This document shows, piece after piece, positions 1-64,000 of a DNA stretch of 64,000 bases. The stretch spans positions 2,542,001 to 2,606,000 of the forward strand of contig NC_013922.1 in assembly GCF_000025625.1 (NCBI RefSeq), written 5' to 3'. The notes below the pieces were generated by a model. That model made no database searches and was not told where the DNA came from. It saw only the letters and a list, made by a program, of their open reading frames with translations. Each line of letters begins with the position of its first letter. Positions within the stretch are counted from its first letter, which is position 1. The position numbers were made by a program, and so were the translations under genes. The stretch comes from Natrialba magadii ATCC 43099 (GTDB lineage: Archaea; Halobacteriota; Halobacteria; Halobacteriales; Natrialbaceae).

Positions 1-519
1 GAACTCGGACTCGTGACGAGCGCCGACCTGCGAGACGAGACCGACTCCGACGAAGGGTTCGTACTCGAGACCGAGGGCGGCGAACCGATCGAAGCGCGGC
101 GCATCGTCGCGGCGTCCTGGTCCGATAGTGACTATCTCGTTCCCCTCGACGTTGGCCGAACCCAGCGCGGGAGCAAACACTTTGTGGCGGCCGACGACGC
201 CGGGCGGACGGCCGTGGATGGCGTCTACGCCGCGGGGCGACTCGCCGGCGAACCACATCAGACGATCGTTGCGGCCGGCCACGGTGCGAAGGTCGGACTC
301 GCTGTAATCCACGACTCCGAGGTCAACTTCTACCACGATTGGGTCGTCCCCGAGGGCTACTTCACTGGACGTGACCGGGAGGTGCCACCAGGCTGTGCGG
401 AGATCGACGATGAGGAGCGGCGCGCACGCGACGAACGTGCCCGTGAAACGATGCTCGAGGCGTTCGCGGAGCCACTCGACGAACAGCCGACGATGCATCC
501 GAGCGTCGAGCAGGAGTAG
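1..519 (+). CDS. FAD/NAD(P)-binding oxidoreductase, C-terminal part (runs in from upstream)
   Basis: The reading frame is open from base 1 to a TAG at 517-519, so only the last 172 residues are visible. The segment 'DGVYAAGRLAG' followed by 'QTIVAAGHGAKVG' is the C-terminal FAD-contacting signature of the thioredoxin-reductase-like flavoprotein class, where the isoalloxazine and ribityl contacts lie just before a final helix. A short acidic tail follows. The N-terminal nucleotide-binding domain and any redox cysteines lie outside the window, so substrate and partner cannot be named. It is followed by a 143-nt gap and coaBC on the same strand. Confidence 0.75.
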   Translation, partial: ELGLVTSADLRDETDSDEGFVLETEGGEPIEARRIVAASWSDSDYLVPLDVGRTQRGSKHFVAADDAGRTAVDGVYAAGRLAGEPHQTIVAAGHGAKVGLAVIHDSEVNFYHDWVVPEGYFTGRDREVPPGCAEIDDEERRARDERARETMLEAFAEPLDEQPTMHPSVEQE

Positions 520-662
520 TCAACCGGTAGTCTGGGCGTGGTCCCGAGCAGGTCTCCCTCGACGACGACGCAATGGCCAATCTGTGATCCGCAACCAACA
601 ACCAGCAACCAGCAACCGCGACCTCGCTACGCTTAACACACTCCCGTGAGAAGACCAGACGA

Positions 663-1820
663 ATGCTCGAGGGAGTCAACGTCGCACTCGGGGTCACGGG
701 CTCGATCGCGGCCGTCAAGACGGTCGAACTGGCTCACGAGTTGCGACGACGCGGTGCCACCGTTCGCGGCGTGATGACCGGCAGTGCTCAGGGGATCATC
801 CACCCCTGGGCCGTGGAGTTTGCCACGGACAACGACGTGGTCACCGAGATCACGGGCAGCGTCGAGCACGTCGACCTCTGTGGCTACGACGGTTGGGCCG
901 ACGTGTTCCTGATCGCGCCGGCGACAGCCAACACAGTCGGGAAGATCGCCGGTGCAGTCGACGACACGCCGGTCACGACGTGCGCGACGACCGCGCTCGG
1001 CGCTGACACACCAGTCGTCATCGCTCCGGCGATGCACGAACCGATGTACGACCACCCCGGCGTCCTGGACGCCATCGACACAGTCTCCGAGTGGGGTGTT
1101 GACTTCGTCGATCCGCGAATCGAGGAAGGGAAGGCAAAAATCGCGAGCGAGGAGGCAATCGTCTGTGATGTCGCGCGCGCGGCAGGCGAACGGCCACTCT
1201 CTGGCGAGCACGTCGTCGTCACGAGCGGTGCGACGACCGAGTCGATCGACCCAGTTCGCGTCCTGACGAACCGGTCGTCGGGGAAGATGGGCCGCGCGGT
1301 CGCCGCCGCCTGCTACGTCCGCGGTGCGGACGTGACACTGGTCCACGACGGGCCGAACGTCCCCTACGCCGACGTTCAGGCGGTCGAGAGCGCCGAGGAG
1401 ATGTTTACCGCGACACAAGAAGCCTGTGTCGAGGCAGATGCGCTCGTCTCCGCCGCTGCAATCAGCGACTACACCGTCGAAACGAGCGACGAGAAGATCC
1501 GGTCGGGTCAGGAACTGACGCTTGCACTCGAGTCCACTCCGAAACTGATCGACGAGGTGCGGGCGGCCAATCCCGACCTCCCGATCGTTGGCTTCAAGAC
1601 TGAAACGTCGGGAGAGGACGACCAGATGATCGCCAAAGCCCGAGAGATGCTCGATCGAACGGGGCTTGCGTTCGTCGTCGCGAATGATGCAAGCGTGATG
1701 GGCAACGACGAGACGCGAGCCCTGCTCGTCCACGCTGGCGATGTCGCACAGTTTTCGGGATCCAAACAGTCACTCGCGGCGGAGGTTGCAGCGTCGATCG
1801 GCGCGCTGCTCGCAGACTAG
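663..1820 (+). CDS. coaBC: Bifunctional phosphopantothenoylcysteine decarboxylase / phosphopantothenate-cysteine ligase
   Basis: 385 residues, full length for the two-domain CoaBC (Dfp) family, which couples cysteine to 4'-phosphopantothenate and then decarboxylates it on the way to coenzyme A. The N-terminal flavoprotein half shows 'VTGSIAAVKTVEL' at the start, the FMN-binding 'IAPATANT' near residue 83, and 'PAMHEPMY' near 121, matching the family PAMN.xM substrate loop with His in place of Asn. The ligase half has 'SGATTESIDPVR' and 'NRSSGKMG', and 'SDEKIRS' carries the conserved lysine. It stands alone between unrelated neighbours. In archaea the ligase normally uses CTP, which the sequence alone does not show. 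Confidence 0.95.
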   Translation: MLEGVNVALGVTGSIAAVKTVELAHELRRRGATVRGVMTGSAQGIIHPWAVEFATDNDVVTEITGSVEHVDLCGYDGWADVFLIAPATANTVGKIAGAVDDTPVTTCATTALGADTPVVIAPAMHEPMYDHPGVLDAIDTVSEWGVDFVDPRIEEGKAKIASEEAIVCDVARAAGERPLSGEHVVVTSGATTESIDPVRVLTNRSSGKMGRAVAAACYVRGADVTLVHDGPNVPYADVQAVESAEEMFTATQEACVEADALVSAAAISDYTVETSDEKIRSGQELTLALESTPKLIDEVRAANPDLPIVGFKTETSGEDDQMIAKAREMLDRTGLAFVVANDASVMGNDETRALLVHAGDVAQFSGSKQSLAAEVAASIGALLAD

Positions 1821-1943
1821 TTCGACGACTGACGGTTCTAAAGCGGGTCAGGAGAGTTATATAGGTGGCGTTCATCCCATCGAACTAACCCATTAGTACC
1901 ACCGATTGGATTCGGCAATGGACGGGGATTGAGGTGATTCGGA

Positions 1944-2726
1944 GTGGCGCAGAAACAACGAAACGATAGTATTGAACGGAAAACAGCGTCGCAGTCCCAT
2001 GCACGTAGCAAAGCGGCTGCAACGGAGACGACGGAAAGCGATGGAAGCACGGGGGCAGTTGCCGACACGAACAGTGGGAGTGATGCGGATTCCGAGGAGA
2101 CGGCCGGCACACTGGCTGCCGAGGAGGAAGATGAAGAGAAAGCGGAGAACGAGGAGGAAGAAGAAGAGGAGGAGCCGGCACCGCTCTCGAAAGGTGACGT
2201 ATTCGAGGTACTTCGTAACCAGCGTCGACGGTACGTACTCCACTTCCTCAAACAGGACGGGCGTCCCGTTGAACTCGGTGACCTCGCTCAGCAACTGGCA
2301 GCCTGGGAGTACGACACGACACTCGACGGCGTCACGCCAGCCCAGCGAAAGCGCGTGTACACGACTCTCCAGCAGACCCACCTGCCGAAGATGGACGAGG
2401 TTGGCATTCTTCACTTCGACTCCGATCAGGGCGTGATCCGACCGACCGACCGGACACGGGATATCAGTGTCTATCTCGAGATCGTCCCCGGCCGCGAGTT
2501 CGCCTGGCGGGAACTGTACCTCTCGCTCGGGGCGATCAGCTCCGCGCTGGTCGCAGCGCTCTGGCTCGAGATCTACCCGCTGACCATGATGTCAAATCTG
2601 GCCTGGATGGGGCTTCTCTCCGTCGTCGTGACGCTCACTGCGGTCGTCCACATCTACCACGAGCGACACATGCGACTCGGCCACGGCGAACAGCCGCCAG
2701 AACTGAGCTACGGTCCGGGTGACTGA
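1944..2726 (+). CDS. DUF7344-type winged-helix membrane protein, putative regulator
   Basis: 260 residues from a GTG start preceded by GAGGTGAT at 1931-1938. Residues 1-75 are low-complexity and very acidic, with a run of about ten Glu. Residues from about 78 to 160 form the haloarchaeal DUF7344 helix-turn-helix region, recognisable by '[11 protein letters not shown]', 'LAQQLAAWE' and '[16 protein letters not shown]'. Two hydrophobic helices follow (about 193-230), so the DNA-binding-like domain would be held at the cytoplasmic face of the membrane. The role as a regulator is inference from the fold; target genes are unknown. Confidence 0.8.
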
Positions 2727-2793
2727 TCAGACGGCAACTGCGCTCCGTGAGGCCACCTCGTCACATCGACTCACTGCCCGCACGTATCGTCAA

Positions 2794-2800
2794 CTTTTAC
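2794..2800 (+). promoter_or_regulatory. TATA-like box for leaderless hpt transcript
   Basis: CTTTTAC lies about 25-27 nt before the ATG at 2824, the expected spacing for a haloarchaeal leaderless transcript, and no Shine-Dalgarno sequence precedes that ATG. This supports 2824 rather than the in-frame ATG-less extension starting at 2719. Confidence 0.45.
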
Positions 2801-2823
2801 TCCGCTTCCGTCCCACCCACGAC

Positions 2824-3393
2824 ATGGATCAGTTACAGCAGTCGCTCCTCGACGCGCCGATCATCGAGAAAAACGGCTACCACTACTTCGTTCACCCGAT
2901 CAGCGACGGTCTCCCGAAACTCGACCCGACGCTCCTTCGTGAAATCGTCATCCGAATCATCCGCAAGGCTGAACTGCAGGATGTCGACCGGATCGTCACC
3001 CCGGCTGCGATGGGGATTCACATTTCGACCGCCGTTTCGCTGATGACCGACATCCCGCTAACCGTTATCCGCAAGCGCAAGTACGGGCTCGAAGACGAGG
3101 TCGCCATTTCCCAGCAGACCGGCTACTCGGAGAACGAGATGTACATCAACGACGTGCGTGCGGGCGAGCGCGTCCTCGTCCTCGACGACGTCCTCTCGAC
3201 CGGTGGCACGCTCGCCTCAGTCCTCGAGGCCCTCGACGGCATCGGCGCGGAAGTTATCGACACCGTCGCCGTCATCAAGAAAGTCGGCGGCGAGAACAAG
3301 GTCGACGACGCCGGCTACGACGTCAAGACGCTCATCAACGTCGATGTCGTCGACGGTGAGGTCGTTATTGTCGACGAACACGGCGACTCCTGA
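2824..3393 (+). CDS. hpt: Hypoxanthine/guanine phosphoribosyltransferase
   Basis: 189 residues. The protein transfers phosphoribose from PRPP to a purine base for salvage. The PRPP-binding signature '[13 protein letters not shown]' is intact near residue 120, and the flexible-loop '[12 protein letters not shown]' and 'PISDGLPKL' segments match the archaeal Hpt/APRT-like family, which is close to this length. A longer frame opens at 2719, but the family begins at '[12 protein letters not shown]', and a TATA-like box sits 25-27 nt before that ATG. The next gene is convergent. Confidence 0.93.
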
Positions 3394-3612
3394 ACAGTTC
3401 CAGCCCAGCCCGTTCTGGTGATTGGAAACGTCGTCGTACTCGAGACGGTCGAGATGAGACGACCATGACTGCACAGTCGCAGTCCAAGCAGAAACCACCG
3501 ATTTTTGCCGTCCCTGCACCACATCACTCAGCAGTATCCTCCCCCCAACCTGCTGTCAGCCGGACGAGATTGGGTGTTCCGTAACGTGTAACGCGTGCAG
3601 TGACTCGAGTGC

Positions 3613-4161
3613 CTACTCTGTGTTGTTCCCGCTGACCGACCCGACCGTCTCCGGAACCAGCGGGGCATAGTCTTTGTGTTCGAACGAGCCGAGAACCGTC
3701 CCGTTGAGCGTTTTTGCGTGCGTAAAGAGTACTCCCTCGTCTTCGGTCGCGGCGAGCATCCCCGCGACGTGGCGTCGTTCGTACTGTCCGGCGAGTAAAA
3801 TTGCCGTCTCGCTCTCGGGATCGAGATACTCGACGACGAGGAAGACCGCACCGCTCACCTCGTTCCGGTATGCTTCGAATCGGGGGAACTCGCCACGATC
3901 GAACGCATCAGAGAACGCATCTGCGTGGTTATCCGGAACGACGAAGACGATACCAAAGCGCTCGTTGTGTTTCGGGCCGGCATCGCGGCTGACTGCAGCC
4001 GTCTGGATCGCTGGAATTGCGACGGTATCCCATCCCTGTTCGCGACGCTGTTCGGCCAGTATCTCCAGCTCTTCAGTCGTCTGCGCCCAGGCGTCTTTGA
4101 TTGCGGTCGTGCTGACCCGTTCGACTCGTTCAGCACTGTCGTCGTTCCCAATCCGTGCCAT
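3613..4161 (-). CDS. Conserved haloarchaeal protein of unknown function
   Basis: 182 residues when begun at 'MARIGNDDS'; a frame 13 residues longer exists (to 4200), but its extra residues (RVIRLLCPPLR) are basic and hydrophobic, unlike the rest. No signal peptide or membrane segment. Alternating hydrophobic strands ('FGIVFVVPDN', 'GAVFLVVEYLD') and 'ILLAGQYERRHVAGML' suggest a small alpha/beta cytoplasmic domain. The pattern resembles a haloarchaea-restricted family, but I do not recognise a function. It is convergent with hpt across 219 nt in which I see no other gene. Confidence 0.75.
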   Translation of the reverse strand: MARIGNDDSAERVERVSTTAIKDAWAQTTEELEILAEQRREQGWDTVAIPAIQTAAVSRDAGPKHNERFGIVFVVPDNHADAFSDAFDRGEFPRFEAYRNEVSGAVFLVVEYLDPESETAILLAGQYERRHVAGMLAATEDEGVLFTHAKTLNGTVLGSFEHKDYAPLVPETVGSVSGNNTE

Positions 4162-4294
4162 ACGAAGGGGTGGGCACAGTAGCCGGATAACTCTTTTCAC
4201 GCTAGTTCGCTACCGAACTCATCGACCAGTATCGCGGTTACAGACGCCAGTCGAGACACATTCTCTGCACAGCGTCAGACGCAGCCTCGACCGA

Positions 4295-4738
4295 TCAGAT
4301 CCCGAACACTGCCTCCATCAGAAACGAAACGAGCAAGATGGTAATGCTCCCGAGCAACAGCTTTCCTGGCGCCCGCATCCGCGCTTCCGGTGGCGGTGAC
4401 TGCACCCACCGAAGCGGCGGTAACTGCTGGACGAACGCCTGAAACCGCGTCTTGTCCGCCGTCTCCGGGATCGAATCACCCTCGACGCCAGCCAGCTCGG
4501 TACTCGAGTCCAGATCGCCCGGCGTTGACGGCCAGAGTCGGACTGTCGCGTACCCCAACAGGAGGAAGCCGACGAAAAAGAGGGTGAGCTTCGCCTGTGA
4601 GGGGCCACCACCGGTGACGAGACCGAGGAGCAGCGCCGTGATCGTCGCGATCGCGGCGACGGCGCTGGCGTAGGTGAGGGCATCGATCCAGACGGACAGT
4701 CGGACGTGGAGCGAACTCCGGTGGTGTTCTGCAGTCAT
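4295..4738 (-). CDS. Small conserved haloarchaeal membrane protein (paralogue of the 19945-20361 gene)
   Basis: 147 residues. Two hydrophobic helices near the N-terminus (about 22-42 and 51-67), a hydrophilic middle of about 55 residues, and a third helix at the C-terminus (about 127-145). The layout and residues such as 'DALTYASAVAA...TGGGPS' correspond to 'DALVYAALVTG...RGGGWT' in the gene at 19945-20361, so the two are paralogues lying on either side of the ABC-transporter block. Function unknown; a membrane location is clear. Confidence 0.75.
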   Translation of the reverse strand: MTAEHHRSSLHVRLSVWIDALTYASAVAAIATITALLLGLVTGGGPSQAKLTLFFVGFLLLGYATVRLWPSTPGDLDSSTELAGVEGDSIPETADKTRFQAFVQQLPPLRWVQSPPPEARMRAPGKLLLGSITILLVSFLMEAVFGI

Positions 4739-4843
4739 CGTAATCGGCGGTGGGTTCGTGGGTCGGCGTACTGGATGGTAGTCAGAGCGAGCAGAAATGG
4801 ACTTCGATCGGGCTGCTTTTGTGGTGGTTTGAGTTGGTGTGCT

Positions 4844-4881
4844 GGGTTGGGTCGGGTTGGGCTGGGTCAGGTCGGGTCGGG
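4844..4881 (+). repeat. GGGTY pentamer repeat, G-quadruplex-like tract
   Basis: Seven GGG runs are present, the first five and the last two separated by only two pyrimidines (TT, TC, TT, CT, TC). It lies in the 261-nt gap between the end of the minus-strand transporter operon (5000) and the start of the small membrane protein gene (4738). The G-rich strand is the template strand for both, so RNA made here would be C-rich. Confidence 0.7.
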
Positions 4882-4999
4882 TTGAGTCGGATTCGTCTGG
4901 ACAGAACTGGACACCTCAACTGGGTGGTCATCCGTAGTTGCCACCTCCAGTTCCTGTCGTCCCTTCCTTCAGTGAATCCCTGTCAACCGAAACCGCCTC

Positions 5000-6397
5000 T
5001 CACCGATGGCGTTCGTCGAGTACCTGATCCGGTTCCTTGTGCTCGCTCTTCGGGTCGTGGCGATGGCAGAGGCTCCGCCGTCCCGTGGGGCTGACGGTGT
5101 AATACTCCGGGGGTACCGGCTCGTCTTCGGATCGGTCCTGTTCCGGCCCGTAGCCCTCACAAATGCTGCCGAACTCCTCGCCGAGGCGCTCGAGTGCAGC
5201 GACTTCGCCCTCGTTGCGCGCGAGGTCTGCAGTTTCGTCGAGGATGTCCTGAACCTCGGCCGGAACATCGTGATCATCGAACAGTTCGCCGTAGATCCCT
5301 TCGATCGTTCCGAACCGTGGCTCCTTGCCCAGCAGTTCGCGGATCCGGTCTGTAACCGATTTCTCCGCGCGGTCGCGCTCGCGCAACACCTCACGGAGTG
5401 TATCGAGCTGGACCCAGAGATCGTTGTCCAGGTCTTCGTACTCGGGTGGCCGGATACGAGCCGGACAGCGCGTGCTGAACGGACAGCCCTCGGGCGGGAA
5501 CCGCGGGCTAGGCGGCGTGCCGTGAAGCGTGATCCGATCCTTGTGGGCCGATGGATCTGGCTCCGGAATAGCAGACAGCAGCGAGTGCGTGTATGGATTG
5601 GCCGGATTGGTGAACAGTTCCTCTGCCGGACCGATCTCCATGATGTTTCCGAGATACATCACAGCCACACGATCACAGATGTGGCGCACAACCGAGAGGT
5701 CGTGGGCGATGAAGAGGTAAGTCAGCCCGAACTCCGTCTGCAGGTCCTCGAGCAGGTTGATAACCTCGGCCTGCACACTCACGTCGAGCGCCGAGACTGG
5801 TTCGTCGAGGACGATGAACTCCGGTTCGAGTGTCAGCGTTCGCGCGATACCGATTCGCTGGCGCTGCCCGCCGGAGAACTGGTGGGGGTAGCGATAGTAG
5901 TGCTCGCGCTGGAGACCGACCGTGTCGAGCAACTCTTTGACGTGCTGGCGGCGCTCGCGCGGCGTCTTCCAGTCGTGTACGTCGAGCGGTTCGCGGACGA
6001 TCTCCCCGATGGTCATCCGGTCGTTGAGACTCGAGTCAGGGTCCTGGAACACCATCTGAGCGTTCCGACGCCACTCTTTGAGTTCCGCTCCCGACAGCGT
6101 CGTGATGTCCGTGCCGTCGAATCGGATCTCTCCGCCCGTTGCGGACTCGAGTTGGATGAGCGTTCGCCCGAGCGTACTCTTCCCGCAGCCAGACTCACCG
6201 ACCAGGCCAAGCGTTTCGCCACGCTTGATATCGAAGCTGACGCCGTCGACGGCCTTGACGGGTGTGCCACCGAAGAGACCGTCACCTTCGTAGTAGGTCC
6301 GCAGGTCACGAACCTCAACCATGACGTCCTCGTCCTGGGACGACCCTGCCTGTGGCTCCGTTTCAGTTGCGCTTGCTTCGATTGCGTTCTGGCTCAT
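5000..6397 (-). CDS. Peptide/nickel-type ABC importer ATPase, F-type subunit (system 1)
   Basis: 465 residues, about 120 more than usual for DppF/OppF. Walker A 'GESGCGKST' (67-75), Q-loop 'FQDP' (about 117-120), signature 'FSGGQ' (174-178), Walker B 'FIVLDEP' (194-200) and switch 'AHD' are all intact, so it should hydrolyse ATP and power import with its D-type partner. The C-terminal cysteine motif typical of these ATPases starts at Cys305 and Cys311, but the other two cysteines lie at 413 and 444, separated by a helical charged insertion of about 100 residues. Its start overlaps the stop of the previous gene by one base, and it is the last gene of the operon. Confidence 0.92.
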
Positions 6398-7821
6398 CAG
6401 TTGTCACCTCCGGTCGTGTTGGCGTCTGTCTGTGTCTCTGCCTGTACACCCGTTTCCGTCCGAACGTGATTATTCACGTATTTGTCAATGTAGAGGAGGC
6501 ACGCAGCCGTGTGAGCGGTCTGTTCGTCCTCGCGCGCATCGCCAACCGAAACCGTATCTGGGTGGACCGCCTCACACTCTTCGAACGCCTTCGGACACCG
6601 CGGCGCGAACCGACAGTACGTCGCCGGCTCGTTCGGCGTCGGCACGTTCCCTTCGATCGTCTGTAGCCGGTCGCCACTCTGGCGACCCGGGATGGACTCG
6701 AGTAGCCCCTGCGTGTAGGGGTGTTTCGGATCGTCGAACAGCGAGTGGACCCCCGCCGTCTCGACGACTTCACCGGCGTACATGACGTTCACACGGTGGG
6801 TCACCTCGGCGATGACACCCATGTCGTGGGTGATGAACATGATCCCAAGGTCGCGCTCTTCCTGAAGCTCTCGCAGCAGATCCAGAATCTGGGCCTGAAT
6901 CGTCACGTCGAGCGCCGTCGTCGGCTCGTCACAGATCAGCAGGTCAGGGTCACAGGCCAGCGCCATCGCGATAACCGCACGCTGGCGCATCCCGCCGGAG
7001 AACTGGTGGGGATACTCCGTTACGCGCCGGCGCGCGTCCGGAATCCCAACCGCCTCGAGCAGGTTCATCGCTTCCTTGGTCGCCTCCTGTCCCGACAGAT
7101 CCTGGTGTAGCCGCAGCGTCTCCTTGATCTGGTTCCCGACTGTATAGACCGGGTTGAGACTCGTCAGCGGATCCTGGAAGACCATCGCGATTCGGCCACC
7201 GCGCATCGCCCGCTGGATCTCACCCGTACAACGGGTGAGTTCGACGAACCCGCCGGTGATCGACTCCGGATCGTTCGGACCGCCACCCTCGACAAAGACA
7301 CAGTCGTCGGCGCCGACGAACTCGAGTACGTCGCCGTAGGCACCGACGAAATCTGCGATCGTTGCCTCCTCGCGGTCGTCGTAGCCGAACGTACTCGGCG
7401 TTGCGTCGACGTCGGGGTGGTCGAACAGCGAGGCAGGGTCGTGTTCTGTCTCGAGGTCGTCGAGGCTGACGGTTCGATCCGCGAACTCCGTGGCGAACGC
7501 CTGGAGTGTTTCGAGATGCTTGAAGCGAATGCTGCTTCCGGGCATAATCCGGCCAGGCGAGTCGACGAGCCCCATGATCGAGCGAGCGGTGACGCTTTTC
7601 CCAGAGCCACTCTCACCGACGATGCCGACGGTTTCGCCGGGTCGAATGTCGAAGCTCACGCCGTCGACCGCGCGGATGACCTCCTTGTCCGTGAAAAAGG
7701 AGGTCTGGAGGTTTCTGACGGTGAGGATCGGCTCTTCGTGGGCCGCGTTCCCGGCCGTCGTCGTCGATTCGGCTGTCGTGGTCGCTGTAGATGTGCTTGG
7801 AGAGTCAGATTCCATAGACAT
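6397..7821 (-). CDS. Peptide/nickel-type ABC importer ATPase, D-type subunit (system 1)
   Basis: 474 residues. A Ser/Thr/Ala-rich head of about 28 residues is followed by the ATPase: Walker A 'GESGSGKS' (69-76), Q-loop 'VFQDP' (214-218), signature 'FSGGMRQR', Walker B 'LLICDEP', and a compact C-terminal cysteine motif 'CRFAPRCP' with later 'EECE' and 'AACL'. The distance from Walker A to the Q-loop is about 140 residues, against about 55 in the system 2 homologue, because of an acidic insertion at roughly 98-198 ('[14 protein letters not shown]' lies inside it). One-base overlaps with the genes on both sides indicate translational coupling. Confidence 0.92.
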
Positions 7822-9530
7822 TATCCACCACCTCCGGCGGCGCCGGCAGTGTCACCGGCGTCACTCTGTGGGTCGATTGCGTCGCGAATGCCGTCACCAA
7901 GTGCGTTGAATCCGGTGACGAGCAACACGACGAGGATCCCTGGCAGGGTCGCGATGTGCCACGAGGACGTCGCGATGTAGGACTGGCCCTCGTAGACTGC
8001 ACGTCCCCACTCGGGCGTCGGTGCCTGCACACCGAAGCCGAGGAACGAGAGTGCAGCGACGCCGATGATGACCCCGCCGAGCGACAGCGAGGCGTAGATG
8101 AGCATGTAGCCGGCAATGTACGGCGCCATGTGCTTTCGCATGGTTGCTGCCGGACTCTGACCGTAGCTCTTTGCGGCATCGATCCACTCCTGTTCGGAGA
8201 CCTGGAGTGCCGGACCACGGACCGACCGCCACAGGAGTGGCCAGCCGGTCCCGGCGAAGATTAACGCCAGTAGTAAGCCGCCGTCGTATATCTCTGCGAC
8301 CGGGTGGTTGGCCTGCATGAACAGCACGGAGAGCAACAGGACCAGTAAGAATCGTGGTAAGGAGATAATCGAGTCACTGGCCACGATGGTCACCAGGTCG
8401 GCGACGCCCTTGTAGTAGGCCGTGATGAGCGCGAGTGCCGTCGCGATGACCGCCATCAGGACGGTTGCGAGCAATCCGATGACGAGCGAGACCTGCGCTC
8501 CATACGCCAGGAAGGTAAAGAGATCCTTCCCGTCCGTATTTGTCCCGAACGGATGGAACCGGTCGTAGTCGTCGTAGCTCATCAGGCCGACGTTGTTGTC
8601 ACCACCCTGGGAGCGGCTATCGGAGTTTGCCTCACCGTGGGTGATCGATTCGAGCCCATCGTCGCCGTAATACTCGAACTCGTGCTCGTACGGCTGGTAC
8701 AGGTTTGCGTCCGCTGTTGCCGGGCTCACTGCCGGCGCCCACAGCGCCATCACGAGGAATATGATGACGACGACGAGACCGAACATCCCCCAGTAGTGGT
8801 TCCGGAGGCGGTCGATACTGTCGTCGCGAGGCGTCCAGTCAGCCTCACGGTAGTGTTCGCGGAAGGTTTCGTAGCCGCGCCAGAGCCAGGCCAGCCAGAC
8901 AAGTGCGTACGCGTAGACGACAGCGACACGGAGCGCCCACGCAACTGCAGGTGAGAGACCGAGGAAGGTTCCTTCCCAGCTCCCATCAGGCTGCTGGTAT
9001 CCTTCGTTCGGGATGAGTTCACGGCTCGTAATCGTTGGGAGCGAGCCAACCCATTCGACACCGCGGGTCAGTACGCTCACGGCCATCTCGAGGACGCCAC
9101 CGACTGGCGTCAGCACGACGAGCGCCGTGGCAACGACGAGTAGCCCGGTGACGATGGCGCGTTCAACAACGTCTTTGACACCGGTACTTGCCTCGATACC
9201 GAGGCGGTCGACTAGCGTCCACGGGATCAACAGCCACTTGACGAGGATGGCTGCGATACCGAGCAACACGAGCACCGTGAGGCCGAACGCGACAAGCCCT
9301 GCAATCTCACCGAGTGAACTCGCAACGGATTCTTCGACCGATCCCGGGACCGATGCGATCCCGCCGAGTGCAAACCGGGTGGTCTCGCCGACTTGCACGA
9401 GCCCGGATGCGAGTCGCCCCAACTCGAGGACGACCAACACGAGCGCACCAGCCAACCAGGCAAGCGCCGGTTGTGGGTTTTCGGTGATTCGTTCTCGAAG
9501 CGTCTTGTCGTCGAATTCGTTCATGCTCAT
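7821..9530 (-). CDS. Peptide/nickel-type ABC importer permease, C-type subunit with long N-terminal extension (system 1)
   Basis: 569 residues, nearly twice the usual 290-350 for DppC. The C-terminal part is typical: 'HPFGTNTDGKDLF' before the permease core, and an EAA-type loop 'EWIDAAKSYG' that docks on the ATPase, then 'LSFLGFG'. The first roughly 280 residues carry additional hydrophobic segments (about 24-40, 76-101, 128-160, 199-218, 255-275) and soluble loops, so the protein may span the membrane nine or more times. The start directly abuts the TAG of the B-type permease gene. A second ATG lies two codons in, and I cannot separate the two starts. Confidence 0.9.
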   Translation of the reverse strand: MSMNEFDDKTLRERITENPQPALAWLAGALVLVVLELGRLASGLVQVGETTRFALGGIASVPGSVEESVASSLGEIAGLVAFGLTVLVLLGIAAILVKWLLIPWTLVDRLGIEASTGVKDVVERAIVTGLLVVATALVVLTPVGGVLEMAVSVLTRGVEWVGSLPTITSRELIPNEGYQQPDGSWEGTFLGLSPAVAWALRVAVVYAYALVWLAWLWRGYETFREHYREADWTPRDDSIDRLRNHYWGMFGLVVVIIFLVMALWAPAVSPATADANLYQPYEHEFEYYGDDGLESITHGEANSDSRSQGGDNNVGLMSYDDYDRFHPFGTNTDGKDLFTFLAYGAQVSLVIGLLATVLMAVIATALALITAYYKGVADLVTIVASDSIISLPRFLLVLLLSVLFMQANHPVAEIYDGGLLLALIFAGTGWPLLWRSVRGPALQVSEQEWIDAAKSYGQSPAATMRKHMAPYIAGYMLIYASLSLGGVIIGVAALSFLGFGVQAPTPEWGRAVYEGQSYIATSSWHIATLPGILVVLLVTGFNALGDGIRDAIDPQSDAGDTAGAAGGGG

Positions 9531-10592
9531 CTATTCGTACCCCACGCGTGGATCCAGAACGGTGTAGAGGAAGTCCTGGAGGATGTTTATCGAGACGATC
9601 AGGATGATGAAGACGAACATTAGCGATCCGACCAGCGGGAGGTCACCCTGGATGGCTGCCTGGAAGAACAGGTAGCCGAGGCCGTTGATGCCGAAGATGA
9701 CTTCGACAATGACCGAGCCGCCGATCAAAATGAACGCTTCGTTCGTGATAATCGGGACGAGCGGAACCAGCGCGTTCCGGAAGACGTGCTTCCAGACGAT
9801 GACGCGGTTACGAAGTCCCTTGGCTTTCGCCGTCTCGACGTAATTCGAATTAATCGTTTCGAGAACTGCCGTTCGGCCGATTCGCATCTCGTTCCCCATC
9901 GCGGCCGAACCGAGCACGATCGCAGCAGGCAAGACCTGCTTGATCGATGCCATGAGTGTTTCGAACGAGAAGTACACCCCGATCGGGATACTCACGATTC
10001 CGATCGTCATCCAGTCGGTGAACGCGATGAAATCGAGTGGCGGTTGCCCGATGAGATTACTACTGACACCAAGTGACTGCCAGTTGAGTCCGAAGAAGAA
10101 CCGTTCGGACTGGCGGAGGACGGCCAGGATGATGATCGCGAGCCAGAAGTTTGGCATTGCGCGCCAGACGATACCGCCGAACGATGCGAGGTAGTCACTC
10201 TTCGTGTTCGGGTTCAGACCGGCGTAGAAGCCGAGCGGAATCCCGATGAAGATTGCGATCAGAACCGACCAGAACCCGAGCCAGAGTGTCCGTGGTGCGT
10301 AGGTCGTCAGCAGGCTTTCGACACTCCTGCCTGGCTGAATGACCCAGGACTGGCCGAGGTTGAACGTCAGCATATCAACCATGAAGTTGATATACTGTTG
10401 CCAGAGCGGTTCGTTCAAACCGAGTCGTTCTTCGATACGTCCGCGACTTGCGCCTCCCCCTTCAGGACCAACAATGGCGGCGACAGGGTCGATAGGGCCC
10501 ATTCGTACGATGACGAACGTAATCGTGAGCCCGAAGAGAACGACAGGGACCGACAGGAGCAGCCGGCGGAAGAAGTACCGCCAGCGACTCAC
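9531..10592 (-). CDS. Peptide/nickel-type ABC importer permease, B-type subunit (system 1)
   Basis: 353 residues, normal for DppB/OppB. It begins 'SRWRYFFRRLLLSVPVVLFG', the usual N-terminal helix, then has a long external loop with 'LGLNEPLWQQYINFM', and further helices. The EAA-like cytoplasmic loop is 'NYVETAKAKGLRNR', followed by 'HVFRNALVPLVPII'. It pairs with the C-type permease to form the membrane channel. A 168-nt gap containing two hairpins and a TATA-like sequence separates it from the binding-protein gene upstream. Confidence 0.93.
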   Translation of the reverse strand: MSRWRYFFRRLLLSVPVVLFGLTITFVIVRMGPIDPVAAIVGPEGGGASRGRIEERLGLNEPLWQQYINFMVDMLTFNLGQSWVIQPGRSVESLLTTYAPRTLWLGFWSVLIAIFIGIPLGFYAGLNPNTKSDYLASFGGIVWRAMPNFWLAIIILAVLRQSERFFFGLNWQSLGVSSNLIGQPPLDFIAFTDWMTIGIVSIPIGVYFSFETLMASIKQVLPAAIVLGSAAMGNEMRIGRTAVLETINSNYVETAKAKGLRNRVIVWKHVFRNALVPLVPIITNEAFILIGGSVIVEVIFGINGLGYLFFQAAIQGDLPLVGSLMFVFIILIVSINILQDFLYTVLDPRVGYE

Positions 10593-10760
10593 GAATGATC
10601 ACCCGTCTGCAACATCTGCATCATATCTCGTACTATAGGTTGTTCGAGCATTCCTTGATTATAAACCTCCCTATTGTCGTTGAACGCGCGCGCAGTTGTG
10701 CGGGAGAGGGAGAACTCCCGGACTACGTCTGTGCGGAATCTGCTCCGCCTCAGACCGACG
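10593..10760 (-). promoter_or_regulatory. Hairpin-bearing spacer between binding-protein and permease genes
   Basis: Two inverted repeats lie just after the binding-protein stop: GTCTG/CAGAC arms at 10727-10731 and 10751-10755 with a nested GCGGA/TCCGC stem, and CGGGAG/CTCCCG at 10701-10706 and 10715-10720. On the minus strand GGTTTATAATC (about 10659-10668) could be an internal TATA box about 65-75 nt before the permease start. Such a spacer could lower permease expression relative to the binding protein. This function is inference. Confidence 0.45.
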
Positions 10761-12539
10761 TTATTCGTCTAGCGTGACGTGGTTGTACCGCTGCAGGTAG
10801 TCGCCCATCGTTCCGAACGGCTCGATGTCGACGTGCTGGTAGTTGAACTGCTCGGCAATCTCGTGGTACAGTGGGAGCATGATCGCGTCGTCCCAGATTG
10901 CCTGCTCCATGTCGATGTACGCCTCGTTGCGTGCTTCCTGTCCTTCCTCGGGCTCAGGATTCGCTTCGACAGTTTCCCAGGCTTCCTGGGCCATTGCCGA
11001 CGCGTCGGAGTCCTCTTCGTGCCAGTCGAGGTAGTAGCCACTCGCATCGCCAGGCATACGCGAGGTGTCGGTGTTCTCCGGCTCGAAGCCGAACATCCCG
11101 TAGTCTGCTGCTGGCCAGCTCCACGTCCAGCCGAGCGAGTAGAACTCAAGGTTGCCGTTCTCTCCCTGTTCCTGCAGCGTCGCGAACGGGGTTTCCTCGA
11201 GCTGGAGGTCGACACCGAGTCCGGAGAGCCTGTCACGGAGGTCCCGACCGGCTTCCTGGAAGACCTCGTCCTCGTAGGTTGTCAGCGTGAGCTCGTACGG
11301 ATCGTCGTCATCGTAGCCAGCCTCCTCGATGAGTTCACGTGCGGCGTCACGGTCCGACTCGAACAGTTCGTACGGGTAGTCCTCGATAAACTCATCGCGG
11401 CGCTCTGGACCGCCTGGGAACGCACCTGGCGGCGTGAACGTCACTGCCTCTTCGCCACGCCCCTCGAAGATGTCCTGGACGAGGGCCTCACGGTCGAGAA
11501 CGTATGCGATTGCCTGTCGAATCTCGACTGGGACAGACGGTGCGTTGAACGCGAAGTAGTAGGTCGACAGCTGTGGAACGCCGACGTAGTCGAGCATGTC
11601 GCCGTTTTCGACGGGACCGTACTCACCGACTTCACGCCCTTCGTCGTCCGTTTCTGCGTCGATCAGTGACTGATCGTAGTCTGCGGTTGGAATACTGAAA
11701 ACGTCGGCACTGCGGTCCATCGCGTAGGTGAAGTGTGCAGTGTCGTCTTCGAGAATCTGCCAGTGGACACCGTCGATGTTCGCCACGCTGCCGTGGTAAT
11801 CGTCGAACGTGGAGACTTCGGCTTCTGCGTCTGGGTCCCAGTTGTCGAACTCGAACGGACCGGTACCGATCGCAACCTCGCTCGAGAGTTCGCTCTGGTC
11901 GTAGTCGCCGTCGTAGCCCTCGATGTCGCCGACGATTCCCTCTGGAATCGCGGAGAAGGAGTCGTACGACAGCAGGTCGAGCGCGTTCGGGTTCGCCGAA
12001 CGGAGCGTAATCTCGAACGTTCGGTCGTCGATTGCTTCGGCCCCAATCGACTCTGGAACGACTGCACCATCGTCGTCCGTCTCGTGTTCGATTGCGAGGA
12101 AGATATCGCCGAGGATAAAGTTCGCGCGCTCACTGTTCTCGGATTCAGCGAGTCGGCGGAACGCGTACACGAAGTCGTCCGCGGTCAGTTCGCTTCCGTC
12201 GTGGTACTCAGCTTCTTTCAGCGTGAACGTGTACGTCAGCAGGTCGTCGGAGATTTCGACTTCCTCGGCGAGAAGGTTTTCGACCTCTGCCCCACCGTTC
12301 GGGAAGTAGGTCAGCCCCTCGTAAATCTGGTTGATGACCTCACCCGAGGCCGTATCGGTCGACTGAATCGGATCGAGCGACGTCATCGTCGAGTTGATCC
12401 GGTTCAGAATTCCTTCGTCACCGCTCCCGTCGTCGGAGGGATCCTCGTCGGTAATGCACCCAGCAAACGTTGCCACCGCAGCACCTGCCCCGGCAGTCTT
12501 CAGGAACGTCCGCCGAGACTGATCTATTTCATTCGCCAT
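10761..12539 (-). CDS. Peptide/nickel-type ABC importer substrate-binding lipoprotein (system 1)
   Basis: 592 residues of the family 5 solute-binding proteins. The N-terminus has the twin-arginine motif 'SRRTFLKTAG', a hydrophobic stretch and a lipobox ending 'TFAGC', so it is exported folded by Tat and anchored by a lipid on Cys28. Family landmarks are present: 'LDPIQSTDTASGEVINQIYE', 'LTADDFVYAFRR', 'AIAYVLDREALVQDIFEG' and 'WDDAIMLPLYHE'. The mature protein is very acidic. It is the first gene of the minus-strand operon, and a TATA-like sequence lies about 30 nt upstream of the ATG. Ligand unknown: peptides, nickel-chelates or sugars are all possible in this family. Confidence 0.93.
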   Translation of the reverse strand: MANEIDQSRRTFLKTAGAGAAVATFAGCITDEDPSDDGSGDEGILNRINSTMTSLDPIQSTDTASGEVINQIYEGLTYFPNGGAEVENLLAEEVEISDDLLTYTFTLKEAEYHDGSELTADDFVYAFRRLAESENSERANFILGDIFLAIEHETDDDGAVVPESIGAEAIDDRTFEITLRSANPNALDLLSYDSFSAIPEGIVGDIEGYDGDYDQSELSSEVAIGTGPFEFDNWDPDAEAEVSTFDDYHGSVANIDGVHWQILEDDTAHFTYAMDRSADVFSIPTADYDQSLIDAETDDEGREVGEYGPVENGDMLDYVGVPQLSTYYFAFNAPSVPVEIRQAIAYVLDREALVQDIFEGRGEEAVTFTPPGAFPGGPERRDEFIEDYPYELFESDRDAARELIEEAGYDDDDPYELTLTTYEDEVFQEAGRDLRDRLSGLGVDLQLEETPFATLQEQGENGNLEFYSLGWTWSWPAADYGMFGFEPENTDTSRMPGDASGYYLDWHEEDSDASAMAQEAWETVEANPEPEEGQEARNEAYIDMEQAIWDDAIMLPLYHEIAEQFNYQHVDIEPFGTMGDYLQRYNHVTLDE

Positions 12540-12565
12540 TCGAGTGAGACGAGATGCTCAGGTCC

Positions 12566-12576
12566 CATAAATTTTT
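12566..12576 (-). promoter_or_regulatory. Candidate TATA box of system 1 operon
   Basis: Read on the minus strand, AAAAATTTATGG lies about 27-37 nt before the ATG at 12539, preceded by A-rich sequence as in a BRE. This spacing predicts a leaderless or near-leaderless mRNA. Confidence 0.45.
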
Positions 12577-12607
12577 GTTTTGGATCCGGTGTGCTACCAT
12601 TACGTAA

Positions 12608-12626
12608 ACACAATAACCTATTGTGT
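12608..12626. promoter_or_regulatory. Perfect 8+3+8 palindrome, candidate operator
   Basis: ACACAATA and TATTGTGT form a perfect inverted repeat around a 3-nt spacer, about 35-50 nt upstream of the proposed TATA box of system 1. Position and symmetry fit a dimeric regulator site; no binding protein is identified. Confidence 0.4.
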
Positions 12627-12780
12627 GCCTTATGTGGACAATACTCGTAGATAATCACGAAAATCTACAATCGGTCACGTGCGTTTCTGGCCCCGTTACT
12701 GGATGACTACGTTTATATAGTGTTGGTTCCATATCACTATCATCAGTCGTTACAATTAAACACTGTTTAACTACCTCCTC

Positions 12781-12841
12781 CTGAGCAATCGAGTCCCGGG
12801 AAGGTCTCGGTGATACTACCGGGTTGCTCAGACTATTTCTC
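12781..12841. repeat. Interrupted inverted repeat in the divergent promoter region
   Basis: CTGAGCAA at 12781-12788 pairs perfectly with TTGCTCAG at 12834-12841, and inside it CCCGG (about 12795-12799) pairs with CCGGG (about 12829-12833). It could form a cruciform or, if transcribed, a two-part stem. Confidence 0.5.
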
Positions 12842-13015
12842 ATATAAATGACTAACCGTCTCGTTAGGCATAAACACAACAAATTGTATGTTTATAGCAG
12901 TTTGCTCGCGTGTCGTACGACGCATGTTCCAGGTATATTAGTATTACAGGACAGACATCGAGTATCAACAGCCCGCCTCCGGCCTGGTAATGCTTTGTTG
13001 ACTGAAAAACAACAA

Positions 13016-13025
13016 CATATTTATA
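13016..13025 (+). promoter_or_regulatory. Candidate TATA box of system 2 operon
   Basis: ATATTTATAC lies about 24-30 nt before the ATG at 13048, typical for a leaderless haloarchaeal transcript, and no Shine-Dalgarno sequence is present at that ATG. Confidence 0.5.
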
Positions 13026-13047
13026 CCTGTGCTAACACCGTGATTGC

Positions 13048-14871
13048 ATGGTGGAGAATAACAATCGATACCGACCTGGTATCAATCGACGCCGTGTCCT
13101 CCAAGGACTTACTGCGGCGGGTGTGATTGGGGCTGCTGGATGTCTCGATAGTGAGGAAACCGACGAGACCGGTGACACGTACACTATCGCCGACGGAACG
13201 GACGCCGAATCGATGAACTTCATTCAGGTGTCCGACGACAACACGAACAACCGACTCGCGCTGGTGATGGACAGCGCGTACACGGTTACAACCGACGACC
13301 AAATTTTCCCACTGTGGATGGACGTCGAGGACACTGGCGACGCACAGGTGTACGTCGCAACCCTTCGCGATAACCTCCAGTGGGGCGGTGACTACGGACA
13401 GATGACCGCCTCTGACTGGGTGTACATGATTCAGGAAATCCATCAGGGTGAGGACAACTGGGCACTCTCCGAAGCAGCCGGCAACTGGGCCGGCACCCAC
13501 GTCGAAGAAACCGGGGAACTCGAGTTCCAGATCGAACTCGAGAGCCCGAACGCCGACTGGCCGTTCGAGCCGGACCTCTGGGGATCGTACTGTATGCCAC
13601 AGGGGCTCCTCGAACCGTACGTCGACGAGCAAGACGGTGAGGGTCTCGACCAGGACCAGGAAGTGCAGGAACTGGCCTACGGTGGAAACCTGGGGCCCTA
13701 TACCTTCGAACGCTGGGACCGCGACTCCGAGTTCGTTGCTGTGAAAAACGACGAGTACTACATGAACGAACTCGACGCTGATGACTTCCCGGACTACATC
13801 AGCGACGAGCAGGTGGAAGCCTGGCAGAACGCACCGACCTTCGAGGAGTTCTCCTATCAGGCAATCGACGAGGACAGTACGCGGATGAACGCTCTCGGTC
13901 AGGGTGAGATCGAGGAGACCAATATTCCATCGACTCGCGTCGAGCAGTTCGAGGGTCGACCGGACATCGACGTCATGGAGGTACCGTATCCGTACCTGAC
14001 GATCATGGCGTACAACCAGCGGATGAACGGCTGGGAAGAGCTTCGCACGCGCGAAGTCCGCCAGGCACTCTCGATGGCGATCGACAAGGTCGAGATTTCG
14101 GAGAACATCCTCCGTGGCTACGCCGAAGTCGCACACACGTTCCAGCCACAGTGGTCCGAGTGGTACGACGAATCCGAAGTGACCGAGTTTGGTGAGGGAG
14201 ACAGCTACGACCCAGACGCCGCCCGAGACCTTCTCGAAGAAAACCTGAGCTCGGAGTACGGCTACGACAGCGACGGAACGCTCCTCGGACCGGACGGCGA
14301 ACAGGTCACGCTGACGATGGTCTACTCGCGTGGGACCGAAACGACGGCAACCACGGCCGAGTTTATGGGCGACGAACTGGGCGAACTCGGCATTGAGGTC
14401 GAGTTCGACTCCGTGACGTTCGACCAGATGATCCCGAACTACGTCCAGAACTCCTGGCAGGGCGACGAAGACGATCAGCCATGGACGGGCGGACCAAACA
14501 ACGACGGTCCGCGTGACAACTCCGCGAGTGCGGAGGACTGGGACCTGATGTACGGCATCAACTTCAACACCTACCCGCGGACGCCGGCGGCAACGGACGC
14601 GTTCTGGTCCGAGCAGGCGCCGACGAACTACTTCGGCTACGTCCCTGACGCCGACATGGACTCGCTGTTCAGTACCGTCCGGACAAGCGCAGATCGGCAA
14701 GAGCGCGAAGAGACGCTCGCGGAAATCTTCGGTATCCTGAGCGAGGACCAGCCGGTTAACTTCGTCGCCATGAGCGACGACATCATCGGCTATCAGGGCT
14801 ACGTCGATGGGCCAGAAGAGGAGTTCGGTCAGGCGTGGGACCGCCACACCTGGGCGTTCGACGAGGCCTGA
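13048..14871 (+). CDS. Peptide/nickel-type ABC importer substrate-binding lipoprotein (system 2)
   Basis: 607 residues, family 5 solute-binding protein. The leader has 'NRRRVLQGLTAAG' and a lipobox 'GAAGC' (Cys32), indicating Tat export and lipid anchoring. The lobes contain 'MTASDWVYMIQEIHQG', 'GPYTFERWDRDSEFVAVKN' and 'EVRQALSMAIDKVEISENIL', typical of this family. It is only distantly similar to the system 1 binding protein, so the two importers probably take different ligands. A TATA-like box lies about 25 nt upstream of the ATG. The permease gene follows after 97 nt. Confidence 0.93.
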   Translation: MVENNNRYRPGINRRRVLQGLTAAGVIGAAGCLDSEETDETGDTYTIADGTDAESMNFIQVSDDNTNNRLALVMDSAYTVTTDDQIFPLWMDVEDTGDAQVYVATLRDNLQWGGDYGQMTASDWVYMIQEIHQGEDNWALSEAAGNWAGTHVEETGELEFQIELESPNADWPFEPDLWGSYCMPQGLLEPYVDEQDGEGLDQDQEVQELAYGGNLGPYTFERWDRDSEFVAVKNDEYYMNELDADDFPDYISDEQVEAWQNAPTFEEFSYQAIDEDSTRMNALGQGEIEETNIPSTRVEQFEGRPDIDVMEVPYPYLTIMAYNQRMNGWEELRTREVRQALSMAIDKVEISENILRGYAEVAHTFQPQWSEWYDESEVTEFGEGDSYDPDAARDLLEENLSSEYGYDSDGTLLGPDGEQVTLTMVYSRGTETTATTAEFMGDELGELGIEVEFDSVTFDQMIPNYVQNSWQGDEDDQPWTGGPNNDGPRDNSASAEDWDLMYGINFNTYPRTPAATDAFWSEQAPTNYFGYVPDADMDSLFSTVRTSADRQEREETLAEIFGILSEDQPVNFVAMSDDIIGYQGYVDGPEEEFGQAWDRHTWAFDEA

Positions 14872-14968
14872 TCGACGACCACCGAATCGACTCGAAATCA
14901 ACACCAGACAGAGATTCAAACGTGTTGCTATGTTTCATACTCTTATTGGAATGCAGTGGTGATGGCGC

Positions 14969-15943
14969 GTGAGCATGACAACCTACATTCTGCGTCGAGT
15001 TGCCTGGGCAGTCGTCGCGTCACTGATCATCCTGACGCTGACGTTTATGCTCCTGTACTTTACGCCGGATACGCAGCTTGCAGAAATGCAGTTCCAGGCC
15101 GCACAGGCCGGTGAAGATCCAGAAGAGATCGGAGACGCATACGAGAGCTACTACGGGTACGACCAACCAGTCCACGTCCAGTACGTCGACTTCATGGGGA
15201 ATATGCTCTCACTCGACTGGGGATGGTCTGAGACCCGTTCACAGCCCGTCACAACAGCGATAGCCGACGCAATACCCTACTCGATGATGTACGGGGTCCC
15301 CTCGATCATTATCTCGACGATCCTCGGCATCGGAATCGGGCTGTACTCCGCGACGAACCAGTACACCCGGAGTGACTACGCCGCGACGTTCTTCGCCTTC
15401 TTCGGACTGAGCATTCCGGACTTCTGGTTCGCGATCATCCTGCTCGTGATCTTCGGGGTGGTGCTCGGCTGGGTTCCCATCTTGTTCGACACGAGTGTCG
15501 CTATCTTCTCGTTAGAGAACGCACAACAGCTGATACTCCCCGTCATCGTGCTCACACTGAGTTCGATTGCAAGCCTGATGCGCTACTCACGTGCAGAGGC
15601 ACTCGAGTACGTCGAGGCGGAGTTCGTCAAAACAGCGAAGGCGAAGGGTGTGAAGGGACGACGGATCCTATCTCACCACATCTTCCGTCCTGCATCCGTG
15701 CCGCTTGCGACGATTCTGGTCGGCGATCTGCTGGGGATTATCCTGGTTTCGTCGTACCTGATCGAAGTGGTCTACGGGATTCCGGGACTGGGGACGCTCA
15801 GCTTCCGGGCGATTATCAATCAGGATACACCGCTGGTGATGGGGACAGTCCTGTTGCCGGCGTTCCTGACGATTATCGGAAACCTGGCACAGGACATCGC
15901 CTACACGGTGCTCGATCCACGAATCGACTACGGTGATGCCTAA
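14969..15943 (+). CDS. Peptide/nickel-type ABC importer permease, B-type subunit (system 2)
   Basis: 324 residues. It starts with the usual 'TTYILRRVAWAVVASLIILT' helix, has an external loop with 'YYGYDQPVHVQYVDFMGNM', and a cytoplasmic EAA-like loop 'EFVKTAKAKGVKGR' followed by 'HHIFRPASVPLATI'. Two starts are possible: GTG at 14969 and ATG at 14975; GGTGAT at 14958-14963 could serve either. The stop shares the base at 15943 with the ATG of the next permease, so the two are translationally coupled. Confidence 0.92.
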   Translation: MSMTTYILRRVAWAVVASLIILTLTFMLLYFTPDTQLAEMQFQAAQAGEDPEEIGDAYESYYGYDQPVHVQYVDFMGNMLSLDWGWSETRSQPVTTAIADAIPYSMMYGVPSIIISTILGIGIGLYSATNQYTRSDYAATFFAFFGLSIPDFWFAIILLVIFGVVLGWVPILFDTSVAIFSLENAQQLILPVIVLTLSSIASLMRYSRAEALEYVEAEFVKTAKAKGVKGRRILSHHIFRPASVPLATILVGDLLGIILVSSYLIEVVYGIPGLGTLSFRAIINQDTPLVMGTVLLPAFLTIIGNLAQDIAYTVLDPRIDYGDA

Positions 15944-17142
15944 TGGCCGTCGACAACGATTCCCGTGGTACGAGCGCAGCCGGTGAAACGTTCGAAGACG
16001 TCGACTGGGAACAGGTCGACAGCGAACGGCGGTCGTGGTCGGTCAAGATGGTCGCCATCGCGAGTATCTACCTCGTGTTTGCTGCCGGTGTCATCTACGA
16101 CTACGTCATCAAGACGCCGGGGACGGAGACGATTGCAACAGTCGGCATCAACCTGCAGGCACTCGACTGGCTGTACATCCTGACTCTGCTGTCGATTCTG
16201 TGTTTCGTCGTCGTGCCGCTGTACGAGAACAAGCGCATGACGAAGTATTACTGGCGGCAGTTCCGCAAGAACAAGGCTGCCGTTATCAGCCTCGTCTACC
16301 TGGGGATCATCTTCGTCATCGGTTCGATCGGGCCGCGTTTCCTCGATCGACCGACCGTCGATCCGAGTAACGCCTACCAGCCGCCGGTGTTCATGTCGGT
16401 CGAAGAGTGGATGCCGGTCGAGTGTGCCGGTGAGGTCTCGGGTGGATACTGTCATGGTACCTGGGATCATCCGTTTGGGACGACCCACGAGGGGAAAGAC
16501 ATCCTCGTTTCGGTTATCTACGGGATGGAAGTCAGTATGCAGGTCGGCCTGATTGCCGCGATGATCACGATCACGATCGCAGCGATCGTCGGCGTGAGTG
16601 CCGCCTACTTTGGCGGCTGGATCGACGCCGTGCTCATGCGCTACGTCGACATCCAGATCACGTTCCCGACGTTCTTCCTGTACCTGATGGTCGTCTACCT
16701 CTACGGTGGAAGCCTCTTCAGCATGATCGTGATCTTCGGTCTGCTTGGCTGGGGTGGCATTGCCCGTATCGTTCGCAGTGAGGCACTCCAGCGCCGCGAA
16801 GAGGAGTACGTACTCGCTGCGAAGAATGCAGGCGCGAGCAGTTACTGGACGATGCGTCGTCACCTCCTGCCGAACGTTTCGAACAGCGTCATCACCGCGG
16901 TGACGCTGTTGATTCCCGGGCTTATCCTCTTTGAGGCGAGCCTGGCGTTCCTCGGCCTCGGTGATCCGACAGTCCCATCGTGGGGTGAAGTCATCGCGTC
17001 CGGACGTGACGACCTGCAGTACGCCTGGTGGATCTCGACGATTCCGGGGATTTTCCTGTTCTTCACGATCCTCGCGTTCAACTTCATCGGCGACGCGCTT
17101 CGTGACGCACTCGACCCACGCTCGGAGGGGAGCAGCGAATGA
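15943..17142 (+). CDS. Peptide/nickel-type ABC importer permease, C-type subunit (system 2)
   Basis: 399 residues. An N-terminal extension of about 90 residues with two hydrophobic helices (about 30-47 and 74-92) precedes the normal DppC core, which begins near 'KYYWRQFRKNKAAVISL'. 'HPFGTTHEGKDIL' and the EAA loop 'EYVLAAKNAGASSYWTM' are typical, as is 'FLGLGDPTVPSWGE'. The system 1 equivalent carries a still longer N-terminal extension. The end overlaps the following ATPase gene by 4 nt (ATGA). Confidence 0.92.
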   Translation: MAVDNDSRGTSAAGETFEDVDWEQVDSERRSWSVKMVAIASIYLVFAAGVIYDYVIKTPGTETIATVGINLQALDWLYILTLLSILCFVVVPLYENKRMTKYYWRQFRKNKAAVISLVYLGIIFVIGSIGPRFLDRPTVDPSNAYQPPVFMSVEEWMPVECAGEVSGGYCHGTWDHPFGTTHEGKDILVSVIYGMEVSMQVGLIAAMITITIAAIVGVSAAYFGGWIDAVLMRYVDIQITFPTFFLYLMVVYLYGGSLFSMIVIFGLLGWGGIARIVRSEALQRREEEYVLAAKNAGASSYWTMRRHLLPNVSNSVITAVTLLIPGLILFEASLAFLGLGDPTVPSWGEVIASGRDDLQYAWWISTIPGIFLFFTILAFNFIGDALRDALDPRSEGSSE

Positions 17143-18473
17143 CGCCGGCACCAACACCGCCGTCGTCGCCGAGTCCTGACCGGAATCGCGATGGTGAAGA
17201 GAACCAAGACGAACGCGGACACGGACACGAACACAAACACGAACACGAGGATGAGGACGAACAATCCGATTCGGCGAACGCGACGACCACAGTGACTTCG
17301 AACGAAAACACGACCACAACGGACCACGCGGCTGCAACCGACGAACCGACCATGGAAACCGCCACGAACACCCATAGAGACATCGAACGAGGCGATCCGC
17401 TGCTCACCGTCGAAAACTTGCGAACCGTGTTCGACACCGACGACGGACAGGTACAGGCGGTCGACGGTGTCGACTTCACCGTCCACCGCGGCGAAACTGT
17501 TTGCATCGTCGGCGAAAGCGGCTCCGGAAAGACGGTGACGAGTGAATCGATCACGCAACTGTTCAAGAGCCCACCCGGATCGATTGCAGATGGCTCCGTC
17601 ATCTTCGATGGTGACGACCTGGCCGCACGGTCCGAAGACGAACTTGCCGACATCCGCGGCGCACGGATCAGCCACATCTTCCAGAACCCACAGGGTGCGC
17701 TCAATCCGGTCTACACCGTTGGCTGGCAGCTCGTGGAGGCAATTCAGCTCCACCGCGACATCGATAAGGACGGCGCCCGCGAGGAAGCTGTCGACCTCCT
17801 CAGCCGCGTCGGCATTCCGGAAGCCAGCGCCCGACTCGACGACTATCCACACGAGCTCTCCGGCGGCATGAAACAGCGCGTGATGATCGCAATGGCGCTT
17901 GCGTGCCAGCCAGACCTGCTCATCGCCGACGAGCCGACGACCGCGCTCGACGTGACCATCCAGGCACAGATTCTCAGACTCCTGCGCGACCTGCAGGAGG
18001 AGTTCGAGATGGGGATTATCTTCATCACCCACGACCTCGGCGTCGTCGCCGAAATCGCAGACCGCGTCGTCGTCATGTACGCTGGCAAGGTGATGGAACG
18101 CGGCAGCGTCTACGACGTCTTCGACTCTCCGTCTCATCCCTACACGAAGGCACTACTCGAGTGCCTGCCGGGTCATGGCTCGCTGGGGGGTATCCCCGGC
18201 TCGCTCCCGGACCCGATCGATCCACCCGAGGGCTGTCGGTTCGCAGAGCGGTGTCCGTACGCAATCGAGGAGTGTCGAACCGGGGACCAGCCGGCGTTCG
18301 AGTCTGCTGCAGGCGACGGACACGAGGTCTCGTGTGTCCACTACCAGACCGCCGACGATCCGTCGGTACTCGAGTCGGTCACGACTGACACTGCGGATGG
18401 CCACAGCGAACGGCGAACTGGTCGGACAGACGGAGGGACGGTGCAAACGAATGGAGGTGATCATCATGAGTGA
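17139..18473 (+). CDS. Peptide/nickel-type ABC importer ATPase, D-type subunit with His-rich N-terminal tail (system 2)
   Basis: 444 residues. The ATP-binding domain has Walker A 'GESGSGKT' (125-132), Q-loop 'IFQNP' (180-184), signature 'LSGGMKQR', Walker B 'LLIADEP', and the compact C-terminal cysteine motif '[14 protein letters not shown]' plus 'VSCVH'. The first 85 residues are hydrophilic and low-complexity, with a histidine-rich run '[14 protein letters not shown]' at 28-41. An internal ATG at 17352 would remove this tail, but the ATGA overlap with the upstream permease supports the 17139 start. The tail might bind metal ions; that is inference. Confidence 0.92.
18453..18462 (+). promoter_or_regulatory. 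Full-length Shine-Dalgarno GGAGGTGATC
   Basis: A ten-base perfect complement to the 3' end of archaeal 16S rRNA, placed 3 nt before the ATG at 18466 and inside the preceding gene. It decides the start of the system 2 F-type ATPase, since the reading frame itself is open from 18175. Confidence 0.8.
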
Positions 18474-19815
18474 CCGGCGGACCGATCAGCACCGCCGCAC
18501 CGGCGAACCGCTGCTCTCGGTGCGAAACCTGAAGAAACACTACCCGATTACGGAAGGCATCCTCTCGAAGGAAGTCGGTCGTGTTCGTGCCGTCGACGGG
18601 ATCGATTTCGATGTCTATCCCGGCGAAACAGTCGGTATCGTCGGCGAGAGTGGCTGTGGGAAGTCGACCGCTGCGAGTTCACTGATCCGACTCGAGGAGC
18701 CGACTGACGGGTCAGTGCTGTTCGACGGCGAGGACATCACCGAGTATGACCGGGAGGAGATGAAAGCGTTCAGGCGTCGGGTGCAGATGATCTTCCAGGA
18801 TCCGGAGTCGAGTTTCGACCCCCGCATGAGTATCGGCGATGCGATTGCCGAGCCGCTGACCGTGCAGGGACTGACCGACACCGCTCGCCGGCGCGAGATC
18901 ATCGCCGACTTGCTCGAACGAGTCGGTCTCTCTGCCTCGGATGCCGACCGCTATCCACACGAACTCAGTGGCGGGCAGAAACAGCGCGTCGGACTTGCGC
19001 GGGCGCTCTCGATGAATCCCGACATGATCATCGCGGACGAACCGGTCTCGGCGCTCGACGTCTCGATCCAGTCTGAGATCCTGGCACTGATGAACGACTT
19101 GCAGGAGAAGTTTGGACTCAGTATCCTGATCATCAGCCACAATCTGGCCGTTATCCGCCAGATCTGCGACCGCGTCGCCGTGATGTACCTCGGTGAAATC
19201 GTCGAGCTCGGACGGACGGACGAGGTCTTCGCGAATCCCCAGCATCCATATACGCGGGCGCTGCTTGCTTCGATTCCGACTGCCGATCCGACGGATCGCG
19301 GGATGGGCGTCGAACTCACCGGTGACGTGCCGAGTCCGTCGAATCCACCGTCGGGCTGTCGCTTCCACACCCGGTGTCCAGAGGTTATTCAGCCCGAGGG
19401 CTACGAGTTCGAACAGTCGGTCTGGCGGCGCGTCATGGATCTCCGGCAGAAACTCGACAGTGGCTCTATCGACGTTGAGGCGATTCGCGACATGATCCTC
19501 ACCGAGACGGATAGCTACGAAACGACCGCGGAGATTCCCACCGCTAAAACCAGGGTTCGAGTGCGCGAGGAGTTCGACATTCCGAAGCCGCTTTCGGATC
19601 CACAGGCAGAGTCCGTTCTCGAGGAGGCGATCGAAGAGATCGTTACGGGTAACGACGAGGCCGCCCGTGAGTATCTCGCAGCCGAGTTCGCCACTCCCTG
19701 TGAGACCCAGTCGCCGGTACTCGAGGACACGGAGTCCGGTCAGACAGCCTCCTGTCTGCGTATCGAGAACGAACTGCCACCGTCAGAAGTCGAACAAACG
19801 GTTCGATCAGACTGA
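18466..19815 (+). CDS. Peptide/nickel-type ABC importer ATPase, F-type subunit (system 2)
   Basis: 449 residues. Walker A 'GESGCGKST' (60-68), Q-loop 'IFQDP', signature 'LSGGQKQR', Walker B 'MIIADEP' and the 'SHNLAVIRQIC' switch region are complete. As in the system 1 F-type subunit, the C-terminal cysteine motif is split: Cys298 and Cys304 are separated from Cys412 and Cys430 by a helical acidic insertion of about 107 residues. The start overlaps the previous stop by 8 nt and has a perfect Shine-Dalgarno sequence. Last gene of the plus-strand operon. Confidence 0.92.
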   Translation: MSDRRTDQHRRTGEPLLSVRNLKKHYPITEGILSKEVGRVRAVDGIDFDVYPGETVGIVGESGCGKSTAASSLIRLEEPTDGSVLFDGEDITEYDREEMKAFRRRVQMIFQDPESSFDPRMSIGDAIAEPLTVQGLTDTARRREIIADLLERVGLSASDADRYPHELSGGQKQRVGLARALSMNPDMIIADEPVSALDVSIQSEILALMNDLQEKFGLSILIISHNLAVIRQICDRVAVMYLGEIVELGRTDEVFANPQHPYTRALLASIPTADPTDRGMGVELTGDVPSPSNPPSGCRFHTRCPEVIQPEGYEFEQSVWRRVMDLRQKLDSGSIDVEAIRDMILTETDSYETTAEIPTAKTRVRVREEFDIPKPLSDPQAESVLEEAIEEIVTGNDEAAREYLAAEFATPCETQSPVLEDTESGQTASCLRIENELPPSEVEQTVRSD

Positions 19816-19914
19816 TCGCCGGGCTGCTCTCCCGTTTCCGTTCGGTGAGCCCGCGCGGATTTTTCTGGGCTTCAGAAGGTCACCATTGCGGGGTGTGTCA
19901 GGACTGTTAGCTGC

Positions 19915-19940
19915 CAGTTGGCAGTTGGCAGTTGGCAGTT
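19915..19940. repeat. CAGTTGG heptamer tandem repeat
   Basis: Three complete copies of CAGTTGG (19915-19935) plus CAGTT follow each other between the end of system 2 and the 3' end of the convergent small membrane protein gene. A short slippage-type repeat with no recognised function. Confidence 0.8.
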
Positions 19941-19944
19941 CCAG

Positions 19945-20361
19945 TCACCAGTACTCCGTCACAAACGTCACAACGAGCACCAGCCCCCCCGCAAGCAAAA
20001 ACCGAACGCCACGAGACAGGCGCTCGGACTCCGTCAATGGGGTCGAACAGTTCAGCAATGCCGCCAGCCGTTCCTGGTGTGCCGTCGGTGTTTCTGCACC
20101 GGACTCGAGTTGTGCCTGTGCTTTCGTCTCCTCGTCGGTCGGTTTGCGTTTGGCACGCGGCTGGACGCCGGGCCGGGTGAGAATCGTCCCGATCGTGACG
20201 AGGAGGACGCCGAGGACGAACGTGGCTTCGCGGACCGTTGTCCAGCCACCGCCGCGGACCAGTGAGACACCGATGCCAATGACGACGGCGACACCGGTGA
20301 CGAGTGCTGCGTAGACCAACGCGTCGGCGGTGCGAAGGAGCCGACGGGACTCCTGTGTCAT
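19945..20361 (-). CDS. Small conserved haloarchaeal membrane protein (paralogue of the 4295-4738 gene)
   Basis: 138 residues with two N-terminal hydrophobic helices (about 15-35 and 44-61), a charged middle rich in Lys, Glu and Thr, and a C-terminal helix ('VRFLLAGGLVLVVTFVTEY'). Layout and several positions match the gene at 4295-4738. The two paralogues bracket the 15-kb twin ABC-importer block and lie on the same strand. Role unknown; one can speculate about an accessory membrane role, but no direct evidence exists. Confidence 0.75.
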   Translation of the reverse strand: MTQESRRLLRTADALVYAALVTGVAVVIGIGVSLVRGGGWTTVREATFVLGVLLVTIGTILTRPGVQPRAKRKPTDEETKAQAQLESGAETPTAHQERLAALLNCSTPLTESERLSRGVRFLLAGGLVLVVTFVTEYW

Positions 20362-20465
20362 GGCAGTGTCTCTGCAGGGTGGGTACTTCTAGCGTCCGGT
20401 TTGTGCGTCCAGGTCCGATCGAGAACGGACGTGCAAACAGGCAGTGAGTCTGCGTCGCTATCTAC

Positions 20466-20633
20466 TCACCTTGCTCGTCGCTCGGTAGTGAATATCTGAA
20501 ACGTATCGGGAGGTAGGTCTGAACCATGTCCACTCCGGTTCCGACGCTCGCTCGTGGCCTCTACCAACCACATGCGATGGATGACGCTCACGAATTTGTT
20601 CGCGCCAAAACATAGCGGGAGGTAGATTTGAAC
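20466..20633. repeat. Degenerate and exact copies of the initiator tRNA 3' end (possible attachment-site scars)
   Basis: The 21 bp at 20753-20773, which on the minus strand form the T-arm-to-acceptor end of the tRNA, recur exactly at 20613-20633 (TAGCGGGAGGTAGATTTGAAC) and with four differences at 20504-20524. The copy at 20466-20524 also matches the 40 bp beyond the tRNA end (20715-20752). Copies at 20504 and 20613 share a further flank ending in GCTCGTGGCCT. Such arrays arise when integrases insert elements into tRNA 3' ends; no integrase gene remains here. Confidence 0.7.
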
Positions 20634-20752
20634 CACGTCCACTTCGCTCCCTGCGGTCGCTCGTGGCCTACCTCAAATCTACTCGTTGTATTCACAGGGA
20701 TTCAGACTCACTCCTCACACTGTTCGTCGTTCGTTGTTGAATCCCTGAAAAG

Positions 20753-20827
20753 TAGCGGGAGGTAGATTTGAACTACCGGTCTGCGGGTTATGAGCCCGCC
20801 GGAATCTCCTGGCTATCCCATCCCGCT
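20753..20827 (-). tRNA. Initiator tRNA-Met (CAT)
   Basis: Read on the minus strand, acceptor arms AGCGGGA and TCCCGCT pair over 7 bp. The anticodon loop is CTCATAA closed by GCGGG/CCCGC, giving anticodon CAT at 20790-20792. The three consecutive G-C pairs next to the loop and the A1-U72-type end identify the initiator rather than the elongator. The D-arm contains GATAGCCAGGAGATTCC and the T-arm GGTAGTTCAAATCTACC. CCA is not encoded. A TATA-like CTTAACTA lies about 20-27 nt upstream (20846-20853). Confidence 0.95.
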
Positions 20828-20887
20828 ACCATATCGTAACCCGGTGTGCTAGTTAAGGGTTGTGATTCGGGTGCCGTATGCGGGTTT

Positions 20888-21340
20888 CTACCGTCCGTCC
20901 CGATGCACTTTCCACGTGTAGAGACTCTCACAGGTGTAGTTCACGAAGAATCCAATCCCGATTCCGATGACGTTTGCCAGTACGTAGTTGACGTCGTACC
21001 AGTTCACCAGCACCGCAAGCACCGTTAGCGTTACCAGGAACCCGCCAAACCTGACCGCGTTCGAGCGCAGGAATCGCCGCCCGAACGCTGAAACACTCCT
21101 CTTCCCGTGCCCGGCAAACGTCCAGTACTCGTTCAGGAGAAAAATCACTATAATCGACAGCTCCCAGGAGATCACCTTCGCAATCACCGGATCCAGACCG
21201 GTCAACTCGACCAGCGTAATCAGACCGGCATTGTCGACCGTCGCCCCAACGAGTCCAACGCTCGCAAACTGGCTAAACCGACTCGTCGAAAGCAATGCGT
21301 GAACCCGCGTTCGAATGGCGTCGATGAGTGAGTCAGTCAT
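20888..21340 (-). CDS. GtrA-like four-helix membrane protein
   Basis: 150 residues with four hydrophobic helices (about 25-43, 52-72, 95-112, 118-136) and the family features 'FASVGLVGATVDNAGLI', 'ELSIIVIFLLNEYWTF' and 'GIGIGFFVNYTCESLYTW'. GtrA-family proteins are thought to move lipid-linked sugars or assist glycosyltransfer in the envelope. There is no glycosyltransferase gene next to it, which is unusual, since it instead borders the tRNA-Met scar region. The lone setting makes the substrate unknowable here. Confidence 0.88.
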   Translation of the reverse strand: MTDSLIDAIRTRVHALLSTSRFSQFASVGLVGATVDNAGLITLVELTGLDPVIAKVISWELSIIVIFLLNEYWTFAGHGKRSVSAFGRRFLRSNAVRFGGFLVTLTVLAVLVNWYDVNYVLANVIGIGIGFFVNYTCESLYTWKVHRDGR

Positions 21341-21646
21341 CTGGAACGTGTGAGGTACTCGAGTCCGCTGTCGACACTATCCATCACTGACAGGGGTGGC
21401 GGTTTGCCTCTTGTGATAGTGTCTGTCGATGCGGTGGTGGTGATGGGATGTGCGTATTCACGCCGGTACGATGACTGTCGCGGTCGGTGACTGTCACAGT
21501 ATGGGTCGTACTCCGTGCCTACCGGTCAGCTCTCTCTCTCTCTCTCGCAGGAGAGCGGATGCGGCCTGGAACGGGTGGAAAAAGTGACGGAAGAGTCAAC
21601 ACGGCGAGTGCGGAGTGTGTCTTCGGCCTGCTAGACTGTTCGCCCG
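21341..21646. other. Gene-free stretch with a (CT)n tract
   Basis: No coding frame with haloarchaeal character is seen. The stretch has an uninterrupted alternation of C and T at 21530-21546, beginning just after GGTCAG, and otherwise nothing recognisable. Confidence 0.6.
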
Positions 21647-21913
21647 CTAGACTGCGAGGTCGCCTTGCGGCCGAACGACCTCGACGGCACTGGCGTCGAC
21701 GCGCTCGACGTCCAGAAAGTGTGGGATGTAGTTCTGATGCTCGAAGTCCTTGTACTCCGATTCGGCACCGACGGTACACCACAGCTGGACCGTTTCGGGA
21801 CCGTGCCACTCGCCGTTGCGGTTGATTCCGAAACAGACCAGCTCCTCACCGTCGTGCTCGATGATCGCCCCTTTCCGAATGCCGGGGTCCCCGTGGATGA
21901 TGAGCTGCTTCAT
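21647..21913 (-). CDS. HAH_0734-family small conserved protein
   Basis: 88 residues. The start 'MKQLIIHGDPGIRKGAIIEHD' and the core 'FGINRNGEWHGPETVQLWC' match the haloarchaeal HAH_0734 family, named after the Haloarcula gene and of this length. A compact soluble beta-rich protein is likely, with no signal or membrane segment. Function unknown. It is divergent from the rpl44e operon; the 294-nt gap between them holds a repeat at 21991-22021. Confidence 0.88.
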   Translation of the reverse strand: MKQLIIHGDPGIRKGAIIEHDGEELVCFGINRNGEWHGPETVQLWCTVGAESEYKDFEHQNYIPHFLDVERVDASAVEVVRPQGDLAV

Positions 21914-21990
21914 ACGGCACAGTTCTCAGGAGAGCGGATTAAACGCTTCGAACACCTGCGGCTATTGGCCGGGTTTCTACAGACGGGTTA

Positions 21991-22021
21991 TATAGTAACA
22001 ACTGCTACTATAGTAGCCACT
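21991..22021. repeat. TATAGTARCMACT direct repeat with embedded palindrome
   Basis: TATAGTAACAACTG (21991-22004) is followed at 22009-22021 by TATAGTAGCCACT. GCTACTATAGTAGC at 22004-22017 is a perfect 14-bp palindrome. The same two sequence versions form the inverted ends of the element at 33875-33959. The rest of the 21914-22207 gap shows a TTTTAAAC TATA-like word at 22166-22173 for the rpl44e operon and no gene. Confidence 0.65.
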
Positions 22022-22207
22022 CCAAGCCACTCTCCTTCTCATTATCTGCGGTATACGATTGTGGACACAACACACGTTGTGTCGTATGGATACGACACAC
22101 AACGAAACGCGCGCCCGCGTGAAGGGCGCCCTCGCCCCTTCGCGGTCGACGACGAACCAAACGGGTTTTAAACAGCGCTGTCTTAGCCCACGTCAAGTGA
22201 GATAACC

Positions 22208-22489
22208 ATGCAGATGCCACGCCGATTCAATACGTACTGTCCGCACTGCAACGAACATCACGAACACGAAGTCGAGAAATCTCGATCGGGACGTTCCTCC
22301 GGGATGAAGTGGGACGCTCGCCGAACGCGGCGCAACACTGCGTCCATCGGTAACTCCGGTCGCTTCTCGAAGGTCCCCGGTGGCGAGAAGCCAACCAAGA
22401 AGACCGACCTCAAGTACCGCTGCAGCGAGTGTGGCAAGGCCCACCTCCGCGAGGGATGGCGTGCCGGCCGACTCGAGTTCCAGGAGTGA
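22208..22489 (+). CDS. rpl44e: 50S ribosomal protein L44e
   Basis: 93 residues, full length. '[22 protein letters not shown]' gives the first zinc-binding pair (Cys11, Cys14) and '[16 protein letters not shown]' the second, as in archaeal L44e. The middle is rich in Arg and Gly and would contact 23S rRNA. It opens the operon rpl44e-rps27e-aif2a-nop10-pac2, an arrangement that recurs in archaeal genomes. The next gene starts 5 nt after the stop. Confidence 0.97.
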
Positions 22490-22494
22490 TTCAC

Positions 22495-22668
22495 ATGGCA
22501 GGAAATTTCTACAGCGTCCGATGCAGTGACTGCGAGAACGAACAGACCGTCTTCGGCAAGGCCTCCACGGAAGTCGCCTGTGCCGTCTGTGGCACGACGC
22601 TTGCGCGACCGACCGGTGGCAAAGCCGAGATTGAACACGAAATCGTCGAAACAGTCGAGTCACGATGA
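22495..22668 (+). CDS. rps27e: 30S ribosomal protein S27e
   Basis: 57 residues from '[10 protein letters not shown]', the family start; the frame is open further upstream but inside rpl44e. A zinc ribbon is formed by 'CSDCENEQ' and '[18 protein letters not shown]'. S27e sits in the small subunit near the platform. The stop overlaps the aif2a ATG by 4 nt (ATGA), so the two are likely translated together. Confidence 0.96.
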
Positions 22669-23465
22669 AGTACAGCGGCTGGCCCGACCCCGGCGAACTC
22701 GTCGTCGGCAAGATCGACGAGATCGAAGACTTCGGAGTCTTCGTCGATCTCGAGGAGTACGAGGACAAGCGCGGCCTGATCCACATCTCCGAGGTCGCCA
22801 GCGGATGGATCAAGAACGTCCGTGACCACGTCCGAGAGGGCCAGATCGCCGTCTGCAAGGTCCTAGATGTCGACAAGGAGTCCCAGCAGATCGACCTCTC
22901 GCTCAAGGACGTCAACGACCACCAGCGCTCGGAGAAGATCCAGCAGTGGAAAAACGAGCAGAAGGCCGACAACTGGATGGATCTGGCGACCGGCGACGAT
23001 GTGGGTGACGAAGAGTTCACCGCCATCGCAAACGAGCTTATCGGCGCACACGGCAGCCTCTATGAAGGCTTCAAGCAGGCTGCGATCCACGGCCGCGAAG
23101 CACTCGACGACACCGAACTCACGGACGAGGAGATCGACTCACTCGTCGAAACCGCTCGCGAGAACGTCTCGGTGCCGTACGTCAACGTCACCGGCTACGT
23201 CGACCTCGAGAACCCGTCGGCAACCGGTGTCGACGGCATTCGTGAGGCACTCGAGGCCGCCGAAGGGAACGGCGAGGTGCCGGAAGAAGTCGACCTCGAA
23301 GTGACCTACGTCGGCGCACCCGAGTACCGGATCCGAGTGCAGGCACCGAACTACAAGACTGCCGAGGCCCAACTCGAGGAGAGCGCCGACCGCGCAATCG
23401 CTGCAATCCAGGGCCACGGTGGCGACGGCGAGTACCACCGCGAGCGACGGACTGACGAGGAGTAG
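22665..23465 (+). CDS. aif2a: Translation initiation factor aIF2, alpha subunit
   Basis: 266 residues, the usual length. The N-terminal S1/OB domain reads '[20 protein letters not shown]' and continues to about residue 85; a helical domain follows (about 90-170), then an alpha/beta domain with '[20 protein letters not shown]'. aIF2 brings initiator tRNA-Met to the small subunit, and the alpha subunit binds RNA. The eukaryotic regulatory serine region is not conserved. Operon position between rps27e and nop10 is the usual archaeal one. Confidence 0.96.
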
Positions 23466-23511
23466 CCGACTGAAACGGTTCCCGTTTCACAGACAACAGC
23501 CATCACTACCA

Positions 23512-23694
23512 ATGAAATCTGATATCCGGGTGTGTTCGGAGTGGCGCGAGCGACACGACCGCCCGCGATATACCCTTTCTGCGACGTGTCCGGACTGTGG
23601 CGCTACCACCGAAAACAGCGCCCCGGCACCCTTCGATCCCGAAGATCCCTACGGCGAGTACCGACGCGCTCTTAAACGTCGCCATCGCTGCTAG
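23512..23694 (+). CDS. nop10: H/ACA RNA-protein complex component Nop10
   Basis: 60 residues from 'MKSDIRVCSEW'; the longer frame from 23419 overlaps aif2a in another frame and is not used. The zinc pair in 'TCPDCGATTE' and the tail 'FDPEDPYGEYRRALKRRH' are diagnostic of Nop10, which joins Cbf5, Gar1 and L7Ae in guide-directed pseudouridylation. The stop is 5 nt before the pac2 start. Confidence 0.95.
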   Translation: MKSDIRVCSEWRERHDRPRYTLSATCPDCGATTENSAPAPFDPEDPYGEYRRALKRRHRC

Positions 23695-23699
23695 GGTAT

Positions 23700-24467
23700 A
23701 TGGACGAACTCGACATCGACGCGGTCGCCGAACTCGAACTGGACGACCCCGTACTCGTCGAGGGGCTGCCGGGTGTCGGACACGTTGGGAAACTCGCCGT
23801 CGACCACCTGCTGGAGGAACTCGAAGGCGAGAGTACGCTCGTTCGACGGGTGTACTCCCGCGAGTTCCCGCCACAGGTGACTGTCGAAGACGGCGTCTCG
23901 GAACTCACCTGTGCCGAAATCTACGCGGTATCCCCGCCGGAAGGACGTGACCTGCTCTTGCTGACCGGCGATCATCAAGCGCAGACGAACGATGGCCACT
24001 ACGTGCTGACGAGTGCGTTCCTCGACATCGCCGAGGAGTTCGGCGCGTCTGAGGCGTTCGCACTCGGCGGTATTCCCACGGGCGAGCTCATCGACGAGTA
24101 CGCCGTCGTAGGTGCCATGACAGCGGAGTCGATGCGCGAGAATCTCGAGGAGTCCGGCGTCGAGTTCAGAGAGGACGAGCCGGCGGGCGGTATCGTCGGT
24201 GTCTCGGGTCTACTGCTCGGCCTCGGCGCGCGTCGCGAGTTCGAGGTGGCGTGTCTGATGGGCGAGACGAGCGGCTATCTCGTCGATCCGAAAAGCGCTC
24301 GCGCCGTGCTCGAGGTGTTAGAGGAGGTACTCGAGATCGATCTGGATTACGAGACGCTCGATGAGCGTGCTGGGGAGATGGAAGACGTCATCGGGAAGAT
24401 TCAGGAGATGGAACAGCAACAGCAGATGGACGTACCGACGGACGACGATTTGCGGTATATTGGCTAA
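23700..24467 (+). CDS. Proteasome assembly chaperone-like (PAC2) family protein
   Basis: 255 residues. 'PVLVEGLPGVGHVGKLAVDH' at 16-35 is the PAC2 signature, and 'FALGGIPTGE', 'GGIVGVSGLLLGLG' and the C-terminal coiled helix ending 'QEMEQQQQMDVPTDDDLRYI' complete the family. Archaeal members resemble eukaryotic PAC2 and the archaeal PbaA/PbaB chaperones, and are usually found next to nop10. A direct role in proteasome assembly is inferred from homology. Confidence 0.93.
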   Translation: MDELDIDAVAELELDDPVLVEGLPGVGHVGKLAVDHLLEELEGESTLVRRVYSREFPPQVTVEDGVSELTCAEIYAVSPPEGRDLLLLTGDHQAQTNDGHYVLTSAFLDIAEEFGASEAFALGGIPTGELIDEYAVVGAMTAESMRENLEESGVEFREDEPAGGIVGVSGLLLGLGARREFEVACLMGETSGYLVDPKSARAVLEVLEEVLEIDLDYETLDERAGEMEDVIGKIQEMEQQQQMDVPTDDDLRYIG

Positions 24468-24508
24468 TTCCGACCCGAAACGCGTCGAACGACGCTGGGT
24501 GTCGTTGT

Positions 24509-24588
24509 TCTGTTCTTCTCTCCTGTATTCTCCTCACCTATCCTCCCCCCTCCTGTACTCTCCTTTCCTCTCCTCTCTTCACCTCTCC
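24509..24588 (+). terminator. Polypyrimidine tract after the rpl44e operon, candidate terminator
   Basis: About 80 nt made almost only of C and T on the sense strand, including two copies of CTCCTGTAYTCTCCT at 24520-24534 and 24550-24564, 30 nt apart. RNA from it would be U/C-rich, and archaeal transcription often ends on such tracts. It lies between the pac2 stop and the next start at 24639. Confidence 0.45.
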
Positions 24589-24638
24589 GATCATTTCGTT
24601 TCGGAACCATTTTCTAGAGACTGGACCGTGGTTGCGAT

Positions 24639-25913
24639 ATGCCACTGACGCCGGACCGACGACTACAGGGACGCATCGCCGCTGCGTTCGCGCTGGTCGT
24701 CGGAGTCAACGGACTCGTGCTTTCGGTACTCGTCTGGAGTATTCACCGGCTCCTGTCCGCGAGCGGTCGGTCTCTGTCCGTCGAACTCGGCGTCCCGGCC
24801 TCCGTCGGCGCGCTCCTGGTCGGTGCAATCGGTCTCGTCGCTGTCCAGGCTCGATACGGGTCGCTGACGGCTGTGTCCGGACTCGAGCCCGAACCGATCG
24901 ACGGTGACGGTCCCCGAAACGTCGGCGCACGGGTCCGGCGGCTGGCGACGCAGGCGGACGTCCCGCAACCGGCAGTCGCCGTCGCCGACTGTACCGAACC
25001 GAACTGTCTAACCGTTGGGAGCCAGCGGTCTCCGACGATCGTGGTCACCACGGGACTGCTCGACGCCCTCGGGGACACCGAACTCGACGCGGCACTGGCC
25101 CACGAGGTCGCCCACCTCGCGAACCGTGATCTCACGGTCGTCAGTGCTGTCGCCGCGATCGTCGCAATCGGTGATCGGCTGCTCGAGCGCGAACGCATGC
25201 TTCGAGGGGTGCTCGTGGCGATGATCGTATTCGTCATCAGGTTGGGCCCCGTTTTCGGACTAATGCTGTTGTTCGTTCTCGTCGCGCCGTTTGTCGCGAT
25301 TACAGTGGGCTTTCTGGTTGTGAGCCCCGTCGCGCGATTGCTGCTCGGGATCTACGCCATTACACTCGGCCTGTTCGCAAAGGCCCGCGAGTACGCCGCC
25401 GATCGCGGGGCGAGCCAACTCGTCGGCGATCCGGCCGCAGTTGCAAGCGCCCTCGAGACGCTCGACGGTGGCGACCGTCCGAAACGGGACGCACGACTCG
25501 ACGCGAGCGCAACGCTCGGAATCGTTTCCCAGTCGCTCTCGATCGACTGGGCGGACGGCGAGGGCGACGAAGACGGCGACGCCGATGAAAGTTGGTTCGA
25601 ACGCCTGTTCGTCGGTCAGTTTGACATGTGGCGGGAGAACGTCTCGGAGTTTGGCAACCGACAGTCCGAGAACGGGTTCGATCAACAGCGGTCTTCCGAC
25701 CGCGGCGCTGTAGATGCGGATGCGAATGCGAGTGCGGGTGCGGGTGACGACAGCGAATCGAAGTCGTGGATCGTCGAGCCGCTCGTGAAACCCGTTGTCG
25801 ACCCAATACGAGATCGAATTCGGCAAGTGTTGACGTGGCGGCCTCCGACACACCCCACGACCGAGTCACGAATCGAGCGATTACAGATGCTCGAACGGCG
25901 GCGGTGTGACTGA
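24639..25913 (+). CDS. htpX: HtpX-like M48 family membrane metalloprotease
   Basis: 424 residues. The zinc motif 'HEVAHL' (His155, Glu156, His159) and the third ligand in 'AREYAADRGAS' (Glu251) are intact. Two hydrophobic helices precede the catalytic region (about 11-32 and 48-68) and two follow it (about 185-208 and 209-245), as in HtpX. A C-terminal extension rich in Asp, Ala and Gly ('DADANASAGAGDDSES') with a final basic helix is specific to this homologue. HtpX-type proteases degrade damaged membrane proteins. Confidence 0.92.
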   Translation: MPLTPDRRLQGRIAAAFALVVGVNGLVLSVLVWSIHRLLSASGRSLSVELGVPASVGALLVGAIGLVAVQARYGSLTAVSGLEPEPIDGDGPRNVGARVRRLATQADVPQPAVAVADCTEPNCLTVGSQRSPTIVVTTGLLDALGDTELDAALAHEVAHLANRDLTVVSAVAAIVAIGDRLLERERMLRGVLVAMIVFVIRLGPVFGLMLLFVLVAPFVAITVGFLVVSPVARLLLGIYAITLGLFAKAREYAADRGASQLVGDPAAVASALETLDGGDRPKRDARLDASATLGIVSQSLSIDWADGEGDEDGDADESWFERLFVGQFDMWRENVSEFGNRQSENGFDQQRSSDRGAVDADANASAGAGDDSESKSWIVEPLVKPVVDPIRDRIRQVLTWRPPTHPTTESRIERLQMLERRRCD

Positions 25914-25976
25914 GTGGTGATCACGTACGTACGAGTCGCAGAATATCTCGCTGCGTGCTCTGCTCGACTCCCTGTA

Positions 25977-26756
25977 TCAGCCCTCGAGTACCTCGTACGC
26001 CACGTCCGCATCCCGAAGCGCATCCGTAACGCGCCCGACGGCATCCGTCGTCGCGATGGCAGTCACCTCGAGTCCGTGCTCGGCAGCGTCGGCTGCAACC
26101 TCACCGACGGCGAACGTCACTGCGGGTTCGACGTCTGCCTGTCGGCAGGCGACGGTCGCTTCGACACCCGTTGCGACGACGATATCCGCGTCGTCACAGG
26201 CGTCGCGAACCGTCTCGTCGTCGATCGCACGGCTACCACCCGTTCGAACCGTCGGTACCTGCAGCACCGTCACGGAGCCGGGTTCGAGCTCCATCACGCC
26301 CTCGAAACTCGTGACACCAACGTCGGTGCCGGCTTCAGCGTCGGTGGTGGCGATACCGGTTGCGGGACCCGCGCTGCCCGGGGTCGCATGAAGGAGGCCG
26401 TCCTCGAGTGTCAGTGAGACCGTATCGCCTTCTTCGATAGCATCGGCAGCGATGTAGGCGTCTTCGCTCATCGCACCGAGGACGTCGCCGGTGACGTGGT
26501 CGGCGAAGCGACGCACGTCGTCTGCGGCGCGAAAGAGCCAGTCGACGCCCTCGCGGGTGACGCGGTAGCGCGACCGACCTTCCTTCTCGACGAGCCCGTC
26601 GTCGACGAGGTCACGAATGTATTCGCTGACGGCCTGACTCGTCACGCCGACTTCCCCGGCGATCTCCCCCTGGCTGACAGCGGGCTGGCGCTCGGCGATC
26701 TGTACGAGGATCCGAAATCGCGTCGCGGCCCGTTTGTTGTCGAGGACGTCGACCAT
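25977..26756 (-). CDS. MarR-type winged-helix transcriptional regulator with C-terminal ligand-like domain
   Basis: 259 residues from 'MVDVLDNKRAATRF'; an in-frame ATG at 26825 would add 23 residues of unlike composition. Residues about 10-75 form a winged helix ('ISQGEIAGEVGVTSQAVSEY'-like, with 'LVDDGLVEKEGRSRYRVT'). The remaining 180 residues are alpha/beta with 'TVSLTLEDGLLHATPG' and could bind a small molecule. No target is evident; the geranylgeranyl reductase-like gene lies 275 nt away, divergently. Confidence 0.85.
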   Translation of the reverse strand: MVDVLDNKRAATRFRILVQIAERQPAVSQGEIAGEVGVTSQAVSEYIRDLVDDGLVEKEGRSRYRVTREGVDWLFRAADDVRRFADHVTGDVLGAMSEDAYIAADAIEEGDTVSLTLEDGLLHATPGSAGPATGIATTDAEAGTDVGVTSFEGVMELEPGSVTVLQVPTVRTGGSRAIDDETVRDACDDADIVVATGVEATVACRQADVEPAVTFAVGEVAADAAEHGLEVTAIATTDAVGRVTDALRDADVAYEVLEG

Positions 26757-27031
26757 ACGCTCTCTTTGTTCCGAGGGGAGCAAAAAGGTACGCGGTCGAC
26801 GCGCGAGCGACTGGCGCGTCACCACTGCACTGCACGCGCCCCGTCACGAGACACCCATCAGACCACGAGACTCCCATCAGACACCAAACATCAAGTAACT
26901 CTCCCACCTATCGATTACCAGTCAGCAGCTTCAAGTAGCCGCTGTTGGGCCCGGAGCGGAGCTTACTCGAGTCCGGTCGCTCACAGCGACGACTGAACAA
27001 ACTCATTAGGGTTCGAGAGAGTCACACGAGT

Positions 27032-28276
27032 ATGACTGACCGCTACGACGTGGTGATCGCCGGTGCCGGGCCGGCGGGTGCCCAATGTGCCCGTGACCTC
27101 GCGACGCGCGGATACGACGTCGTCGTCCTCGAAACCGAATCCGAGGACGAGTTCCCGCGCCAGAGCAACAAATCGACCGCCGGAACGTTCCCCTCGATGA
27201 TGGCTTCGTTCGGCATTCCAGACGACGTCGTCATGCAGTACACCGACAGCGTCGTCCTCGAGTCGCCGACCGACCACTACGTAAAAGAACAGCCCGGCGC
27301 GGTACTCGAGTTCGCCGACTTCAAACGCTATCTCGCCGAGGACGGACAGGACGCGGGCGCGGAGTACTACTTCGATTCGCGCGCGACCGCGCCGATCATG
27401 GAGGGCGGTGAAATCGTTGGGATGACCTACAACGGCGATCAGGAGGTGTATGGCGACGTGATGATCGATGCGACGGGGCCAGCAGCACCGATCGCGAAGA
27501 AACTCGGCGTGAGTGATCTCAAGCGGGAGAATCACGCCATCGGTATCGAGTACGAGTTCGAGGGTATCGACATCGATCGCCCCGGCTTCGCAGATCTCCA
27601 CGACGCGATGATGCTGCGCCTGGATCACGACATTGCACCGGGTGGCTACTCGTGGATCTTCCACACCGGCGAGGATACGGCCAAGGTCGGTCTCTGCTAC
27701 ATCCAGAACAACGGACACGACCGATACGCACGCGATGGGTTCGCGATCGACGACTATCTCGACCACTGGCTCGACACCGATCCGCGGTTCCAGAACGCGA
27801 CGCGGATCGAGGGCAAACAACACCGCGGCTCGGCCCACATCCAGATGCCAGGGCAGATGCACACCGATCGATTCATGGCTATCGGTGACACGGTTCCGAC
27901 GGTCGATCCGCTCTGGGGCGAGGGGATCAACAAGTGCATGCAGTCCGGCCGAATGGCAGCAGCAGCAGTTGATAGCTGTCTCAAACACGGCGACATCGAG
28001 CCGTCCGCGGAGAATCTCGAGGTCTACGACACGCTCTGGCACCGCGAAGTCGCGCCGAACATGCAAAAGCGTCTCTGGATGACGAAACTGCTATATCTCG
28101 CCGACAACGAGCGCTACGACGAGTTTATGCAGGATCTGCGCCGACTCGATGGCGATACGCTGTCGAAGGCAAATCAGGGAAGCGTCAGCGCGATTGCGAA
28201 ACTGTTCGGTCCGAGCGACGTGTCGCTGCTCGCACGCTTTGCGAAACAGGAGTTTAGCTTCGGAACCAGCTTCTAA
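27032..28276 (+). CDS. Geranylgeranyl reductase-family flavoprotein
   Basis: 414 residues from 'MTDRYDVVIAGAGPAGAQCA', whose GxGxxG Rossmann motif binds the FAD ADP moiety. 'FMAIGDTVPTVDPLWGEGIN' is the second FAD motif of the GG-reductase/PHBH class, and 'ATGPAAPIAKKLG' the linker. Family members saturate isoprenoid chains of archaeal lipids or quinones. Its sequence does not allow distinguishing digeranylgeranyl glycerophospholipid reductase from other flavin reductases or halogenase-like relatives. The frame is open upstream to 26945, but the ATG at 27032 fits the family start. Confidence 0.87.
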   Translation: MTDRYDVVIAGAGPAGAQCARDLATRGYDVVVLETESEDEFPRQSNKSTAGTFPSMMASFGIPDDVVMQYTDSVVLESPTDHYVKEQPGAVLEFADFKRYLAEDGQDAGAEYYFDSRATAPIMEGGEIVGMTYNGDQEVYGDVMIDATGPAAPIAKKLGVSDLKRENHAIGIEYEFEGIDIDRPGFADLHDAMMLRLDHDIAPGGYSWIFHTGEDTAKVGLCYIQNNGHDRYARDGFAIDDYLDHWLDTDPRFQNATRIEGKQHRGSAHIQMPGQMHTDRFMAIGDTVPTVDPLWGEGINKCMQSGRMAAAAVDSCLKHGDIEPSAENLEVYDTLWHREVAPNMQKRLWMTKLLYLADNERYDEFMQDLRRLDGDTLSKANQGSVSAIAKLFGPSDVSLLARFAKQEFSFGTSF

Positions 28277-28306
28277 GCTGGAACGGCGTTTTCCGCGTCG
28301 ATCCGC

Positions 28307-29062
28307 TCAGACGTGTTCCGGTAACCAGCCGCCGTCGACTTCGATATTCTCGCCGCTGATGTACCCCGAATCCGGATCGAGGAAGAACAACAGTGGCTGC
28401 ATCAGATCGTCAAAGCTCGCCGGGCGGTCACGGGGCAGTTCCTCGGGAAATTCGTCCGAGTTCTCGACGACGTACGGCGAAATCGCGTTGACAGTCACAC
28501 CGTCGTCCTGCGTGTCCGCGGCGAGCATCCGGGTAAACATCAACACGCCTGCCTTCGCGACGAAGTACGGGAAGTTCACCGGGCTGACCAGTCCCTTCTC
28601 GCTCGAGGCGTAGCCGATGTTGACGATGCGGCCGTAGTCGTCCTCGTCTCGGTCTCCGTCGCGCATCGTCTCCAGTGCGCGCTTCGAACAGAGGTAGGTG
28701 CCGTTGAGGTTCGTCTCCAGCACACGATTCCACGTCTCGAACTCGAGTTCGTCCCAGTGGCTGGGCGCGAAGTCACCGACGTTGTTTACCAGTACGTCGA
28801 CGGCCCCAAGTTCAGATTCGACGGCACTGAAGAGTCCGTCGACGCTGTCGGGGTCGGTTACGTCACCCTGAACCGTCATCACGTCGCCGGGGCCCCGCTC
28901 GCTCGCCGTCTCGGCAACGTCCCGCGCTGCATCGGCGCTCGTGTGGTAGTGAACGGCGGTATCAGCGCCGCGTTCGGCAGTCGCGACCAGCAGTTCGCGG
29001 CCGACGCCGCGAGCGCTGCCCGTCACGAGAACAGTCCGGTTCTCGAGTGTGTGGTCGTCCAT
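28307..29062 (-). CDS. SDR-family oxidoreductase
   Basis: 251 residues, typical of classical short-chain dehydrogenases. 'VTGSARGVGREL' binds the cofactor, 'NNVGDF' is the NNxG structural motif, and the catalytic residues are Ser153 with Tyr166 and Lys170 ('FPYFVAKAG'). The end 'SGYISGENIEVDGGW' is also typical. The arrangement resembles 3-oxoacyl-ACP reductases, but the substrate cannot be assigned. The 3' ends of this gene and the flavoprotein converge with a 30-nt gap. Confidence 0.9.
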   Translation of the reverse strand: MDDHTLENRTVLVTGSARGVGRELLVATAERGADTAVHYHTSADAARDVAETASERGPGDVMTVQGDVTDPDSVDGLFSAVESELGAVDVLVNNVGDFAPSHWDELEFETWNRVLETNLNGTYLCSKRALETMRDGDRDEDDYGRIVNIGYASSEKGLVSPVNFPYFVAKAGVLMFTRMLAADTQDDGVTVNAISPYVVENSDEFPEELPRDRPASFDDLMQPLLFFLDPDSGYISGENIEVDGGWLPEHV

Positions 29063-29111
29063 ATGGCATGCTCGTCGAGAGGAGGTAAAAAGCGCCTGGG
29101 ACGGTGAATCG

Positions 29112-29188
29112 CCTCGGGGTCAAGTGGTTCGAGAATTGAAGATTCTCGTCATCACGAGAGAGCTTTGCTCTCTCGGTCGACCCCGAGG
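29112..29188 (-). ncRNA. Candidate omegaRNA scaffold at the TnpB element right end
   Basis: On the minus strand a 10-bp stem (CCTCGGGGTC with GACCCCGAGG) encloses two hairpins: a 9-bp stem with a 3-nt loop (29155-29175) and a 7-bp stem with a 5-nt loop (29130-29148). TnpB guide RNAs are processed from the 3' part of tnpB mRNA and end at the element border, with the guide taken from the flanking DNA. Position and fold agree; expression is not shown. Confidence 0.55.
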
Positions 29189-30417
29189 CTTCCTGATTCA
29201 ACGACGCGCTTTGCAGACACGCGCTGAAAGCCAGCGGTGTCCGTAGGGAGCACAGTCTCCACAGGCGTTGATTCGGGCCATTCCAGCCCTAGTTCAGAAA
29301 AGCCGCGTTGAAGGACGTTCATCGCCGCGTTCGCATCTCTATCCGTCTCGAACCCGCAAGACGGACAGGAGTGTTCACGAACCCAGACGGGTTTCGCTGT
29401 CTCCACGCCACACTTCGCACACCCTTTCGTCGTGCCACGAGCAGGCACTTGGACAACGTGCGTACCGTACAAGTCTCCCTTGTATTCGAGGAGTGTGATG
29501 AATTGTCGCCACGCTGCATCCTGCTTATTCCGAGCGTTGCCGTCACCCTGAAGCATTCCAGCTACGTCGAGGTCTTCGACGAACACGGCGTCGTACTCAC
29601 GGACGAGCCACGTTGTGATTTTGTGCTGGTAGTCCAGTACTTTTCGCTGAATCTTGCGCTTGACTTTGGCAACCGTTTGCCGCTGTTTCTCGTAGTTGTT
29701 CGACCCGTGTTCTTTCCGGGAGAGTTTACGTTGCTCTCGGCGCAATCGCTCGTACTCGTCTTCGAGATCGAGCCAATCCACTGTCTTGCCGTCGCTCGTG
29801 TGGATGTAGTTGAGGATGCCAAGGTCGATTCCCACGCTGTTGCTCACGTCGAGTGTGTCCAACGCAGGTTTCTCTGGGATGTGTTCGTCGTCGGTTTCGA
29901 GACTGAACGAGACGAACCACTCACCCGTCGTCTCCTTTTTCAGCGTGACTTCTTTGATCGTTGCGTTTTCGGGGAGTGATCGGTGGTAGCGGATTTTCAC
30001 CCAGCCGATTTTGCTGAAGCGCACGTAGGCGTATCCGTCGCGGCCCCTCTTGTTATCGAGGTCGAAGCCAGACTGGTTGTACGTGACGCTTCGGTATTCG
30101 GCGGGTGATTGCCGTTTGAGCCGACCAACCTTGTACCCTTTCTCTTTCTTTTTACGAAGATTCGAGAGGTTGTCGTGGAAGCGTGCGACGGTGGCTTGTG
30201 CGGCTTTCGAGTGAAGTTCCGCGAATACAGGCCACTTGCGCTTCCACTCTGGCAGTTTGTTGTTCTGCTGGTATTCGCTTGGTTTGTCGTCGTCGGGACT
30301 GTTCGTGTAGTCCCATCGGACGTGGTTGTAGAGTTGGCGATGAACGTCGAGATGATGTTCAGCAGCCATCGCTACCTTGTCGCTTGGGTAAGCGCGGTAA
30401 CGGTGGCTGTGTTCCAT
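29152..30417 (-). CDS. tnpB: RNA-guided endonuclease TnpB
   Basis: 421 residues, complete. The RuvC-like nuclease is formed by 'GIDLGI' (Asp198), 'VFVEDLDV' (Glu281) and 'DRDANAAMN' (Asp359/361). The zinc ribbon uses Cys333, Cys336, Cys351 and Cys354. The N-terminal half is basic and helical, as in proteins that bind the element-encoded guide RNA. All catalytic residues are present, so the protein may still be active. No TnpA transposase is nearby. It is inserted between an SDR gene and a universal stress gene. Confidence 0.95.
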   Translation of the reverse strand: MEHSHRYRAYPSDKVAMAAEHHLDVHRQLYNHVRWDYTNSPDDDKPSEYQQNNKLPEWKRKWPVFAELHSKAAQATVARFHDNLSNLRKKKEKGYKVGRLKRQSPAEYRSVTYNQSGFDLDNKRGRDGYAYVRFSKIGWVKIRYHRSLPENATIKEVTLKKETTGEWFVSFSLETDDEHIPEKPALDTLDVSNSVGIDLGILNYIHTSDGKTVDWLDLEDEYERLRREQRKLSRKEHGSNNYEKQRQTVAKVKRKIQRKVLDYQHKITTWLVREYDAVFVEDLDVAGMLQGDGNARNKQDAAWRQFITLLEYKGDLYGTHVVQVPARGTTKGCAKCGVETAKPVWVREHSCPSCGFETDRDANAAMNVLQRGFSELGLEWPESTPVETVLPTDTAGFQRVSAKRVVESGSLGVDRESKALS

Positions 30418-30594
30418 CGCTGTCTGCGTGTTTGGAATGTATCTACTTAATGGATAGTATCGCTACGCCTATCGGATTCATCCCCGACCTCAAGGGTCGG
30501 GGTATTCTCCTGTACCGCTCATAAAATAGGACGTAGGGGCCTCGGAACGGCAGCGGCTCCCGAAGTTAAGTGTCCCCCCGTACATACATGGGAC

Positions 30595-31065
30595 ATGACA
30601 CTGGAAACCGTCTTGCTCGCCGTTGGACCCGGCGATGCAAATCGGAGCACCAAACTGGCGGAAACCGTCGTCGAAGCCGCCGCGCCGGCGGACTCGACTG
30701 TGATCCTGGGACACGTCTTTACTGACTCCGAGTACGACGAAGTGCTGTCCCGACTCGAGTTCGATACGGGATTCGACGGGGCCGATCCAAACGAGGTAGC
30801 TAGCCGTCACTCCACGATTCGGGAGCTACAGGACGTGCTCGACGAGCACGGACTCACATACGAGGTACGGGGAGCGGTCGGCGAGCACGGACCCACGATT
30901 GTCGAGATGGCGACGGACGTCGACGCGGATCGGGTCGTCGTCGGTGGGCGACGACGGTCGCCGACCGGGAAGGCGGTGTTCGGATCGACGGCCCAGGAAG
31001 TGTTGCTGTCGGCACCGTGTCCAGTAACGTTCGTGCGTAACGACGAGCGTGAGGTGGATACCTGA
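30595..31065 (+). CDS. Universal stress protein (UspA family)
   Basis: 156 residues, single Usp domain. It begins '[20 protein letters not shown]' and has the ATP-binding G-x2-G-x9-G-S/T motif in '[19 protein letters not shown]', near residue 125. The protein is a cytoplasmic nucleotide-binding alpha/beta fold whose biological role differs between paralogues. It stands directly beside the left end of the TnpB element with 70 nt between. The surrounding gap is too short to show an operon. Confidence 0.92.
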
Positions 31066-31186
31066 GTTCAGGTCATCGGTTGGGCAACAGCACATCCACT
31101 CCGTATGGGTCGTGATTCCGAGACACAACTCGGGGTCGAGTACAATATGTGTAGTTAAGTAACGCGGCAGCGCTCATTCGAACAGG

Positions 31187-32164
31187 ATGGTCTACTATGC
31201 GGGCGTCGATCTCGGCGCGACGAACGTCCGGGCCGCGATCGCCACGGACGACGGGACGACGATCGGCGTCAGTCGAAACGCCACGCCACGCGGACCAACG
31301 GGAATCGACGTAACAGAGGGCGTCCTCCGGACGCTGCGTGAAGCCTGCGGCGACGCCGGCGTCACACCGGAAGCCGTCGCCGCTGCCGGCATCGGCTCGA
31401 TCGGGCCGTTCGACCTCGCGGAGGGGGCTGTCATCGACCCGGCGAACCTGCCGGACTCGATCGAACGCATTCCACTCACCGGTCCGATCAAAAAGCTCCT
31501 CGAGACGGACGAGGTACACCTCCACAACGACACTACTGCTGGTGTCATCGGCGAGCGCTTCCACGCGGAGCGAAACCCCGACGACATGGTCTACATCACG
31601 ATCTCCTCGGGGGTCGGTGCCGGCGTCTGCTGTGACGGTGACATCCTCAGCGGCTGGGACGGTAACGCCGGCGAGGTCGGTCACTGTATCGTCGATCCCC
31701 ACGGCCGCCTGACCTGTGGCTGTGGCCACGACGGTCACTGGGAGGCTTACTGCTCGGGCAACGGTATCCCGAACTTCGCGAGACTTCTTGCTGACGACGA
31801 CCCGACGATTTCGACTGATCTGCCACTCGAGAGCCCTGACTTCACCGCGAAGGACGTCTTCGAGTTTGCCGGCGAGGACGAACTCGCCGACTACGTCATC
31901 GAACAGCTCGCCCACTGGAACGCGATCGGGGTAACGAACGTCGTCCAGTCGTTCGCGCCGATCGTCGTCTCGTTCGGCGGTGCCGTTGCGCTGCACAACG
32001 AGGAACTCGTCGTCGACCCGATTCGCGAGCGCGTTTCCGAGATGCTGCTCAACAACGTGCCCGAAATTCGCGTCACCGACCACGGCGACGACGTGGTACT
32101 CGAGGGCGCGGTTGCGAGTGCGCTGACGAAGGGGACCGGCGACCGGCAGTATCTCGACGCCTGA
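31187..32164 (+). CDS. ROK-family sugar kinase (probable glucokinase)
   Basis: 325 residues. The phosphate-binding 'GVDLGATNVRAAI' near the N-terminus, the sugar-site 'HNDTTAGVIGE' and the ROK zinc motif are visible. The zinc motif reads His...'CGCGHDGHWE', with His in place of the third Cys of the usual CxCGxxGCxE; the same change is common in haloarchaeal homologues as I recall, so zinc can still be bound. ROK kinases phosphorylate glucose or related sugars. No sugar-pathway gene is adjacent. Confidence 0.87.
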   Translation: MVYYAGVDLGATNVRAAIATDDGTTIGVSRNATPRGPTGIDVTEGVLRTLREACGDAGVTPEAVAAAGIGSIGPFDLAEGAVIDPANLPDSIERIPLTGPIKKLLETDEVHLHNDTTAGVIGERFHAERNPDDMVYITISSGVGAGVCCDGDILSGWDGNAGEVGHCIVDPHGRLTCGCGHDGHWEAYCSGNGIPNFARLLADDDPTISTDLPLESPDFTAKDVFEFAGEDELADYVIEQLAHWNAIGVTNVVQSFAPIVVSFGGAVALHNEELVVDPIRERVSEMLLNNVPEIRVTDHGDDVVLEGAVASALTKGTGDRQYLDA

Positions 32165-32295
32165 GACAGTCCGTCGTCGCCCTTCATCGGTGGTTGTTCC
32201 GCCAGAGGCGCGGTTACCTGTCGCCCGTCCCACCGATCCGCCCGCGTACGTCCACCGAGTGCTACATTTTTGACCCGTGCACTGTAACGCGGAGT

Positions 32296-33852
32296 ATGCG
32301 CCGACGAGCCTTCCTCCGTTCCGGACTCACCGCCTGGGCTGGCCTCAGTGTCGCCCTGTCCGCGTCTTCGGTGTCCGCGACTGACGAGCGCGCCCCCTCG
32401 CACGCGACCGTCGCTACCGGGTCACAGTCGCCCACCACGACCACCAACCCCGACTCGTTTTTCGACGAGTCGGTCGAATCGACGCCACAGGAGGCGTTTC
32501 CTGAGTCCTACGACCCACTCGGTCGCACGTCGGTCGGCGGCGCGGCCGAAGCGGTCGTCGGCGACGACGGGGAGACAGCCTATCTCGCAACGACGACCGG
32601 CTTCGCAACTGTCGACGTCTCCGACCCGACCGATCCGGAGGTACTCGCACGCGACGATTCCATTTCGGTCGACGGTGCCCCACTCACCGAAATCCTCGAC
32701 GTGAAAGTCAGCGGCGACCGTCTGGTCGTCCCCGGACCGGCGAACCTGGCCAGCGACTCGGTCTTTCACGGCTTCATCTGCTACGACGTCAGCGATCCAG
32801 CAGACCCTGTCGCCGTTACTGATCCCTACGAGACCGACTACCACATTCACAACTGCTTCCTCGAGGACACCCTCCTGTACGTCGTCGCGAACAGCGAGGA
32901 GCCCGCCGAAAATCCGCTCGTCATCTTCGACATCAGCGACGACACCGTCGAAGAGGTCGGCCGCTGGTCACTACTCGAGTACGAACCCGGCTGGGAGGAG
33001 GTCCACTGGCTCCTGCGATACCTCCACGACGTCTATGTCCACGACGGGATCGCGTATCTTGCGTACTGGAACGCGGGGACCTTCCTGATCGACGTGAGCG
33101 ACCCCGCCGAACCGGCATACATCTCCCACGTCGCGGAGACGGAACTCGAGGACCAGCAGGATATCCCTCACTCTAACGTGACAGACGCCCAGCAGGGCCT
33201 GCCGGGGAACGACCACTATTCGGCCGTCGACGACACCGGTACACTGCTTGGGATCGGCCGTGAGGCCTGGGCGACCGGCGGCGACGACCCCGACGGCCCA
33301 GGTGGGATCGACCTCTACGACGTGAGCGACCCGAACGAGCCGACCTACCAGGCGACGGTCGAGGCCCCACCCGCCGAGAACGAGAGGTACAGCGACGGCA
33401 TGTGGACGACCGCCCACAACTTCGAACTGCGAAACGATCGCCTCTACTCTTCGTGGTACCGCGGCGGCGTGATGGTCCACGACGTCTCTGACCCCGCCTC
33501 ACCCACCGAACTCGCTGGCTGGCGCGACGCCGAGGACCTGGGCTTCTGGACGGCGCGGGTACTCGAGTCCGGTGAGACGTTCGTCGCGAGCAGCACGGAG
33601 GCGATTCCGAGCGCCGATACCGAGGGTGCACTGCTGGTGTTCCCGGCGCAGGCAGACGGCGCTGGGTCGGGTGGTGGAGATGGTGGTGGCGATGACAACG
33701 AGGGCGGTGGAAGCGGAAGTGACACGGCAGACGCCATCCCAGGATTCACGGCTGCCGGCGTCGCCGGGGCGGCCGGCGTTGCCGGTGGCGCGCTCGGACT
33801 CGAAGCGCTGCGCCGACGGGTTGATGCCACGGCAGAGTCGTCACAGCAGTGA
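32296..33852 (+). CDS. Exported LVIVD-repeat protein with PGF-type C-terminal anchor
   Basis: 518 residues from 'MRRRAFLRSGLTAWAGL', a Tat signal with cleavage expected near 'SATDE'. Residues about 70-440 contain repeated 'DVSDPxxP' units (at least six, for example 'TVDVSDPTDP', 'CYDVSDPADP', 'LIDVSDPAEP', 'LYDVSDPNEP'), the LVIVD/beta-propeller pattern. A Gly/Asp-rich linker leads to 'IPGFTAAGVAGAAGVAGGA' (PGF at 482-484) and an Arg-rich tail, as in proteins processed by archaeosortase. It should be a surface protein; ligand unknown. Confidence 0.87.
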   Translation: MRRRAFLRSGLTAWAGLSVALSASSVSATDERAPSHATVATGSQSPTTTTNPDSFFDESVESTPQEAFPESYDPLGRTSVGGAAEAVVGDDGETAYLATTTGFATVDVSDPTDPEVLARDDSISVDGAPLTEILDVKVSGDRLVVPGPANLASDSVFHGFICYDVSDPADPVAVTDPYETDYHIHNCFLEDTLLYVVANSEEPAENPLVIFDISDDTVEEVGRWSLLEYEPGWEEVHWLLRYLHDVYVHDGIAYLAYWNAGTFLIDVSDPAEPAYISHVAETELEDQQDIPHSNVTDAQQGLPGNDHYSAVDDTGTLLGIGREAWATGGDDPDGPGGIDLYDVSDPNEPTYQATVEAPPAENERYSDGMWTTAHNFELRNDRLYSSWYRGGVMVHDVSDPASPTELAGWRDAEDLGFWTARVLESGETFVASSTEAIPSADTEGALLVFPAQADGAGSGGGDGGGDDNEGGGSGSDTADAIPGFTAAGVAGAAGVAGGALGLEALRRRVDATAESSQQ

Positions 33853-33874
33853 GCCGGTTTCGCGTCGAATTCGG

Positions 33875-33959
33875 TATAGTAACAACTGAAACGGTTTACA
33901 CACTGATCGCCAGACTGATCGGCGATCAGGTGTGCACTGACTTGCAGTGGCTACTATAG
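33875..33959. repeat. MITE-like palindromic element
   Basis: 85 bp with imperfect 14-bp inverted ends, TATAGTAACAACTG (33875-33888) and CAGTGGCTACTATA (33945-33958), 12 of 14 matching. Inside, CACACTGATCGCC pairs with GGCGATCAGGTGTG with one bulge. The element can fold nearly end to end and contains no gene. It lies between the LVIVD gene and the NifU gene. Confidence 0.6.
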
Positions 33960-34056
33960 GCACTTCCGTGAATGTCCGCAAAACCCTCGTGATCGTTCCT
34001 GATCGTTCGATTTTGTGGTCCAAACCTATTCATCGCTCGAGTTCCTAGAGCGGGTA

Positions 34057-34452
34057 ATGAGTAACGCCGACGCCGACGCCGACACTGACACTGACACTGA
34101 GTCCGACACGTCGCTCCGAGAGCGCGTCGAGAGCTGGCTCACTCGCGAGATGCCAATCATCCAGATGCACGGCGGGACGAGCGCCGTTCGCGAGGCTGAT
34201 CCCGAGACCGGCGAGGTCATCATCGAACTCGGCGGTGGCTGTAAGGGCTGTTCGGTCAGCGACGTGACCACAGGAAACATCAAGGCGGAACTGATCCAGT
34301 GGCCCGAAATCGACGAGGTGACGGTTCGAGTCCCCGACGCACGCGAGAGTCTCGGCGGCCCGGAGCAAGCCGAGTCCATCATGGGCATCGACCGGACGGA
34401 GGGCGGCCGCGGCGACTGGGGCTCGTCGAATCCCGGGGAAGACCACCTCTGA
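34057..34452 (+). CDS. NifU C-terminal domain (iron-sulfur scaffold) protein
   Basis: 131 residues from 'MSNADADADT', an Asp/Thr microsatellite head of about 17 residues. The domain has 'MHGGTSAVREADPETGEVII' and the thioredoxin-like cysteine pair 'GGGCKGCSVSDVTT' (Cys62, Cys65), which holds the transient iron-sulfur cluster in NifU-type scaffolds. A Gly-rich tail ends the protein. It would pass clusters to apo-proteins; no suf gene is adjacent. Confidence 0.9.
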   Translation: MSNADADADTDTDTESDTSLRERVESWLTREMPIIQMHGGTSAVREADPETGEVIIELGGGCKGCSVSDVTTGNIKAELIQWPEIDEVTVRVPDARESLGGPEQAESIMGIDRTEGGRGDWGSSNPGEDHL

Positions 34453-34605
34453 GGCGGTTTGGCGAACAGGTTCGTCAGTTACAGCGGCGTGTCTCACGTT
34501 GACAGGGTCGGTCAGTTTTGAGAATTCCTATATCCTTTTACGCTCGAGTTACGGAGTTAGTCACCATGACGACGTGTGGATGCCCGACTGCGGGAGGTGA
34601 CGGTG

Positions 34606-35241
34606 ATGGGTAACGAACCAATCGTCGGTCCGAACGACGATCGCGACGCAGAGTCTCACTCCGAAGCAACAGCCGAGACAGAAGCGGAAACCGGCGCTGA
34701 CGCCGATATCGACACCGAAACCGACGGCGGCGTTCGCCCCTACACCGTCCGCCTCGAACTCGTCGACGAACCCGGCGAGTTGCTCCGTGCGCTCTCCCCA
34801 ATCTCGGACAACGGCGGCAACCTCCTGAGTATTCACCACGAACGCGGCAACATCACACCACGCGGGCACATCCCTGTCGAGGTCGACCTCGAGTGCCCAC
34901 CGGAACGCTTCGACGACATCGTCGAGGGCCTGCGCGACGCCGGCGTCAACGTCATCCAGGCCGGTGCCGAGCGCTACGGCGAAGAGATTTCCGTTGTCTT
35001 CGTCGGCCACCTCGTCGAGAACGACCTCTCGGAAACACTCTCCCGAATCGAGGCCGAGGCCGAAGCAGCCGTCCTCGACCTCTCGCTCGCCGCCCCCGAC
35101 GGCACCGACGCCACCTCCAGTGCCCGACTCCGACTCGCCGTCGACTCCGGACGAACCGACGCCGCACTCGAGTCGATCCGATCGATCGGGGCCGATAAGG
35201 ACCTCACCATCGTCGAGCCACTGCTCGGAGGTGAGGCCTGA
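34606..35241 (+). CDS. ACT-domain protein coupled to homoserine dehydrogenase
   Basis: 211 residues from the ATG at 34606, preceded by GGGAGGTGA at 34592-34600. After an acidic head of about 40 residues, 'YTVRLELVDEPGELLRALS' starts an ACT domain, and a second alpha/beta half follows with 'ISVVFVGHLVENDLSETLS'. ACT domains bind amino acids and regulate enzymes. Its stop shares one base with the homoserine dehydrogenase start (TGATG), so it probably supplies the feedback domain as a separate subunit. That partnership is inferred. Confidence 0.85.
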   Translation: MGNEPIVGPNDDRDAESHSEATAETEAETGADADIDTETDGGVRPYTVRLELVDEPGELLRALSPISDNGGNLLSIHHERGNITPRGHIPVEVDLECPPERFDDIVEGLRDAGVNVIQAGAERYGEEISVVFVGHLVENDLSETLSRIEAEAEAAVLDLSLAAPDGTDATSSARLRLAVDSGRTDAALESIRSIGADKDLTIVEPLLGGEA

Positions 35242-36200
35242 TGGGAGCCAGCCAGCGACTCGCGATTCTCGGCGCGGGTGACGTCGGTCGCTCCGTTGCA
35301 GACCTTGCAAGCGAGTACGGCCACGAGGTCGTCGCACTCGCCGATTCGACGACGGCGACCATCGACCCCGACGGAATCGACGTGGCAGCCGCACTCGACC
35401 GCAAACTCGGCGGCGACGACATTGGTGCCGACGATCCGACTGCCGTCTTCGAGACCGACTACGACGTGCTCGTCGAGGCGACGCCGACGACGCTCGGCGA
35501 CGCCGACCCCGGCTTCACGCACGCGAAACGTGCATTAGAGACCGACCACCACGTCGTCCTCGCAAACAAGGGTCCCGTCGCCGAGCGCTACGGCGAACTC
35601 CGGGAACTCGAGGCCGACAGCGCAGGCTCGATTCGTTTCGAGGCGACCGTCGGCGGCGCAATTCCGATTCTCTCGACGATCGAGGACTCGACGCCGCAGG
35701 CTGTCACCGCCGTCCGCGGCGTTCTCAACGGCACCGCGAACTTCATTCTCACCCGGATGGCCGCCGAGGGCCTCGACTACGAACACGTGCTCGCAGAGGC
35801 ACAGGACCTCGGTGTGGCAGAGGCCGACCCGACGTTCGACGTCGACGGCACCGACGCCGCCCTGAAGTTCGTCATCCTCGCGAACGTGCTTGCCGACGGC
35901 GGCTTCTCGCTCGAGGATGCGACTGTCGAGGGAATCCAGAACATCCCCGGAAGCGCGCTCAACCTCGCCGCAGAGGACGGGCGGACCATTCGACTCATCG
36001 GCGAGGCCACCCGCGACGGCGTCCGCGTCGGCCCGCGCCTCGTCCCAGAGAACGGCGCGCTCGCTGTCACCGGCACGCGAAACATCGTTCAGATCGAGAC
36101 GCGGAACGCTGGCTCGCTGCACTCGAGTGGGCGTGGCGCTGGCGGCCCGGAGACGGCGACGGCAGTGCTTTCTGACGTCGGTCGACTGCCGCCGCTGTAG
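35241..36200 (+). CDS. hom: Homoserine dehydrogenase
   Basis: 319 residues. 'LAILGAGDVGRSVADLA' binds NAD(P), 'HHVVLANKGPVA' carries the conserved Lys, and 'GTANFILTRMAAEGLDYEHV' with 'AEADPTFDVDGTDAALK' forms the substrate and cation region. It converts aspartate semialdehyde to homoserine on the way to threonine and methionine. The usual C-terminal ACT domain is absent; an ACT protein is encoded immediately upstream. The overlap of one base indicates coupled translation. Confidence 0.95.
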   Translation: MGASQRLAILGAGDVGRSVADLASEYGHEVVALADSTTATIDPDGIDVAAALDRKLGGDDIGADDPTAVFETDYDVLVEATPTTLGDADPGFTHAKRALETDHHVVLANKGPVAERYGELRELEADSAGSIRFEATVGGAIPILSTIEDSTPQAVTAVRGVLNGTANFILTRMAAEGLDYEHVLAEAQDLGVAEADPTFDVDGTDAALKFVILANVLADGGFSLEDATVEGIQNIPGSALNLAAEDGRTIRLIGEATRDGVRVGPRLVPENGALAVTGTRNIVQIETRNAGSLHSSGRGAGGPETATAVLSDVGRLPPL

Positions 36201-36380
36201 CGATCTGCGTGGCCTACAAGACGTATTTGTGGAACGGCCCGAGCGCCTTCCGAGCGGCTTGCAAGTGATGGCCGATCGGTGGCCAGACCGTGTGTACGAG
36301 ACACAAACCGCAAGCGGGCGTCGGGTTCGACAGAATACGCTTTCGAAATGGTTTTAACCGCAACGAGACAAAGAGACCGA

Positions 36381-36386
36381 TATAAG
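36381..36386 (+). promoter_or_regulatory. TATA box of the aEF1A-S10 operon
   Basis: TATAAG lies 25-30 nt before the ATG at 36411, so the transcript is predicted to be leaderless or nearly so. A second AT-rich word, TTTTAA (36351-36356), lies further upstream. Confidence 0.5.
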
Positions 36387-36410
36387 CGCCTCTGCGCGTG
36401 AGCTACAACA

Positions 36411-37673
36411 ATGAGCGAACGACACCAGAACCTGGCCGTAATTGGTCACGTTGACCACGGGAAAAGTACGCTCGTGGGCCGACTCCTCTACGAGACGGGG
36501 AGCGTTCCCGAGCACGTCATCGAACAGCACCGCGAAGAAGCAGAAGAGAAGGGCAAGGGCGGATTCGAATTCGCCTACGTGATGGACAACCTCGCCGAGG
36601 AGCGAGAGCGTGGTGTCACCATCGACATCGCCCACCAGGAGTTCACCACCGACGAGTACGACTTTACCATCGTCGACTGTCCTGGTCACCGCGACTTCGT
36701 CAAGAACATGATCACGGGCGCATCCCAGGCGGACAACGCCGTCCTCGTCGTCGCTGCTGACGACGGTGTCGCGCCCCAGACCCAGGAGCACGTCTTCCTG
36801 GCTCGTACCCTCGGTATCGACGAACTCATCATCGGCGTCAACAAGATGGACGTCGTCGACTACAAAGAGTCGACCTACGATGACGTCGTCGACGAGGTTA
36901 CCCAGCTCCTCAAGCAGGTCCAGTTCAACACGGACGACGCCTCGTTCATCCCAATCTCGGCGTTCGAAGGCGACAACATCGCAGACGCCTCCGACAACAC
37001 GCCGTGGTACAGCGAGGAGACCCTCCTCGAGGCACTCAACGACCTGCCAGAGCCACAGCCACCAACGGACGCACCGCTCCGACTCCCAATTCAGGACGTC
37101 TACACCATCTCGGGTATCGGTACCGTCCCAGTCGGACGTATCGAGACCGGTGTCATGAACATCGGCGACGACGTCTCCTTCCAGCCAAGCGACGTTGGCG
37201 GCGAGGTCAAGACGATCGAGATGCACCACGAAGAGGTGCCAAAGGCCGAACCCGGTGACAACGTTGGATTCAACGTTCGCGGCATCGGTAAGGACGACAT
37301 CCGCCGCGGTGACGTCTGTGGCCCAGCCGACGAGCCACCAAGCGTCGCCGAGACGTTCCAGGCACAGGTCGTCGTCATGCAGCACCCATCCGTGATCACG
37401 GCCGGCTACACGCCGGTCTTCCACGCACACACCTCGCAGGTCGCCTGTACGATCGAGTCCATCGACAAGAAGATGGACCCATCGAGCGGCGAAGTCGCCG
37501 AGGAGAACCCAGACTTCATCCAGTCGGGTGACGCTGCTGTGGTCACCATCCGCCCACAGAAGCCCCTCAGCATCGAGCCGTCCAGCGAGATCCCAGAACT
37601 CGGGAGCTTCGCCATCCGTGACATGGGTCAGACCATCGCGGCCGGCAAGGTCCTCGACGTCAACGAGAAATAA
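36411..37673 (+). CDS. tuf: Translation elongation factor aEF1A
   Basis: 420 residues. The GTPase motifs are G1 'GHVDHGKST' (12-20), effector 'RGVTIDIA', G3 'DCPGH' and G4 'NKMD', with domains 2 and 3 complete ('[15 protein letters not shown]', '[11 protein letters not shown]'). It carries aminoacyl-tRNA to the ribosome. The stop is immediately followed by the S10 start with no spacer, an arrangement widely kept in archaea. Confidence 0.97.
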
Positions 37674-37982
37674 ATGCAGCAGGCACGCGTTCGACTCGCG
37701 GGCACGAGTCCAGACGACTTAGACGACATCTGTGACGACGTCCGCGAGATTGCGAACAACACCGGCGTCAACCTCAGCGGTCCGATTCCGCTGCCGACCA
37801 AGACCCTCGAGGTGCCGACCCGGAAGTCGCCTGACGGCGAGGGCACCGCGACGTGGGAGCACTGGGAGATGCGCGTCCACAAGCGCCTGATCGATCTGGA
37901 CGCCGACGAACGCGCACTCCGACAGCTCATGCGCATCCAGGTGCCAAACGACGTCTCGATCGAGATCGTCCTCGAAGACTAA
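37674..37982 (+). CDS. rps10: 30S ribosomal protein S10
   Basis: 102 residues, the family length. '[20 protein letters not shown]', '[20 protein letters not shown]' and '[13 protein letters not shown]' are diagnostic. It is a small-subunit head protein. The ATG abuts the aEF1A stop, so it is in the same transcript. The 265-nt gap after it holds only the promoter of the rhomboid gene. Confidence 0.97.
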
Positions 37983-38247
37983 GACAAACCGGCGGCGATC
38001 TGCCGCTTGGTAGTCGGAACGTCGATCACGATCGACTGTGACGAGATGAGATATCCTCATCGTCGTTGCACTGCGTTTCATCCACTTCATTTCACGACAC
38101 CCTACACTGCAGAGCGACTGCACTCGTCCAGCGCTGTCACATCACACGGCTTGCTGAGCGTTCTATCCTGCGTCAGTGACAGCCACTCACGCGACAGCCA
38201 CTGTATCCGGTGTGCAAACTTTTGGTGTGTCCCACCGAAAGCAACGT

Positions 38248-38925
38248 ATGGCGAACCGATCGCGGCCACGCCCTGGCGCATCGGCCTCCCGCTCGACCGG
38301 ATCCGGTTCCAGCGCCTCCGAATCCCCTGCTGCCAACGACCAGCCAAGCCCCATCTACGAGCTCCTCGTTATCTTCGGACTCGTCTTCCTTATCCAGGTG
38401 ATCACCGACATTGTCGGTATCATGGCCGGCCTGTTCGTGCTCACTCTCCCACTCGCCGAGAACCCCTGGACCATCGTGACCAGTGTCTACGCCCACGGCG
38501 GTCTCTGGCACCTCCTCTCGAACAGTCTCGCGCTCGTTCTCTTCGGCTGGCCAGTCGCCCGCGCAACGTCGCGTGTGCGGTTTCACACGTTCGTCCTCGT
38601 CACCGGCTCGATTGCCGGCATTTCGCAGGTTCTCATCAGCGGCTTCGCGGCCGCAGCACCCATTGTCAGTGGCGACCCTGTCGGCGTTCTCGGCGCGAGT
38701 GGCGCCATCTTCGCACTCCTTGGCTACCTCATTACCGGCAACCGACTCTCCGCCGGCTTCGCGTCGATTATTGACGTCCCACAGTGGGTAACGATCGCCG
38801 TCTTCGTCGGCCTCGCGACCGTCGTCACTCTCATGACCGCTGCACCTCGTGTCGCCCTGATCGCTCACTTCACCGGCTTTCTGCTCGGCTTACTCGCCGG
38901 GCGCGCCCGCCTGCTCGAGATTTGA
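38248..38925 (+). CDS. Rhomboid-family intramembrane serine protease
   Basis: 225 residues from 'MANRSRPRPG'; a TATA-like word lies about 26 nt before this ATG. After a Ser-rich head come six hydrophobic helices. The catalytic serine is in 'GASGAIFALLGY' (Ser151) and the histidine in 'IAHFTGFLLG' (His207); Asn92 in 'WHLLSNSLAL' belongs to the oxyanion hole. It should cleave membrane proteins within the bilayer. Substrates are unknown. The next feature is tRNA-Ala. Confidence 0.93.
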   Translation: MANRSRPRPGASASRSTGSGSSASESPAANDQPSPIYELLVIFGLVFLIQVITDIVGIMAGLFVLTLPLAENPWTIVTSVYAHGGLWHLLSNSLALVLFGWPVARATSRVRFHTFVLVTGSIAGISQVLISGFAAAAPIVSGDPVGVLGASGAIFALLGYLITGNRLSAGFASIIDVPQWVTIAVFVGLATVVTLMTAAPRVALIAHFTGFLLGLLAGRARLLEI

Positions 38926-39088
38926 GGGGACTCGAGTACGCGCCGCTCTGTGCTGTAGCATGGAACTCGAGTGGTGAGTGCACTGCGAGAGGGGAGGAAA
39001 AGGGAGCGGGGAGGAAGGGAGATGTCTGCAGACGAGAGGCCTTTCAAAACACAAGCTACAAATACAAACCCGGGTTAGAAACGTTCGA

Positions 39089-39160
39089 GGGCTCGTAGAT
39101 CAGTGGTAGATCGCTTCCTTCGCAAGGAAGAGGCCTCGGGTTCAAATCCCGACGAGTCCA
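39089..39160 (+). tRNA. tRNA-Ala (CGC)
   Basis: 72 nt. Acceptor arms GGGCTCG and CGAGTCC pair (one G-U). The anticodon stem CTTCC/GGAAG holds loop TTCGCAA, giving anticodon CGC (39121-39123), which reads GCG alanine codons. The T-arm is CTCGGGTTCAAATCCCGA and the discriminator is A. CCA is not encoded. A TATA-like CTACAAATA lies about 26-33 nt upstream. The 38926-39088 gap before it is purine-rich and holds no gene. Confidence 0.95.
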
Positions 39161-39220
39161 CTATTCTGCGGCGCGAACAAATTCGTGAGCGCCGCGAATC
39201 GTCGTCGATGGCGGATTTGA

Positions 39221-39291
39221 AGCCATGGAAGTCGCAGCGTGAGCGAAGCGAACGACCGTCTTCCTTCGGGTTCAAATCCACAGGAGTTCCC
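39221..39291 (+). repeat. tRNA-Ala 3'-end scar forming the start of the next gene
   Basis: TCGGGTTCAAATCC, 14 bp from the tRNA-Ala T-arm (39136-39149), recurs at 39266-39279. It is preceded by a repeat-like GCGTGAGCGAAGCGAACGACC and followed directly by the coding sequence of the small membrane protein. This looks like a degraded integration site left in place. Confidence 0.6.
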
Positions 39292-39592
39292 CAAACGATA
39301 CGAGTACTCGATCTACACGCTGCCGATGCCGGTGCTCAAGGTCGTCGCAGTCGGGAACGTCGTTGTCTCCGTCGTGTTCATGCTGCTCGTCGCCGCCAGC
39401 GCACCCTCGGCGCTCGCGTTCGTCATCGTCTGGATCGTTCTTACTTCCGCCGGCGACGTCTACAGAATTCGCTCCTCGGCGCGACGCGATGTCGATCTTC
39501 GTGCACGGATGTCGCTGTTGCACAAACACGAATCGATTGGCGGAAGCGATGGCGATGCGAACACCGACGGCGAAACGAACACTGACGGCTGA
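39239..39592 (+). CDS. Small membrane protein with tRNA-scar-derived N-terminus
   Basis: 117 residues from GTG at 39239; the frame is closed by TGA at 39218-39220. Residues 1-15 ('MSEANDRLPSGSNPQ') are encoded by the tRNA-like scar. Residues about 31-70 make two hydrophobic helices ('VLKVVAVGNVVVSVVFMLL', 'ALAFVIVWIVLTSAGDVY'), followed by a basic patch and an acidic 'SDGDANTDGETNTDG' tail. Function unknown. An ATG at 39326 would start just before the first helix, but it would skip 'YEYSIYTLP', which looks like genuine protein. Confidence 0.7.
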   Translation: MSEANDRLPSGSNPQEFPKRYEYSIYTLPMPVLKVVAVGNVVVSVVFMLLVAASAPSALAFVIVWIVLTSAGDVYRIRSSARRDVDLRARMSLLHKHESIGGSDGDANTDGETNTDG

Positions 39593-39724
39593 GCGGACTG
39601 CCGTCGCTGTTTCATAGTTTCTCTTTGGCAGTTCGCGGTTTTCAAACCGCGGACAGCAACTCGTCCGAGCGAGGGTGACTCGAGTACCAGGCGACAAAAG
39701 AGCGCGACCCAACGGTGTGGGTCG

Positions 39725-40156
39725 CTATCGGCACTCCGCCGTTCCGATGGTCGGGCCGGCGTGTGGTGTTCGGCCGCGGGAGAGGTAGGATGCGAGGTCG
39801 GTCGTCGTTACGATACCGATGACGCCTTCGTCCTCGTCGACCACCGGGAGGTGGTGACAGCCGTGCTCGAGCATGGTGGCTGCGGCGTCGCGGACGCTGT
39901 CCTGTGCGGCGGCGGTGACGACGTTCTCGGTCATGTAGCGCTCGACCGTCGTTTCCGCTTTAGGCTGGCTCTGGGCGACGATATCGACAAAATCGGTCGT
40001 TGTCAGAATGCCCGCGAGATGGTTGTCTGAGTCGACAACGATCACGGATCCAATATCGTTCTCGCGCATGACCTGTCCGGCGGTTTCGACCAACGTGTCT
40101 TGCCGTACCGTGTGGAGTGACGTGGACATGATGCGGCCGACGAAGATATCTTCCAT
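39725..40156 (-). CDS. Two-CBS-domain protein
   Basis: 143 residues made of a CBS pair only: 'MSTSLHTVRQDTLVETAGQV...NDIGSVIVVD...LAGILTTTDF' and 'MTENVVTAAAQDSVRDAAAT...HHLPVVDEDEGVIGIVTTTD' (here shortened). CBS pairs bind adenosine nucleotides and sense energy state. No catalytic or DNA-binding domain is fused. The promoter has CTATAGG repeats on both sides of its TATA box. Confidence 0.92.
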   Translation of the reverse strand: MEDIFVGRIMSTSLHTVRQDTLVETAGQVMRENDIGSVIVVDSDNHLAGILTTTDFVDIVAQSQPKAETTVERYMTENVVTAAAQDSVRDAAATMLEHGCHHLPVVDEDEGVIGIVTTTDLASYLSRGRTPHAGPTIGTAECR

Positions 40157-40170
40157 AGTACTGCCTTGTC

Positions 40171-40198
40171 CTATAGGAACATAATACTTTGCTATAGG
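40171..40198 (-). promoter_or_regulatory. TATA box bracketed by CTATAGG repeats, CBS-protein promoter
   Basis: On the minus strand TATTATG (about 40180-40186) lies roughly 25-28 nt before the ATG at 40156. CTATAGG occurs on the plus strand at 40171-40177 and 40192-40198, 21 nt apart, which is two helical turns, one on each side of the TATA box. This would suit a repressor that blocks TBP. Confidence 0.45.
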
Positions 40199-40319
40199 TT
40201 ATCTACTAGCACACCACACCGTCATGTATCAATTATCGCTCACCTTGGTCCTACAATTCACGCGATAACCTATGATCCAGTGGTGAACCTTTACGCTCCC
40301 GTGAGTCACACCCATCGGT

Positions 40320-41963
40320 ATGCGAATTAATGAAGCCGTCATCGACCGACTGGTTGCGAACGGGGTCGACACCCTGTTTGGTATTCCCGGGAAACAGACC
40401 CTGCCGCTGAACGAAGCGATCAGCGAGCGCACGGACATCGACTTCATCATGGCTCGCCACGAGACTGCCGTCTCCCACCAGGCGTGGGGCTACGCTGAAA
40501 CGAGCGGTGGTCTTGCTGCGACCGTCGTCATCCCCGGCCCCGGTGACATGAACGCCATGAACGGGCTGAAGAACGCGCTCAACGACTGCACGCCGCTCGT
40601 CCACATGGCCGTCGAGACCGAACCCGAGATCCGTGGCGGTGACGGTATCCACGAAACACCACCAGATACCTACGACAACGTCGTCAAGGAGAACGTCACC
40701 GTCGAAACGCCCGAGAGTACCATCGCCGAACTCCAGCGCGCGATCGACATCGCGCTCACCGCGCCGATGGGGCCCGTTCGCGTCGGCATCCCCAAGAATT
40801 TCCTCCCGATGGACGTTCCGCTCGCCGAACCCGGCGAAACCGAAACCCGAACCGTTGGCTCCCCTGCCGACGAGCGGATCGCCGAGGCTGCAGACCTCCT
40901 TGCCGAATCTGAACGGCCGATCATCATCGCCGGCGGTGGCGTCCGCGCGTCCGGCGCGAGCGACGAACTCACATCCCTCGCCGAAACACTCGACGCCCCG
41001 GTATTCCCGACCTACAAGGGCAAGGCCGTCCTCCCGGACGATCACGACCTCTTCGCGGGCGTGCTCTGTGGCGGCACCGGCAGCGCGGTCAAACACCAGA
41101 TCGCCGCCGCAGACGCGGCTCTCGGCGTTGGAACCGACCTCGACGCCGTCACGATGAAACACTGGGAGATCGACGTGCCGGACGATCTCGTCCACGTCAC
41201 CCTCGATGCCGACGACATCGGCGTCGGCTACGACCCCGCGGTCGGCATCGTCGCAGACGCCGGCCGAACGATGGGTGCACTCGAGTCCGCCCTCGACACT
41301 CGTTCGATCGCCTCGACGAACGGTCACGAGCGTGCGCGAGAGACGCGCCAGGCCGTCGAGGATCGCCTCGCAGAACTGGTCGCGGTTGAGGAACCGCCGC
41401 TGCCGTCTCCGAGTGCGCTGTCGGCGATTCGCGATGCAGTGCCCCGAGAGGCTGTCGTTGCCGCCGACGCGGGCGGGTTCCGCCTCTGGTCGCTCGTGAT
41501 GTTCGAGGCATACGAACCTCGTGACTACGTCAACCCGGGCTCGTGGGCCACGATGGGGTCCGGCGTGCCATCGGCTATCGGCGCGAAGGCGGCGAATCCG
41601 GACCAGGACGTCGTTGCACTCACGGGCGACGGCGGACTGATGATGTGTGTTCACGAACTACACACGCTGGCCGACGAGGACATCGATGTGACCGTGATCG
41701 TGCTCAACAACAGCGATTACGCGATCATCAGCGAGGAGGCCGAACGCAGCTACCGGATGGACGCAAGCGAGTACGGCTGGCAGGACGTCCCGCTCGACTT
41801 CGATGCCATCGCGTCCGGGATGGGACTCGAGACGATGCGTGCTGGCACGCCGGATGAGATTCGCGAGACGGTTGCCGCGGCAGTCGAGAGCGACGGGCCA
41901 ACGCTGGTCGAGATTTCGACGGATCCACACGAACCGCAGGCAAGCGTCTGGATGTCGGACTGA
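40320..41963 (+). CDS. Thiamine-diphosphate-dependent enzyme, acetolactate-synthase-like
   Basis: 547 residues with the three domains of the family. The catalytic glutamate is Glu48 in 'ARHETAVSHQAWG', and the ThDP/Mg motif starts 'TGDGGLMM' (Asp437) and ends 'IVLNNSDYAI'. Relatives include acetolactate synthase, benzoylformate decarboxylase, sulfoacetaldehyde acetyltransferase and oxalyl-CoA decarboxylase. No ilvN-type small subunit is adjacent, which speaks against a biosynthetic acetolactate synthase. Exact reaction open. Confidence 0.87.
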   Translation: MRINEAVIDRLVANGVDTLFGIPGKQTLPLNEAISERTDIDFIMARHETAVSHQAWGYAETSGGLAATVVIPGPGDMNAMNGLKNALNDCTPLVHMAVETEPEIRGGDGIHETPPDTYDNVVKENVTVETPESTIAELQRAIDIALTAPMGPVRVGIPKNFLPMDVPLAEPGETETRTVGSPADERIAEAADLLAESERPIIIAGGGVRASGASDELTSLAETLDAPVFPTYKGKAVLPDDHDLFAGVLCGGTGSAVKHQIAAADAALGVGTDLDAVTMKHWEIDVPDDLVHVTLDADDIGVGYDPAVGIVADAGRTMGALESALDTRSIASTNGHERARETRQAVEDRLAELVAVEEPPLPSPSALSAIRDAVPREAVVAADAGGFRLWSLVMFEAYEPRDYVNPGSWATMGSGVPSAIGAKAANPDQDVVALTGDGGLMMCVHELHTLADEDIDVTVIVLNNSDYAIISEEAERSYRMDASEYGWQDVPLDFDAIASGMGLETMRAGTPDEIRETVAAAVESDGPTLVEISTDPHEPQASVWMSD

Positions 41964-42010
41964 ACGCCGGGCGTCTTGCTGGCCGGTTAGTTTCTCTGGC
42001 TTGCTAACCG

Positions 42011-42017
42011 TTATACC
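42011..42017 (+). promoter_or_regulatory. TATA box deciding the MFS transporter start
   Basis: TTATACC lies 27-33 nt before the ATG at 42044 and only 12-18 nt before the GTG at 42029, so a leaderless mRNA favours the ATG. Confidence 0.45.
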
Positions 42018-42043
42018 ACGGGCAGACCGTGGTGCTTGTAGAG

Positions 42044-43366
42044 ATGAGTACTGCGCAGACGGATCGAATGAGCGACAACGACAGGTCGATCACGGGGTTC
42101 GTGATGATCTCCCACGCGGTCGTCCACACGTACGAGCTCTCGATCCCGATTCTGATGGTAATCTGGCTCACGGAGTTCAGCGTGAGCACGGCGATTCTCG
42201 GCAGTGCGGTCGCGGTCGGCTACGGCCTCTTCGGTGTCGGCGCACTGCCGGCCGGCATTCTGGTCGACCGTTTTGGGTCGCGCGAACTCGTACTGGTCTG
42301 TCTGGCCGGGATGGGCGGTTCGTTCCTCCTGCTGAGTGCCGCACAGGGAATCGTGTCGATCACGCTGGCACTCTGTGTCTGGGGTATCGCAGCGAGTATC
42401 TACCACCCGGCAGGGCTGTCGTTGATCTCGACCGGCGTCGAACAGCGCGGCACCGGCTTCGCCTATCACGGCATGGCCGGCAACTTCGGCATCGCCTTCG
42501 GGCCGTTACTGACGGCGATTCTGCTGTTGTTCTTCGACTGGCGGCTCGTCACCGCAATTCTCGTCGTGCCGGCTGGTCTGGCGATTCTCTACGCCCTGAC
42601 GGCGAGTTTCGACGAGAAGGCTGCCGTCGAGACGCAGCCTGATGGCGGTCGAGAACCAGCAGACGAGGATACCGACACCGGCGGAACGACCGACGGACAG
42701 GTCGACAACCAGATGTCGCTCTCGCGATTCCTGTCGGACAGTCGCGCGCTGTTCACCATCGGCTTCACGGTTGCGATGGTCGTCGTCATGATGAACGGGC
42801 TGTTCTACCGCGGGACGCTGACCTTCCTGCCTGACGTGCTGAGCGATTTCATGCCGGACGTCGTCGAACAACTACAGCTGTTCGACCCTGACAGCCCGAT
42901 GGCCGAGGAGTTCGACCCGGCCTCCTACCTCTACGCCGGGCTTCTGATGGTCGGCATGGCCGGCCAGTACGTCGGCGGGAAGCTCACCGACCGAATCCGG
43001 ACAGAAACCGGCCTCACGATAATCTTCGCTTCGCTCGCCGTCGTTGCGGTCCTGTTCGTCCCCGTCGCCGAAGCGGGCCTCGTTCCGCTGCTTCTCATCG
43101 GCTCGGTGCTCGGCTTCCTGCTGTTCTCGCTCCAGCCGATGTATCAGGCGACCATCGCGGAGTACAGCCCGCCCGGTGAACGCGGGCTCTCTTACGGCTA
43201 CACCTACCTCGGCGTCTTCGGCGTCGGTGCCGCCGGCGCGGCGATTGCCGGCTTCCTCCTCTCAATCGGTTCCATCTGGCAAACGTTCGCGGCACTCGCC
43301 GTCTTCCCCGCCACAGGCGCAGTCCTCGCGATCGTGCTTCGCCGAACCGGCGATCGACGCGCCTGA
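42044..43366 (+). CDS. Major facilitator superfamily transporter
   Basis: 440 residues from 'MSTAQTDRMSD'; a GTG five codons upstream is less likely because the TATA box is too close. Twelve hydrophobic helices in two sixes, with the MFS loop in 'PAGILVDRFGSRELVLV' after helix 2 and a long acidic central loop ('DEDTDTGGTTDGQVDNQ'). It probably uses a proton or sodium gradient. Its position between a ThDP enzyme and an aminotransferase suggests movement of an amino or organic acid, but the sequence does not show the substrate. Confidence 0.9.
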   Translation: MSTAQTDRMSDNDRSITGFVMISHAVVHTYELSIPILMVIWLTEFSVSTAILGSAVAVGYGLFGVGALPAGILVDRFGSRELVLVCLAGMGGSFLLLSAAQGIVSITLALCVWGIAASIYHPAGLSLISTGVEQRGTGFAYHGMAGNFGIAFGPLLTAILLLFFDWRLVTAILVVPAGLAILYALTASFDEKAAVETQPDGGREPADEDTDTGGTTDGQVDNQMSLSRFLSDSRALFTIGFTVAMVVVMMNGLFYRGTLTFLPDVLSDFMPDVVEQLQLFDPDSPMAEEFDPASYLYAGLLMVGMAGQYVGGKLTDRIRTETGLTIIFASLAVVAVLFVPVAEAGLVPLLLIGSVLGFLLFSLQPMYQATIAEYSPPGERGLSYGYTYLGVFGVGAAGAAIAGFLLSIGSIWQTFAALAVFPATGAVLAIVLRRTGDRRA

Positions 43367-43639
43367 TACGTTCCACTCTCACTCCGGTTGCACTTTTGCT
43401 TCCGCGTCTTCGTTCTCGTCGGTTACAATGATACTGTCAACAGCTCATTTCCGCTTCAGCTTGCCACCATTTCGCAAGTCGACACCGCCAGATGTACAGT
43501 ATCCAGCACCGATCCGCACTCGAGTACGACCCAATACGATTGTGTACTGTTCAACTCCTGCCGCCGAATTCGTCCGTCGAATCAACACAGCGTTTGTTAC
43601 AGGACAACAATTAACTACCTGTGTCCCGATGGACAGTAT

Positions 43640-44971
43640 ATGCTAGAAGAACCAACCGGTGACCTCAACCAAATTCCGACGACGATTCCACACTGGTACG
43701 ACCCAGACGGAAGCCCGCTGACACTCGAGTCAGGCGACGGTGCGACGGTGTTTGACGACGACGGCGAGGAGTACCTCGATTTCGCCTCGCAGCTGTACTG
43801 CGTCAACGCTGGGCACGGTAACCAGCAGATCATCGACGCGATGACCGAGCAGCTAGAACAGATCCAGTACGTTTCGTCCTCGAAACACTCCCCCGTACGG
43901 TCCGAACTCGGCGAGCGACTGGTCGACATTGCTCCTGGCGACCTCTCGCACGTCATGTTCTCGGTCACTGGCAGCGAGGCGAACGAACTCGCCGTCCAGC
44001 TCGCGCGTAAACACACTGGCGGCTCGAAGATTCTGACCCGCTGGCGCTCCTATCACGGCTCGACCTACGGTGCCGGCAGCCTGACCGGCGACCCCGAAAC
44101 ACGTGCACTCGTCGAGAGTCACGCCGCGACGACCGGGTCGACGAAGTTCCTCCCCCCGATGTCACATCCATCGCCGTTCAACGCCGACAGTCCCGAGGAA
44201 CTCGCCGAACTGGCCGCCGACCATCTCGAGTTCGTAATTCGCAACGAAGACCCCGACTCCATCGCTGGGATCATGATGGAACCAGTCGCCGGCTCGAGCG
44301 GCGGCTACCCAGCACCGCCAGGCTACTTCGAGCGCGTCCGCGAACTCTGTGACAAGTACGACATTCTGCTGATCGCAGACGAGGTCATCACCGGCTTCGG
44401 CCGCTGTGGCGAGTGGTTCGGAATCGAAACCGAGGACGTCGAACCGGACATGATCACGTTCGCGAAAGGCGTTACGAGTTCCTACGCCCCGCTCGCTGGC
44501 GTGCTCGCCCGGCCCGAACATGTTTCGGGCGTCCAGGAGGACGGCTTCGACCTCGGGCAGACGTTCGGTGGTCACCCCGTCGGCTGTGCGGCCGGCCTCG
44601 CCGCGATCGATGTCTACGAGGACGGTCAGATCGACAACGTCCGCGAGAACGCCTCACTCTTCGAGGACGGACTGGCCGAACTCGAGTCCCAGTACGACGT
44701 GGTCGCGGACGCGAGAGGTCGTGGCTACCTCTGGGGCGTTGCCTTCGAAGATCCAGCAACGGGCGAACCATTCTACGACCCGCGTGTAGACGGTGACGAC
44801 GTGGAGAATCCGGTTTCGGACGTCGTCTCGGGGCTCGAAGACCGCGGTGTGCTCGTCGGCACCGGCCGCCCGGCGACGCAGATCCTGCTTTCGCCACCGC
44901 TGTGTACGACAGCTGAAGAGATCGAGACGGTCCTCGACGCACTGGACGCGGCGATCACGGACGCGTTCTGA
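43640..44971 (+). CDS. Class III PLP-dependent aminotransferase
   Basis: 443 residues from 'MLEEPTGDLNQ'; a TATA-like AATTAAC lies about 25 nt before this ATG, and the frame's upstream extension to 43388 is not protein-like. PLP is held by Lys276 in 'TFAKGVTSSYAPL', with 'GSEANELAVQLAR' for phosphate and 'LIADEVITGFGRCG' for the Asp contact. The class includes GABA, beta-alanine, taurine-pyruvate and ornithine aminotransferases. Substrate unassigned. Confidence 0.92.
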   Translation: MLEEPTGDLNQIPTTIPHWYDPDGSPLTLESGDGATVFDDDGEEYLDFASQLYCVNAGHGNQQIIDAMTEQLEQIQYVSSSKHSPVRSELGERLVDIAPGDLSHVMFSVTGSEANELAVQLARKHTGGSKILTRWRSYHGSTYGAGSLTGDPETRALVESHAATTGSTKFLPPMSHPSPFNADSPEELAELAADHLEFVIRNEDPDSIAGIMMEPVAGSSGGYPAPPGYFERVRELCDKYDILLIADEVITGFGRCGEWFGIETEDVEPDMITFAKGVTSSYAPLAGVLARPEHVSGVQEDGFDLGQTFGGHPVGCAAGLAAIDVYEDGQIDNVRENASLFEDGLAELESQYDVVADARGRGYLWGVAFEDPATGEPFYDPRVDGDDVENPVSDVVSGLEDRGVLVGTGRPATQILLSPPLCTTAEEIETVLDALDAAITDAF

Positions 44972-45045
44972 GGTCGCGGCTGCAATCAGCACTCAGTGAA
45001 CAGCCGCTTTTATCTGACGCACGACGAACGGACAGCTATCAGCAT

Positions 45046-45624
45046 ATGATCGAGGCAACACTCTGTTTCGTTCTTCGCGAGTCCGAGATTGACGAGACTA
45101 ACGAAACCAGCGAGACCAGCGAGACCAGCGAGACCAGCGAGACCAGCGAGACCAGCGAGACTGACTCGAACACCGATGTCCTCCTCATCGAAAAACGCCG
45201 CGGCCTCGGCGAAGGCTGGTACAACGGCCCTGGCGGCAAACTCGAATCAGGCGAAACGCCGCGGGAGTGTGCCGTCCGCGAAACCCGCGAGGAAGTCGGC
45301 CTCGAGATTGCGCCAGACGCACTCGAGTACGCCGGCGAACTCACCTTCCTGCTCGACGAGGAGATCCACACCGTCTGTCACGTTTTCCGGACGACCGAGT
45401 TCGCCGGCGAGCCGCGTCCCTCGGACGAGGCGCGGCCCGAGTGGGTGGCGGTCGACGACGTGCCCTACGACCAGATGTGGGAGGACGACCGCCTCTGGCT
45501 GCCGGGCGTTCTCGACGGCGACACCGTCGCCGGCGAATTCCACTTCGCGGGCGGGCCGCCGCTCGACGAGGCGGCGTTCGTGGACCACGAACTCGAGTGG
45601 GGGGTTTCGTTCGAGTCACGATAG
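45046..45624 (+). CDS. Nudix hydrolase with (Ser-Glu-Thr)n insertion
   Basis: 192 residues. The Nudix box runs from Gly64 to about Leu86 ('GKLESGETPRECAVRETREE' plus 'VGL') and is intact, so it should hydrolyse a nucleoside-diphosphate-linked substrate; resemblance is to MutT/8-oxo-dGTP-type enzymes. Between the first strand and 'DVLLIEKRRGLGEGWYNGP' lies a microsatellite-coded (SET)n loop, residues about 17-40. It would sit at a surface loop away from the active site. Monocistronic. Confidence 0.9.
   Translation: MIEATLCFVLRESEIDETNETSETSETSETSETSETSETDSNTDVLLIEKRRGLGEGWYNGPGGKLESGETPRECAVRETREEVGLEIAPDALEYAGELTFLLDEEIHTVCHVFRTTEFAGEPRPSDEARPEWVAVDDVPYDQMWEDDRLWLPGVLDGDTVAGEFHFAGGPPLDEAAFVDHELEWGVSFESR
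45094..45165 (+). repeat. 9-bp GAGACCAGC microsatellite inside the Nudix gene
   Basis: Five perfect GAGACCAGC units (45112-45156) flanked by one GAAACCAGC, one GAGACTAAC and one GAGACTGAC, all in frame, encode the Ser-Glu-Thr run. Unit length is a multiple of three, so copy-number change keeps the frame. Confidence 0.9.
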
Positions 45625-45810
45625 AAACGGCCAGAGTCGTATTGCTGTGTCAGAACAGAATTAGGTGAGCACAACCTCCGAAACGGAGTAGCTGTGGTGT
45701 GATGGCAGAAACTGACGTACTAGCAGGAACGTTGCTGGTCACCGGGTTGTGACCCCGGGGTAGGTAGGATGGGCTGAGATGGGGTGGAACGGGAAAGCAC
45801 CAGCCTGCAG

Positions 45811-46320
45811 TCACTCACCGTGGCACTCCAGCGACCGAATCGGACACTCGTCGGTAGAGCTGTAGTAGGAGACACCACCGCCGTGAAGTTCGGCGAGGAG
45901 GCTTAGGCAATCCGACCGGTCTGCCGTCGTGAGTGGCTCCCAGTTCTCGTCATCGGCGTCTCGCGTCATCACGCGTAGTGGGTCGTCCGGCCAGACACAG
46001 TCGACAGAGACTGCTTCGAACCCGTCCTCGGCCGCCGGCAGTTCGTACGTGTCGGTGTGAACGAGATCGTCTGTCTCGGCCTGCTCGATTCTGAGCTCGG
46101 CGACGATTGGGACGTCTCGGATATTCGCAAGGGTGAGTCGCTGTAGCGTCGCGTAGTCGTTCTCGTCGTTACGGCCGAATGCGTCCATGCAGCCAGCGAG
46201 CGCTCCTGCGCTACAGACCGCGAGAGAACCGAGCAGCCGCCGTCGATACAAAATATTACCATTGGAGATTGAAAATACATAACCGTTGTCTTCGGGATTG
46301 CCACCAGTGACGGACTCCAT
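45811..46320 (-). CDS. Putative exported lipoprotein, unknown function
   Basis: 169 residues. 'RRRLLGSLAVCSAGALAGC' at about 26-44 combines a twin-arginine motif and a lipobox, so it should be a Tat-exported lipoprotein. The mature part of about 125 residues has four further cysteines, 'VDCVWPDD', 'SDCLSLL', 'DECPI' and 'SLECHGE', which could form two disulfides outside the cell. A shorter start may apply, as the 25 residues before the arginines are unusual. I do not recognise the family. Confidence 0.7.
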   Translation of the reverse strand: MESVTGGNPEDNGYVFSISNGNILYRRRLLGSLAVCSAGALAGCMDAFGRNDENDYATLQRLTLANIRDVPIVAELRIEQAETDDLVHTDTYELPAAEDGFEAVSVDCVWPDDPLRVMTRDADDENWEPLTTADRSDCLSLLAELHGGGVSYYSSTDECPIRSLECHGE

Positions 46321-46422
46321 CCGATACCCAGAGAGGCTGAGACAACCTGTTGACGTGGACGTTCCACCTGCAAAAGGAGGTCTGGATCCGAAGAGCGATA
46401 GATCCCTAACCTGTAAAAAGAG

Positions 46423-46699
46423 TTAATAGTTATTATGTAAAGGTATTACCATAACAAATTCAAACGACAAACCCAAAGGTGGAAAAGACAATCAAGAATT
46501 CGGAGAGGATCAGCCACAAAAGAGCAGTGAAAAAACGGAAACGCAGTCCGGACGAATCAACCGTCGAACGGCGCTCAAGGGGCTTGCAGGCGGGGCAACC
46601 GTACCCATTGTCGGGCAGCAGTTACCGACCGCGCGAGCCGATGAGTCGAGCGTTTCGTCCGACTTCGATCCGGAATTCACGGCCTCTCGGGAGAGGCGG
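46423..46699 (+). other. In-frame Tat leader upstream of the 46700 gene, without ATG/GTG/TTG
   Basis: The frame of the 46700 gene is open back to 46430 (TAG at 46427-46429). It encodes 'TNSNDKPKGGKDNQEFG', an acidic stretch, then 'INRRTALKGLAGGATVPIVG', a clear twin-arginine leader. No ATG, GTG or TTG occurs in it. ATA at 46451, 22 nt after a TATA-like TTAATAG at 46423-46429, is where an ATG would be expected. Confidence 0.6.
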
Positions 46700-47539
46700 G
46701 TGGAGAGCTTCGACGGGACTGGCGACCCAAATAACCCCTCTAGCGGGTTTTACCTCGCGTCGAACCAGGGATTGACCGTTTCCCGAATCGAATCCAATCA
46801 GATCGGTGATCAGGTCCTCCATCAGTTCGTTCTGGGAGCGTCCGCGAGCAGTGAACTCGATAGCGCACCCGATGGAAACTGGGAGCAGACAGAGAACCTC
46901 AGTGGCATCTACCTCGAAATAGAAAACGATCAGAGCAGTCACACGTCCTCGATCCTGGCACCAGATCAGGGTGATGAACGGATGGTTGGCGCGACACAGG
47001 ATGACGGCGACCCAAGCATCGACTGGCGAAGCGGCATCCAGGAGTCGATCGAGGTCGCCGTCACGGAACTGAATCTCGTCGCGAACGTTGCCATTAGTTC
47101 GTACAACATCTACGATGCCTTCCGGTACGACGGAGAGGAGTTCGGAGACGGGCAACACGCAGATTACTGGTGGAAGTACAGAACATGGACAGGCGGAGCA
47201 GATCCGCGAGATGAATTGGGTGCCGCGTGCCGTTTCTACGTCGAAGCGAACGAACCGAGTGATGGATACGACATCACCGTTCGAACGGATATCGAGTGGG
47301 ATCACCCGAAAGTCGAAATCATTAGCGAAGAGGACAACACGTATATCGGGTACGACATTTCGGCATCAGGTGACGTCACGGCAGAGAGCACGGTCTCGGT
47401 AGACGACATCACCGATCCATACGTCAGGCGAAAAGCCGAGGAAGCGGGTGTCTCCGAGATTACTACAGTCGCGTACAACGACACTATCGAGCCCATCGAA
47501 GCGGATCGCGAGCCGAACGAAGAAGTCGACACCGAGTGA
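46700..47539 (+). CDS. Putative exported protein, unknown function (5' end uncertain)
   Basis: 279 residues counted from the first conventional start, GTG at 46700, though the real protein probably begins further upstream with the Tat leader described separately. The mature part is acidic and Ser/Thr/Asp-rich, with beta-type segments such as 'GIYLEIENDQ', 'AVTELNLVANVAISSYNIYD' and 'DITVRTDIEWDHPKVEI'. It ends 'REPNEEVDTE'. No conserved domain is recognised. It is divergent from the lipoprotein gene at 45811. Confidence 0.65.
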   Translation: MESFDGTGDPNNPSSGFYLASNQGLTVSRIESNQIGDQVLHQFVLGASASSELDSAPDGNWEQTENLSGIYLEIENDQSSHTSSILAPDQGDERMVGATQDDGDPSIDWRSGIQESIEVAVTELNLVANVAISSYNIYDAFRYDGEEFGDGQHADYWWKYRTWTGGADPRDELGAACRFYVEANEPSDGYDITVRTDIEWDHPKVEIISEEDNTYIGYDISASGDVTAESTVSVDDITDPYVRRKAEEAGVSEITTVAYNDTIEPIEADREPNEEVDTE

Positions 47540-47736
47540 CAGGGTCACCGAGTAACGGCAACACGCGGTTACGCAACCGTTGGGTTCCTCGGTTTCGCGT
47601 CACGCTTCGTAGTGGTGCGCACAGTACGAAGTACGAACGGTTGTTGATTAGCGGCGAAATCGACGAGACCGGCGAACAAAAGTAGCCGACGGTGGGACGG
47701 GCAATTCAGAGTAGAACCCGCCCGATAGCTGGCAGC

Positions 47737-48708
47737 TCAGGGCCGCAACACGACCTTCCCTGAACTCTTCCGATCCTCGATATACTGGTGTGCATCGGCC
47801 GCGTCCTCGAGTGCGAACTCCTCGCCGAGGATGACCTCGAGGTCGCCGCTGGTCAGTCCCTGTGTGAGGTCGGGAACGGCTTTCATGATCTTGCTCGGGT
47901 CGTGGTAGGAGGCCTGGCCGAGGTGGAAGCCGGAGACGCTCTTGTTCTCGAACAGAAGCCGGCGGTTCTCGGCTTCGGCTGGCACGCCGCTCGCGACGCC
48001 GTAGGTGACCATGCGTCCGAAGTGGGCCAGTGCATCGAGACTGCGCTCGAAGACGTCGTCGCCGACGCTCTCGAGGACGAGGTCGACGCCCTCGCCGTCG
48101 GTTTCTTCGTCGATGACCTCTCGGAAGTCCGTCTCGGTGTAGTTGATCGGGTGATCACAGCCTAACTCACTTGCGAGGTCGAGTTTCTCCTGCGTGCTCG
48201 CGGTACCGAAGACCTCTGCACCCGCATTCGAGGCTAGCTGGACAGCGGCGGTGCCGACGCCGCCGGCGGCAGCCTGGATCAGCACGGTTTCGCCTTCCTC
48301 GAGTCCGCCCCACTCGAACAGACAGGAGTGGGCGGTGAGAAACTGAACGGGGAAGCCGGCGGCCTCCGCGAAGCTCATTCCCTCTGGAATCGGGAAGAGC
48401 ATCTGGGCGTTCGCGGTGGCGTACTCTGCGTAGCCACCGGTGTTGAGCATCGCGACGACGCGGTCGCCCTCGTCCAGGCCGACGCCCTCGCCGGTGGCAT
48501 CGATCGTGCCCGCGGCCTCCATGCCGGGAACGTAGGTCGGCTCTGGGCCGCTGGGGTAGACGCCGCGGCGCTGCATGATGTCTGCGAAGTTGATCCCGGC
48601 GGCCTCGACCTCGATCCGGACCTCGCCCGCGTCCGGTTCGGGCAGGTCGGCATCGGTGACCGCGAGTTGCGAGCTGTCGCCGTACTCTGATACTTCGATG
48701 GCCTGCAT
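47737..48708 (-). CDS. Quinone oxidoreductase-like zinc-independent MDR dehydrogenase
   Basis: 323 residues of the medium-chain dehydrogenase/reductase superfamily. It begins 'MQAIEVSEYGDSSQLAVTD', has 'GINFADIMQRRGVYP', a NADPH-binding 'AAAGGVGTAAVQLASNAGA' and ends 'SSGKVVLRP'. The cysteine ligands of the structural and catalytic zinc are absent, as in quinone oxidoreductases (QOR/CRYZ). It probably reduces quinones or enals with NADPH. It is divergent from proS. Confidence 0.92.
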   Translation of the reverse strand: MQAIEVSEYGDSSQLAVTDADLPEPDAGEVRIEVEAAGINFADIMQRRGVYPSGPEPTYVPGMEAAGTIDATGEGVGLDEGDRVVAMLNTGGYAEYATANAQMLFPIPEGMSFAEAAGFPVQFLTAHSCLFEWGGLEEGETVLIQAAAGGVGTAAVQLASNAGAEVFGTASTQEKLDLASELGCDHPINYTETDFREVIDEETDGEGVDLVLESVGDDVFERSLDALAHFGRMVTYGVASGVPAEAENRRLLFENKSVSGFHLGQASYHDPSKIMKAVPDLTQGLTSGDLEVILGEEFALEDAADAHQYIEDRKSSGKVVLRP

Positions 48709-48873
48709 AGCTTACCAATTGTAACCAAGGTGCATAAGTGTGTGAGAACTGGAAACCATCGGAACAGTGTTTCTTCACGTGGCAGTGGCGGCTGCCTGAC
48801 CGGTGGGGTGGCGCGTACACGCGTTCGCACACCTTCGCATGGTTTAAGAGCGCGCTGACTGAGTATCGAACTA

Positions 48874-50355
48874 ATGAGCGACGAAAGTCAGGAACTCGGT
48901 ATCACCGAGTCGAAATCGCACAAACCCGGTGAGTGGTACGCCGAGGTCGTCCAGAAGGCGAACCTCGCGGACTACGCACCGATGGGCGGGTTCATCGTCA
49001 CGAAGCCCCGCGGCTACGCCCTCTGGGAGGCCATTCAGGACGCCCTCGACGGCTGGTTCAAAGAGACCGGCGTCGACAACGTCTACTTCCCGATGTTCAT
49101 CCCCGAGAGCTTCTTAGAGCGGGAGAAGGACATCGTCGAAGGCTTCGACCCCGAAGTCGCCTGGGTCACCCACGGCGGCCACGACGAACTCGAGGAGCGT
49201 CTCGCCGTGCGCCCGACCAGTGAGTCCATCATCGCGCCGTTCATGGCCGACTGGACCCGCAGCCACCGCGACCTGCCGCTGCGACTGAACCAGTGGTGTT
49301 CGGTCGTCCGCTGGGAGGCCACGGAGACGAAGCCGTTCTTCCGCACGAAGGAGTTCATGTGGCAGGAGGGCCACACCGCCCACGCGACCGACGAGAGCGC
49401 CTGGGAGGAGGTCTGGACCCGCCTCGACCAGTACGAGAAGGTGTACGAGGAGGTCCTCGCGATTCCCGTCCTGCGCGGGAAGAAGCCCGAACACGACAAG
49501 TTCCCCGGTGCGGACACGACCACGACCGTTGAGGCACTGATGCCCGACGGCAAGTCCGTTCAGGGCGCGACCAGCCACAACCTCGGGCAGAGCTTCGCCG
49601 AGGCGTTCGACATCTCGTTCGTCGACGAGGACGAAGAAGAACGCACCGCCTACACCACCTCGTGGGGGCTCTCCTGGCGCGCACTCGGTGCCCTCATCAT
49701 GACCCACTCCGACGACCAGGGGCTCGTCCTTCCGCCCACCATCGCACCCACGCAGGTCGCCATCGTCCCCATCTGGCAGGAAGAGACGAAAGCGGACGTA
49801 CTCGAGTACTCCCAGAATATCGCGGACGAACTCGAGGAGGCCGGCTTCAGCGTCGAACTCGACGACCGGGACGAGCGCAATCCTGGCTTCAAGTTCAACG
49901 AACACGAACTCAACGGCGTCCCGCTTCGACTCGAAATCGGCCCGTACGAGGTCGAGGACGAGGAAGTCACGCTCGTCCACCGGCCTGACAACGAGGAAGC
50001 TGTCGAGGATCGAGACGGCATCGTCGATGCGGTCGATGACCACCTGGAGACGATCTTCGACAAACTCTACGACACGGCAGCCGAGAATCTCGAGGAGAAC
50101 GTTCGCGAGGCCCACAGCCCCGAAGACATCCTCGGAACGCTCGGCAAACACGGCGGCTACGTGAAGACGCCGTGGTGTGGCGACGAGGCCTGTGAGGAGG
50201 TCATCAAGGAGAAGATCGCCGCCGAGATCGTCATGCAGCCACTCGAGGACGAGGGCGGCACGACAGCGGGCGAGGTTCCCGAACCCGAGCACGACGAGTG
50301 TGGCGTCTGTGGTGACGCAGCCGACGAAATCGCGTACTTCGCGAAATCGTACTGA
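48874..50355 (+). CDS. proS: Proline--tRNA ligase, archaeal type
   Basis: 493 residues. Class II synthetase features: 'RPTSESIIAPFMADW' and 'NQWCSVVRWEATETKPFFRT' form the active site, and the anticodon-binding domain follows. The C-terminal zinc-binding domain has 'WCGDEACEEVI' and 'DECGVCGDAAD' and ends in 'FAKSY', the terminal tyrosine typical of the archaeal/eukaryotic type. No editing domain. Own promoter in the 165-nt gap from the dehydrogenase gene. Confidence 0.97.
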   Translation: MSDESQELGITESKSHKPGEWYAEVVQKANLADYAPMGGFIVTKPRGYALWEAIQDALDGWFKETGVDNVYFPMFIPESFLEREKDIVEGFDPEVAWVTHGGHDELEERLAVRPTSESIIAPFMADWTRSHRDLPLRLNQWCSVVRWEATETKPFFRTKEFMWQEGHTAHATDESAWEEVWTRLDQYEKVYEEVLAIPVLRGKKPEHDKFPGADTTTTVEALMPDGKSVQGATSHNLGQSFAEAFDISFVDEDEEERTAYTTSWGLSWRALGALIMTHSDDQGLVLPPTIAPTQVAIVPIWQEETKADVLEYSQNIADELEEAGFSVELDDRDERNPGFKFNEHELNGVPLRLEIGPYEVEDEEVTLVHRPDNEEAVEDRDGIVDAVDDHLETIFDKLYDTAAENLEENVREAHSPEDILGTLGKHGGYVKTPWCGDEACEEVIKEKIAAEIVMQPLEDEGGTTAGEVPEPEHDECGVCGDAADEIAYFAKSY

Positions 50356-50850
50356 TAGCGCCGCCATACCCCCAGTTTCATTTCTCAGTCGCTGTCGAGT
50401 CTTCCGGTGGAGAGACTGACTGCTGTGGCAACGCTCTTGGAGTGCGTGTCCTCGGTGTGGTCAGAACCGACTGCTATAGCAGATACGAATCGCAATACGG
50501 CGCGCTGGTGCCCTGTGCGGACTGATTTCTCGGAAGCTGGCGAACGAGTCACTCAGGTACACCTAATGGTTTAACCCAAGAGTGCTTACCAGTGGCGTCG
50601 AAACTACGGATGTGGTGTTCACTCTGGTGGGTGAGCACTACGTGCCTCTGACACTTTCTCTCCAAGTCCCACTGCACTCCTCGCGATAGTCACGCGTTCG
50701 CAACTGGTGGCGGTCTTTCCTGCACACACAAACTGTCTCTGCCAGTTCAGATACTGTCGAAATATACACCTTATATCCATCAATATGTGTATATAATACA
50801 CTTAGACATTATGGAGCATCCTCTTATATCCGTCTTCAGAATGACGGGGT
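50356..50850. other. 495-nt gene-free region before gltB
   Basis: The first 350 nt show no convincing frame and contain a TGCTATAGCA palindrome at about 50473-50482. The last 100 nt are AT-rich and hold the gltB promoter and a 15-bp palindrome listed separately. Confidence 0.65.
50787..50829 (+). promoter_or_regulatory. gltB promoter: TATA box and upstream 15-bp palindrome
   Basis: TTATAT (50824-50829) lies 22-27 nt before the ATG at 50851, so the mRNA should be leaderless. GTGTAT-ATA-ATACAC (50787-50801) is a perfect 6+3+6 palindrome about 23 nt upstream of that box. It is a candidate operator; the Lrp/AsnC gene downstream of gltB is a possible binder. Confidence 0.45.
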
Positions 50851-53800
50851 ATGTCACAGCCACACAGAGCACCATCCACCGGCCGTCACCAGGGACTCGC
50901 CAACCCAGCAGACGAACGGTCGAACTGCGGTGTCGGCGTCGTCATGGACCTCGATGGGGGGACGAGCCACGACGTCGTCGCTGACAGTCTTGACTTGCTT
51001 GCCAGCCTCGAACATCGAGGCACCACCGGCGCTGAATCGAACACCGGCGACGGGGCAGGAATCATGCTGCAGACGCCCCACGACTTCTTCGAACAGAAAC
51101 TCGAGGTCGACCTTCCCGAACCAGAGAGCTACGCCGTCGGCTCGCTCTTCCTCCCAACCGACGACACCGCTCGTAGGAGCCTCGTCTCGCTGCTCGAGGA
51201 CACCGTCGCAACCTACGACCTCGACGTGCTCGCCTGGCGCGACGTCCCGACGGACAACGACGGACTTGGTGCAACCGCACTCGAGTCCGAACCGGATGTC
51301 CGGCAGGTCGTCCTCACGGCGACCGACGACGTGAGCGGCGACGAGTTCGACCGGCGACTGTACGTCGCACGGCGGGCACTCGAGAACGCGGTTTCGGCGG
51401 CCGATATCGACGGGAGCGAGCGCTTCTACGTCTGCTCGCTCGACTCGCAGACGGTCGTTTACAAGGGATTGCTCAAGGGCGAGCAGGTTCCCTCCTACTA
51501 CCCAGATCTCACCGACGAGCGCCTGAAATCGACGTTCGCGATGGTCCACGAGCGGTTCTCGACGAACACGCTGGGGGCCTGGCAGTTGGCCCATCCACAC
51601 CGGAACGTCATCCACAACGGCGAGTTCAACACGATTCAGGGCAACATCAACTGGATGCGCGCACGGGAGACGGATCTCGAGAGCGACGTTCTGTCCGACC
51701 TCGACGCCATCAAACCGATCATCGACGATCCGGAGCAGTCAGACACCGCGAGCGTCGACAACGCGCTCGAACTGCTCCTGCAGGACGGCCGCGACCTGGC
51801 CCACGCCCTGCGAATGCTCGTTCCCGAGGCCTGGCGCGGCGACGAATCGATGCCACAAGAGCGCAGAGACTGGTACGACTTCCACGCCTCGCTGGTCGAG
51901 CCGTGGGACGGCCCTGCGCTCGTCGCGGCGACCGACGGTGACCGCGTCGGAGCCGTGCTCGACCGCAACGGCCTTCGTCCCTGCCGGTACGACGTGACGA
52001 CGGACAACCGCCTCGTCATGGCTAGCGAGGCCGGCGCACTCGACACCGACCCCGCCGAAATTGCCGAACGCGGCCGTCTCCAGCCGGGACAGCTCTTCCT
52101 CGCCGATCCCGAGGAGGGCCGGGTCATCCCCGACGACGAAATCTTCGCGGATCTCACCGACGACCGTTACAGCGAGTGGGTCGCCCAGGAACAGATCCAG
52201 CTCGCAGACATTCGAACGGGTGAGGATAGTTCCCCCCGTAACGCCGTCTCGAACCTTCGCAACCAGCAGGCCGCGTTCGGCTACACGCACGACGAACTCG
52301 AGAACCTCCTCGAGCCGATGACGACCAAGGGGAAGGATCCGGTCGGCTCGATGGGTGACGATACGCCGCTGTCGGTGCTCACCGAGTACAACCGACCGCT
52401 GTTCTCCTATTTTAAGCAGCTGTTCGCGCAGGTGACCAACCCGCCGCTCGACTACATCCGCGAGGAACTCGTCACGAGCCTCGAGAGTCGGCTTGGCTAC
52501 CAGCGCAACCTGCTCGACGAGTCGCCGGCCCACGCCCGACAACTCGTCGTCGACTCACCCGTACTGACCGACGCCGATCTCGCGTCGATCTGCGACTGTT
52601 CGACGAACGAAATCACGGCGGCGACGGTCGATATTACCTACGAGCCAGCAGACTCAGATCCCGATTCAGCCGGAACGGAACTCCGAGACGCCATCGAACG
52701 CGTCCGCGAAGACGCTGTCGCTGCAATCGAAGAGGGCCACGATGTGCTCGTCCTCTCGGACCGCGCCGTCGGCGACGAGCGGGTTGCGATGCCGAGCCTG
52801 CTCGCGACGGGCGGCGTCCACCACCACCTCGTGCGCAACGGCCTGCGCAATCACGTTGGCCTCGTCGTCGAGTCCGGCGAACCGCGCACCGTCCACCAGC
52901 TCGCCACGCTCGTCGGCTACGGCGCTGGTGCGGTCAACCCGTACCTGGCTTACCAGACCATCGCCGACCTCACCGCCGGCCCAGACGGCGCGGACACCGG
53001 GGCCGCCATCGACGCCTACATCGGTGCACTCGAGGACGGCCTCCTGAAGACGATGGCCAAAATGGGTATCTCGACCGTCGAGAGCTACCAGGGAGCCCAG
53101 ATTTTCGAAGCAGTAGGCCTCAACTCGGACCTCGTCGCAGAGTACTTCGAGGGGACCGAGAACCGAACCGAGGGCATCGGCCTCGCCGAAATCGAGGTGG
53201 ACCTCCGCGAACGTCACGCGACGGCGTTCGCAGCCGACGCAGCCGATGCAGCCGACGCCGACAGCCCCGACCTCGACCGCTACGGCGAGTTCGAACACCG
53301 CTCCGACGGCCTCACCCACCAGTGGAACCCAGAAACCGTGGGGACGCTCCAGCAGGCCGTCCGCTCGAACGACTACGAACGCTACCAGGAGTTCGCCGAC
53401 CTGATCAACGATCAGAACCAGAATCTGCAGACACTCCGGGGGTTACTCGAGTTCGAGTCCGATCACGAATCGGTCCCCATCGAGGATGTCGAGCCAGTCA
53501 CGGCAATCGTCGAGCGGTTCTCGACGGCCGCGATGAGTCTTGGTTCGCTTTCGCCGGAGGCCCACGAGAACAACTCAATCGCGATGAACCGCATTGGTGG
53601 GAAGAGCAACTCGGGCGAAGGTGGCGAGCCACCCGAGCGCTTCGGCACGGAAAGGGAGTGCAACGTCAAGCAGGTGGCCTCCGGCCGGTTCGGGGTCACC
53701 TCGACGTACCTCTCTTCGGCCAACGAACTCCAGATCAAGATGGCCCAGGGCTCGAAACCCGGCGAGGGCGGCCAGCTTCCCGGCGAGAAGGTCAACGAGA

Positions 53801-55461
53801 TGATCGCACACGTTCGCAAGTCGACTCCCGGTGTGGGGCTCATCTCGCCGCCGCCGCTGCACGACATCTACTCCATCGAGGACCTCAAGCAGCTGATCTT
53901 CGACCTGAAGGCGGCGAACGAAGACGCAGATATCAACGTCAAGCTCGTCTCCGAAGCCGGCATCGGTACGGTCGCAGCGGGCGTCGCGAAGGCCAACGCC
54001 GACGTGGTCCATATCTCGGGTCACTCCGGCGGCACGGGTGCCTCGCCGCGCACGTCGATCAAGAACGCGGGGCTTCCGTGGGAACTCGGGCTGGCAGAGG
54101 CGAACCAGATGCTCTGTGAAACCGGCCTGCGCGACCGCATCCGTGTCTCCGCCGACGGCGGCATGAAGACCGGCCGCGACGTGGCCGTCGCCGCCCTGCT
54201 GGGCGCGGAGGAGTACGTCTTCGGCACGGCCTCACTCGTCACCTCGGGGTGTGTGATGGCCCGGCAGTGTCACAAGAACACCTGTCCGGTCGGCGTCGCC
54301 ACCCAGCGCGAGGATCTGCGCAAGCGCTTCCCTGGCGAACCCGAGCACGTCATCAACTACATGACGTTCATCGCTCAGGAACTGCGCGAGATCATGGCCG
54401 AGCTCGGCTTCCGCACGGTCGACGAGATGATCGGTCAGGTCGACGTTCTCGCCCAGCGCAACGATATCGAGCATCCGAAGGCCCGCACCGTCGACCTCTC
54501 GGCCGTGCTTGCCGAGCCTGCCGGTGACGTGCGCCGAAAAATCCGTGAGCAGGATCATGGTCTGTGCGACCAGCTCGACCACGAGTTCATCGAGAGCGCG
54601 GCGGACGCGATCGACGGCGGCGAACCGGTCGTCCTCTCCACGGACGTGGCAAACGTCGACCGCGCGGTCGGCGCGATGCTCTCGAACCGGATCACGAGCC
54701 GCTACGGCGAGGCCGGCCTCCCGGCGGACACGATCACGGCCGATCTCGAAGGCACCGCCGGCCAGAGCTTCGGCGCGTTTCTCGCGAGCGGCGTCTCGAT
54801 GCACCTGACCGGTGCCGCGAACGACTACGTCGGTAAGGGCCTCTCCGGTGGGAAGCTCACCGTCCGAACACCGGAGAGTGCGGCCTACGACGCGAGCCAG
54901 AACGTCGCGATTGGCAACGTCGCGCTCTACGGCGCGACGGACGGCCAGCTATACGTCAACGGCGTCGCCGGCGAGCGCTTTGCCGTCCGTAACTCCGGAG
55001 CGAAGGCCGTCGTCGAGGGCGTCGGCGACCATGGCTGTGAGTACATGACCGGTGGCGTCGTCGCCGTCCTCGGCGAGACCGGCACGAACTTCGCAGCCGG
55101 CATGTCCGGCGGTGTCGCCTACGTCTACGACCCAGACAGCGAATTCGACCGAAAGGCAAACACCGGGCTGGTCTCGCTGCACGACGACCTCGAGGACGAA
55201 GACGAGGAGATGCTCCGCCGCCTCGTCGAGAACCACGTCGCCTACACGGGCTCCGAGCGCGGTACCGAACTCCTCGACGACTGGGAGCGCGCACTCGACG
55301 CCTTCGTGAAGGTCATGCCCGACGCGTACCACGAGGCCATCACCGAGCAAGGATCGGACGACGTTCGTGGTGAACTGCCCGGTGTGCCCGAGACTGAGGG
55401 TGACGCCGACGCCGGCGACACCGACGCAGACTCCGCCGGCTTCGCCGCGAGCGACGACTAG
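50851..55461 (+). CDS. gltB: Glutamate synthase, large (alpha) subunit
   Basis: 1536 residues. After a propeptide of 25 residues, Cys26 in 'RSNCGVGVVMDLD' is the N-terminal nucleophile of the glutaminase domain, which frees ammonia. The central domain, the FMN/2-oxoglutarate domain with 'GGKSNSGEGGEPPERFG', and the 3Fe-4S cysteines Cys1134, Cys1140 and Cys1145 ('GCVMARQCHKNTCPVG') follow, and the C-terminal beta-helix has repeated Gly motifs ('GGKLTVRTPES', 'YMTGGVVAVLG'). An acidic tail ends the protein. No gltD small-subunit gene follows, so a ferredoxin-dependent or separately encoded partner is likely. Confidence 0.97.
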   Translation: MSQPHRAPSTGRHQGLANPADERSNCGVGVVMDLDGGTSHDVVADSLDLLASLEHRGTTGAESNTGDGAGIMLQTPHDFFEQKLEVDLPEPESYAVGSLFLPTDDTARRSLVSLLEDTVATYDLDVLAWRDVPTDNDGLGATALESEPDVRQVVLTATDDVSGDEFDRRLYVARRALENAVSAADIDGSERFYVCSLDSQTVVYKGLLKGEQVPSYYPDLTDERLKSTFAMVHERFSTNTLGAWQLAHPHRNVIHNGEFNTIQGNINWMRARETDLESDVLSDLDAIKPIIDDPEQSDTASVDNALELLLQDGRDLAHALRMLVPEAWRGDESMPQERRDWYDFHASLVEPWDGPALVAATDGDRVGAVLDRNGLRPCRYDVTTDNRLVMASEAGALDTDPAEIAERGRLQPGQLFLADPEEGRVIPDDEIFADLTDDRYSEWVAQEQIQLADIRTGEDSSPRNAVSNLRNQQAAFGYTHDELENLLEPMTTKGKDPVGSMGDDTPLSVLTEYNRPLFSYFKQLFAQVTNPPLDYIREELVTSLESRLGYQRNLLDESPAHARQLVVDSPVLTDADLASICDCSTNEITAATVDITYEPADSDPDSAGTELRDAIERVREDAVAAIEEGHDVLVLSDRAVGDERVAMPSLLATGGVHHHLVRNGLRNHVGLVVESGEPRTVHQLATLVGYGAGAVNPYLAYQTIADLTAGPDGADTGAAIDAYIGALEDGLLKTMAKMGISTVESYQGAQIFEAVGLNSDLVAEYFEGTENRTEGIGLAEIEVDLRERHATAFAADAADAADADSPDLDRYGEFEHRSDGLTHQWNPETVGTLQQAVRSNDYERYQEFADLINDQNQNLQTLRGLLEFESDHESVPIEDVEPVTAIVERFSTAAMSLGSLSPEAHENNSIAMNRIGGKSNSGEGGEPPERFGTERECNVKQVASGRFGVTSTYLSSANELQIKMAQGSKPGEGGQLPGEKVNEMIAHVRKSTPGVGLISPPPLHDIYSIEDLKQLIFDLKAANEDADINVKLVSEAGIGTVAAGVAKANADVVHISGHSGGTGASPRTSIKNAGLPWELGLAEANQMLCETGLRDRIRVSADGGMKTGRDVAVAALLGAEEYVFGTASLVTSGCVMARQCHKNTCPVGVATQREDLRKRFPGEPEHVINYMTFIAQELREIMAELGFRTVDEMIGQVDVLAQRNDIEHPKARTVDLSAVLAEPAGDVRRKIREQDHGLCDQLDHEFIESAADAIDGGEPVVLSTDVANVDRAVGAMLSNRITSRYGEAGLPADTITADLEGTAGQSFGAFLASGVSMHLTGAANDYVGKGLSGGKLTVRTPESAAYDASQNVAIGNVALYGATDGQLYVNGVAGERFAVRNSGAKAVVEGVGDHGCEYMTGGVVAVLGETGTNFAAGMSGGVAYVYDPDSEFDRKANTGLVSLHDDLEDEDEEMLRRLVENHVAYTGSERGTELLDDWERALDAFVKVMPDAYHEAITEQGSDDVRGELPGVPETEGDADAGDTDADSAGFAASDD

Positions 55462-55602
55462 CCGAATTGCGATACCGACCCGACTGGTCGTTCGCTGGCA
55501 GTCTGTGAGAACGGTGTACTCGAGTTAGGCTGTTATCTGCTCTCCTGCCGTCCGATATCGGTGACAGCCACTCCAATCAGAAATTGTGCACGCTGAACTT
55601 TC

Positions 55603-56106
55603 ATGGTCGACCCCAACCCAAACTCACCCATGAGTGACGATCCACTTGACGACGTTGATAGAGGGATCCTCCATCTGTTGCAACAAGACGCGCGCAACTA
55701 CAGCGCCGCCGACATCGCCGACCACGTGGGCGTGACGGCCAATACGGTGCGTAATCGGATTCAGCGTCTCGAAGAGGGTGGCATCATCGACGGGTATGTC
55801 CCACGTATCAATTACGAACAAGCCGGGTACCAGCTCGCGGTGGACATGATCTGTACCGCCCCTATCACCAACCGGTCGGGACTCGCGAGCGAAGCGTTGG
55901 ACGTAGACGGCGTCGTTCAAGTTCGCGAACGGATGACCGGTCGCCGGAATGTAACCATCACTGCTATCGCCGCCGAGAGCGACGACCTTACCGAAATTGC
56001 GACGCAACTCGACGAGATCGGGCTGACGGTCGAATCCGAGGAACTGGTCAAAAACGTCCACGTTCAGCCGTTCGACAACTTCGCCTCCAACGAGATCGAG
56101 GAGTGA
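55603..56106 (+). CDS. Lrp/AsnC-family transcriptional regulator
   Basis: 167 residues from ATG 55603; a second ATG at 55630 ('MSDDPLDDVDRG') is equally possible. An N-terminal HTH ('AADIADHVGVTANTVRNRIQ') is followed by a short dimerisation region with an AsnC/RAM-like ligand fold ('VVQVRERMTGRRNVTITAIA'). Such regulators sense amino acids. Its position just after gltB suggests control of glutamate synthesis, an inference supported only by location. Confidence 0.88.
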   Translation: MVDPNPNSPMSDDPLDDVDRGILHLLQQDARNYSAADIADHVGVTANTVRNRIQRLEEGGIIDGYVPRINYEQAGYQLAVDMICTAPITNRSGLASEALDVDGVVQVRERMTGRRNVTITAIAAESDDLTEIATQLDEIGLTVESEELVKNVHVQPFDNFASNEIEE

Positions 56107-56250
56107 TTTCGGTTTCCGAGATTTCCCACTGAAAAATACACTCGAGTAGAAGGCGAGTTTCGCATATGGCGAACAATATCGGATAGCGTTTCGTAATTAG
56201 AATATATATTCGAAATTTCTTTAGCTATCGATCACCCAGGGAGTGTAACG

Positions 56251-56511
56251 ATGCGAGAGATCACCGTGGAGACGCAAGCCGACGATTCCGTCAGCACCGT
56301 TGTCGTTGAGGCGGTGGCCGAAGCTGTCGGCGTTGACGCAACAGCGTTGCCACCGCTGTACGAGCGGGTCGACCCCGACGCACTCGACGCGGTGTTCGCG
56401 CCGACAGCGACGGGTGCACCACGCACCGGGGAGATTCAATTCTCCTACAGCGAGTACGTGGTCACAGTCGGCTGCGACGGTGATGAGATTGCAATCACAC
56501 TCGATACGTGA
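56251..56511 (+). CDS. HalOD1 output-domain protein
   Basis: 86 residues, a single HalOD1 domain, known as a haloarchaeal signal-output domain. It shows 'VSTVVVEAVAEAVGVDATAL', 'LPPLYERVDPDALDAVFAP' and 'FSYSEYVVTVGCDGDEIAI'. Small soluble acidic protein. An AT-rich upstream region (TATATATTC near 56202-56212) may hold its promoter. The exact signalling partner is not encoded next to it. Confidence 0.85.
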   Translation: MREITVETQADDSVSTVVVEAVAEAVGVDATALPPLYERVDPDALDAVFAPTATGAPRTGEIQFSYSEYVVTVGCDGDEIAITLDT

Positions 56512-56939
56512 TGTGTGGTTCATCGATCGTCTGACTGGTCTGCTGGGGAGGACTTTTGCTAATCGTTTCCCGGGCAATGACGGCTGTATCCGCATGGCTA
56601 CCGCGGTAGGCGTTCGCCTGTCGCTTCTGTAATTCATCACACGTCTGTTCAAAAAATCGAATCGACGAACGAATACAGGAGCTCAGTCGTCGATCTGACG
56701 CGATCGCCGAGACTGACCACGTGATACATGGCGTCGCGTCGCCGCAATGTCGAGTACCGCGGTCTACCTGGCGGCTGTCGGCTGATCCTGGCACGATCTG
56801 ATCCAGTCACGGTAGTCGCGGTACGAGCCGGCTGTGTGTTTGGTCACCGAGTTCAGGTTCTCACCTCCATTACGATTGGATTATTCACCCCGACTAACTT
56901 AATCTTTAGCCCCCTCTAATCAACTATCGGCAGTCGGCG
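56512..56939. other. 428-nt region without a convincing gene
   Basis: A 63-residue frame at 56728-56919 has no family, no start signal and no haloarchaeal acidity, so I leave it out. Nothing else is recognised. Confidence 0.6.
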
Positions 56940-57626
56940 TCAGTCCCGGCCGAGCGTGTGGAACTCGTCGTTCGGCCGCATCTCAGCAAACATCGCCATT
57001 CGGTTACTCAGGTTGTAAAACGATGTTACGGCGGCGATGTCCCAGAGTGCCTCCTCGCTGAAGCCAGCGTCGCGGAGTCGGTCGAGATCCGACTCTTCGA
57101 CCGCCATTGGTCGCTCGGTGAGTGTGACAGCAACGTCGAGCATCGTACGATGGGTCTCGTTGATATCCGCAGTTCTGTAGTTCGCGATCAGTTGGTCCGC
57201 TAACTGTGGATCTTGAGCATAGATCCTCACGAGTGCCCCGTGTGCGACATTACAGTAGTAACAGTGGTTGACACCGGAGACCGCGACAACGATCATCTCG
57301 ATTTCCTCACGCTCGAGTGCGGTGTCCTCGACGAGTGCGTCGTGGTACTGGAAGAACGCCCGGAAGTGTGAGGGTTTGTAGGCGAACGCGGAGAAAACAT
57401 TCGGTGTGAAGCCAGCGCTCTCGGTTTCCTCGGTGATCCGTTCCTGGAGGTCCTCGGGGAGTTCTCCGAAGTCCGGGACGGGGAAGTTCGCCATGGCGTC
57501 GTCTGCGAGGGTTGGTGTGGCGTTCGATTCTCCAGTTGCATCGTTGACTGAACCCGAGTCCGTGTCCGTGTCCGTGTCCGAGTCTGAGTCCGTGTCCGTA
57601 TCGACTGTGTCGTCCTGATCGCTCAT
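56940..57626 (-). CDS. AhpD-like peroxidase-related enzyme (carboxymuconolactone decarboxylase family)
   Basis: 228 residues. A Asp/Thr/Ser microsatellite head covers residues 8-26. The AhpD-type motif is 'NHCYYCNVAHG' (Cys122, Cys125, His129), preceded by 'LEREEIEMIVVAVSGV'. The family includes alkylhydroperoxidase-like enzymes that reduce peroxides using the redox cysteine pair. Ends 'DEFHTLGRD'. The 199-nt gap upstream on the minus strand shows no gene. Confidence 0.9.
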   Translation of the reverse strand: MSDQDDTVDTDTDSDSDTDTDTDSGSVNDATGESNATPTLADDAMANFPVPDFGELPEDLQERITEETESAGFTPNVFSAFAYKPSHFRAFFQYHDALVEDTALEREEIEMIVVAVSGVNHCYYCNVAHGALVRIYAQDPQLADQLIANYRTADINETHRTMLDVAVTLTERPMAVEESDLDRLRDAGFSEEALWDIAAVTSFYNLSNRMAMFAEMRPNDEFHTLGRD

Positions 57627-57825
57627 GCACGCTGGTTCACACGTCAGCGTATTAACTCACGGCCCTCGCCCGCGCGTCCTGGACGAAGGCCTCCAGTAAC
57701 CAAGCGCCGGCGCAGGTAGCGTTGGCGAGCATGTCGAAAAGTAACACCAGTGCGGAATCGCAGCGGCCACGGGATGTCGACTGCGTAGTGAGCCGTCTGT
57801 TCGTCAGCTAACACCTATTGCATCC

Positions 57826-59610
57826 CTATTCTGACCGGAGGTCCTCACGATCTTTGTCCCGGTCGCCAACCGGGTCGCGTTCGTGGACGTGTCGCCGGTT
57901 GCTCATATCGTCGTCCGTCCGACCAGTGTTCTCGTTCGCACGCCGCTCCTCGTTCGCACGCCGGTCGTCGCCGTACGTATCGCCCGACCGCTGCGTGTCC
58001 GATCGCTCTTCTGTCCAACTACCCTGCTCAGAGCGGCGACCGGTCTGACGGTACTGGAGTCCGCCACCGCTCCGGTCACCGCGACCACGGTCGTCCCGCC
58101 GCTCCGTCTCCCGTGTTGTGCGTCGGTCGTCGTGGCCTCGGTCCTGCATCTCCGTTGATCGACGGTCAGATTCCCGAGACCGAGCGTCTCGCTGCCTGCT
58201 CCGGTAGTCCGATCCACTATCCTGGCTGTGGGGGCCGGGTTGTGCAGCCGTCGGTCGGGACGACGATCGAGACGAGGACGAAGACGACCGCTGGGAGCGT
58301 TGCTCCGTCGGCGGCTCACGCGTCTCCGTCCGCCGCTCACCGCCCGAACCGGTATCCCGACGGCGATCCGGCCGCCCCTCCGGCATCCGCCGGGGCTGGG
58401 GCCGAGACTGGCCACGTTCCTGTCGGGACCGGCGCTCGGACTCTCGCTGCTGCCGTCCGTCGTCGTACCCGCCGCCGCGACGATCCATCGATTCATCCCG
58501 CTGTGGCGGCTGCTGGCCCGAAAAGCCCTGACTGCGCTGGTGGCGACCCGCCGTCGACTGCCCCTGTCGCGGCCCCTGCTCTCGCCGCCGGTCGTCCTGT
58601 GTTCGTTGTGCTCCACTCCTGCCCCTGTCTCCCGACCGGCCGGATGCCGCCATCTCCGGCGGACGGTCGGACCGCCGGTCAGTCGACTCGTCCTGCCGAT
58701 TCGCCCCGCGTCGCTCGCGACGTTCCTGTTGGCCCTCAGGTCGCGGCATCTCTCCGGTGTGATCCGGTCGCCGCGCCTGCCCGCCGTACTCGAGTGCAGC
58801 CGCGTTCTGCACGTCGGCGTCGGTCTCGAATCCCTGTTGTTGCTGCTGTCGTCGGTCGTCCTGGGCGCGATGCCCGCCAGTATCTCGGGGACGCCGTTCA
58901 GTCCGACCTGACTGTGACGACCGAGAGTGGGATTCGGAATCGATGGCCGAGCGGCCGGGTTCGTGCTGGTGGCGGTGGGTGTTGCGGTCCTGCGGTTGCC
59001 GTCGGCCCTGTCCTCGCGATTCACTGCGTCTGTGTCCGTCGTGGCCGCGATCCTGGCGTGACTGGCCACTCCGTTCTTGTCTCGGTTGCTGCCCACGTTC
59101 CTGTGACCGCTGTGACCGCTGTCGCCGCTGTGACCGCCCCTCCCGGCCGCGCCGGCGCTGTTGCTCGTCGACATCGACCGCTTCGTGTCCGCGCTCGTCG
59201 TACCGAGAACCGCCGCGGTCGTGGCGAGCCTGCCCACCGTACTCGAGTGAGTCGGCCTCGCCCAGGTCGGTCTCGAATCCCTGTCGTTGTCGTTGCCGCT
59301 GTCGCTGTCGCTGCTGGTGGCGCTGTTGCTGGTCGGTTCGAGCTCGCCGTCGGTCGTCTCGACCTCGCTGTCGGCCGCCCTCGCGACTACGCCCGTGTTG
59401 CTGCCCGCTATCGCGCTCGCCTCGCCGAGTGCCGTCGCGCGCTCGTCGGCCCTCCGGTTCGCGCCGCCCTTCGTCCTGTGGCCACTGCTCGCGCTCGCCG
59501 CGCGGTTGTGACCGTCGGTCGTCGCGGTAGCCCTGTTCGCGCTCGCCCGGGTTCGATGCCTCTCGCTCGTCCGATCGTCGGCGGTCGTTTCGGTTGTGTC
59601 GGTCGTTCAT
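57826..59610 (-). CDS. Arginine/glutamine-rich intrinsically disordered protein with a duplicated motif
   Basis: 594 residues. By hand count about 145 are Arg, only one is Lys (586), and there is no Cys. Gln, Asp, Glu, Ser and Gly make up most of the rest, and no hydrophobic core, signal or membrane segment is visible. Two conserved islands interrupt the low-complexity sequence: 'GFETDLGEADSLEYGGQAR' (111-129) and 'GFETDADVQNAA' plus 'LEYGGQAR' (260-280), each preceded by an Arg/Gln or Gln run. The plus strand and other frames are also open here, so coding status rests on the motif repeat and a consistent ATG and TAG. Function unknown; no match known to me. Confidence 0.6.
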   Translation of the reverse strand: MNDRHNRNDRRRSDEREASNPGEREQGYRDDRRSQPRGEREQWPQDEGRREPEGRRARDGTRRGERDSGQQHGRSREGGRQRGRDDRRRARTDQQQRHQQRQRQRQRQRQGFETDLGEADSLEYGGQARHDRGGSRYDERGHEAVDVDEQQRRRGREGRSQRRQRSQRSQERGQQPRQERSGQSRQDRGHDGHRRSESRGQGRRQPQDRNTHRHQHEPGRSAIDSESHSRSSQSGRTERRPRDTGGHRAQDDRRQQQQQGFETDADVQNAAALEYGGQARRPDHTGEMPRPEGQQERRERRGANRQDESTDRRSDRPPEMAASGRSGDRGRSGAQRTQDDRRREQGPRQGQSTAGRHQRSQGFSGQQPPQRDESMDRRGGGYDDGRQQRESERRSRQERGQSRPQPRRMPEGRPDRRRDTGSGGERRTETREPPTEQRSQRSSSSSSRSSSRPTAAQPGPHSQDSGSDYRSRQRDARSRESDRRSTEMQDRGHDDRRTTRETERRDDRGRGDRSGGGLQYRQTGRRSEQGSWTEERSDTQRSGDTYGDDRRANEERRANENTGRTDDDMSNRRHVHERDPVGDRDKDREDLRSE

Positions 59611-59876
59611 AGGTGATTGGTGTCCGGATCTGTCTGAACCGAGTGCTCGGTGCGTGCGCCGCGGTAGTGTTCGGTCGCGGCGCGACGAACTGTTCGCCGA
59701 CTACAGTACGTGCGTCCGACGGGGATGCTACACAGATCGTGCGGATAAATCCTGAGCGTGCGTAAGCGTGCACCGGAGCTGATATCCGCCATCGACCGCT
59801 GAAACCGCCGTTGACGCGACCACCGCTAGTTCGACGCATCCGCTACCGTTTTCCCACATGTCCGCGATGTGCCCGT

Positions 59877-60863
59877 ATGGACACCGCACTCGTCATCGGC
59901 GGTACGCGATTCATCGGCCGCCACCTCGTCTCGGAACTGCTCGAGCACGACTACGACGTCACCCTCCTCAACCGTGGCACCCGCGAGAACCCGTTCGCGG
60001 ACGACGACCGCGTCGACCACATCGAGGGTGACCGCACCAACGACTCCGCACTCGAGGCCGCCGCGACGATCGACCCCGATGCCGTCTTCGACTGCGTCGC
60101 CTACTACCCGAAAGACGTGCAGGCAGCCACCCGCATCTTCGCCGACTGCGAAGCCTACGTCTACATTTCCAGCGGCGCAGCCTACGGCCGCGAGGAGATT
60201 CCCAAACGCGAAAACGAAACGCCACTCGAGTCCTGTTCGCCCGAGGAGGCCACCGACGACTCGGACGCGACTTACGGCAAGCGCAAGGCGGAGGGCGACC
60301 GCGCCATCGAGGCGGCTGCCAACCGCGGCGTGAACGCCATGTCTGTCCGCCCGTGTATCGTCTACGGGCCCGACGACTACACCGAACGGCTCGATTTCTG
60401 GATCGACCGGGTGAACCAGCACGACCGCGTCGTCGTGCCGGGTGACGGCACCAACGTCTGGCACCGAGCATTTGTCGACGACGTGGCGAGCGCGCTCCGC
60501 ATCGTCGCCGAGCACGGCGAGGCCGGCGAGGCGTACAACGTCGGCGACCAGCGACTCGTGACGCTCGACGAGATGGTCGACCTGATCGCCGACGCACTTG
60601 ACACCACCGTCGACATCGTCCACGCCGGGCCACGCGAACTCGCCGCCGGCGAGATTGACCCCACCGACTACCCACTCTATCGCGAGTACCCCCACGTGCT
60701 GTCGACGGCGAAACTCACCGCCCTCGGCTGGGAGTCGACACCACTCGAGTCGGCCATGGAACAGTCGGTCGAGGATCATCTCGAAAGCGACCGCGACGGA
60801 CGAGAACAGGGGCCAGATCGGGAGGCGGAGGAGCGCGTGCTGGGGATACTCGAGACGCTCTGA
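59877..60863 (+). CDS. NAD-dependent epimerase/dehydratase family protein
   Basis: 328 residues from 'MDTALVIGGTRFIGRHL', whose GGTRFIG binds NAD(P); frames further upstream (59811) add a basic segment and are rejected. 'TYGKRKAEGDRA' holds the Tyr-x3-Lys pair and 'SVRPCIVYGPDDYTERL' the typical C-terminal region of extended SDRs. Related proteins act on nucleotide sugars or, as in chloroplasts, bind RNA. The egsA gene follows after 84 nt. Confidence 0.88.
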   Translation: MDTALVIGGTRFIGRHLVSELLEHDYDVTLLNRGTRENPFADDDRVDHIEGDRTNDSALEAAATIDPDAVFDCVAYYPKDVQAATRIFADCEAYVYISSGAAYGREEIPKRENETPLESCSPEEATDDSDATYGKRKAEGDRAIEAAANRGVNAMSVRPCIVYGPDDYTERLDFWIDRVNQHDRVVVPGDGTNVWHRAFVDDVASALRIVAEHGEAGEAYNVGDQRLVTLDEMVDLIADALDTTVDIVHAGPRELAAGEIDPTDYPLYREYPHVLSTAKLTALGWESTPLESAMEQSVEDHLESDRDGREQGPDREAEERVLGILETL

Positions 60864-60947
60864 ACAGCGGACCTGGCGGAGAGACGGTTGTCGGAAAGAC
60901 ATTGTCGAGGAAAAACACGTATATCCCGGGGGTGACTCAGTCCACCT

Positions 60948-62009
60948 ATGTTCGAGAAGTCGACGTGGATTCGGCTCCCCCGAAACGTCGTCGTCGGTCA
61001 CGGCGTCCGGTCGTCGGTCGTCGAGGTCGTCGACGACTTACACCTGCAGGGACGGCCGCTGCTTGTGACGAGTCCAACGCCGCGACAGGTTGCCGCGGAA
61101 CCGGTCGCCGCAGATTTCGAGGCGGCTGGCATCGACCCCGCGATCGTGACGATCGAATCCGCGACGTTCGATTCGGTCGAAACCGTCATCGAAACCGCAG
61201 AAGCGGAGGAGGTCTCTTACCTTATCGGCGTCGGCGGCGGCAAGGCCATCGACATTGCCAAGATGGCGAGCGACCACCTCGAGATGGGCTTTCTCTCGGT
61301 GCCGACGGCGGCGAGCCACGACGGCGTTATCAGCAACCGCGGCTCCGTCCCGGACGGAAACACCCGCCACAGCGTGGCAGCTGAGCCGCCGCTCGCGGTT
61401 GTCGCCGACACCGAAATCCTGGCCGAGGCACCCTGGGAGCTAACGACGGCGGGCTGTGCGGACATCATCTCGAACTACACCGCGGTGATGGACTGGCGGC
61501 TCGCAAAGCGGCTCAAGAACGCCGAATATTCCGAGTACGCCGCGGCACTCTCGGAGATGACCGCCGAAATTCTCGTGGACAACGCCGACCTCATTCGGCC
61601 GGGACTCGAGGAGTCCGCCTGGGTCGTCACGAAGGCGCTCATGTCCTCCGGCGTCGCGATGAGTATCGCCGACTCCTCGCGACCGGCAAGCGGTGCGGAG
61701 CACCTTTTCTCCCACCAACTCGACCGAATCGCGCCTACTGCGGCACTGCACGGCCACCAGGTCGGCGTCGGATCGATCATGACGGCCTACCTGCACGGCG
61801 GCGAGCGCGGCATCTGGCGGGATATCCGCGACGCGCTCGCGAGCATCGACGCGCCGACGACCGCAGCGGAACTCGACATCGACGACGAGACGGTGATCGA
61901 GGCGTTAACGACCTGCCACGAGATTCGCGACCGCTATACGATTTTGGGTGATGGGATGGACGAGCACGCGGCTCGCGAGGTTGCGACGAAGACTGGCGTT
62001 ATTTCTTGA
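60948..62009 (+). CDS. egsA: sn-glycerol-1-phosphate dehydrogenase
   Basis: 353 residues. 'GVGGGKAIDIAKMASDH' binds NAD(P), 'TAASHDGVISNRGSV' and 'HLFSHQLDRIAPTAALHGHQ' supply the zinc ligands (Asp and His) and the active site. It makes glycerol-1-phosphate, the archaeal lipid backbone, from dihydroxyacetone phosphate. Full length with no damage. The first 36 codons and about 30 nt of upstream sequence have a decayed copy at 62837-62975. Confidence 0.97.
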   Translation: MFEKSTWIRLPRNVVVGHGVRSSVVEVVDDLHLQGRPLLVTSPTPRQVAAEPVAADFEAAGIDPAIVTIESATFDSVETVIETAEAEEVSYLIGVGGGKAIDIAKMASDHLEMGFLSVPTAASHDGVISNRGSVPDGNTRHSVAAEPPLAVVADTEILAEAPWELTTAGCADIISNYTAVMDWRLAKRLKNAEYSEYAAALSEMTAEILVDNADLIRPGLEESAWVVTKALMSSGVAMSIADSSRPASGAEHLFSHQLDRIAPTAALHGHQVGVGSIMTAYLHGGERGIWRDIRDALASIDAPTTAAELDIDDETVIEALTTCHEIRDRYTILGDGMDEHAAREVATKTGVIS

Positions 62010-62169
62010 AAGGGTCTCTGTAACGCCGTTTTCGGTGTTCTCGAAGTCGTCCCAAAAAGCGCCAACAGTACCAGTAAATCGGTACCAGCTGTTTCGCGCT
62101 CGGGTGGATTTGTTTTGACATTCCCATAGTGACGACACACTTATTATTTGACACCCTCCATACACACAT

Positions 62170-62691
62170 ATGTCGGTTCCCCGTCGTATGATGGGAGCGG
62201 CCCTCCTCGGAGTAGTAGCCGGCTGTCTCTCAATCGGTCCTGGAGCCGAAAACAACACTGGCGACGAACACGAGGCGGCCGACGAATCTGACTCTGAAAC
62301 GAACGAGGAAGACGAAAACGACTGTCGAACCACTACGACCGCACGTGTGTACCTTCGAGGTGAGTTCGTTTCCGAATCCGAGCGGCCCGACGACAAGCAC
62401 GTGTACGACAGCGACGACGATCGGTTCGACGGCGTTGAACTGTTCGAGGTCCTCTTCGACGCGGCGAGAGACATCCCAGAGGAAGAGCGGTCCGACGGAA
62501 CGAGCACAGTGACCACGATCGGCGACGGTGGACTGACAGGAGTAGCGCCAGACGATGACCGTGCAACCGCTGCTGAAGCAGCCTACCATACCGAGCCAGC
62601 ACCACCAACGGATGCGCTCTACGTCGAAGACGAAGCGTTCGTACTCAGAGTTCGGCTGCACAAAGAGCAAGACGAAGCCGAACAGTGTTGA
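62170..62691 (+). CDS. Putative exported lipoprotein, unknown function
   Basis: 173 residues. The leader 'PRRMMGAALLGVVAGC' is short, with a lipobox 'VVAGC' and a twin-arginine pair. The mature part is extremely acidic at first ('NTGDEHEAADESDSETNEED'), then a compact domain with 'LFEVLFDAARDIPEEE' and 'ALYVEDEAFVLRVRLHK'. One further cysteine pair (residues about 52 and 173). No recognised family. Egs A lies upstream on the same strand. Confidence 0.72.
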   Translation: MSVPRRMMGAALLGVVAGCLSIGPGAENNTGDEHEAADESDSETNEEDENDCRTTTTARVYLRGEFVSESERPDDKHVYDSDDDRFDGVELFEVLFDAARDIPEEERSDGTSTVTTIGDGGLTGVAPDDDRATAAEAAYHTEPAPPTDALYVEDEAFVLRVRLHKEQDEAEQC

Positions 62692-62836
62692 CCACCTCAA
62701 GGACTTCTGGGCGGAGATCTAACGCGGTACAGGTATCGCTCAGCCGGTCGCAGTTGCACCAAAACCGTCGTCCAGCGACCGGGTCGTGCTCAATCTGCTA
62801 CTCAATTCTACTCACGGGATCGTCGCCGACGAGACA

Positions 62837-62975
62837 CACGTATGGTCGCCGCTGAGTCGGCCGGGACGTGTTCGAAAAGCCGACGGGGACCCGTCGCCCG
62901 CGAAACGTCGCCACCGCCCACGCCGTGATGGATAACGCCGTTGATGTCATCGATGACCGCTACCCACAGAGGTTT
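62837..62975 (+). pseudogene. Decayed duplicate of the egsA 5' end
   Basis: From GTG at 62868 the translation 'MFEKPTGTRRPRNVATAHAV' aligns with the egsA start 'MFEKSTWIRLPRNVVVGHGV', continuing 'VDVIDDRYPQR' against 'VEVVDDLHLQGR'. ACACGTAT upstream of both, followed by similar sequence with CTGAGTC/GACTCAGTCC, extends the match about 30 nt upstream. The rest of egsA is missing, so only about 36 codons remain. Confidence 0.75.
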
Positions 62976-62982
62976 GTCCCCG

Positions 62983-64000
62983 CTACCGCTGAAACCGCTG
63001 CGTCCCGAGCAGCGACATCGCGAGCGCGACGACACCACCGATCGCCAAATGCGCCCAGTAGGTCGTCAGCCGGTAGAGGATCGCTCCCGCCGTCGCCACA
63101 TCCGCCGGAACGCCTGCCGTGGCGACGAGCAAACTCGCCAGCACAACCTCGATGCCGCCGCTCCCGCCGGGCAACGGCACGACGCCGCCGAACGACGCCA
63201 GCGGCGCACAGACGAACACCAGCGCCAGCGGCACGTCAACGCCCAGCGCGACCAGCCCGAAATACAGCGGCACCGCGTTGAACACCCAGCTCACGACCGC
63301 GATTCCGAACGCCGCGACGAGCGTCCGCGGCGACGCCTGAATCGCTTCTAGCGTCCCGAAGAAGCCGTCGATCCGACTCGTCAGCGCTCCCTCTAACTGC
63401 GTCAGCCGCGAGAACGGCAGTTTCCCCACCAGGGTTTCCGCGTGGCCGGCCAACTCGAGTGCCACGTGTCTCGCGACCCCGCGGTGGAAGACGATGACGA
63501 CGACGCTCGCTGTGAGGAGTCCGCCGCCACCGAGGACGGCGAGGCTGGCACCGATGGAGTCGAGCGAGCCGTCGCCCGTGAGGACGAAGATGGCTGCGCC
63601 GAGGCCGGCGATGACGAGGCTGCCGATGACGTTGAATCCCTCCGCGGCGGCGACGGCGGCCAGGTTGTCCTCGAACTCGGAGTCGGAGTTGTTCGCGAGC
63701 AGGTAGGCGGTGACGGGGGTACCGGTCGAGCGACCCCAGGGAAGCGCGCTGCGGGCGAAGTAGCCCGAGAGATAGGCGGTCGCGAACGCGGTGCCGCGGG
63801 CTGCGCCTTCGACGGGTGCGAGGAGTCGTTTGACGAGCAGGCCCCGGAGCGCGAGCATGCCGAGACCGGTGAGAAGGGCAGCGGTGAGCGCCGCGGGATG
63901 GGCTTCGCGGACGTTGTCGAGGACGGCATCCCAGCCGACGCCGTAGATGAAGAGCCCAATGACTACGACGGCAACTGTGAGCCCGCCGACCGCCCGCCGC
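62983..64000 (-). CDS. Lysylphosphatidylglycerol-synthase-type flippase-like membrane protein, N-terminus beyond the window
   Basis: 339 residues are visible and the frame is open at base 64000, so the start is outside. Six or more hydrophobic helices and the features 'YLSGYFARSALPWGRSTGTP', 'EGFNVIGSLVIAGLGAAIF' and 'PLPGGSGGIEVVLASLLV' match the LPG-synthase TM (YbhN/UPF0104-like) family, which moves or transfers lipids. The visible N-terminal part includes 'VAVVVIGLFIYGVGWDAVL'. Its 3' end lies 8 nt from the egsA relic. Confidence 0.88.
   Translation of the reverse strand, partial: RRAVGGLTVAVVVIGLFIYGVGWDAVLDNVREAHPAALTAALLTGLGMLALRGLLVKRLLAPVEGAARGTAFATAYLSGYFARSALPWGRSTGTPVTAYLLANNSDSEFEDNLAAVAAAEGFNVIGSLVIAGLGAAIFVLTGDGSLDSIGASLAVLGGGGLLTASVVVIVFHRGVARHVALELAGHAETLVGKLPFSRLTQLEGALTSRIDGFFGTLEAIQASPRTLVAAFGIAVVSWVFNAVPLYFGLVALGVDVPLALVFVCAPLASFGGVVPLPGGSGGIEVVLASLLVATAGVPADVATAGAILYRLTTYWAHLAIGGVVALAMSLLGTQRFQR

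Follow-up and report, generated by a model that had tools for sequence, protein, structure and literature searches.

By sequence comparison, the 117-aa ORF that follows tRNA-Ala (anticodon CGC) in the analysed stretch of Natrialba magadii (genome paper PMC3403918) represents the 3′ fifth of an amino-acid permease gene joined to a tRNA-tail element, and its odd start is most likely the joint of a deletion that brought the last fifth of the permease up to this short hairpin element. The best explanation of the locus as a whole is probably a permease end, a family of hairpin elements and a deletion of approximately 7.2 kb, the last based on synteny. The stretch, referred to here as the window, is 64,000 nucleotides in length, and the genome searched as its own comprises 4,443,643 bases on four contigs (including C1 of 3,751,858 and C2 of 378,348 bases). 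Features of the window are listed in Table 1.

Table 1. Features of the window discussed in the text, with strand and the evidence for each.
Feature	Position	Strand	Evidence
tRNA-Ala, anticodon CGC	39089..39160	+	ARAGORN (end printed 39161) and Rfam RF00005, 70.5 bits
tRNA-tail element, member of the two-hairpin family	39161..39279	+	Model R1, 128.2 bits (one of the 14 training elements of R1)
Hairpin 1 (7-bp stem, tandem G.A pairs, 2 bp, 6-nt loop)	39168..39195	+	Fold and pair counts
Inverted T-arm copy GGATTTGAA, 5′ arm of hairpin 2	39213..39221	+	Inverted repeats I4 and I6; own-tRNA tests
Hairpin 2 interior, apical GAGCGAAGCGA, contains GTG 39239-39241	39222..39265	+	Fold and pair counts
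Direct T-arm copy, cut off by the joint	39266..39279	+	Repeat search
Fusion ORF, 117 aa, putative GTG start, reads VSEANDRLPSGSNPQEFPKRYEYSIYTLP...	39239..39592	+	ORF translation
Putative deletion joint; CC 39278-39279 common to both sides	39278..39280	+	BLAST start at 39278; native G004 sequence
3′ remnant of amino-acid permease gene, 103 codons and stop	39281..39592	+	Homologues in G004 and G005; DNA homology
tRNA-Met, second tRNA of the window, tail elements behind it	20753..20827	-	ARAGORN, Rfam
Tail element, first unit behind tRNA-Met; weak	20624..20755	-	R1 19.2 bits, E 0.059; tandem tRNA 3′-end copy by eye
Tail element, second unit behind tRNA-Met	20515..20615	-	R1 30.3 bits

Genes for EF-1 alpha, ribosomal protein S10 and a rhomboid-like protein lie upstream of the tRNA, and those for a CBS-domain protein and a TPP-dependent enzyme lie downstream of the fusion ORF (all named by eye from translations). 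The original prediction described a T-arm sequence that recurs 130 nt downstream and is read in frame behind a GTG. This holds: the 14-nt TCGGGTTCAAATCC occurs exactly twice on the forward strand of the 64-kb window (at 39136 and 39266) and not on its reverse strand, and the repeat can be extended to 22 nt at 86% identity. The tRNA together with the sequence behind it, 191 nt in all, recurs at tRNA-Ala(GGC) of the same genome with 95% identity (94% over 180 nt in a second comparison), and the 119-nt elements of the two loci differ at two positions. This recurrence, along with the regular presence of a second T-arm copy in the element family, makes the repeat more than a chance match. At tRNA-Ala(GGC) the element finishes with a full copy of the tRNA 3′ end, and the copy in the window stops at TTCAAATCC.

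The gene to which the ORF belongs was identified from homologues, which a protein search returned from three of seven genomes of the genus (own genome included). The matches in G004 and G005 begin at ORF residue 13 (92% and 88% identity) and lie inside frames of 524 and 546 codons. The intact permeases are 511 aa in G004 and 541 aa in G005 (the latter counted from the first start codon), and both have MSEGEFKLIS near the start. The G004 protein matches Pfam AA_permease_2 (PF13520, E 8.8e-35, residues 13-440 of 506). No Pfam match was obtained in the 117-aa ORF, which carries the last 103 codons rather than the full length of PF13520. DNA homology to G004 extends from 39278 to 44290 at 89%. At the joint, comparison of the native sequence CTGCCACAGGAG (G004) with ATCCACAGGAG in the window gives two bases (CC) that are common to both sides.

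These alignments locate the boundary between foreign and native sequence more precisely than was proposed from the window. It had been suggested that the first 15 residues derive from an integration scar and that the native part starts near YEYSIYTLP. Residues 1-13 are indeed encoded by the tRNA-associated repeat, but codon 14 (CCA) straddles the joint and the native part starts at Gln15. The proposed comparison with homologues gave the predicted result, as G004 and G005 align from Gln15 on and read VGGVALWNLP and VGGVALWKLP before it. The idea that the neighbouring gene has lost its 5′ end is also borne out: the ORF is a permease end, and its first residues are foreign to that gene. The claim that the scar supplies the start codon stands in part. 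The GTG, a putative start, falls within the tRNA-associated repeat, but is not itself tRNA-derived, as it sits in the apical stem of hairpin 2. An identical GTG occurs at tRNA-Ala(GGC) (L002), whose element has no permease joined to it.

The replacement of the gene's 5′ end was originally attributed to insertion at the tRNA. Relatives point instead to a deletion of about 7.2 kb in which approximately 400 permease codons were lost. The order in G005 is rhomboid, tRNA-Ala, a provirus of about 13 kb with an integrase, element, pilins, contig gap, peptidase, membrane protein and permease (the gap, of about 460 nt, is inferred, and pilin, peptidase and some other genes were named by eye). The element behind the provirus is 97.7% identical to that of the window over 133 nt, and a second copy of the left arm of the provirus follows it, before the pilins. 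On this gene order, the stretch from the element to permease codon ~403 measures 1957 + ~460 + 4836 nt, or about 7.2 kb. The recent deletion would have run from inside the distal T-arm copy of the element (after TTCAAATCC) to permease codon ~403, and the open frame from the GTG of the element would be a by-product. None of the relatives has the complete pre-deletion order on one contig (that of G005 includes the inferred gap). In G003 the peptidase region likewise lies behind tRNA-Ala, and all that is left of the permease is an 83-nt match ahead of an inverted block (L078 6976-14001), probably the result of a second, independent break near the same tRNA. The order in G004 differs, with the permease located behind tRNA-Pro and a provirus arm; thus, the region has been rearranged more than once. 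We searched the own genome for the missing 5′ part (~400 codons) and found no match near the expected 89%, only pieces at 70-82% that include a paralogue near 502-503 kb. A rearrangement that kept the 5′ part elsewhere was rejected because this part is not found in the genome. In Haloquadratum, repeat-mediated deletions and prophage-linked partial tRNA duplications have been described; the deletions, in the available part of that account, involve repeats of 4-20 bp, and the overlap at the window joint is shorter, at 2 nt (PMC3119063).

Over 85 of the 103 codons of the remnant, comparison with G004 gives a dN/dS of 0.096 and comparison with G005 one of 0.047; the value between G004 and G005 is 0.057. 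Since the remnant behaves like the intact pair, a loss of function is invisible in its substitutions; the ratios suit a young deletion, although function may have been retained. The fusion ORF is probably not a functional gene. That it encodes a new short membrane protein, translated from the GTG of the scar, is very improbable: its 117 codons are open and the dN/dS of its permease part is low (0.05 and 0.10), but a young deletion accounts for those values just as well, most of the Pfam domain of the >500-aa permease is missing, the ORF has no Pfam match of its own, and the GTG is part of a hairpin that is also present in the unfused tRNA-Ala(GGC) copy.

The scar had been interpreted as one integration footprint. 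It proved instead to be one of 37 matches (E <= 1) in the own genome to R1, a covariance model trained on 14 elements that follow tRNAs for Ala, Val, Gly and Phe. Because the same element recurs behind many tRNAs, we rejected the idea that the scar comes from a single provirus footprint. The plan of the family is: the tRNA; hairpin 1; an inverted copy of the T-arm of that same tRNA; hairpin 2; and a direct T-arm copy, mostly with the acceptor 3′ strand, often followed by another unit. In hairpin 1, a stem of about 7 bp is followed by two G.A pairs, two further pairs (AC/GT or GC/GC) and a small loop. The inverted T-arm forms the base of hairpin 2; above it come a middle stem, an internal loop that is conserved, and a tip of the form GARC(NNN)GYGA. 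The 115 distinct elements that we collected are 47 to 154 nt long (median 117). An Rfam 15 scan of 38900-39700, which covers one member of the family, gave no match over the element; the tRNA alone exceeded its gathering score, and the other three matches were below theirs and fell on the tRNA or the permease remnant.

The two-hairpin structure is supported by covariation. In A1, a MAFFT alignment of the 14 elements made without the model (although its first row served to draw the structure), pairing is seen in 91.0% of cells, and 38 double-changed cells were counted compared with 10.5 in shuffled alignments (0 of 500 as high) and 2-13 in slid versions of the structure. In A2, the model-based alignment of the 115 distinct elements, 92.1% of cells pair, with 659 double-changed cells compared with 189 shuffled and 46-94 slid; because this alignment was fitted to the model, its counts are biased toward the structure. 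The tip pattern is present in 22 of 40 elements that were not chosen by it (shuffled mean 0.18; the 40 were found by similarity or by R1 and include R1 training rows), and a GNA triloop occurs in 18 of the 22. The DNA mini-hairpin d(GCGAAGC), which is very stable, has such a C(GNA)G tip. Below the loop of hairpin 1, the A/T or G/C pair is matched in all 34 motif-showing elements among the same 40.

Most elements are tied to a tRNA gene. In the own genome, 35 of the 37 R1 matches lie within 400 nt behind a tRNA on the same strand; of the remaining two, one is a unit that follows a partial tRNA-Gly and one is weak (E 0.37). At least one element follows 27 of the 46 tRNA genes (45 Rfam matches and one intron-bearing tRNA-Trp found by ARAGORN), and 19 have none within 400 nt. 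A search across the phylum returned matches at E <= 1e-5 in 50 of 294 genomes, all of them the own genome or members of its family or order; at least three members of the order (G135, G034 and G256) gave no R1 match. Match counts per genome are lower bounds because 12 candidates were scored per genome. The core pattern of hairpin 2 (GTCGCAGC...GAGCGAAGCGA...CGACCGTC) was found in 49 genome-contig stretches, all titled as haloarchaea, and was not found in viral contigs. Of 51 places with this pattern, 43 follow a tRNA on the same strand, 30 of them at up to 110 nt and the other 13 at up to 600 nt. The eight exceptions comprise two later copies of an array (L117) for which the tRNA-Phe is in a different stretch, one place at a stretch edge (L126), one with a tRNA-Phe-like end (L152), one with a T-arm-like end only (L151), and three Halorubrum places without a tRNA copy (L118, L133 and L154). 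For 104 of the 115 distinct elements a same-strand tRNA was identified within 700 nt, and the tRNAs represent 17 amino acids. In 92 of these 104 the distal copy extends as far as the tRNA 3′ end; the element of the window belongs to the remaining 12.

The arms of an element correspond to its own tRNA. For elements selected by the core pattern, the region 5′ of the core was compared with the reverse complement of tRNA 3′ tails, and in 41 of 41 cases the inverted arm fits the element's own tRNA better than the mean foreign tail (9.5 versus 6.6). None of 5000 permutations did as well, either in the full set or with one element per anticodon (n = 18). A wider version of the test gave 101 of 104, a figure confounded by the model. 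Site fidelity is partial, as the nearest relative in another genome stands behind a tRNA with the same anticodon for 39 of 104 elements (4.3% for random pairs), behind another tRNA for the same amino acid for 10, and at a different amino acid for 55.

Comparison of loci among relatives (by eye for tRNA-His and tRNA-Glu) indicates that modules change while the tRNA-derived frame stays. At tRNA-His, G000 and G003 have hairpins in common with Natrinema (L121, L140); in G004 and G005 both hairpins are different, although the inverted and direct arms that enclose them are identical, and the sequence that follows in G005 is unchanged. At tRNA-Glu, hairpin 1 of G000 is as in G005 and hairpin 2 as in G001 and G006. 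The T-stem of this G000 tRNA is CAGGG/CCCTG, compared with CTGGG/CCCAG in relatives, and the change recurs in the direct copy, an indication that tRNA and copy exchange sequence. At tRNA-Ala(CGC), the G005 element lies between two tRNA-end copies and is followed by CTGCGATTCTG..., and in G004 CTGCGATTCTG is located directly behind the tRNA. Two provirus events are an alternative reading of this difference, because CTGCGATTCTG is the left arm of the provirus and also stands directly behind the tRNA in G005.

Tandem units stand back to back in the arrays, which were read by eye. The window itself includes at least two behind tRNA-Met (20515-20755, reverse strand), the first of which carries GTAGATTTGA, complementary to the T-arm of that tRNA. 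In G022, three tail elements follow tRNA-Phe with a spacing of 272 nt, each along with a hairpin-rich stretch (L083 1382-2043). A second kind of unit was observed behind tRNA-Ala (L061 1574-1665, L038 1693-1800 and L078 7080-7170). Its inverted arm fits the acceptor 3′ strand (GTGGACTCGC...GCGAGTC), not the T-arm, and a CGCAAAC/GTTTGC hairpin lies between; G001 and G006 have sequences that resemble it by eye. Some direct copies contain an extra T-loop base (TTCACAATCC, TTCAGAATCG and TTCAATATCC; L032, which is the G000 tRNA-Phe, L105, L106 and L046), and one tRNA-Phe unit has an insertion in the inverted arm that matches it. The att end of the G005 provirus (L076 near 2090) reads TTCACCATCC.

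Larger insertions occupy some of the same sites. The G005 provirus at tRNA-Ala (L076 1957-15212, ~13 kb) encodes an integrase next to its distal end (PHROG match, E 7.6e-26), and has virus-like genes that match PHROGs, mostly of unknown function. Behind tRNA-Gly of G004 is a stretch of about 15 kb (L082 1476-16592) with an integrase and with tail elements on both sides; it also encodes a 1294-aa restriction-modification-like protein (identified by eye) and includes N in the part adjoining the tRNA.

The mechanism that we favour, tentatively, is integration of non-autonomous elements at tRNA 3′ ends with the assistance of tyrosine integrases that target tRNA genes. We infer mobility from the att-like ends, the presence and absence of elements, the arrays, the sites in common with integrase-bearing elements, and the inverted arm. 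With the inverted arm, a single strand could fold back and restore the T-arm attachment site as a duplex, much as in integron attC sites. Repeated recombination between the tRNA and its copies would keep both arms matched to the host tRNA and would allow hairpin modules to be exchanged. We did not find the element of the window in phages or plasmids. Searches for an autonomous version behind tRNA-Ala in L165, L166 and L168 (up to 19 kb, with at most 3 mismatches in 16 nt) gave no distant tRNA-end copy; the one copy in L166, 68 nt behind the tRNA, is the end of the second element type.

A somewhat unlikely alternative is that the elements are host RNA structures: transcribed together with the tRNA as a 3′ trailer, they would help in termination or 3′ processing, with the T-arm copy as a decoy or second processing site. 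The position of 35 of 37 matches behind a tRNA and on its strand would be expected of such a trailer, as would the strong covariation. Mismatches outside the T-arm are G.T in 63 cases and A.C in 52; in hairpin 1 the counts are 23 and 8 (wobble pairs 3.3%), which leans toward RNA. The middle stem of hairpin 2, by contrast, is almost without wobble pairs (1 of 690 cells compared with 41 of 790 in tRNA stems; 66 of 72 tRNAs), and a role in tRNA maturation does not readily accommodate the 19 of 46 tRNAs without an element within 400 nt, the tandem arrays, or the difference between congeners at tRNA-Ala.

The near absence of wobble pairs in hairpin 2 would also suit arms copied from each other. This is the expectation if template switching at the T-arm hairpin writes inverted and direct copies, with the hairpins grown between them, a mutational origin with which the match of the arms to each element's own tRNA agrees. 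We consider it unlikely, as the hairpin cores are common across tRNAs and genera (49 stretches), which independent copying would not give. Debris is a slightly more doubtful source, with the units as the ends left by deletion of proviruses or plasmids that had used the tRNA as attachment site. Integration is known to leave partial tRNA copies, according to the accessible parts of two haloarchaeal genome studies (PMC3119063, PMC7921747), a provirus lies between tRNA and element in G005, and an integrase-bearing stretch lies between elements behind tRNA-Gly in G004. One covarying two-hairpin plan at tRNAs for 17 amino acids is, however, not expected of random leftovers, and in the G005 stretch R1 matches the element but not the ends of the provirus.

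Known systems resemble the mobile, integrase-assisted element that we favour in some respects. Haloferax gibbonsii LR2-5 has 11 partial tRNAs, several directly beside the full tRNA (PMC7921747), and in this species and Haloquadratum walsbyi (PMC3119063) a tRNA 3′ fragment is repeated downstream, as here. Those copies are called remnants or are linked to integration, and the accessible portions of both papers give them no hairpin element, inverted T-arm, family across tRNAs or covariation. Attachment-site scars of archaeal tyrosine integrases (SNJ2, pNOB8 and HSTV2-like), covered in part of a review that treats tRNA attachment sites (PMC8371274), share the tRNA 3′-end direct repeat and the integration point, and a provirus occurs in the same array in G005. 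In our family the direct repeat bounds the insert in 92 of 104 elements (it is cut by the joint in the window). Unlike such scars, the units are about 120 nt, gene-less and of conserved fold. No mobile element or integrase-bearing remnant lies inside the element of the window, 119 nt being too short for an integrase gene, and the only integrase near this element is in the adjoining G005 provirus.

Integron attC sites carry an R′ core GTTRRRY and an R″ core RYYYAAC at the hairpin base. The base of the element reads GTTCAAA / TTTGAAG (by eye) and does not fit. As in attC sites and gene-less attC clusters, the base of an imperfect palindrome would recreate a recombination site in the folded strand and units form tandem arrays; the base here, by contrast, is the locus-specific tRNA T-arm, and the arrays that we read are without cassette ORFs. 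PATEs, IS605-derived palindromic elements of haloarchaea, are likewise short, gene-less and palindrome-bearing but, as far as the available text describes them, have no target duplication and no tie to tRNAs (PMC3119063), whereas duplication of the tRNA end is usual here (92 of 104). Nor does the family fit MITEs of DDE transposons, which have inverted repeats at their termini and duplicate varied target sites, since the inverted arm lies inside the unit and what is duplicated is, in the same 92 of 104 elements, the tRNA end.

We found no description of the family in the open-access literature, to which the search was confined. It is a speculative possibility that gene-less, hairpin-forming DNA behind the tRNAs of Halobacteria constitutes an undescribed selfish or domesticated class, characterized by direct and inverted T-arm copies of its own tRNA, modules swapped in place, and movement or recombination in the form of folded single strands in which the tRNA attachment site is recreated. 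For annotation, the locus is a caution, as an open frame with a scar-borne start is here the tail of a broken transporter gene. More generally, a structured element that follows 27 of 46 tRNA genes in a single genome, and occurs in 50 genomes belonging to one archaeal order, has no Rfam family at the member scanned. The mobile and host-RNA readings make opposite predictions for simple laboratory tests in haloarchaea. If the elements are host RNAs, they would represent an unknown layer of tRNA 3′ processing; if they are mobile, they would be the att-site counterpart of MITEs and would reveal how tRNA genes accumulate arrays.

Follow-up and report, generated by a model that had tools for sequence, protein, structure and literature searches.

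An arginine-rich, predicted disordered protein family of Natrialbaceae as a candidate scaffold at molar salt

Introduction

Arg-rich disorder in many known proteins binds RNA. In RNase E (degradosome; BR-bodies), the C-terminal scaffold is disordered and Arg-rich and carries short motifs for partners; the protein described here is likewise Arg-rich, predicted disordered and equipped with short motifs, which may serve partners too.

At 2.7 M KCl, the Arg-rich peptide PR25 undergoes phase separation by itself, and poly-U RNA then makes no difference (PMC7889641). Experiments on Arg-rich peptides show self-association taking the place of RNA-dependent condensation in molar KCl or NaCl (PMC7889641, PMC9705477). 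Arg-rich peptides, but not Lys-rich ones, undergo re-entrant condensation at high salt, and Arg-driven re-entrant condensation of protamine in high salt has been measured (PMC9705477). In work on R-MCD proteins, alternating R/D peptides did not self-condense, whereas blocky ones did (PMC9324279).

Acidic proteins are what one expects in haloarchaea, and most work on condensates has been done near 0.15 M salt. Among the papers we searched, none dealt specifically with archaeal condensates or with disordered Arg-rich haloarchaeal proteins. Here we describe such a protein, P0001, encoded in a 64,000-nucleotide stretch of the Natrialba magadii ATCC 43099 genome (hereafter the window; the genome comprises 4 contigs and 4,443,643 bases in all), together with its relatives.

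Results

The gene of interest and its downstream neighbor lie on the same strand:

57826..59610, minus strand: coding sequence of P0001, Arg-rich, Lys-poor, Cys-free and predicted disordered (translation, syntenic frame, dN/dS, AlphaFold)
56940..57626, minus strand, same as the P0001 gene: downstream AhpD-like peroxidase-related gene (TIGR01926, Pfam CMD)

Translation of the first gives 594 residues from ATG through stop, exactly the coordinates, strand and length given in an earlier note on this DNA. The nearest full-length homologue, from Natrialba sp. SSL1, is syntenic, 84% identical and has the same start and stop. Between the two, dN is 0.088 and dS 0.459 (dN/dS about 0.19), and differences at codon positions 1, 2 and 3 number 49, 45 and 160; more distant pairs were saturated and left out. 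The frame contains no stop, against 16.6 expected from its own base composition, and the family as a whole has no in-frame stop against 461 expected from base composition. A frame that is kept in syntenic relatives, free of stops, and changed mostly at third codon positions with a dN/dS of 0.19 identifies this, on comparative grounds, as a genuine protein-coding gene. Neighboring genes give dN/dS values of 0.04-0.08 in the same kind of comparison; by this measure the P0001 gene is under constraint, yet faster-evolving than its neighbors.

The earlier note had observed that the region is open in other frames as well and had called for a decision about coding; the comparison settles it for the present frame. 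Four of the five alternative frames give dN/dS of about 1.8-2.2; the remaining one, antisense, gives 0.26 but carries 5-15 stops per full-length homologue. We take the antisense frame that is open throughout to be a by-product of composition. Codon statistics and stops thus rule out coding in another frame. The check that the note had set in advance, whether relatives keep the minus-strand frame, found it kept, and the gene stands.

The composition of P0001 is extreme. It contains 145 Arg, 1 Lys, 0 Cys, 70 Gln, 69 Gly and 116 Asp plus Glu (24% Arg and 20% Asp plus Glu), with a net charge of +30 and a pI of 11.2, and is very hydrophilic, with about 6% hydrophobic residues. By comparison, the median pI is 4.4 for the remaining gene-like ORFs in the window, and the Nab. 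magadii proteome lies mostly at pI 3-5 (PMC3403918). The counts of Arg, Lys and Cys, and the standing of P0001 as an exception to an acidic proteome, are as the earlier note had them. If the 146 basic residues followed the R:K ratio of the window (3.25), 34 of them would be Lys (P = 4e-16), and base composition alone predicts about 13 Lys and 10 Cys. The same avoidance runs through the 45 members of the family, with 4655 Arg against 39 Lys (R:K 119 versus a background of 3.25); from base composition, 523 Lys and 326 Cys would be expected, and 39 and 1 are seen. Hydrophobic residues, too, stay scarce across the family.

The net charge changes sign between members, from -41 to +45, and NCPR is 0.01-0.05 in the eight members measured. 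Charges are well mixed: delta for P0001 is 0.0489, lower than in 100 of 100 shuffles, and acid/Arg mixing in the linkers has a median z of -2.5, with 29 of 44 members lower than all 60 shuffles. RG (16 versus 17 in shuffles) and RGG (2 versus 2) are not enriched in P0001, RS dipeptides are (26 versus 15), and RG exceeds shuffle level in homologues L090, L095 and L101, as does RG[GQR] in several members.

To locate constrained regions, we aligned the 45 family sequences (alignment A4) and took blocks by information content. In P0001 these comprise residues 1-27, 34-52, 109-135, 258-281, 340-364, 509-541 and 564-594. G125, G126, R129, G515-L518, R526, E528, G530, W532, D568 and R572-H576 are near-invariant across the 45 sequences. 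The principal elements are as follows:

59530..59610, minus strand: N-terminal block, residues 1-27 (MNDR..R..RR...; A4 information content)
59290..59349, minus strand: residues 88-107, Arg/Gln-rich, the sole predicted helix, directly before motif copy 1 (AlphaFold, low to moderate confidence)
59224..59280, minus strand: motif copy 1, residues 111-129, GFETDLGEADSLEYGGQAR, of the type FETNAxxExxLEYGGEARH (translation, pattern search, A4)
58771..58833, minus strand: motif copy 2, residues 260-280, GFETDADVQNAAALEYGGQAR (translation, pattern search, A4)
58519..58593, minus strand: block of residues 340-364, ...GQSTAGRHQRSQGFS, found in most members (A4)
57988..58086, minus strand: block of residues 509-541, SGGGLQYRQTGRRSEQGSWT, with near-invariant G515-L518, R526, E528, G530 and W532 (45 sequences)
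57829..57921, minus strand: C-terminal block, residues 564-594, DDMSNRRHVHERDPVG.RD.DR, with near-invariant D568 and R572-H576

Across the family, the motifs are the N terminus, FET[DN]..LEYGG[EQ]AR, GRHQRSQG, SGGGLxY..R.E.G.WT and a C-terminal SNRRHVHERDP. The earlier note had pointed to a duplicated GFETD...LEYGGQAR motif at residues 111-129 and 260-280; this motif is conserved across genera, and members carry between 0 and 3 LEYGG-type copies. Each copy in P0001 follows an Arg/Gln run, and the second aligns with the type FEPDVxDExxLEYGGEARR from other genera. The SGGGLEY block resembles a diverged LEYGG copy by eye, and was rejected as one since profile comparison gives no support. Close to the N terminus, many other genera have GWLHGL[FY]SRG, a sequence missing from Natrialba.

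AlphaFold, run with the 45-sequence alignment, gives a mean pLDDT of 43, with 541 of 594 residues below 50 and one modest helix (88-107) as the only secondary structure. On this prediction P0001 is almost certainly disordered throughout, in agreement with the earlier note, which had also taken the two motif copies for the only ordered-looking parts of the protein. The prediction does not bear out this last point, as nearly all residues of both copies have pLDDT below 50. Nor are the copies the only constrained parts: at least four further blocks are conserved. Because AlphaFold builds no fold at the copies, they are best seen as short linear motifs rather than small folds.

Between the blocks, the linkers vary in length, repeat content and flavor, and diverge too far for alignment. 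They are Arg/Asp-rich in Natrialba and in genera g16 and g12, and Gln/Gly/Arg-rich in g10, g15 and g4. In the linkers, selection appears to keep composition and patterning rather than sequence. Homologues L083 and L101 contain about 6-7 tandem in-frame copies of QQGQRHQ and QQGQPQQRG units, which suggests linker growth through repeat expansion.

Several searches were combined to define the family. A whole-gene HMM matched 6 of 7 Natrialba genomes and one sister genus; a profile covering 77 C-terminal positions had matches in 43 of the 392 genomes of the order, two of them false; and the motif DNA pattern occurred in 21 of these genomes, in 7 genera, its reversed control in none of the 392. A locus-based search added members that the sequence models had missed. 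The resulting sample has 45 members in 17 genera, all in Natrialbaceae. Among the 392 genomes no convincing member was found outside this family: two marginal matches were rejected, one (G373) antisense to a trpB-like gene, the other (G221) with two stops within a 45-residue frame. In these searches the family thus seems restricted to Natrialbaceae, an absence elsewhere that rests on profiles of short blocks.

P0001 matched no family in Pfam, NCBIfam, PHROG or PADLOC, and no solved relative of it or of its C-terminal block was found in the PDB; the plain match to a characterized family that the earlier note had named as a refuting outcome did not turn up in these collections. The 45 members give one marginal Collagen match (E 0.006), probably driven by composition. 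Viral contigs, PHROGs and PADLOC each yielded 0 relatives, and a viral or defense origin was rejected on this basis; Rfam has no known RNA element at the locus.

The gene order around the family is near-invariant: egsA, epimerase, (KaiC-like ATPase), P0001-family gene, (DUF123), AhpD-like, gltB. The Natrialba locus lacks the KaiC-like and DUF123 genes, and g16 lacks an adjacent KaiC-like gene. In most genera the DUF123-domain and KaiC-like ATPase genes flank the family gene (L081:3467-6553 and others), and KaiC-like, P0001-family, DUF123 and AhpD-like genes follow one another in that order on one strand. The KaiC-like ATPase at these loci bears an N-terminal Cys-rich stretch. An acidic low-complexity tail of Asp, Ser and Thr, which varies between species, opens the AhpD-like protein (57500-57626, minus strand; TVDTDTDSDSDTDTDTDSGS...), and the charge complementarity between this tail and the neighboring Arg-rich protein might be meaningful. 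Elsewhere in the window, ORF 62868-63281 begins MFEKPTGTRRPRNVATAHAVMDNAVDVIDD, like the start of the egsA-type protein at 60948 (MFEKSTWIRLPRNVVVGHGVRSSVVEVVDD), and then diverges; from its sequence it looks like a partial, decayed duplication of the 5' end of the egsA-type gene.

Some relatives have lost the family gene. In Natrialba genome G004 it is cleanly deleted, the sequence jumping from window position 59675 to 57740, and in G060 the KaiC-like gene and DUF123 stand without it between them; the AhpD-like gene persists in both. N. chahannaoensis keeps a 155-residue acidic remainder, in which an internal deletion has left the two ends alone, including the C-terminal block. Such losses in several relatives (G004, G060 and others) indicate that the gene is dispensable. 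Genome G088 carries a 163-residue acidic version (L107:5512-6132; pI 4.1) that keeps SGGGLE..R.E.G.WT and lacks LEYGG and RRHVHE. In the G053 homologue (L019:1800-2013) an N lies amid a repeated stretch of ~130 bases and the frame is broken, probably through an assembly fault.

The DNA that separates the upstream gene from the start codon holds a further conserved feature:

59725..59772, minus strand: 48-nt conserved upstream element, TGCACGC..AC.CACGCTC.GG.TTTATCCGC.CG.TC.G..TAGCA (consensus scoring, model R1)

The element, which can also be written TGCACGCGAACGCACGCTC.GG.TTTTATCCGC.CGTTCGG..TAGC, ends about 115 nt before the P0001 start codon. Against a fixed consensus it scores at least 19 of 29 at 42 of 45 loci, the shuffled maximum being 18. 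Model R1 finds it at the P0001 locus with E 5.6e-13 and as a single copy in that genome; each of the 8 genomes scanned lacks a second significant site, and a regulon sharing the element was rejected for them. A TATA-like TTTATC precedes the start codon by about 140 nt here and by roughly 70-170 nt at other loci. The element is probably a dedicated promoter, comprising the TATA-like TTTATC and an operator-like block. It is absent in G060. In G004 it is retained, though decayed, and now precedes the AhpD-like gene, which suggests that this gene and the P0001 gene are co-transcribed, as is probably the case in N. magadii.

Discussion

We infer that the most natural reading of P0001 is a scaffold with docking motifs. 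Specifically, it may be a multivalent disordered scaffold that self-condenses through Arg at molar KCl and docks partners through short motifs, a reading to which we assign a probability of roughly 0.4. At the molar KCl of the cytoplasm, Arg stacking and further non-ionic contacts, which salt would leave unscreened and Lys would make poorly, would hold the Arg/Gln/Gly/Asp linkers to one another, and the associated linkers would build a condensate or enter an existing one. One or more partner proteins would dock on the LEYGGEAR repeats and on the conserved ends. The AhpD-like, DUF123 and KaiC-like products, encoded co-directionally and often adjacently, would be the first candidates; since no neighbor gene is present at every locus, none is singled out. 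In a cell with molar KCl, the preference for Arg rather than Lys is telling, and the behavior of Arg-rich peptides at high salt (PMC9705477, PMC7889641) shifts the expectation from RNA binding to self-association.

Other observations count against this reading. The linkers are well mixed, like the alternating R/D peptides that did not self-condense; the G088 (163 residues) and N. chahannaoensis (155 residues) versions are acidic; the losses in several relatives make the gene dispensable; and no neighbor is constant enough to point to a partner. To our knowledge, re-entrant condensation at high salt has so far been observed only in test tubes. More doubtful than the scaffold reading in general is its most specific form, in which P0001 would scaffold a condensate native to the cytoplasm and suited to molar salt, self-associating in the re-entrant regime, with the LEYGGEAR copies setting client valency: an archaeal counterpart of the Arg-rich speckle scaffolds that would have evolved independently within a single haloarchaeal family.

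It is rather unlikely, in our judgment, that P0001 is an RNA- or DNA-binding protein (RGG/SR-like or protamine-like) whose linkers bind nucleic acid and whose motifs recruit processing or nucleoid factors. The 145 Arg and the pI near 11 would suit this role, as would the excess of RG and RG[GQR] over shuffles in several members and of RS in P0001; however, net charge per residue is small and its sign varies among members, Asp and Glu are interspersed with Arg more uniformly than chance would give, and RG is not enriched in P0001 itself. Molar KCl would also weaken Arg-phosphate contacts by screening, and high-salt Arg condensates did not respond to RNA (PMC7889641). RNA binding, which the earlier note had raised, is thus not favored as the primary role, given a small, non-conserved, sign-changing net charge, mixed charges and the high-salt peptide experiments.

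Less probable again is a protectant role of the LEA or hydrophilin type, in which a disordered and highly soluble chain would act as filler and guard other proteins from low salt, desiccation or oxidation. A very hydrophilic, Cys-free chain with so few hydrophobic residues would serve well here; the gene is dispensable and variable in length, and its linkage, seemingly under one promoter, to a peroxidase-related AhpD-like gene fits a role in oxidative or osmotic stress. Bulk protectants, however, have no need of near-invariant motifs such as GGGL..R.E.G.W, RRHVHE and LEYGGEAR, and the Pfam LEA/hydrophilin models match neither P0001 nor the family as a group.

We consider it improbable that P0001 is a dedicated adaptor or assembly chaperone for one neighboring enzyme (AhpD-like, DUF123 or KaiC-like), with the linkers as mere spacers. 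The conserved strand and order of these genes in most genera would favor this, as would the promoter element still standing upstream of the AhpD-like gene after the G004 deletion. Yet every neighbor is non-adjacent somewhere (KaiC-like and DUF123 in Natrialba, KaiC-like in g16), and the AhpD-like gene survives in G004 and G060 without the family gene. Finally, the idea that there is no gene here, only a frame held open by GC-rich low-complexity DNA with the true gene in a different frame, draws on two further frames nearly open over >560 codons and on a GC3 of 0.70 below a GC1 of 0.79, contrary to the neighbors, but has almost no chance of being right given the dN/dS of 0.19 against the nearest full-length homologue, the stops in the other low-ratio frame, and motifs, start, stop and upstream element kept across 17 genera.

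With its retained Arg, its near exclusion of Lys and Cys and its short motifs at one fixed locus, the P0001 family lends itself to asking whether Arg-based, salt-insensitive condensation is something that cells use. It supplies a natural series for this question: members with two, three or no motifs, Arg/Asp versus Gln/Gly linkers, the N. chahannaoensis deletion and the G004 loss.

No homology of P0001 to R-MCD speckle proteins or to RGG/Q-rich proteins was detected, and the comparison with known systems is therefore one of character. With R-MCD proteins it shares a large excess of Arg over Lys, Asp/Glu paired with and placed among the Arg, well-mixed charges, low sequence conservation and predicted disorder. 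It differs in being archaeal and stand-alone and in having conserved short motifs of its own; many members of its family are, in addition, Gln/Gly-rich. The g10, g15 and g4 members share Gln/Gly/Arg-richness and RG repeats with FUS-like RGG/Q-rich proteins, and a role through weak multivalent contacts, as in those proteins, is plausible by analogy; unlike them, the family has few aromatics, no RNA-recognition domain and a near-zero net charge. The RNase E scaffold differs from P0001 in sequence and organism and in its attached catalytic domain, which P0001 lacks. Protamine, like P0001, uses Arg in place of Lys, but has a much shorter chain and, per residue, a far higher positive charge; the near balance of acidic residues and Arg in P0001 argues against protamine-like DNA packing. 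The P0001 family is a new, unnamed one and a candidate archaeal version of a known type of disordered scaffold.
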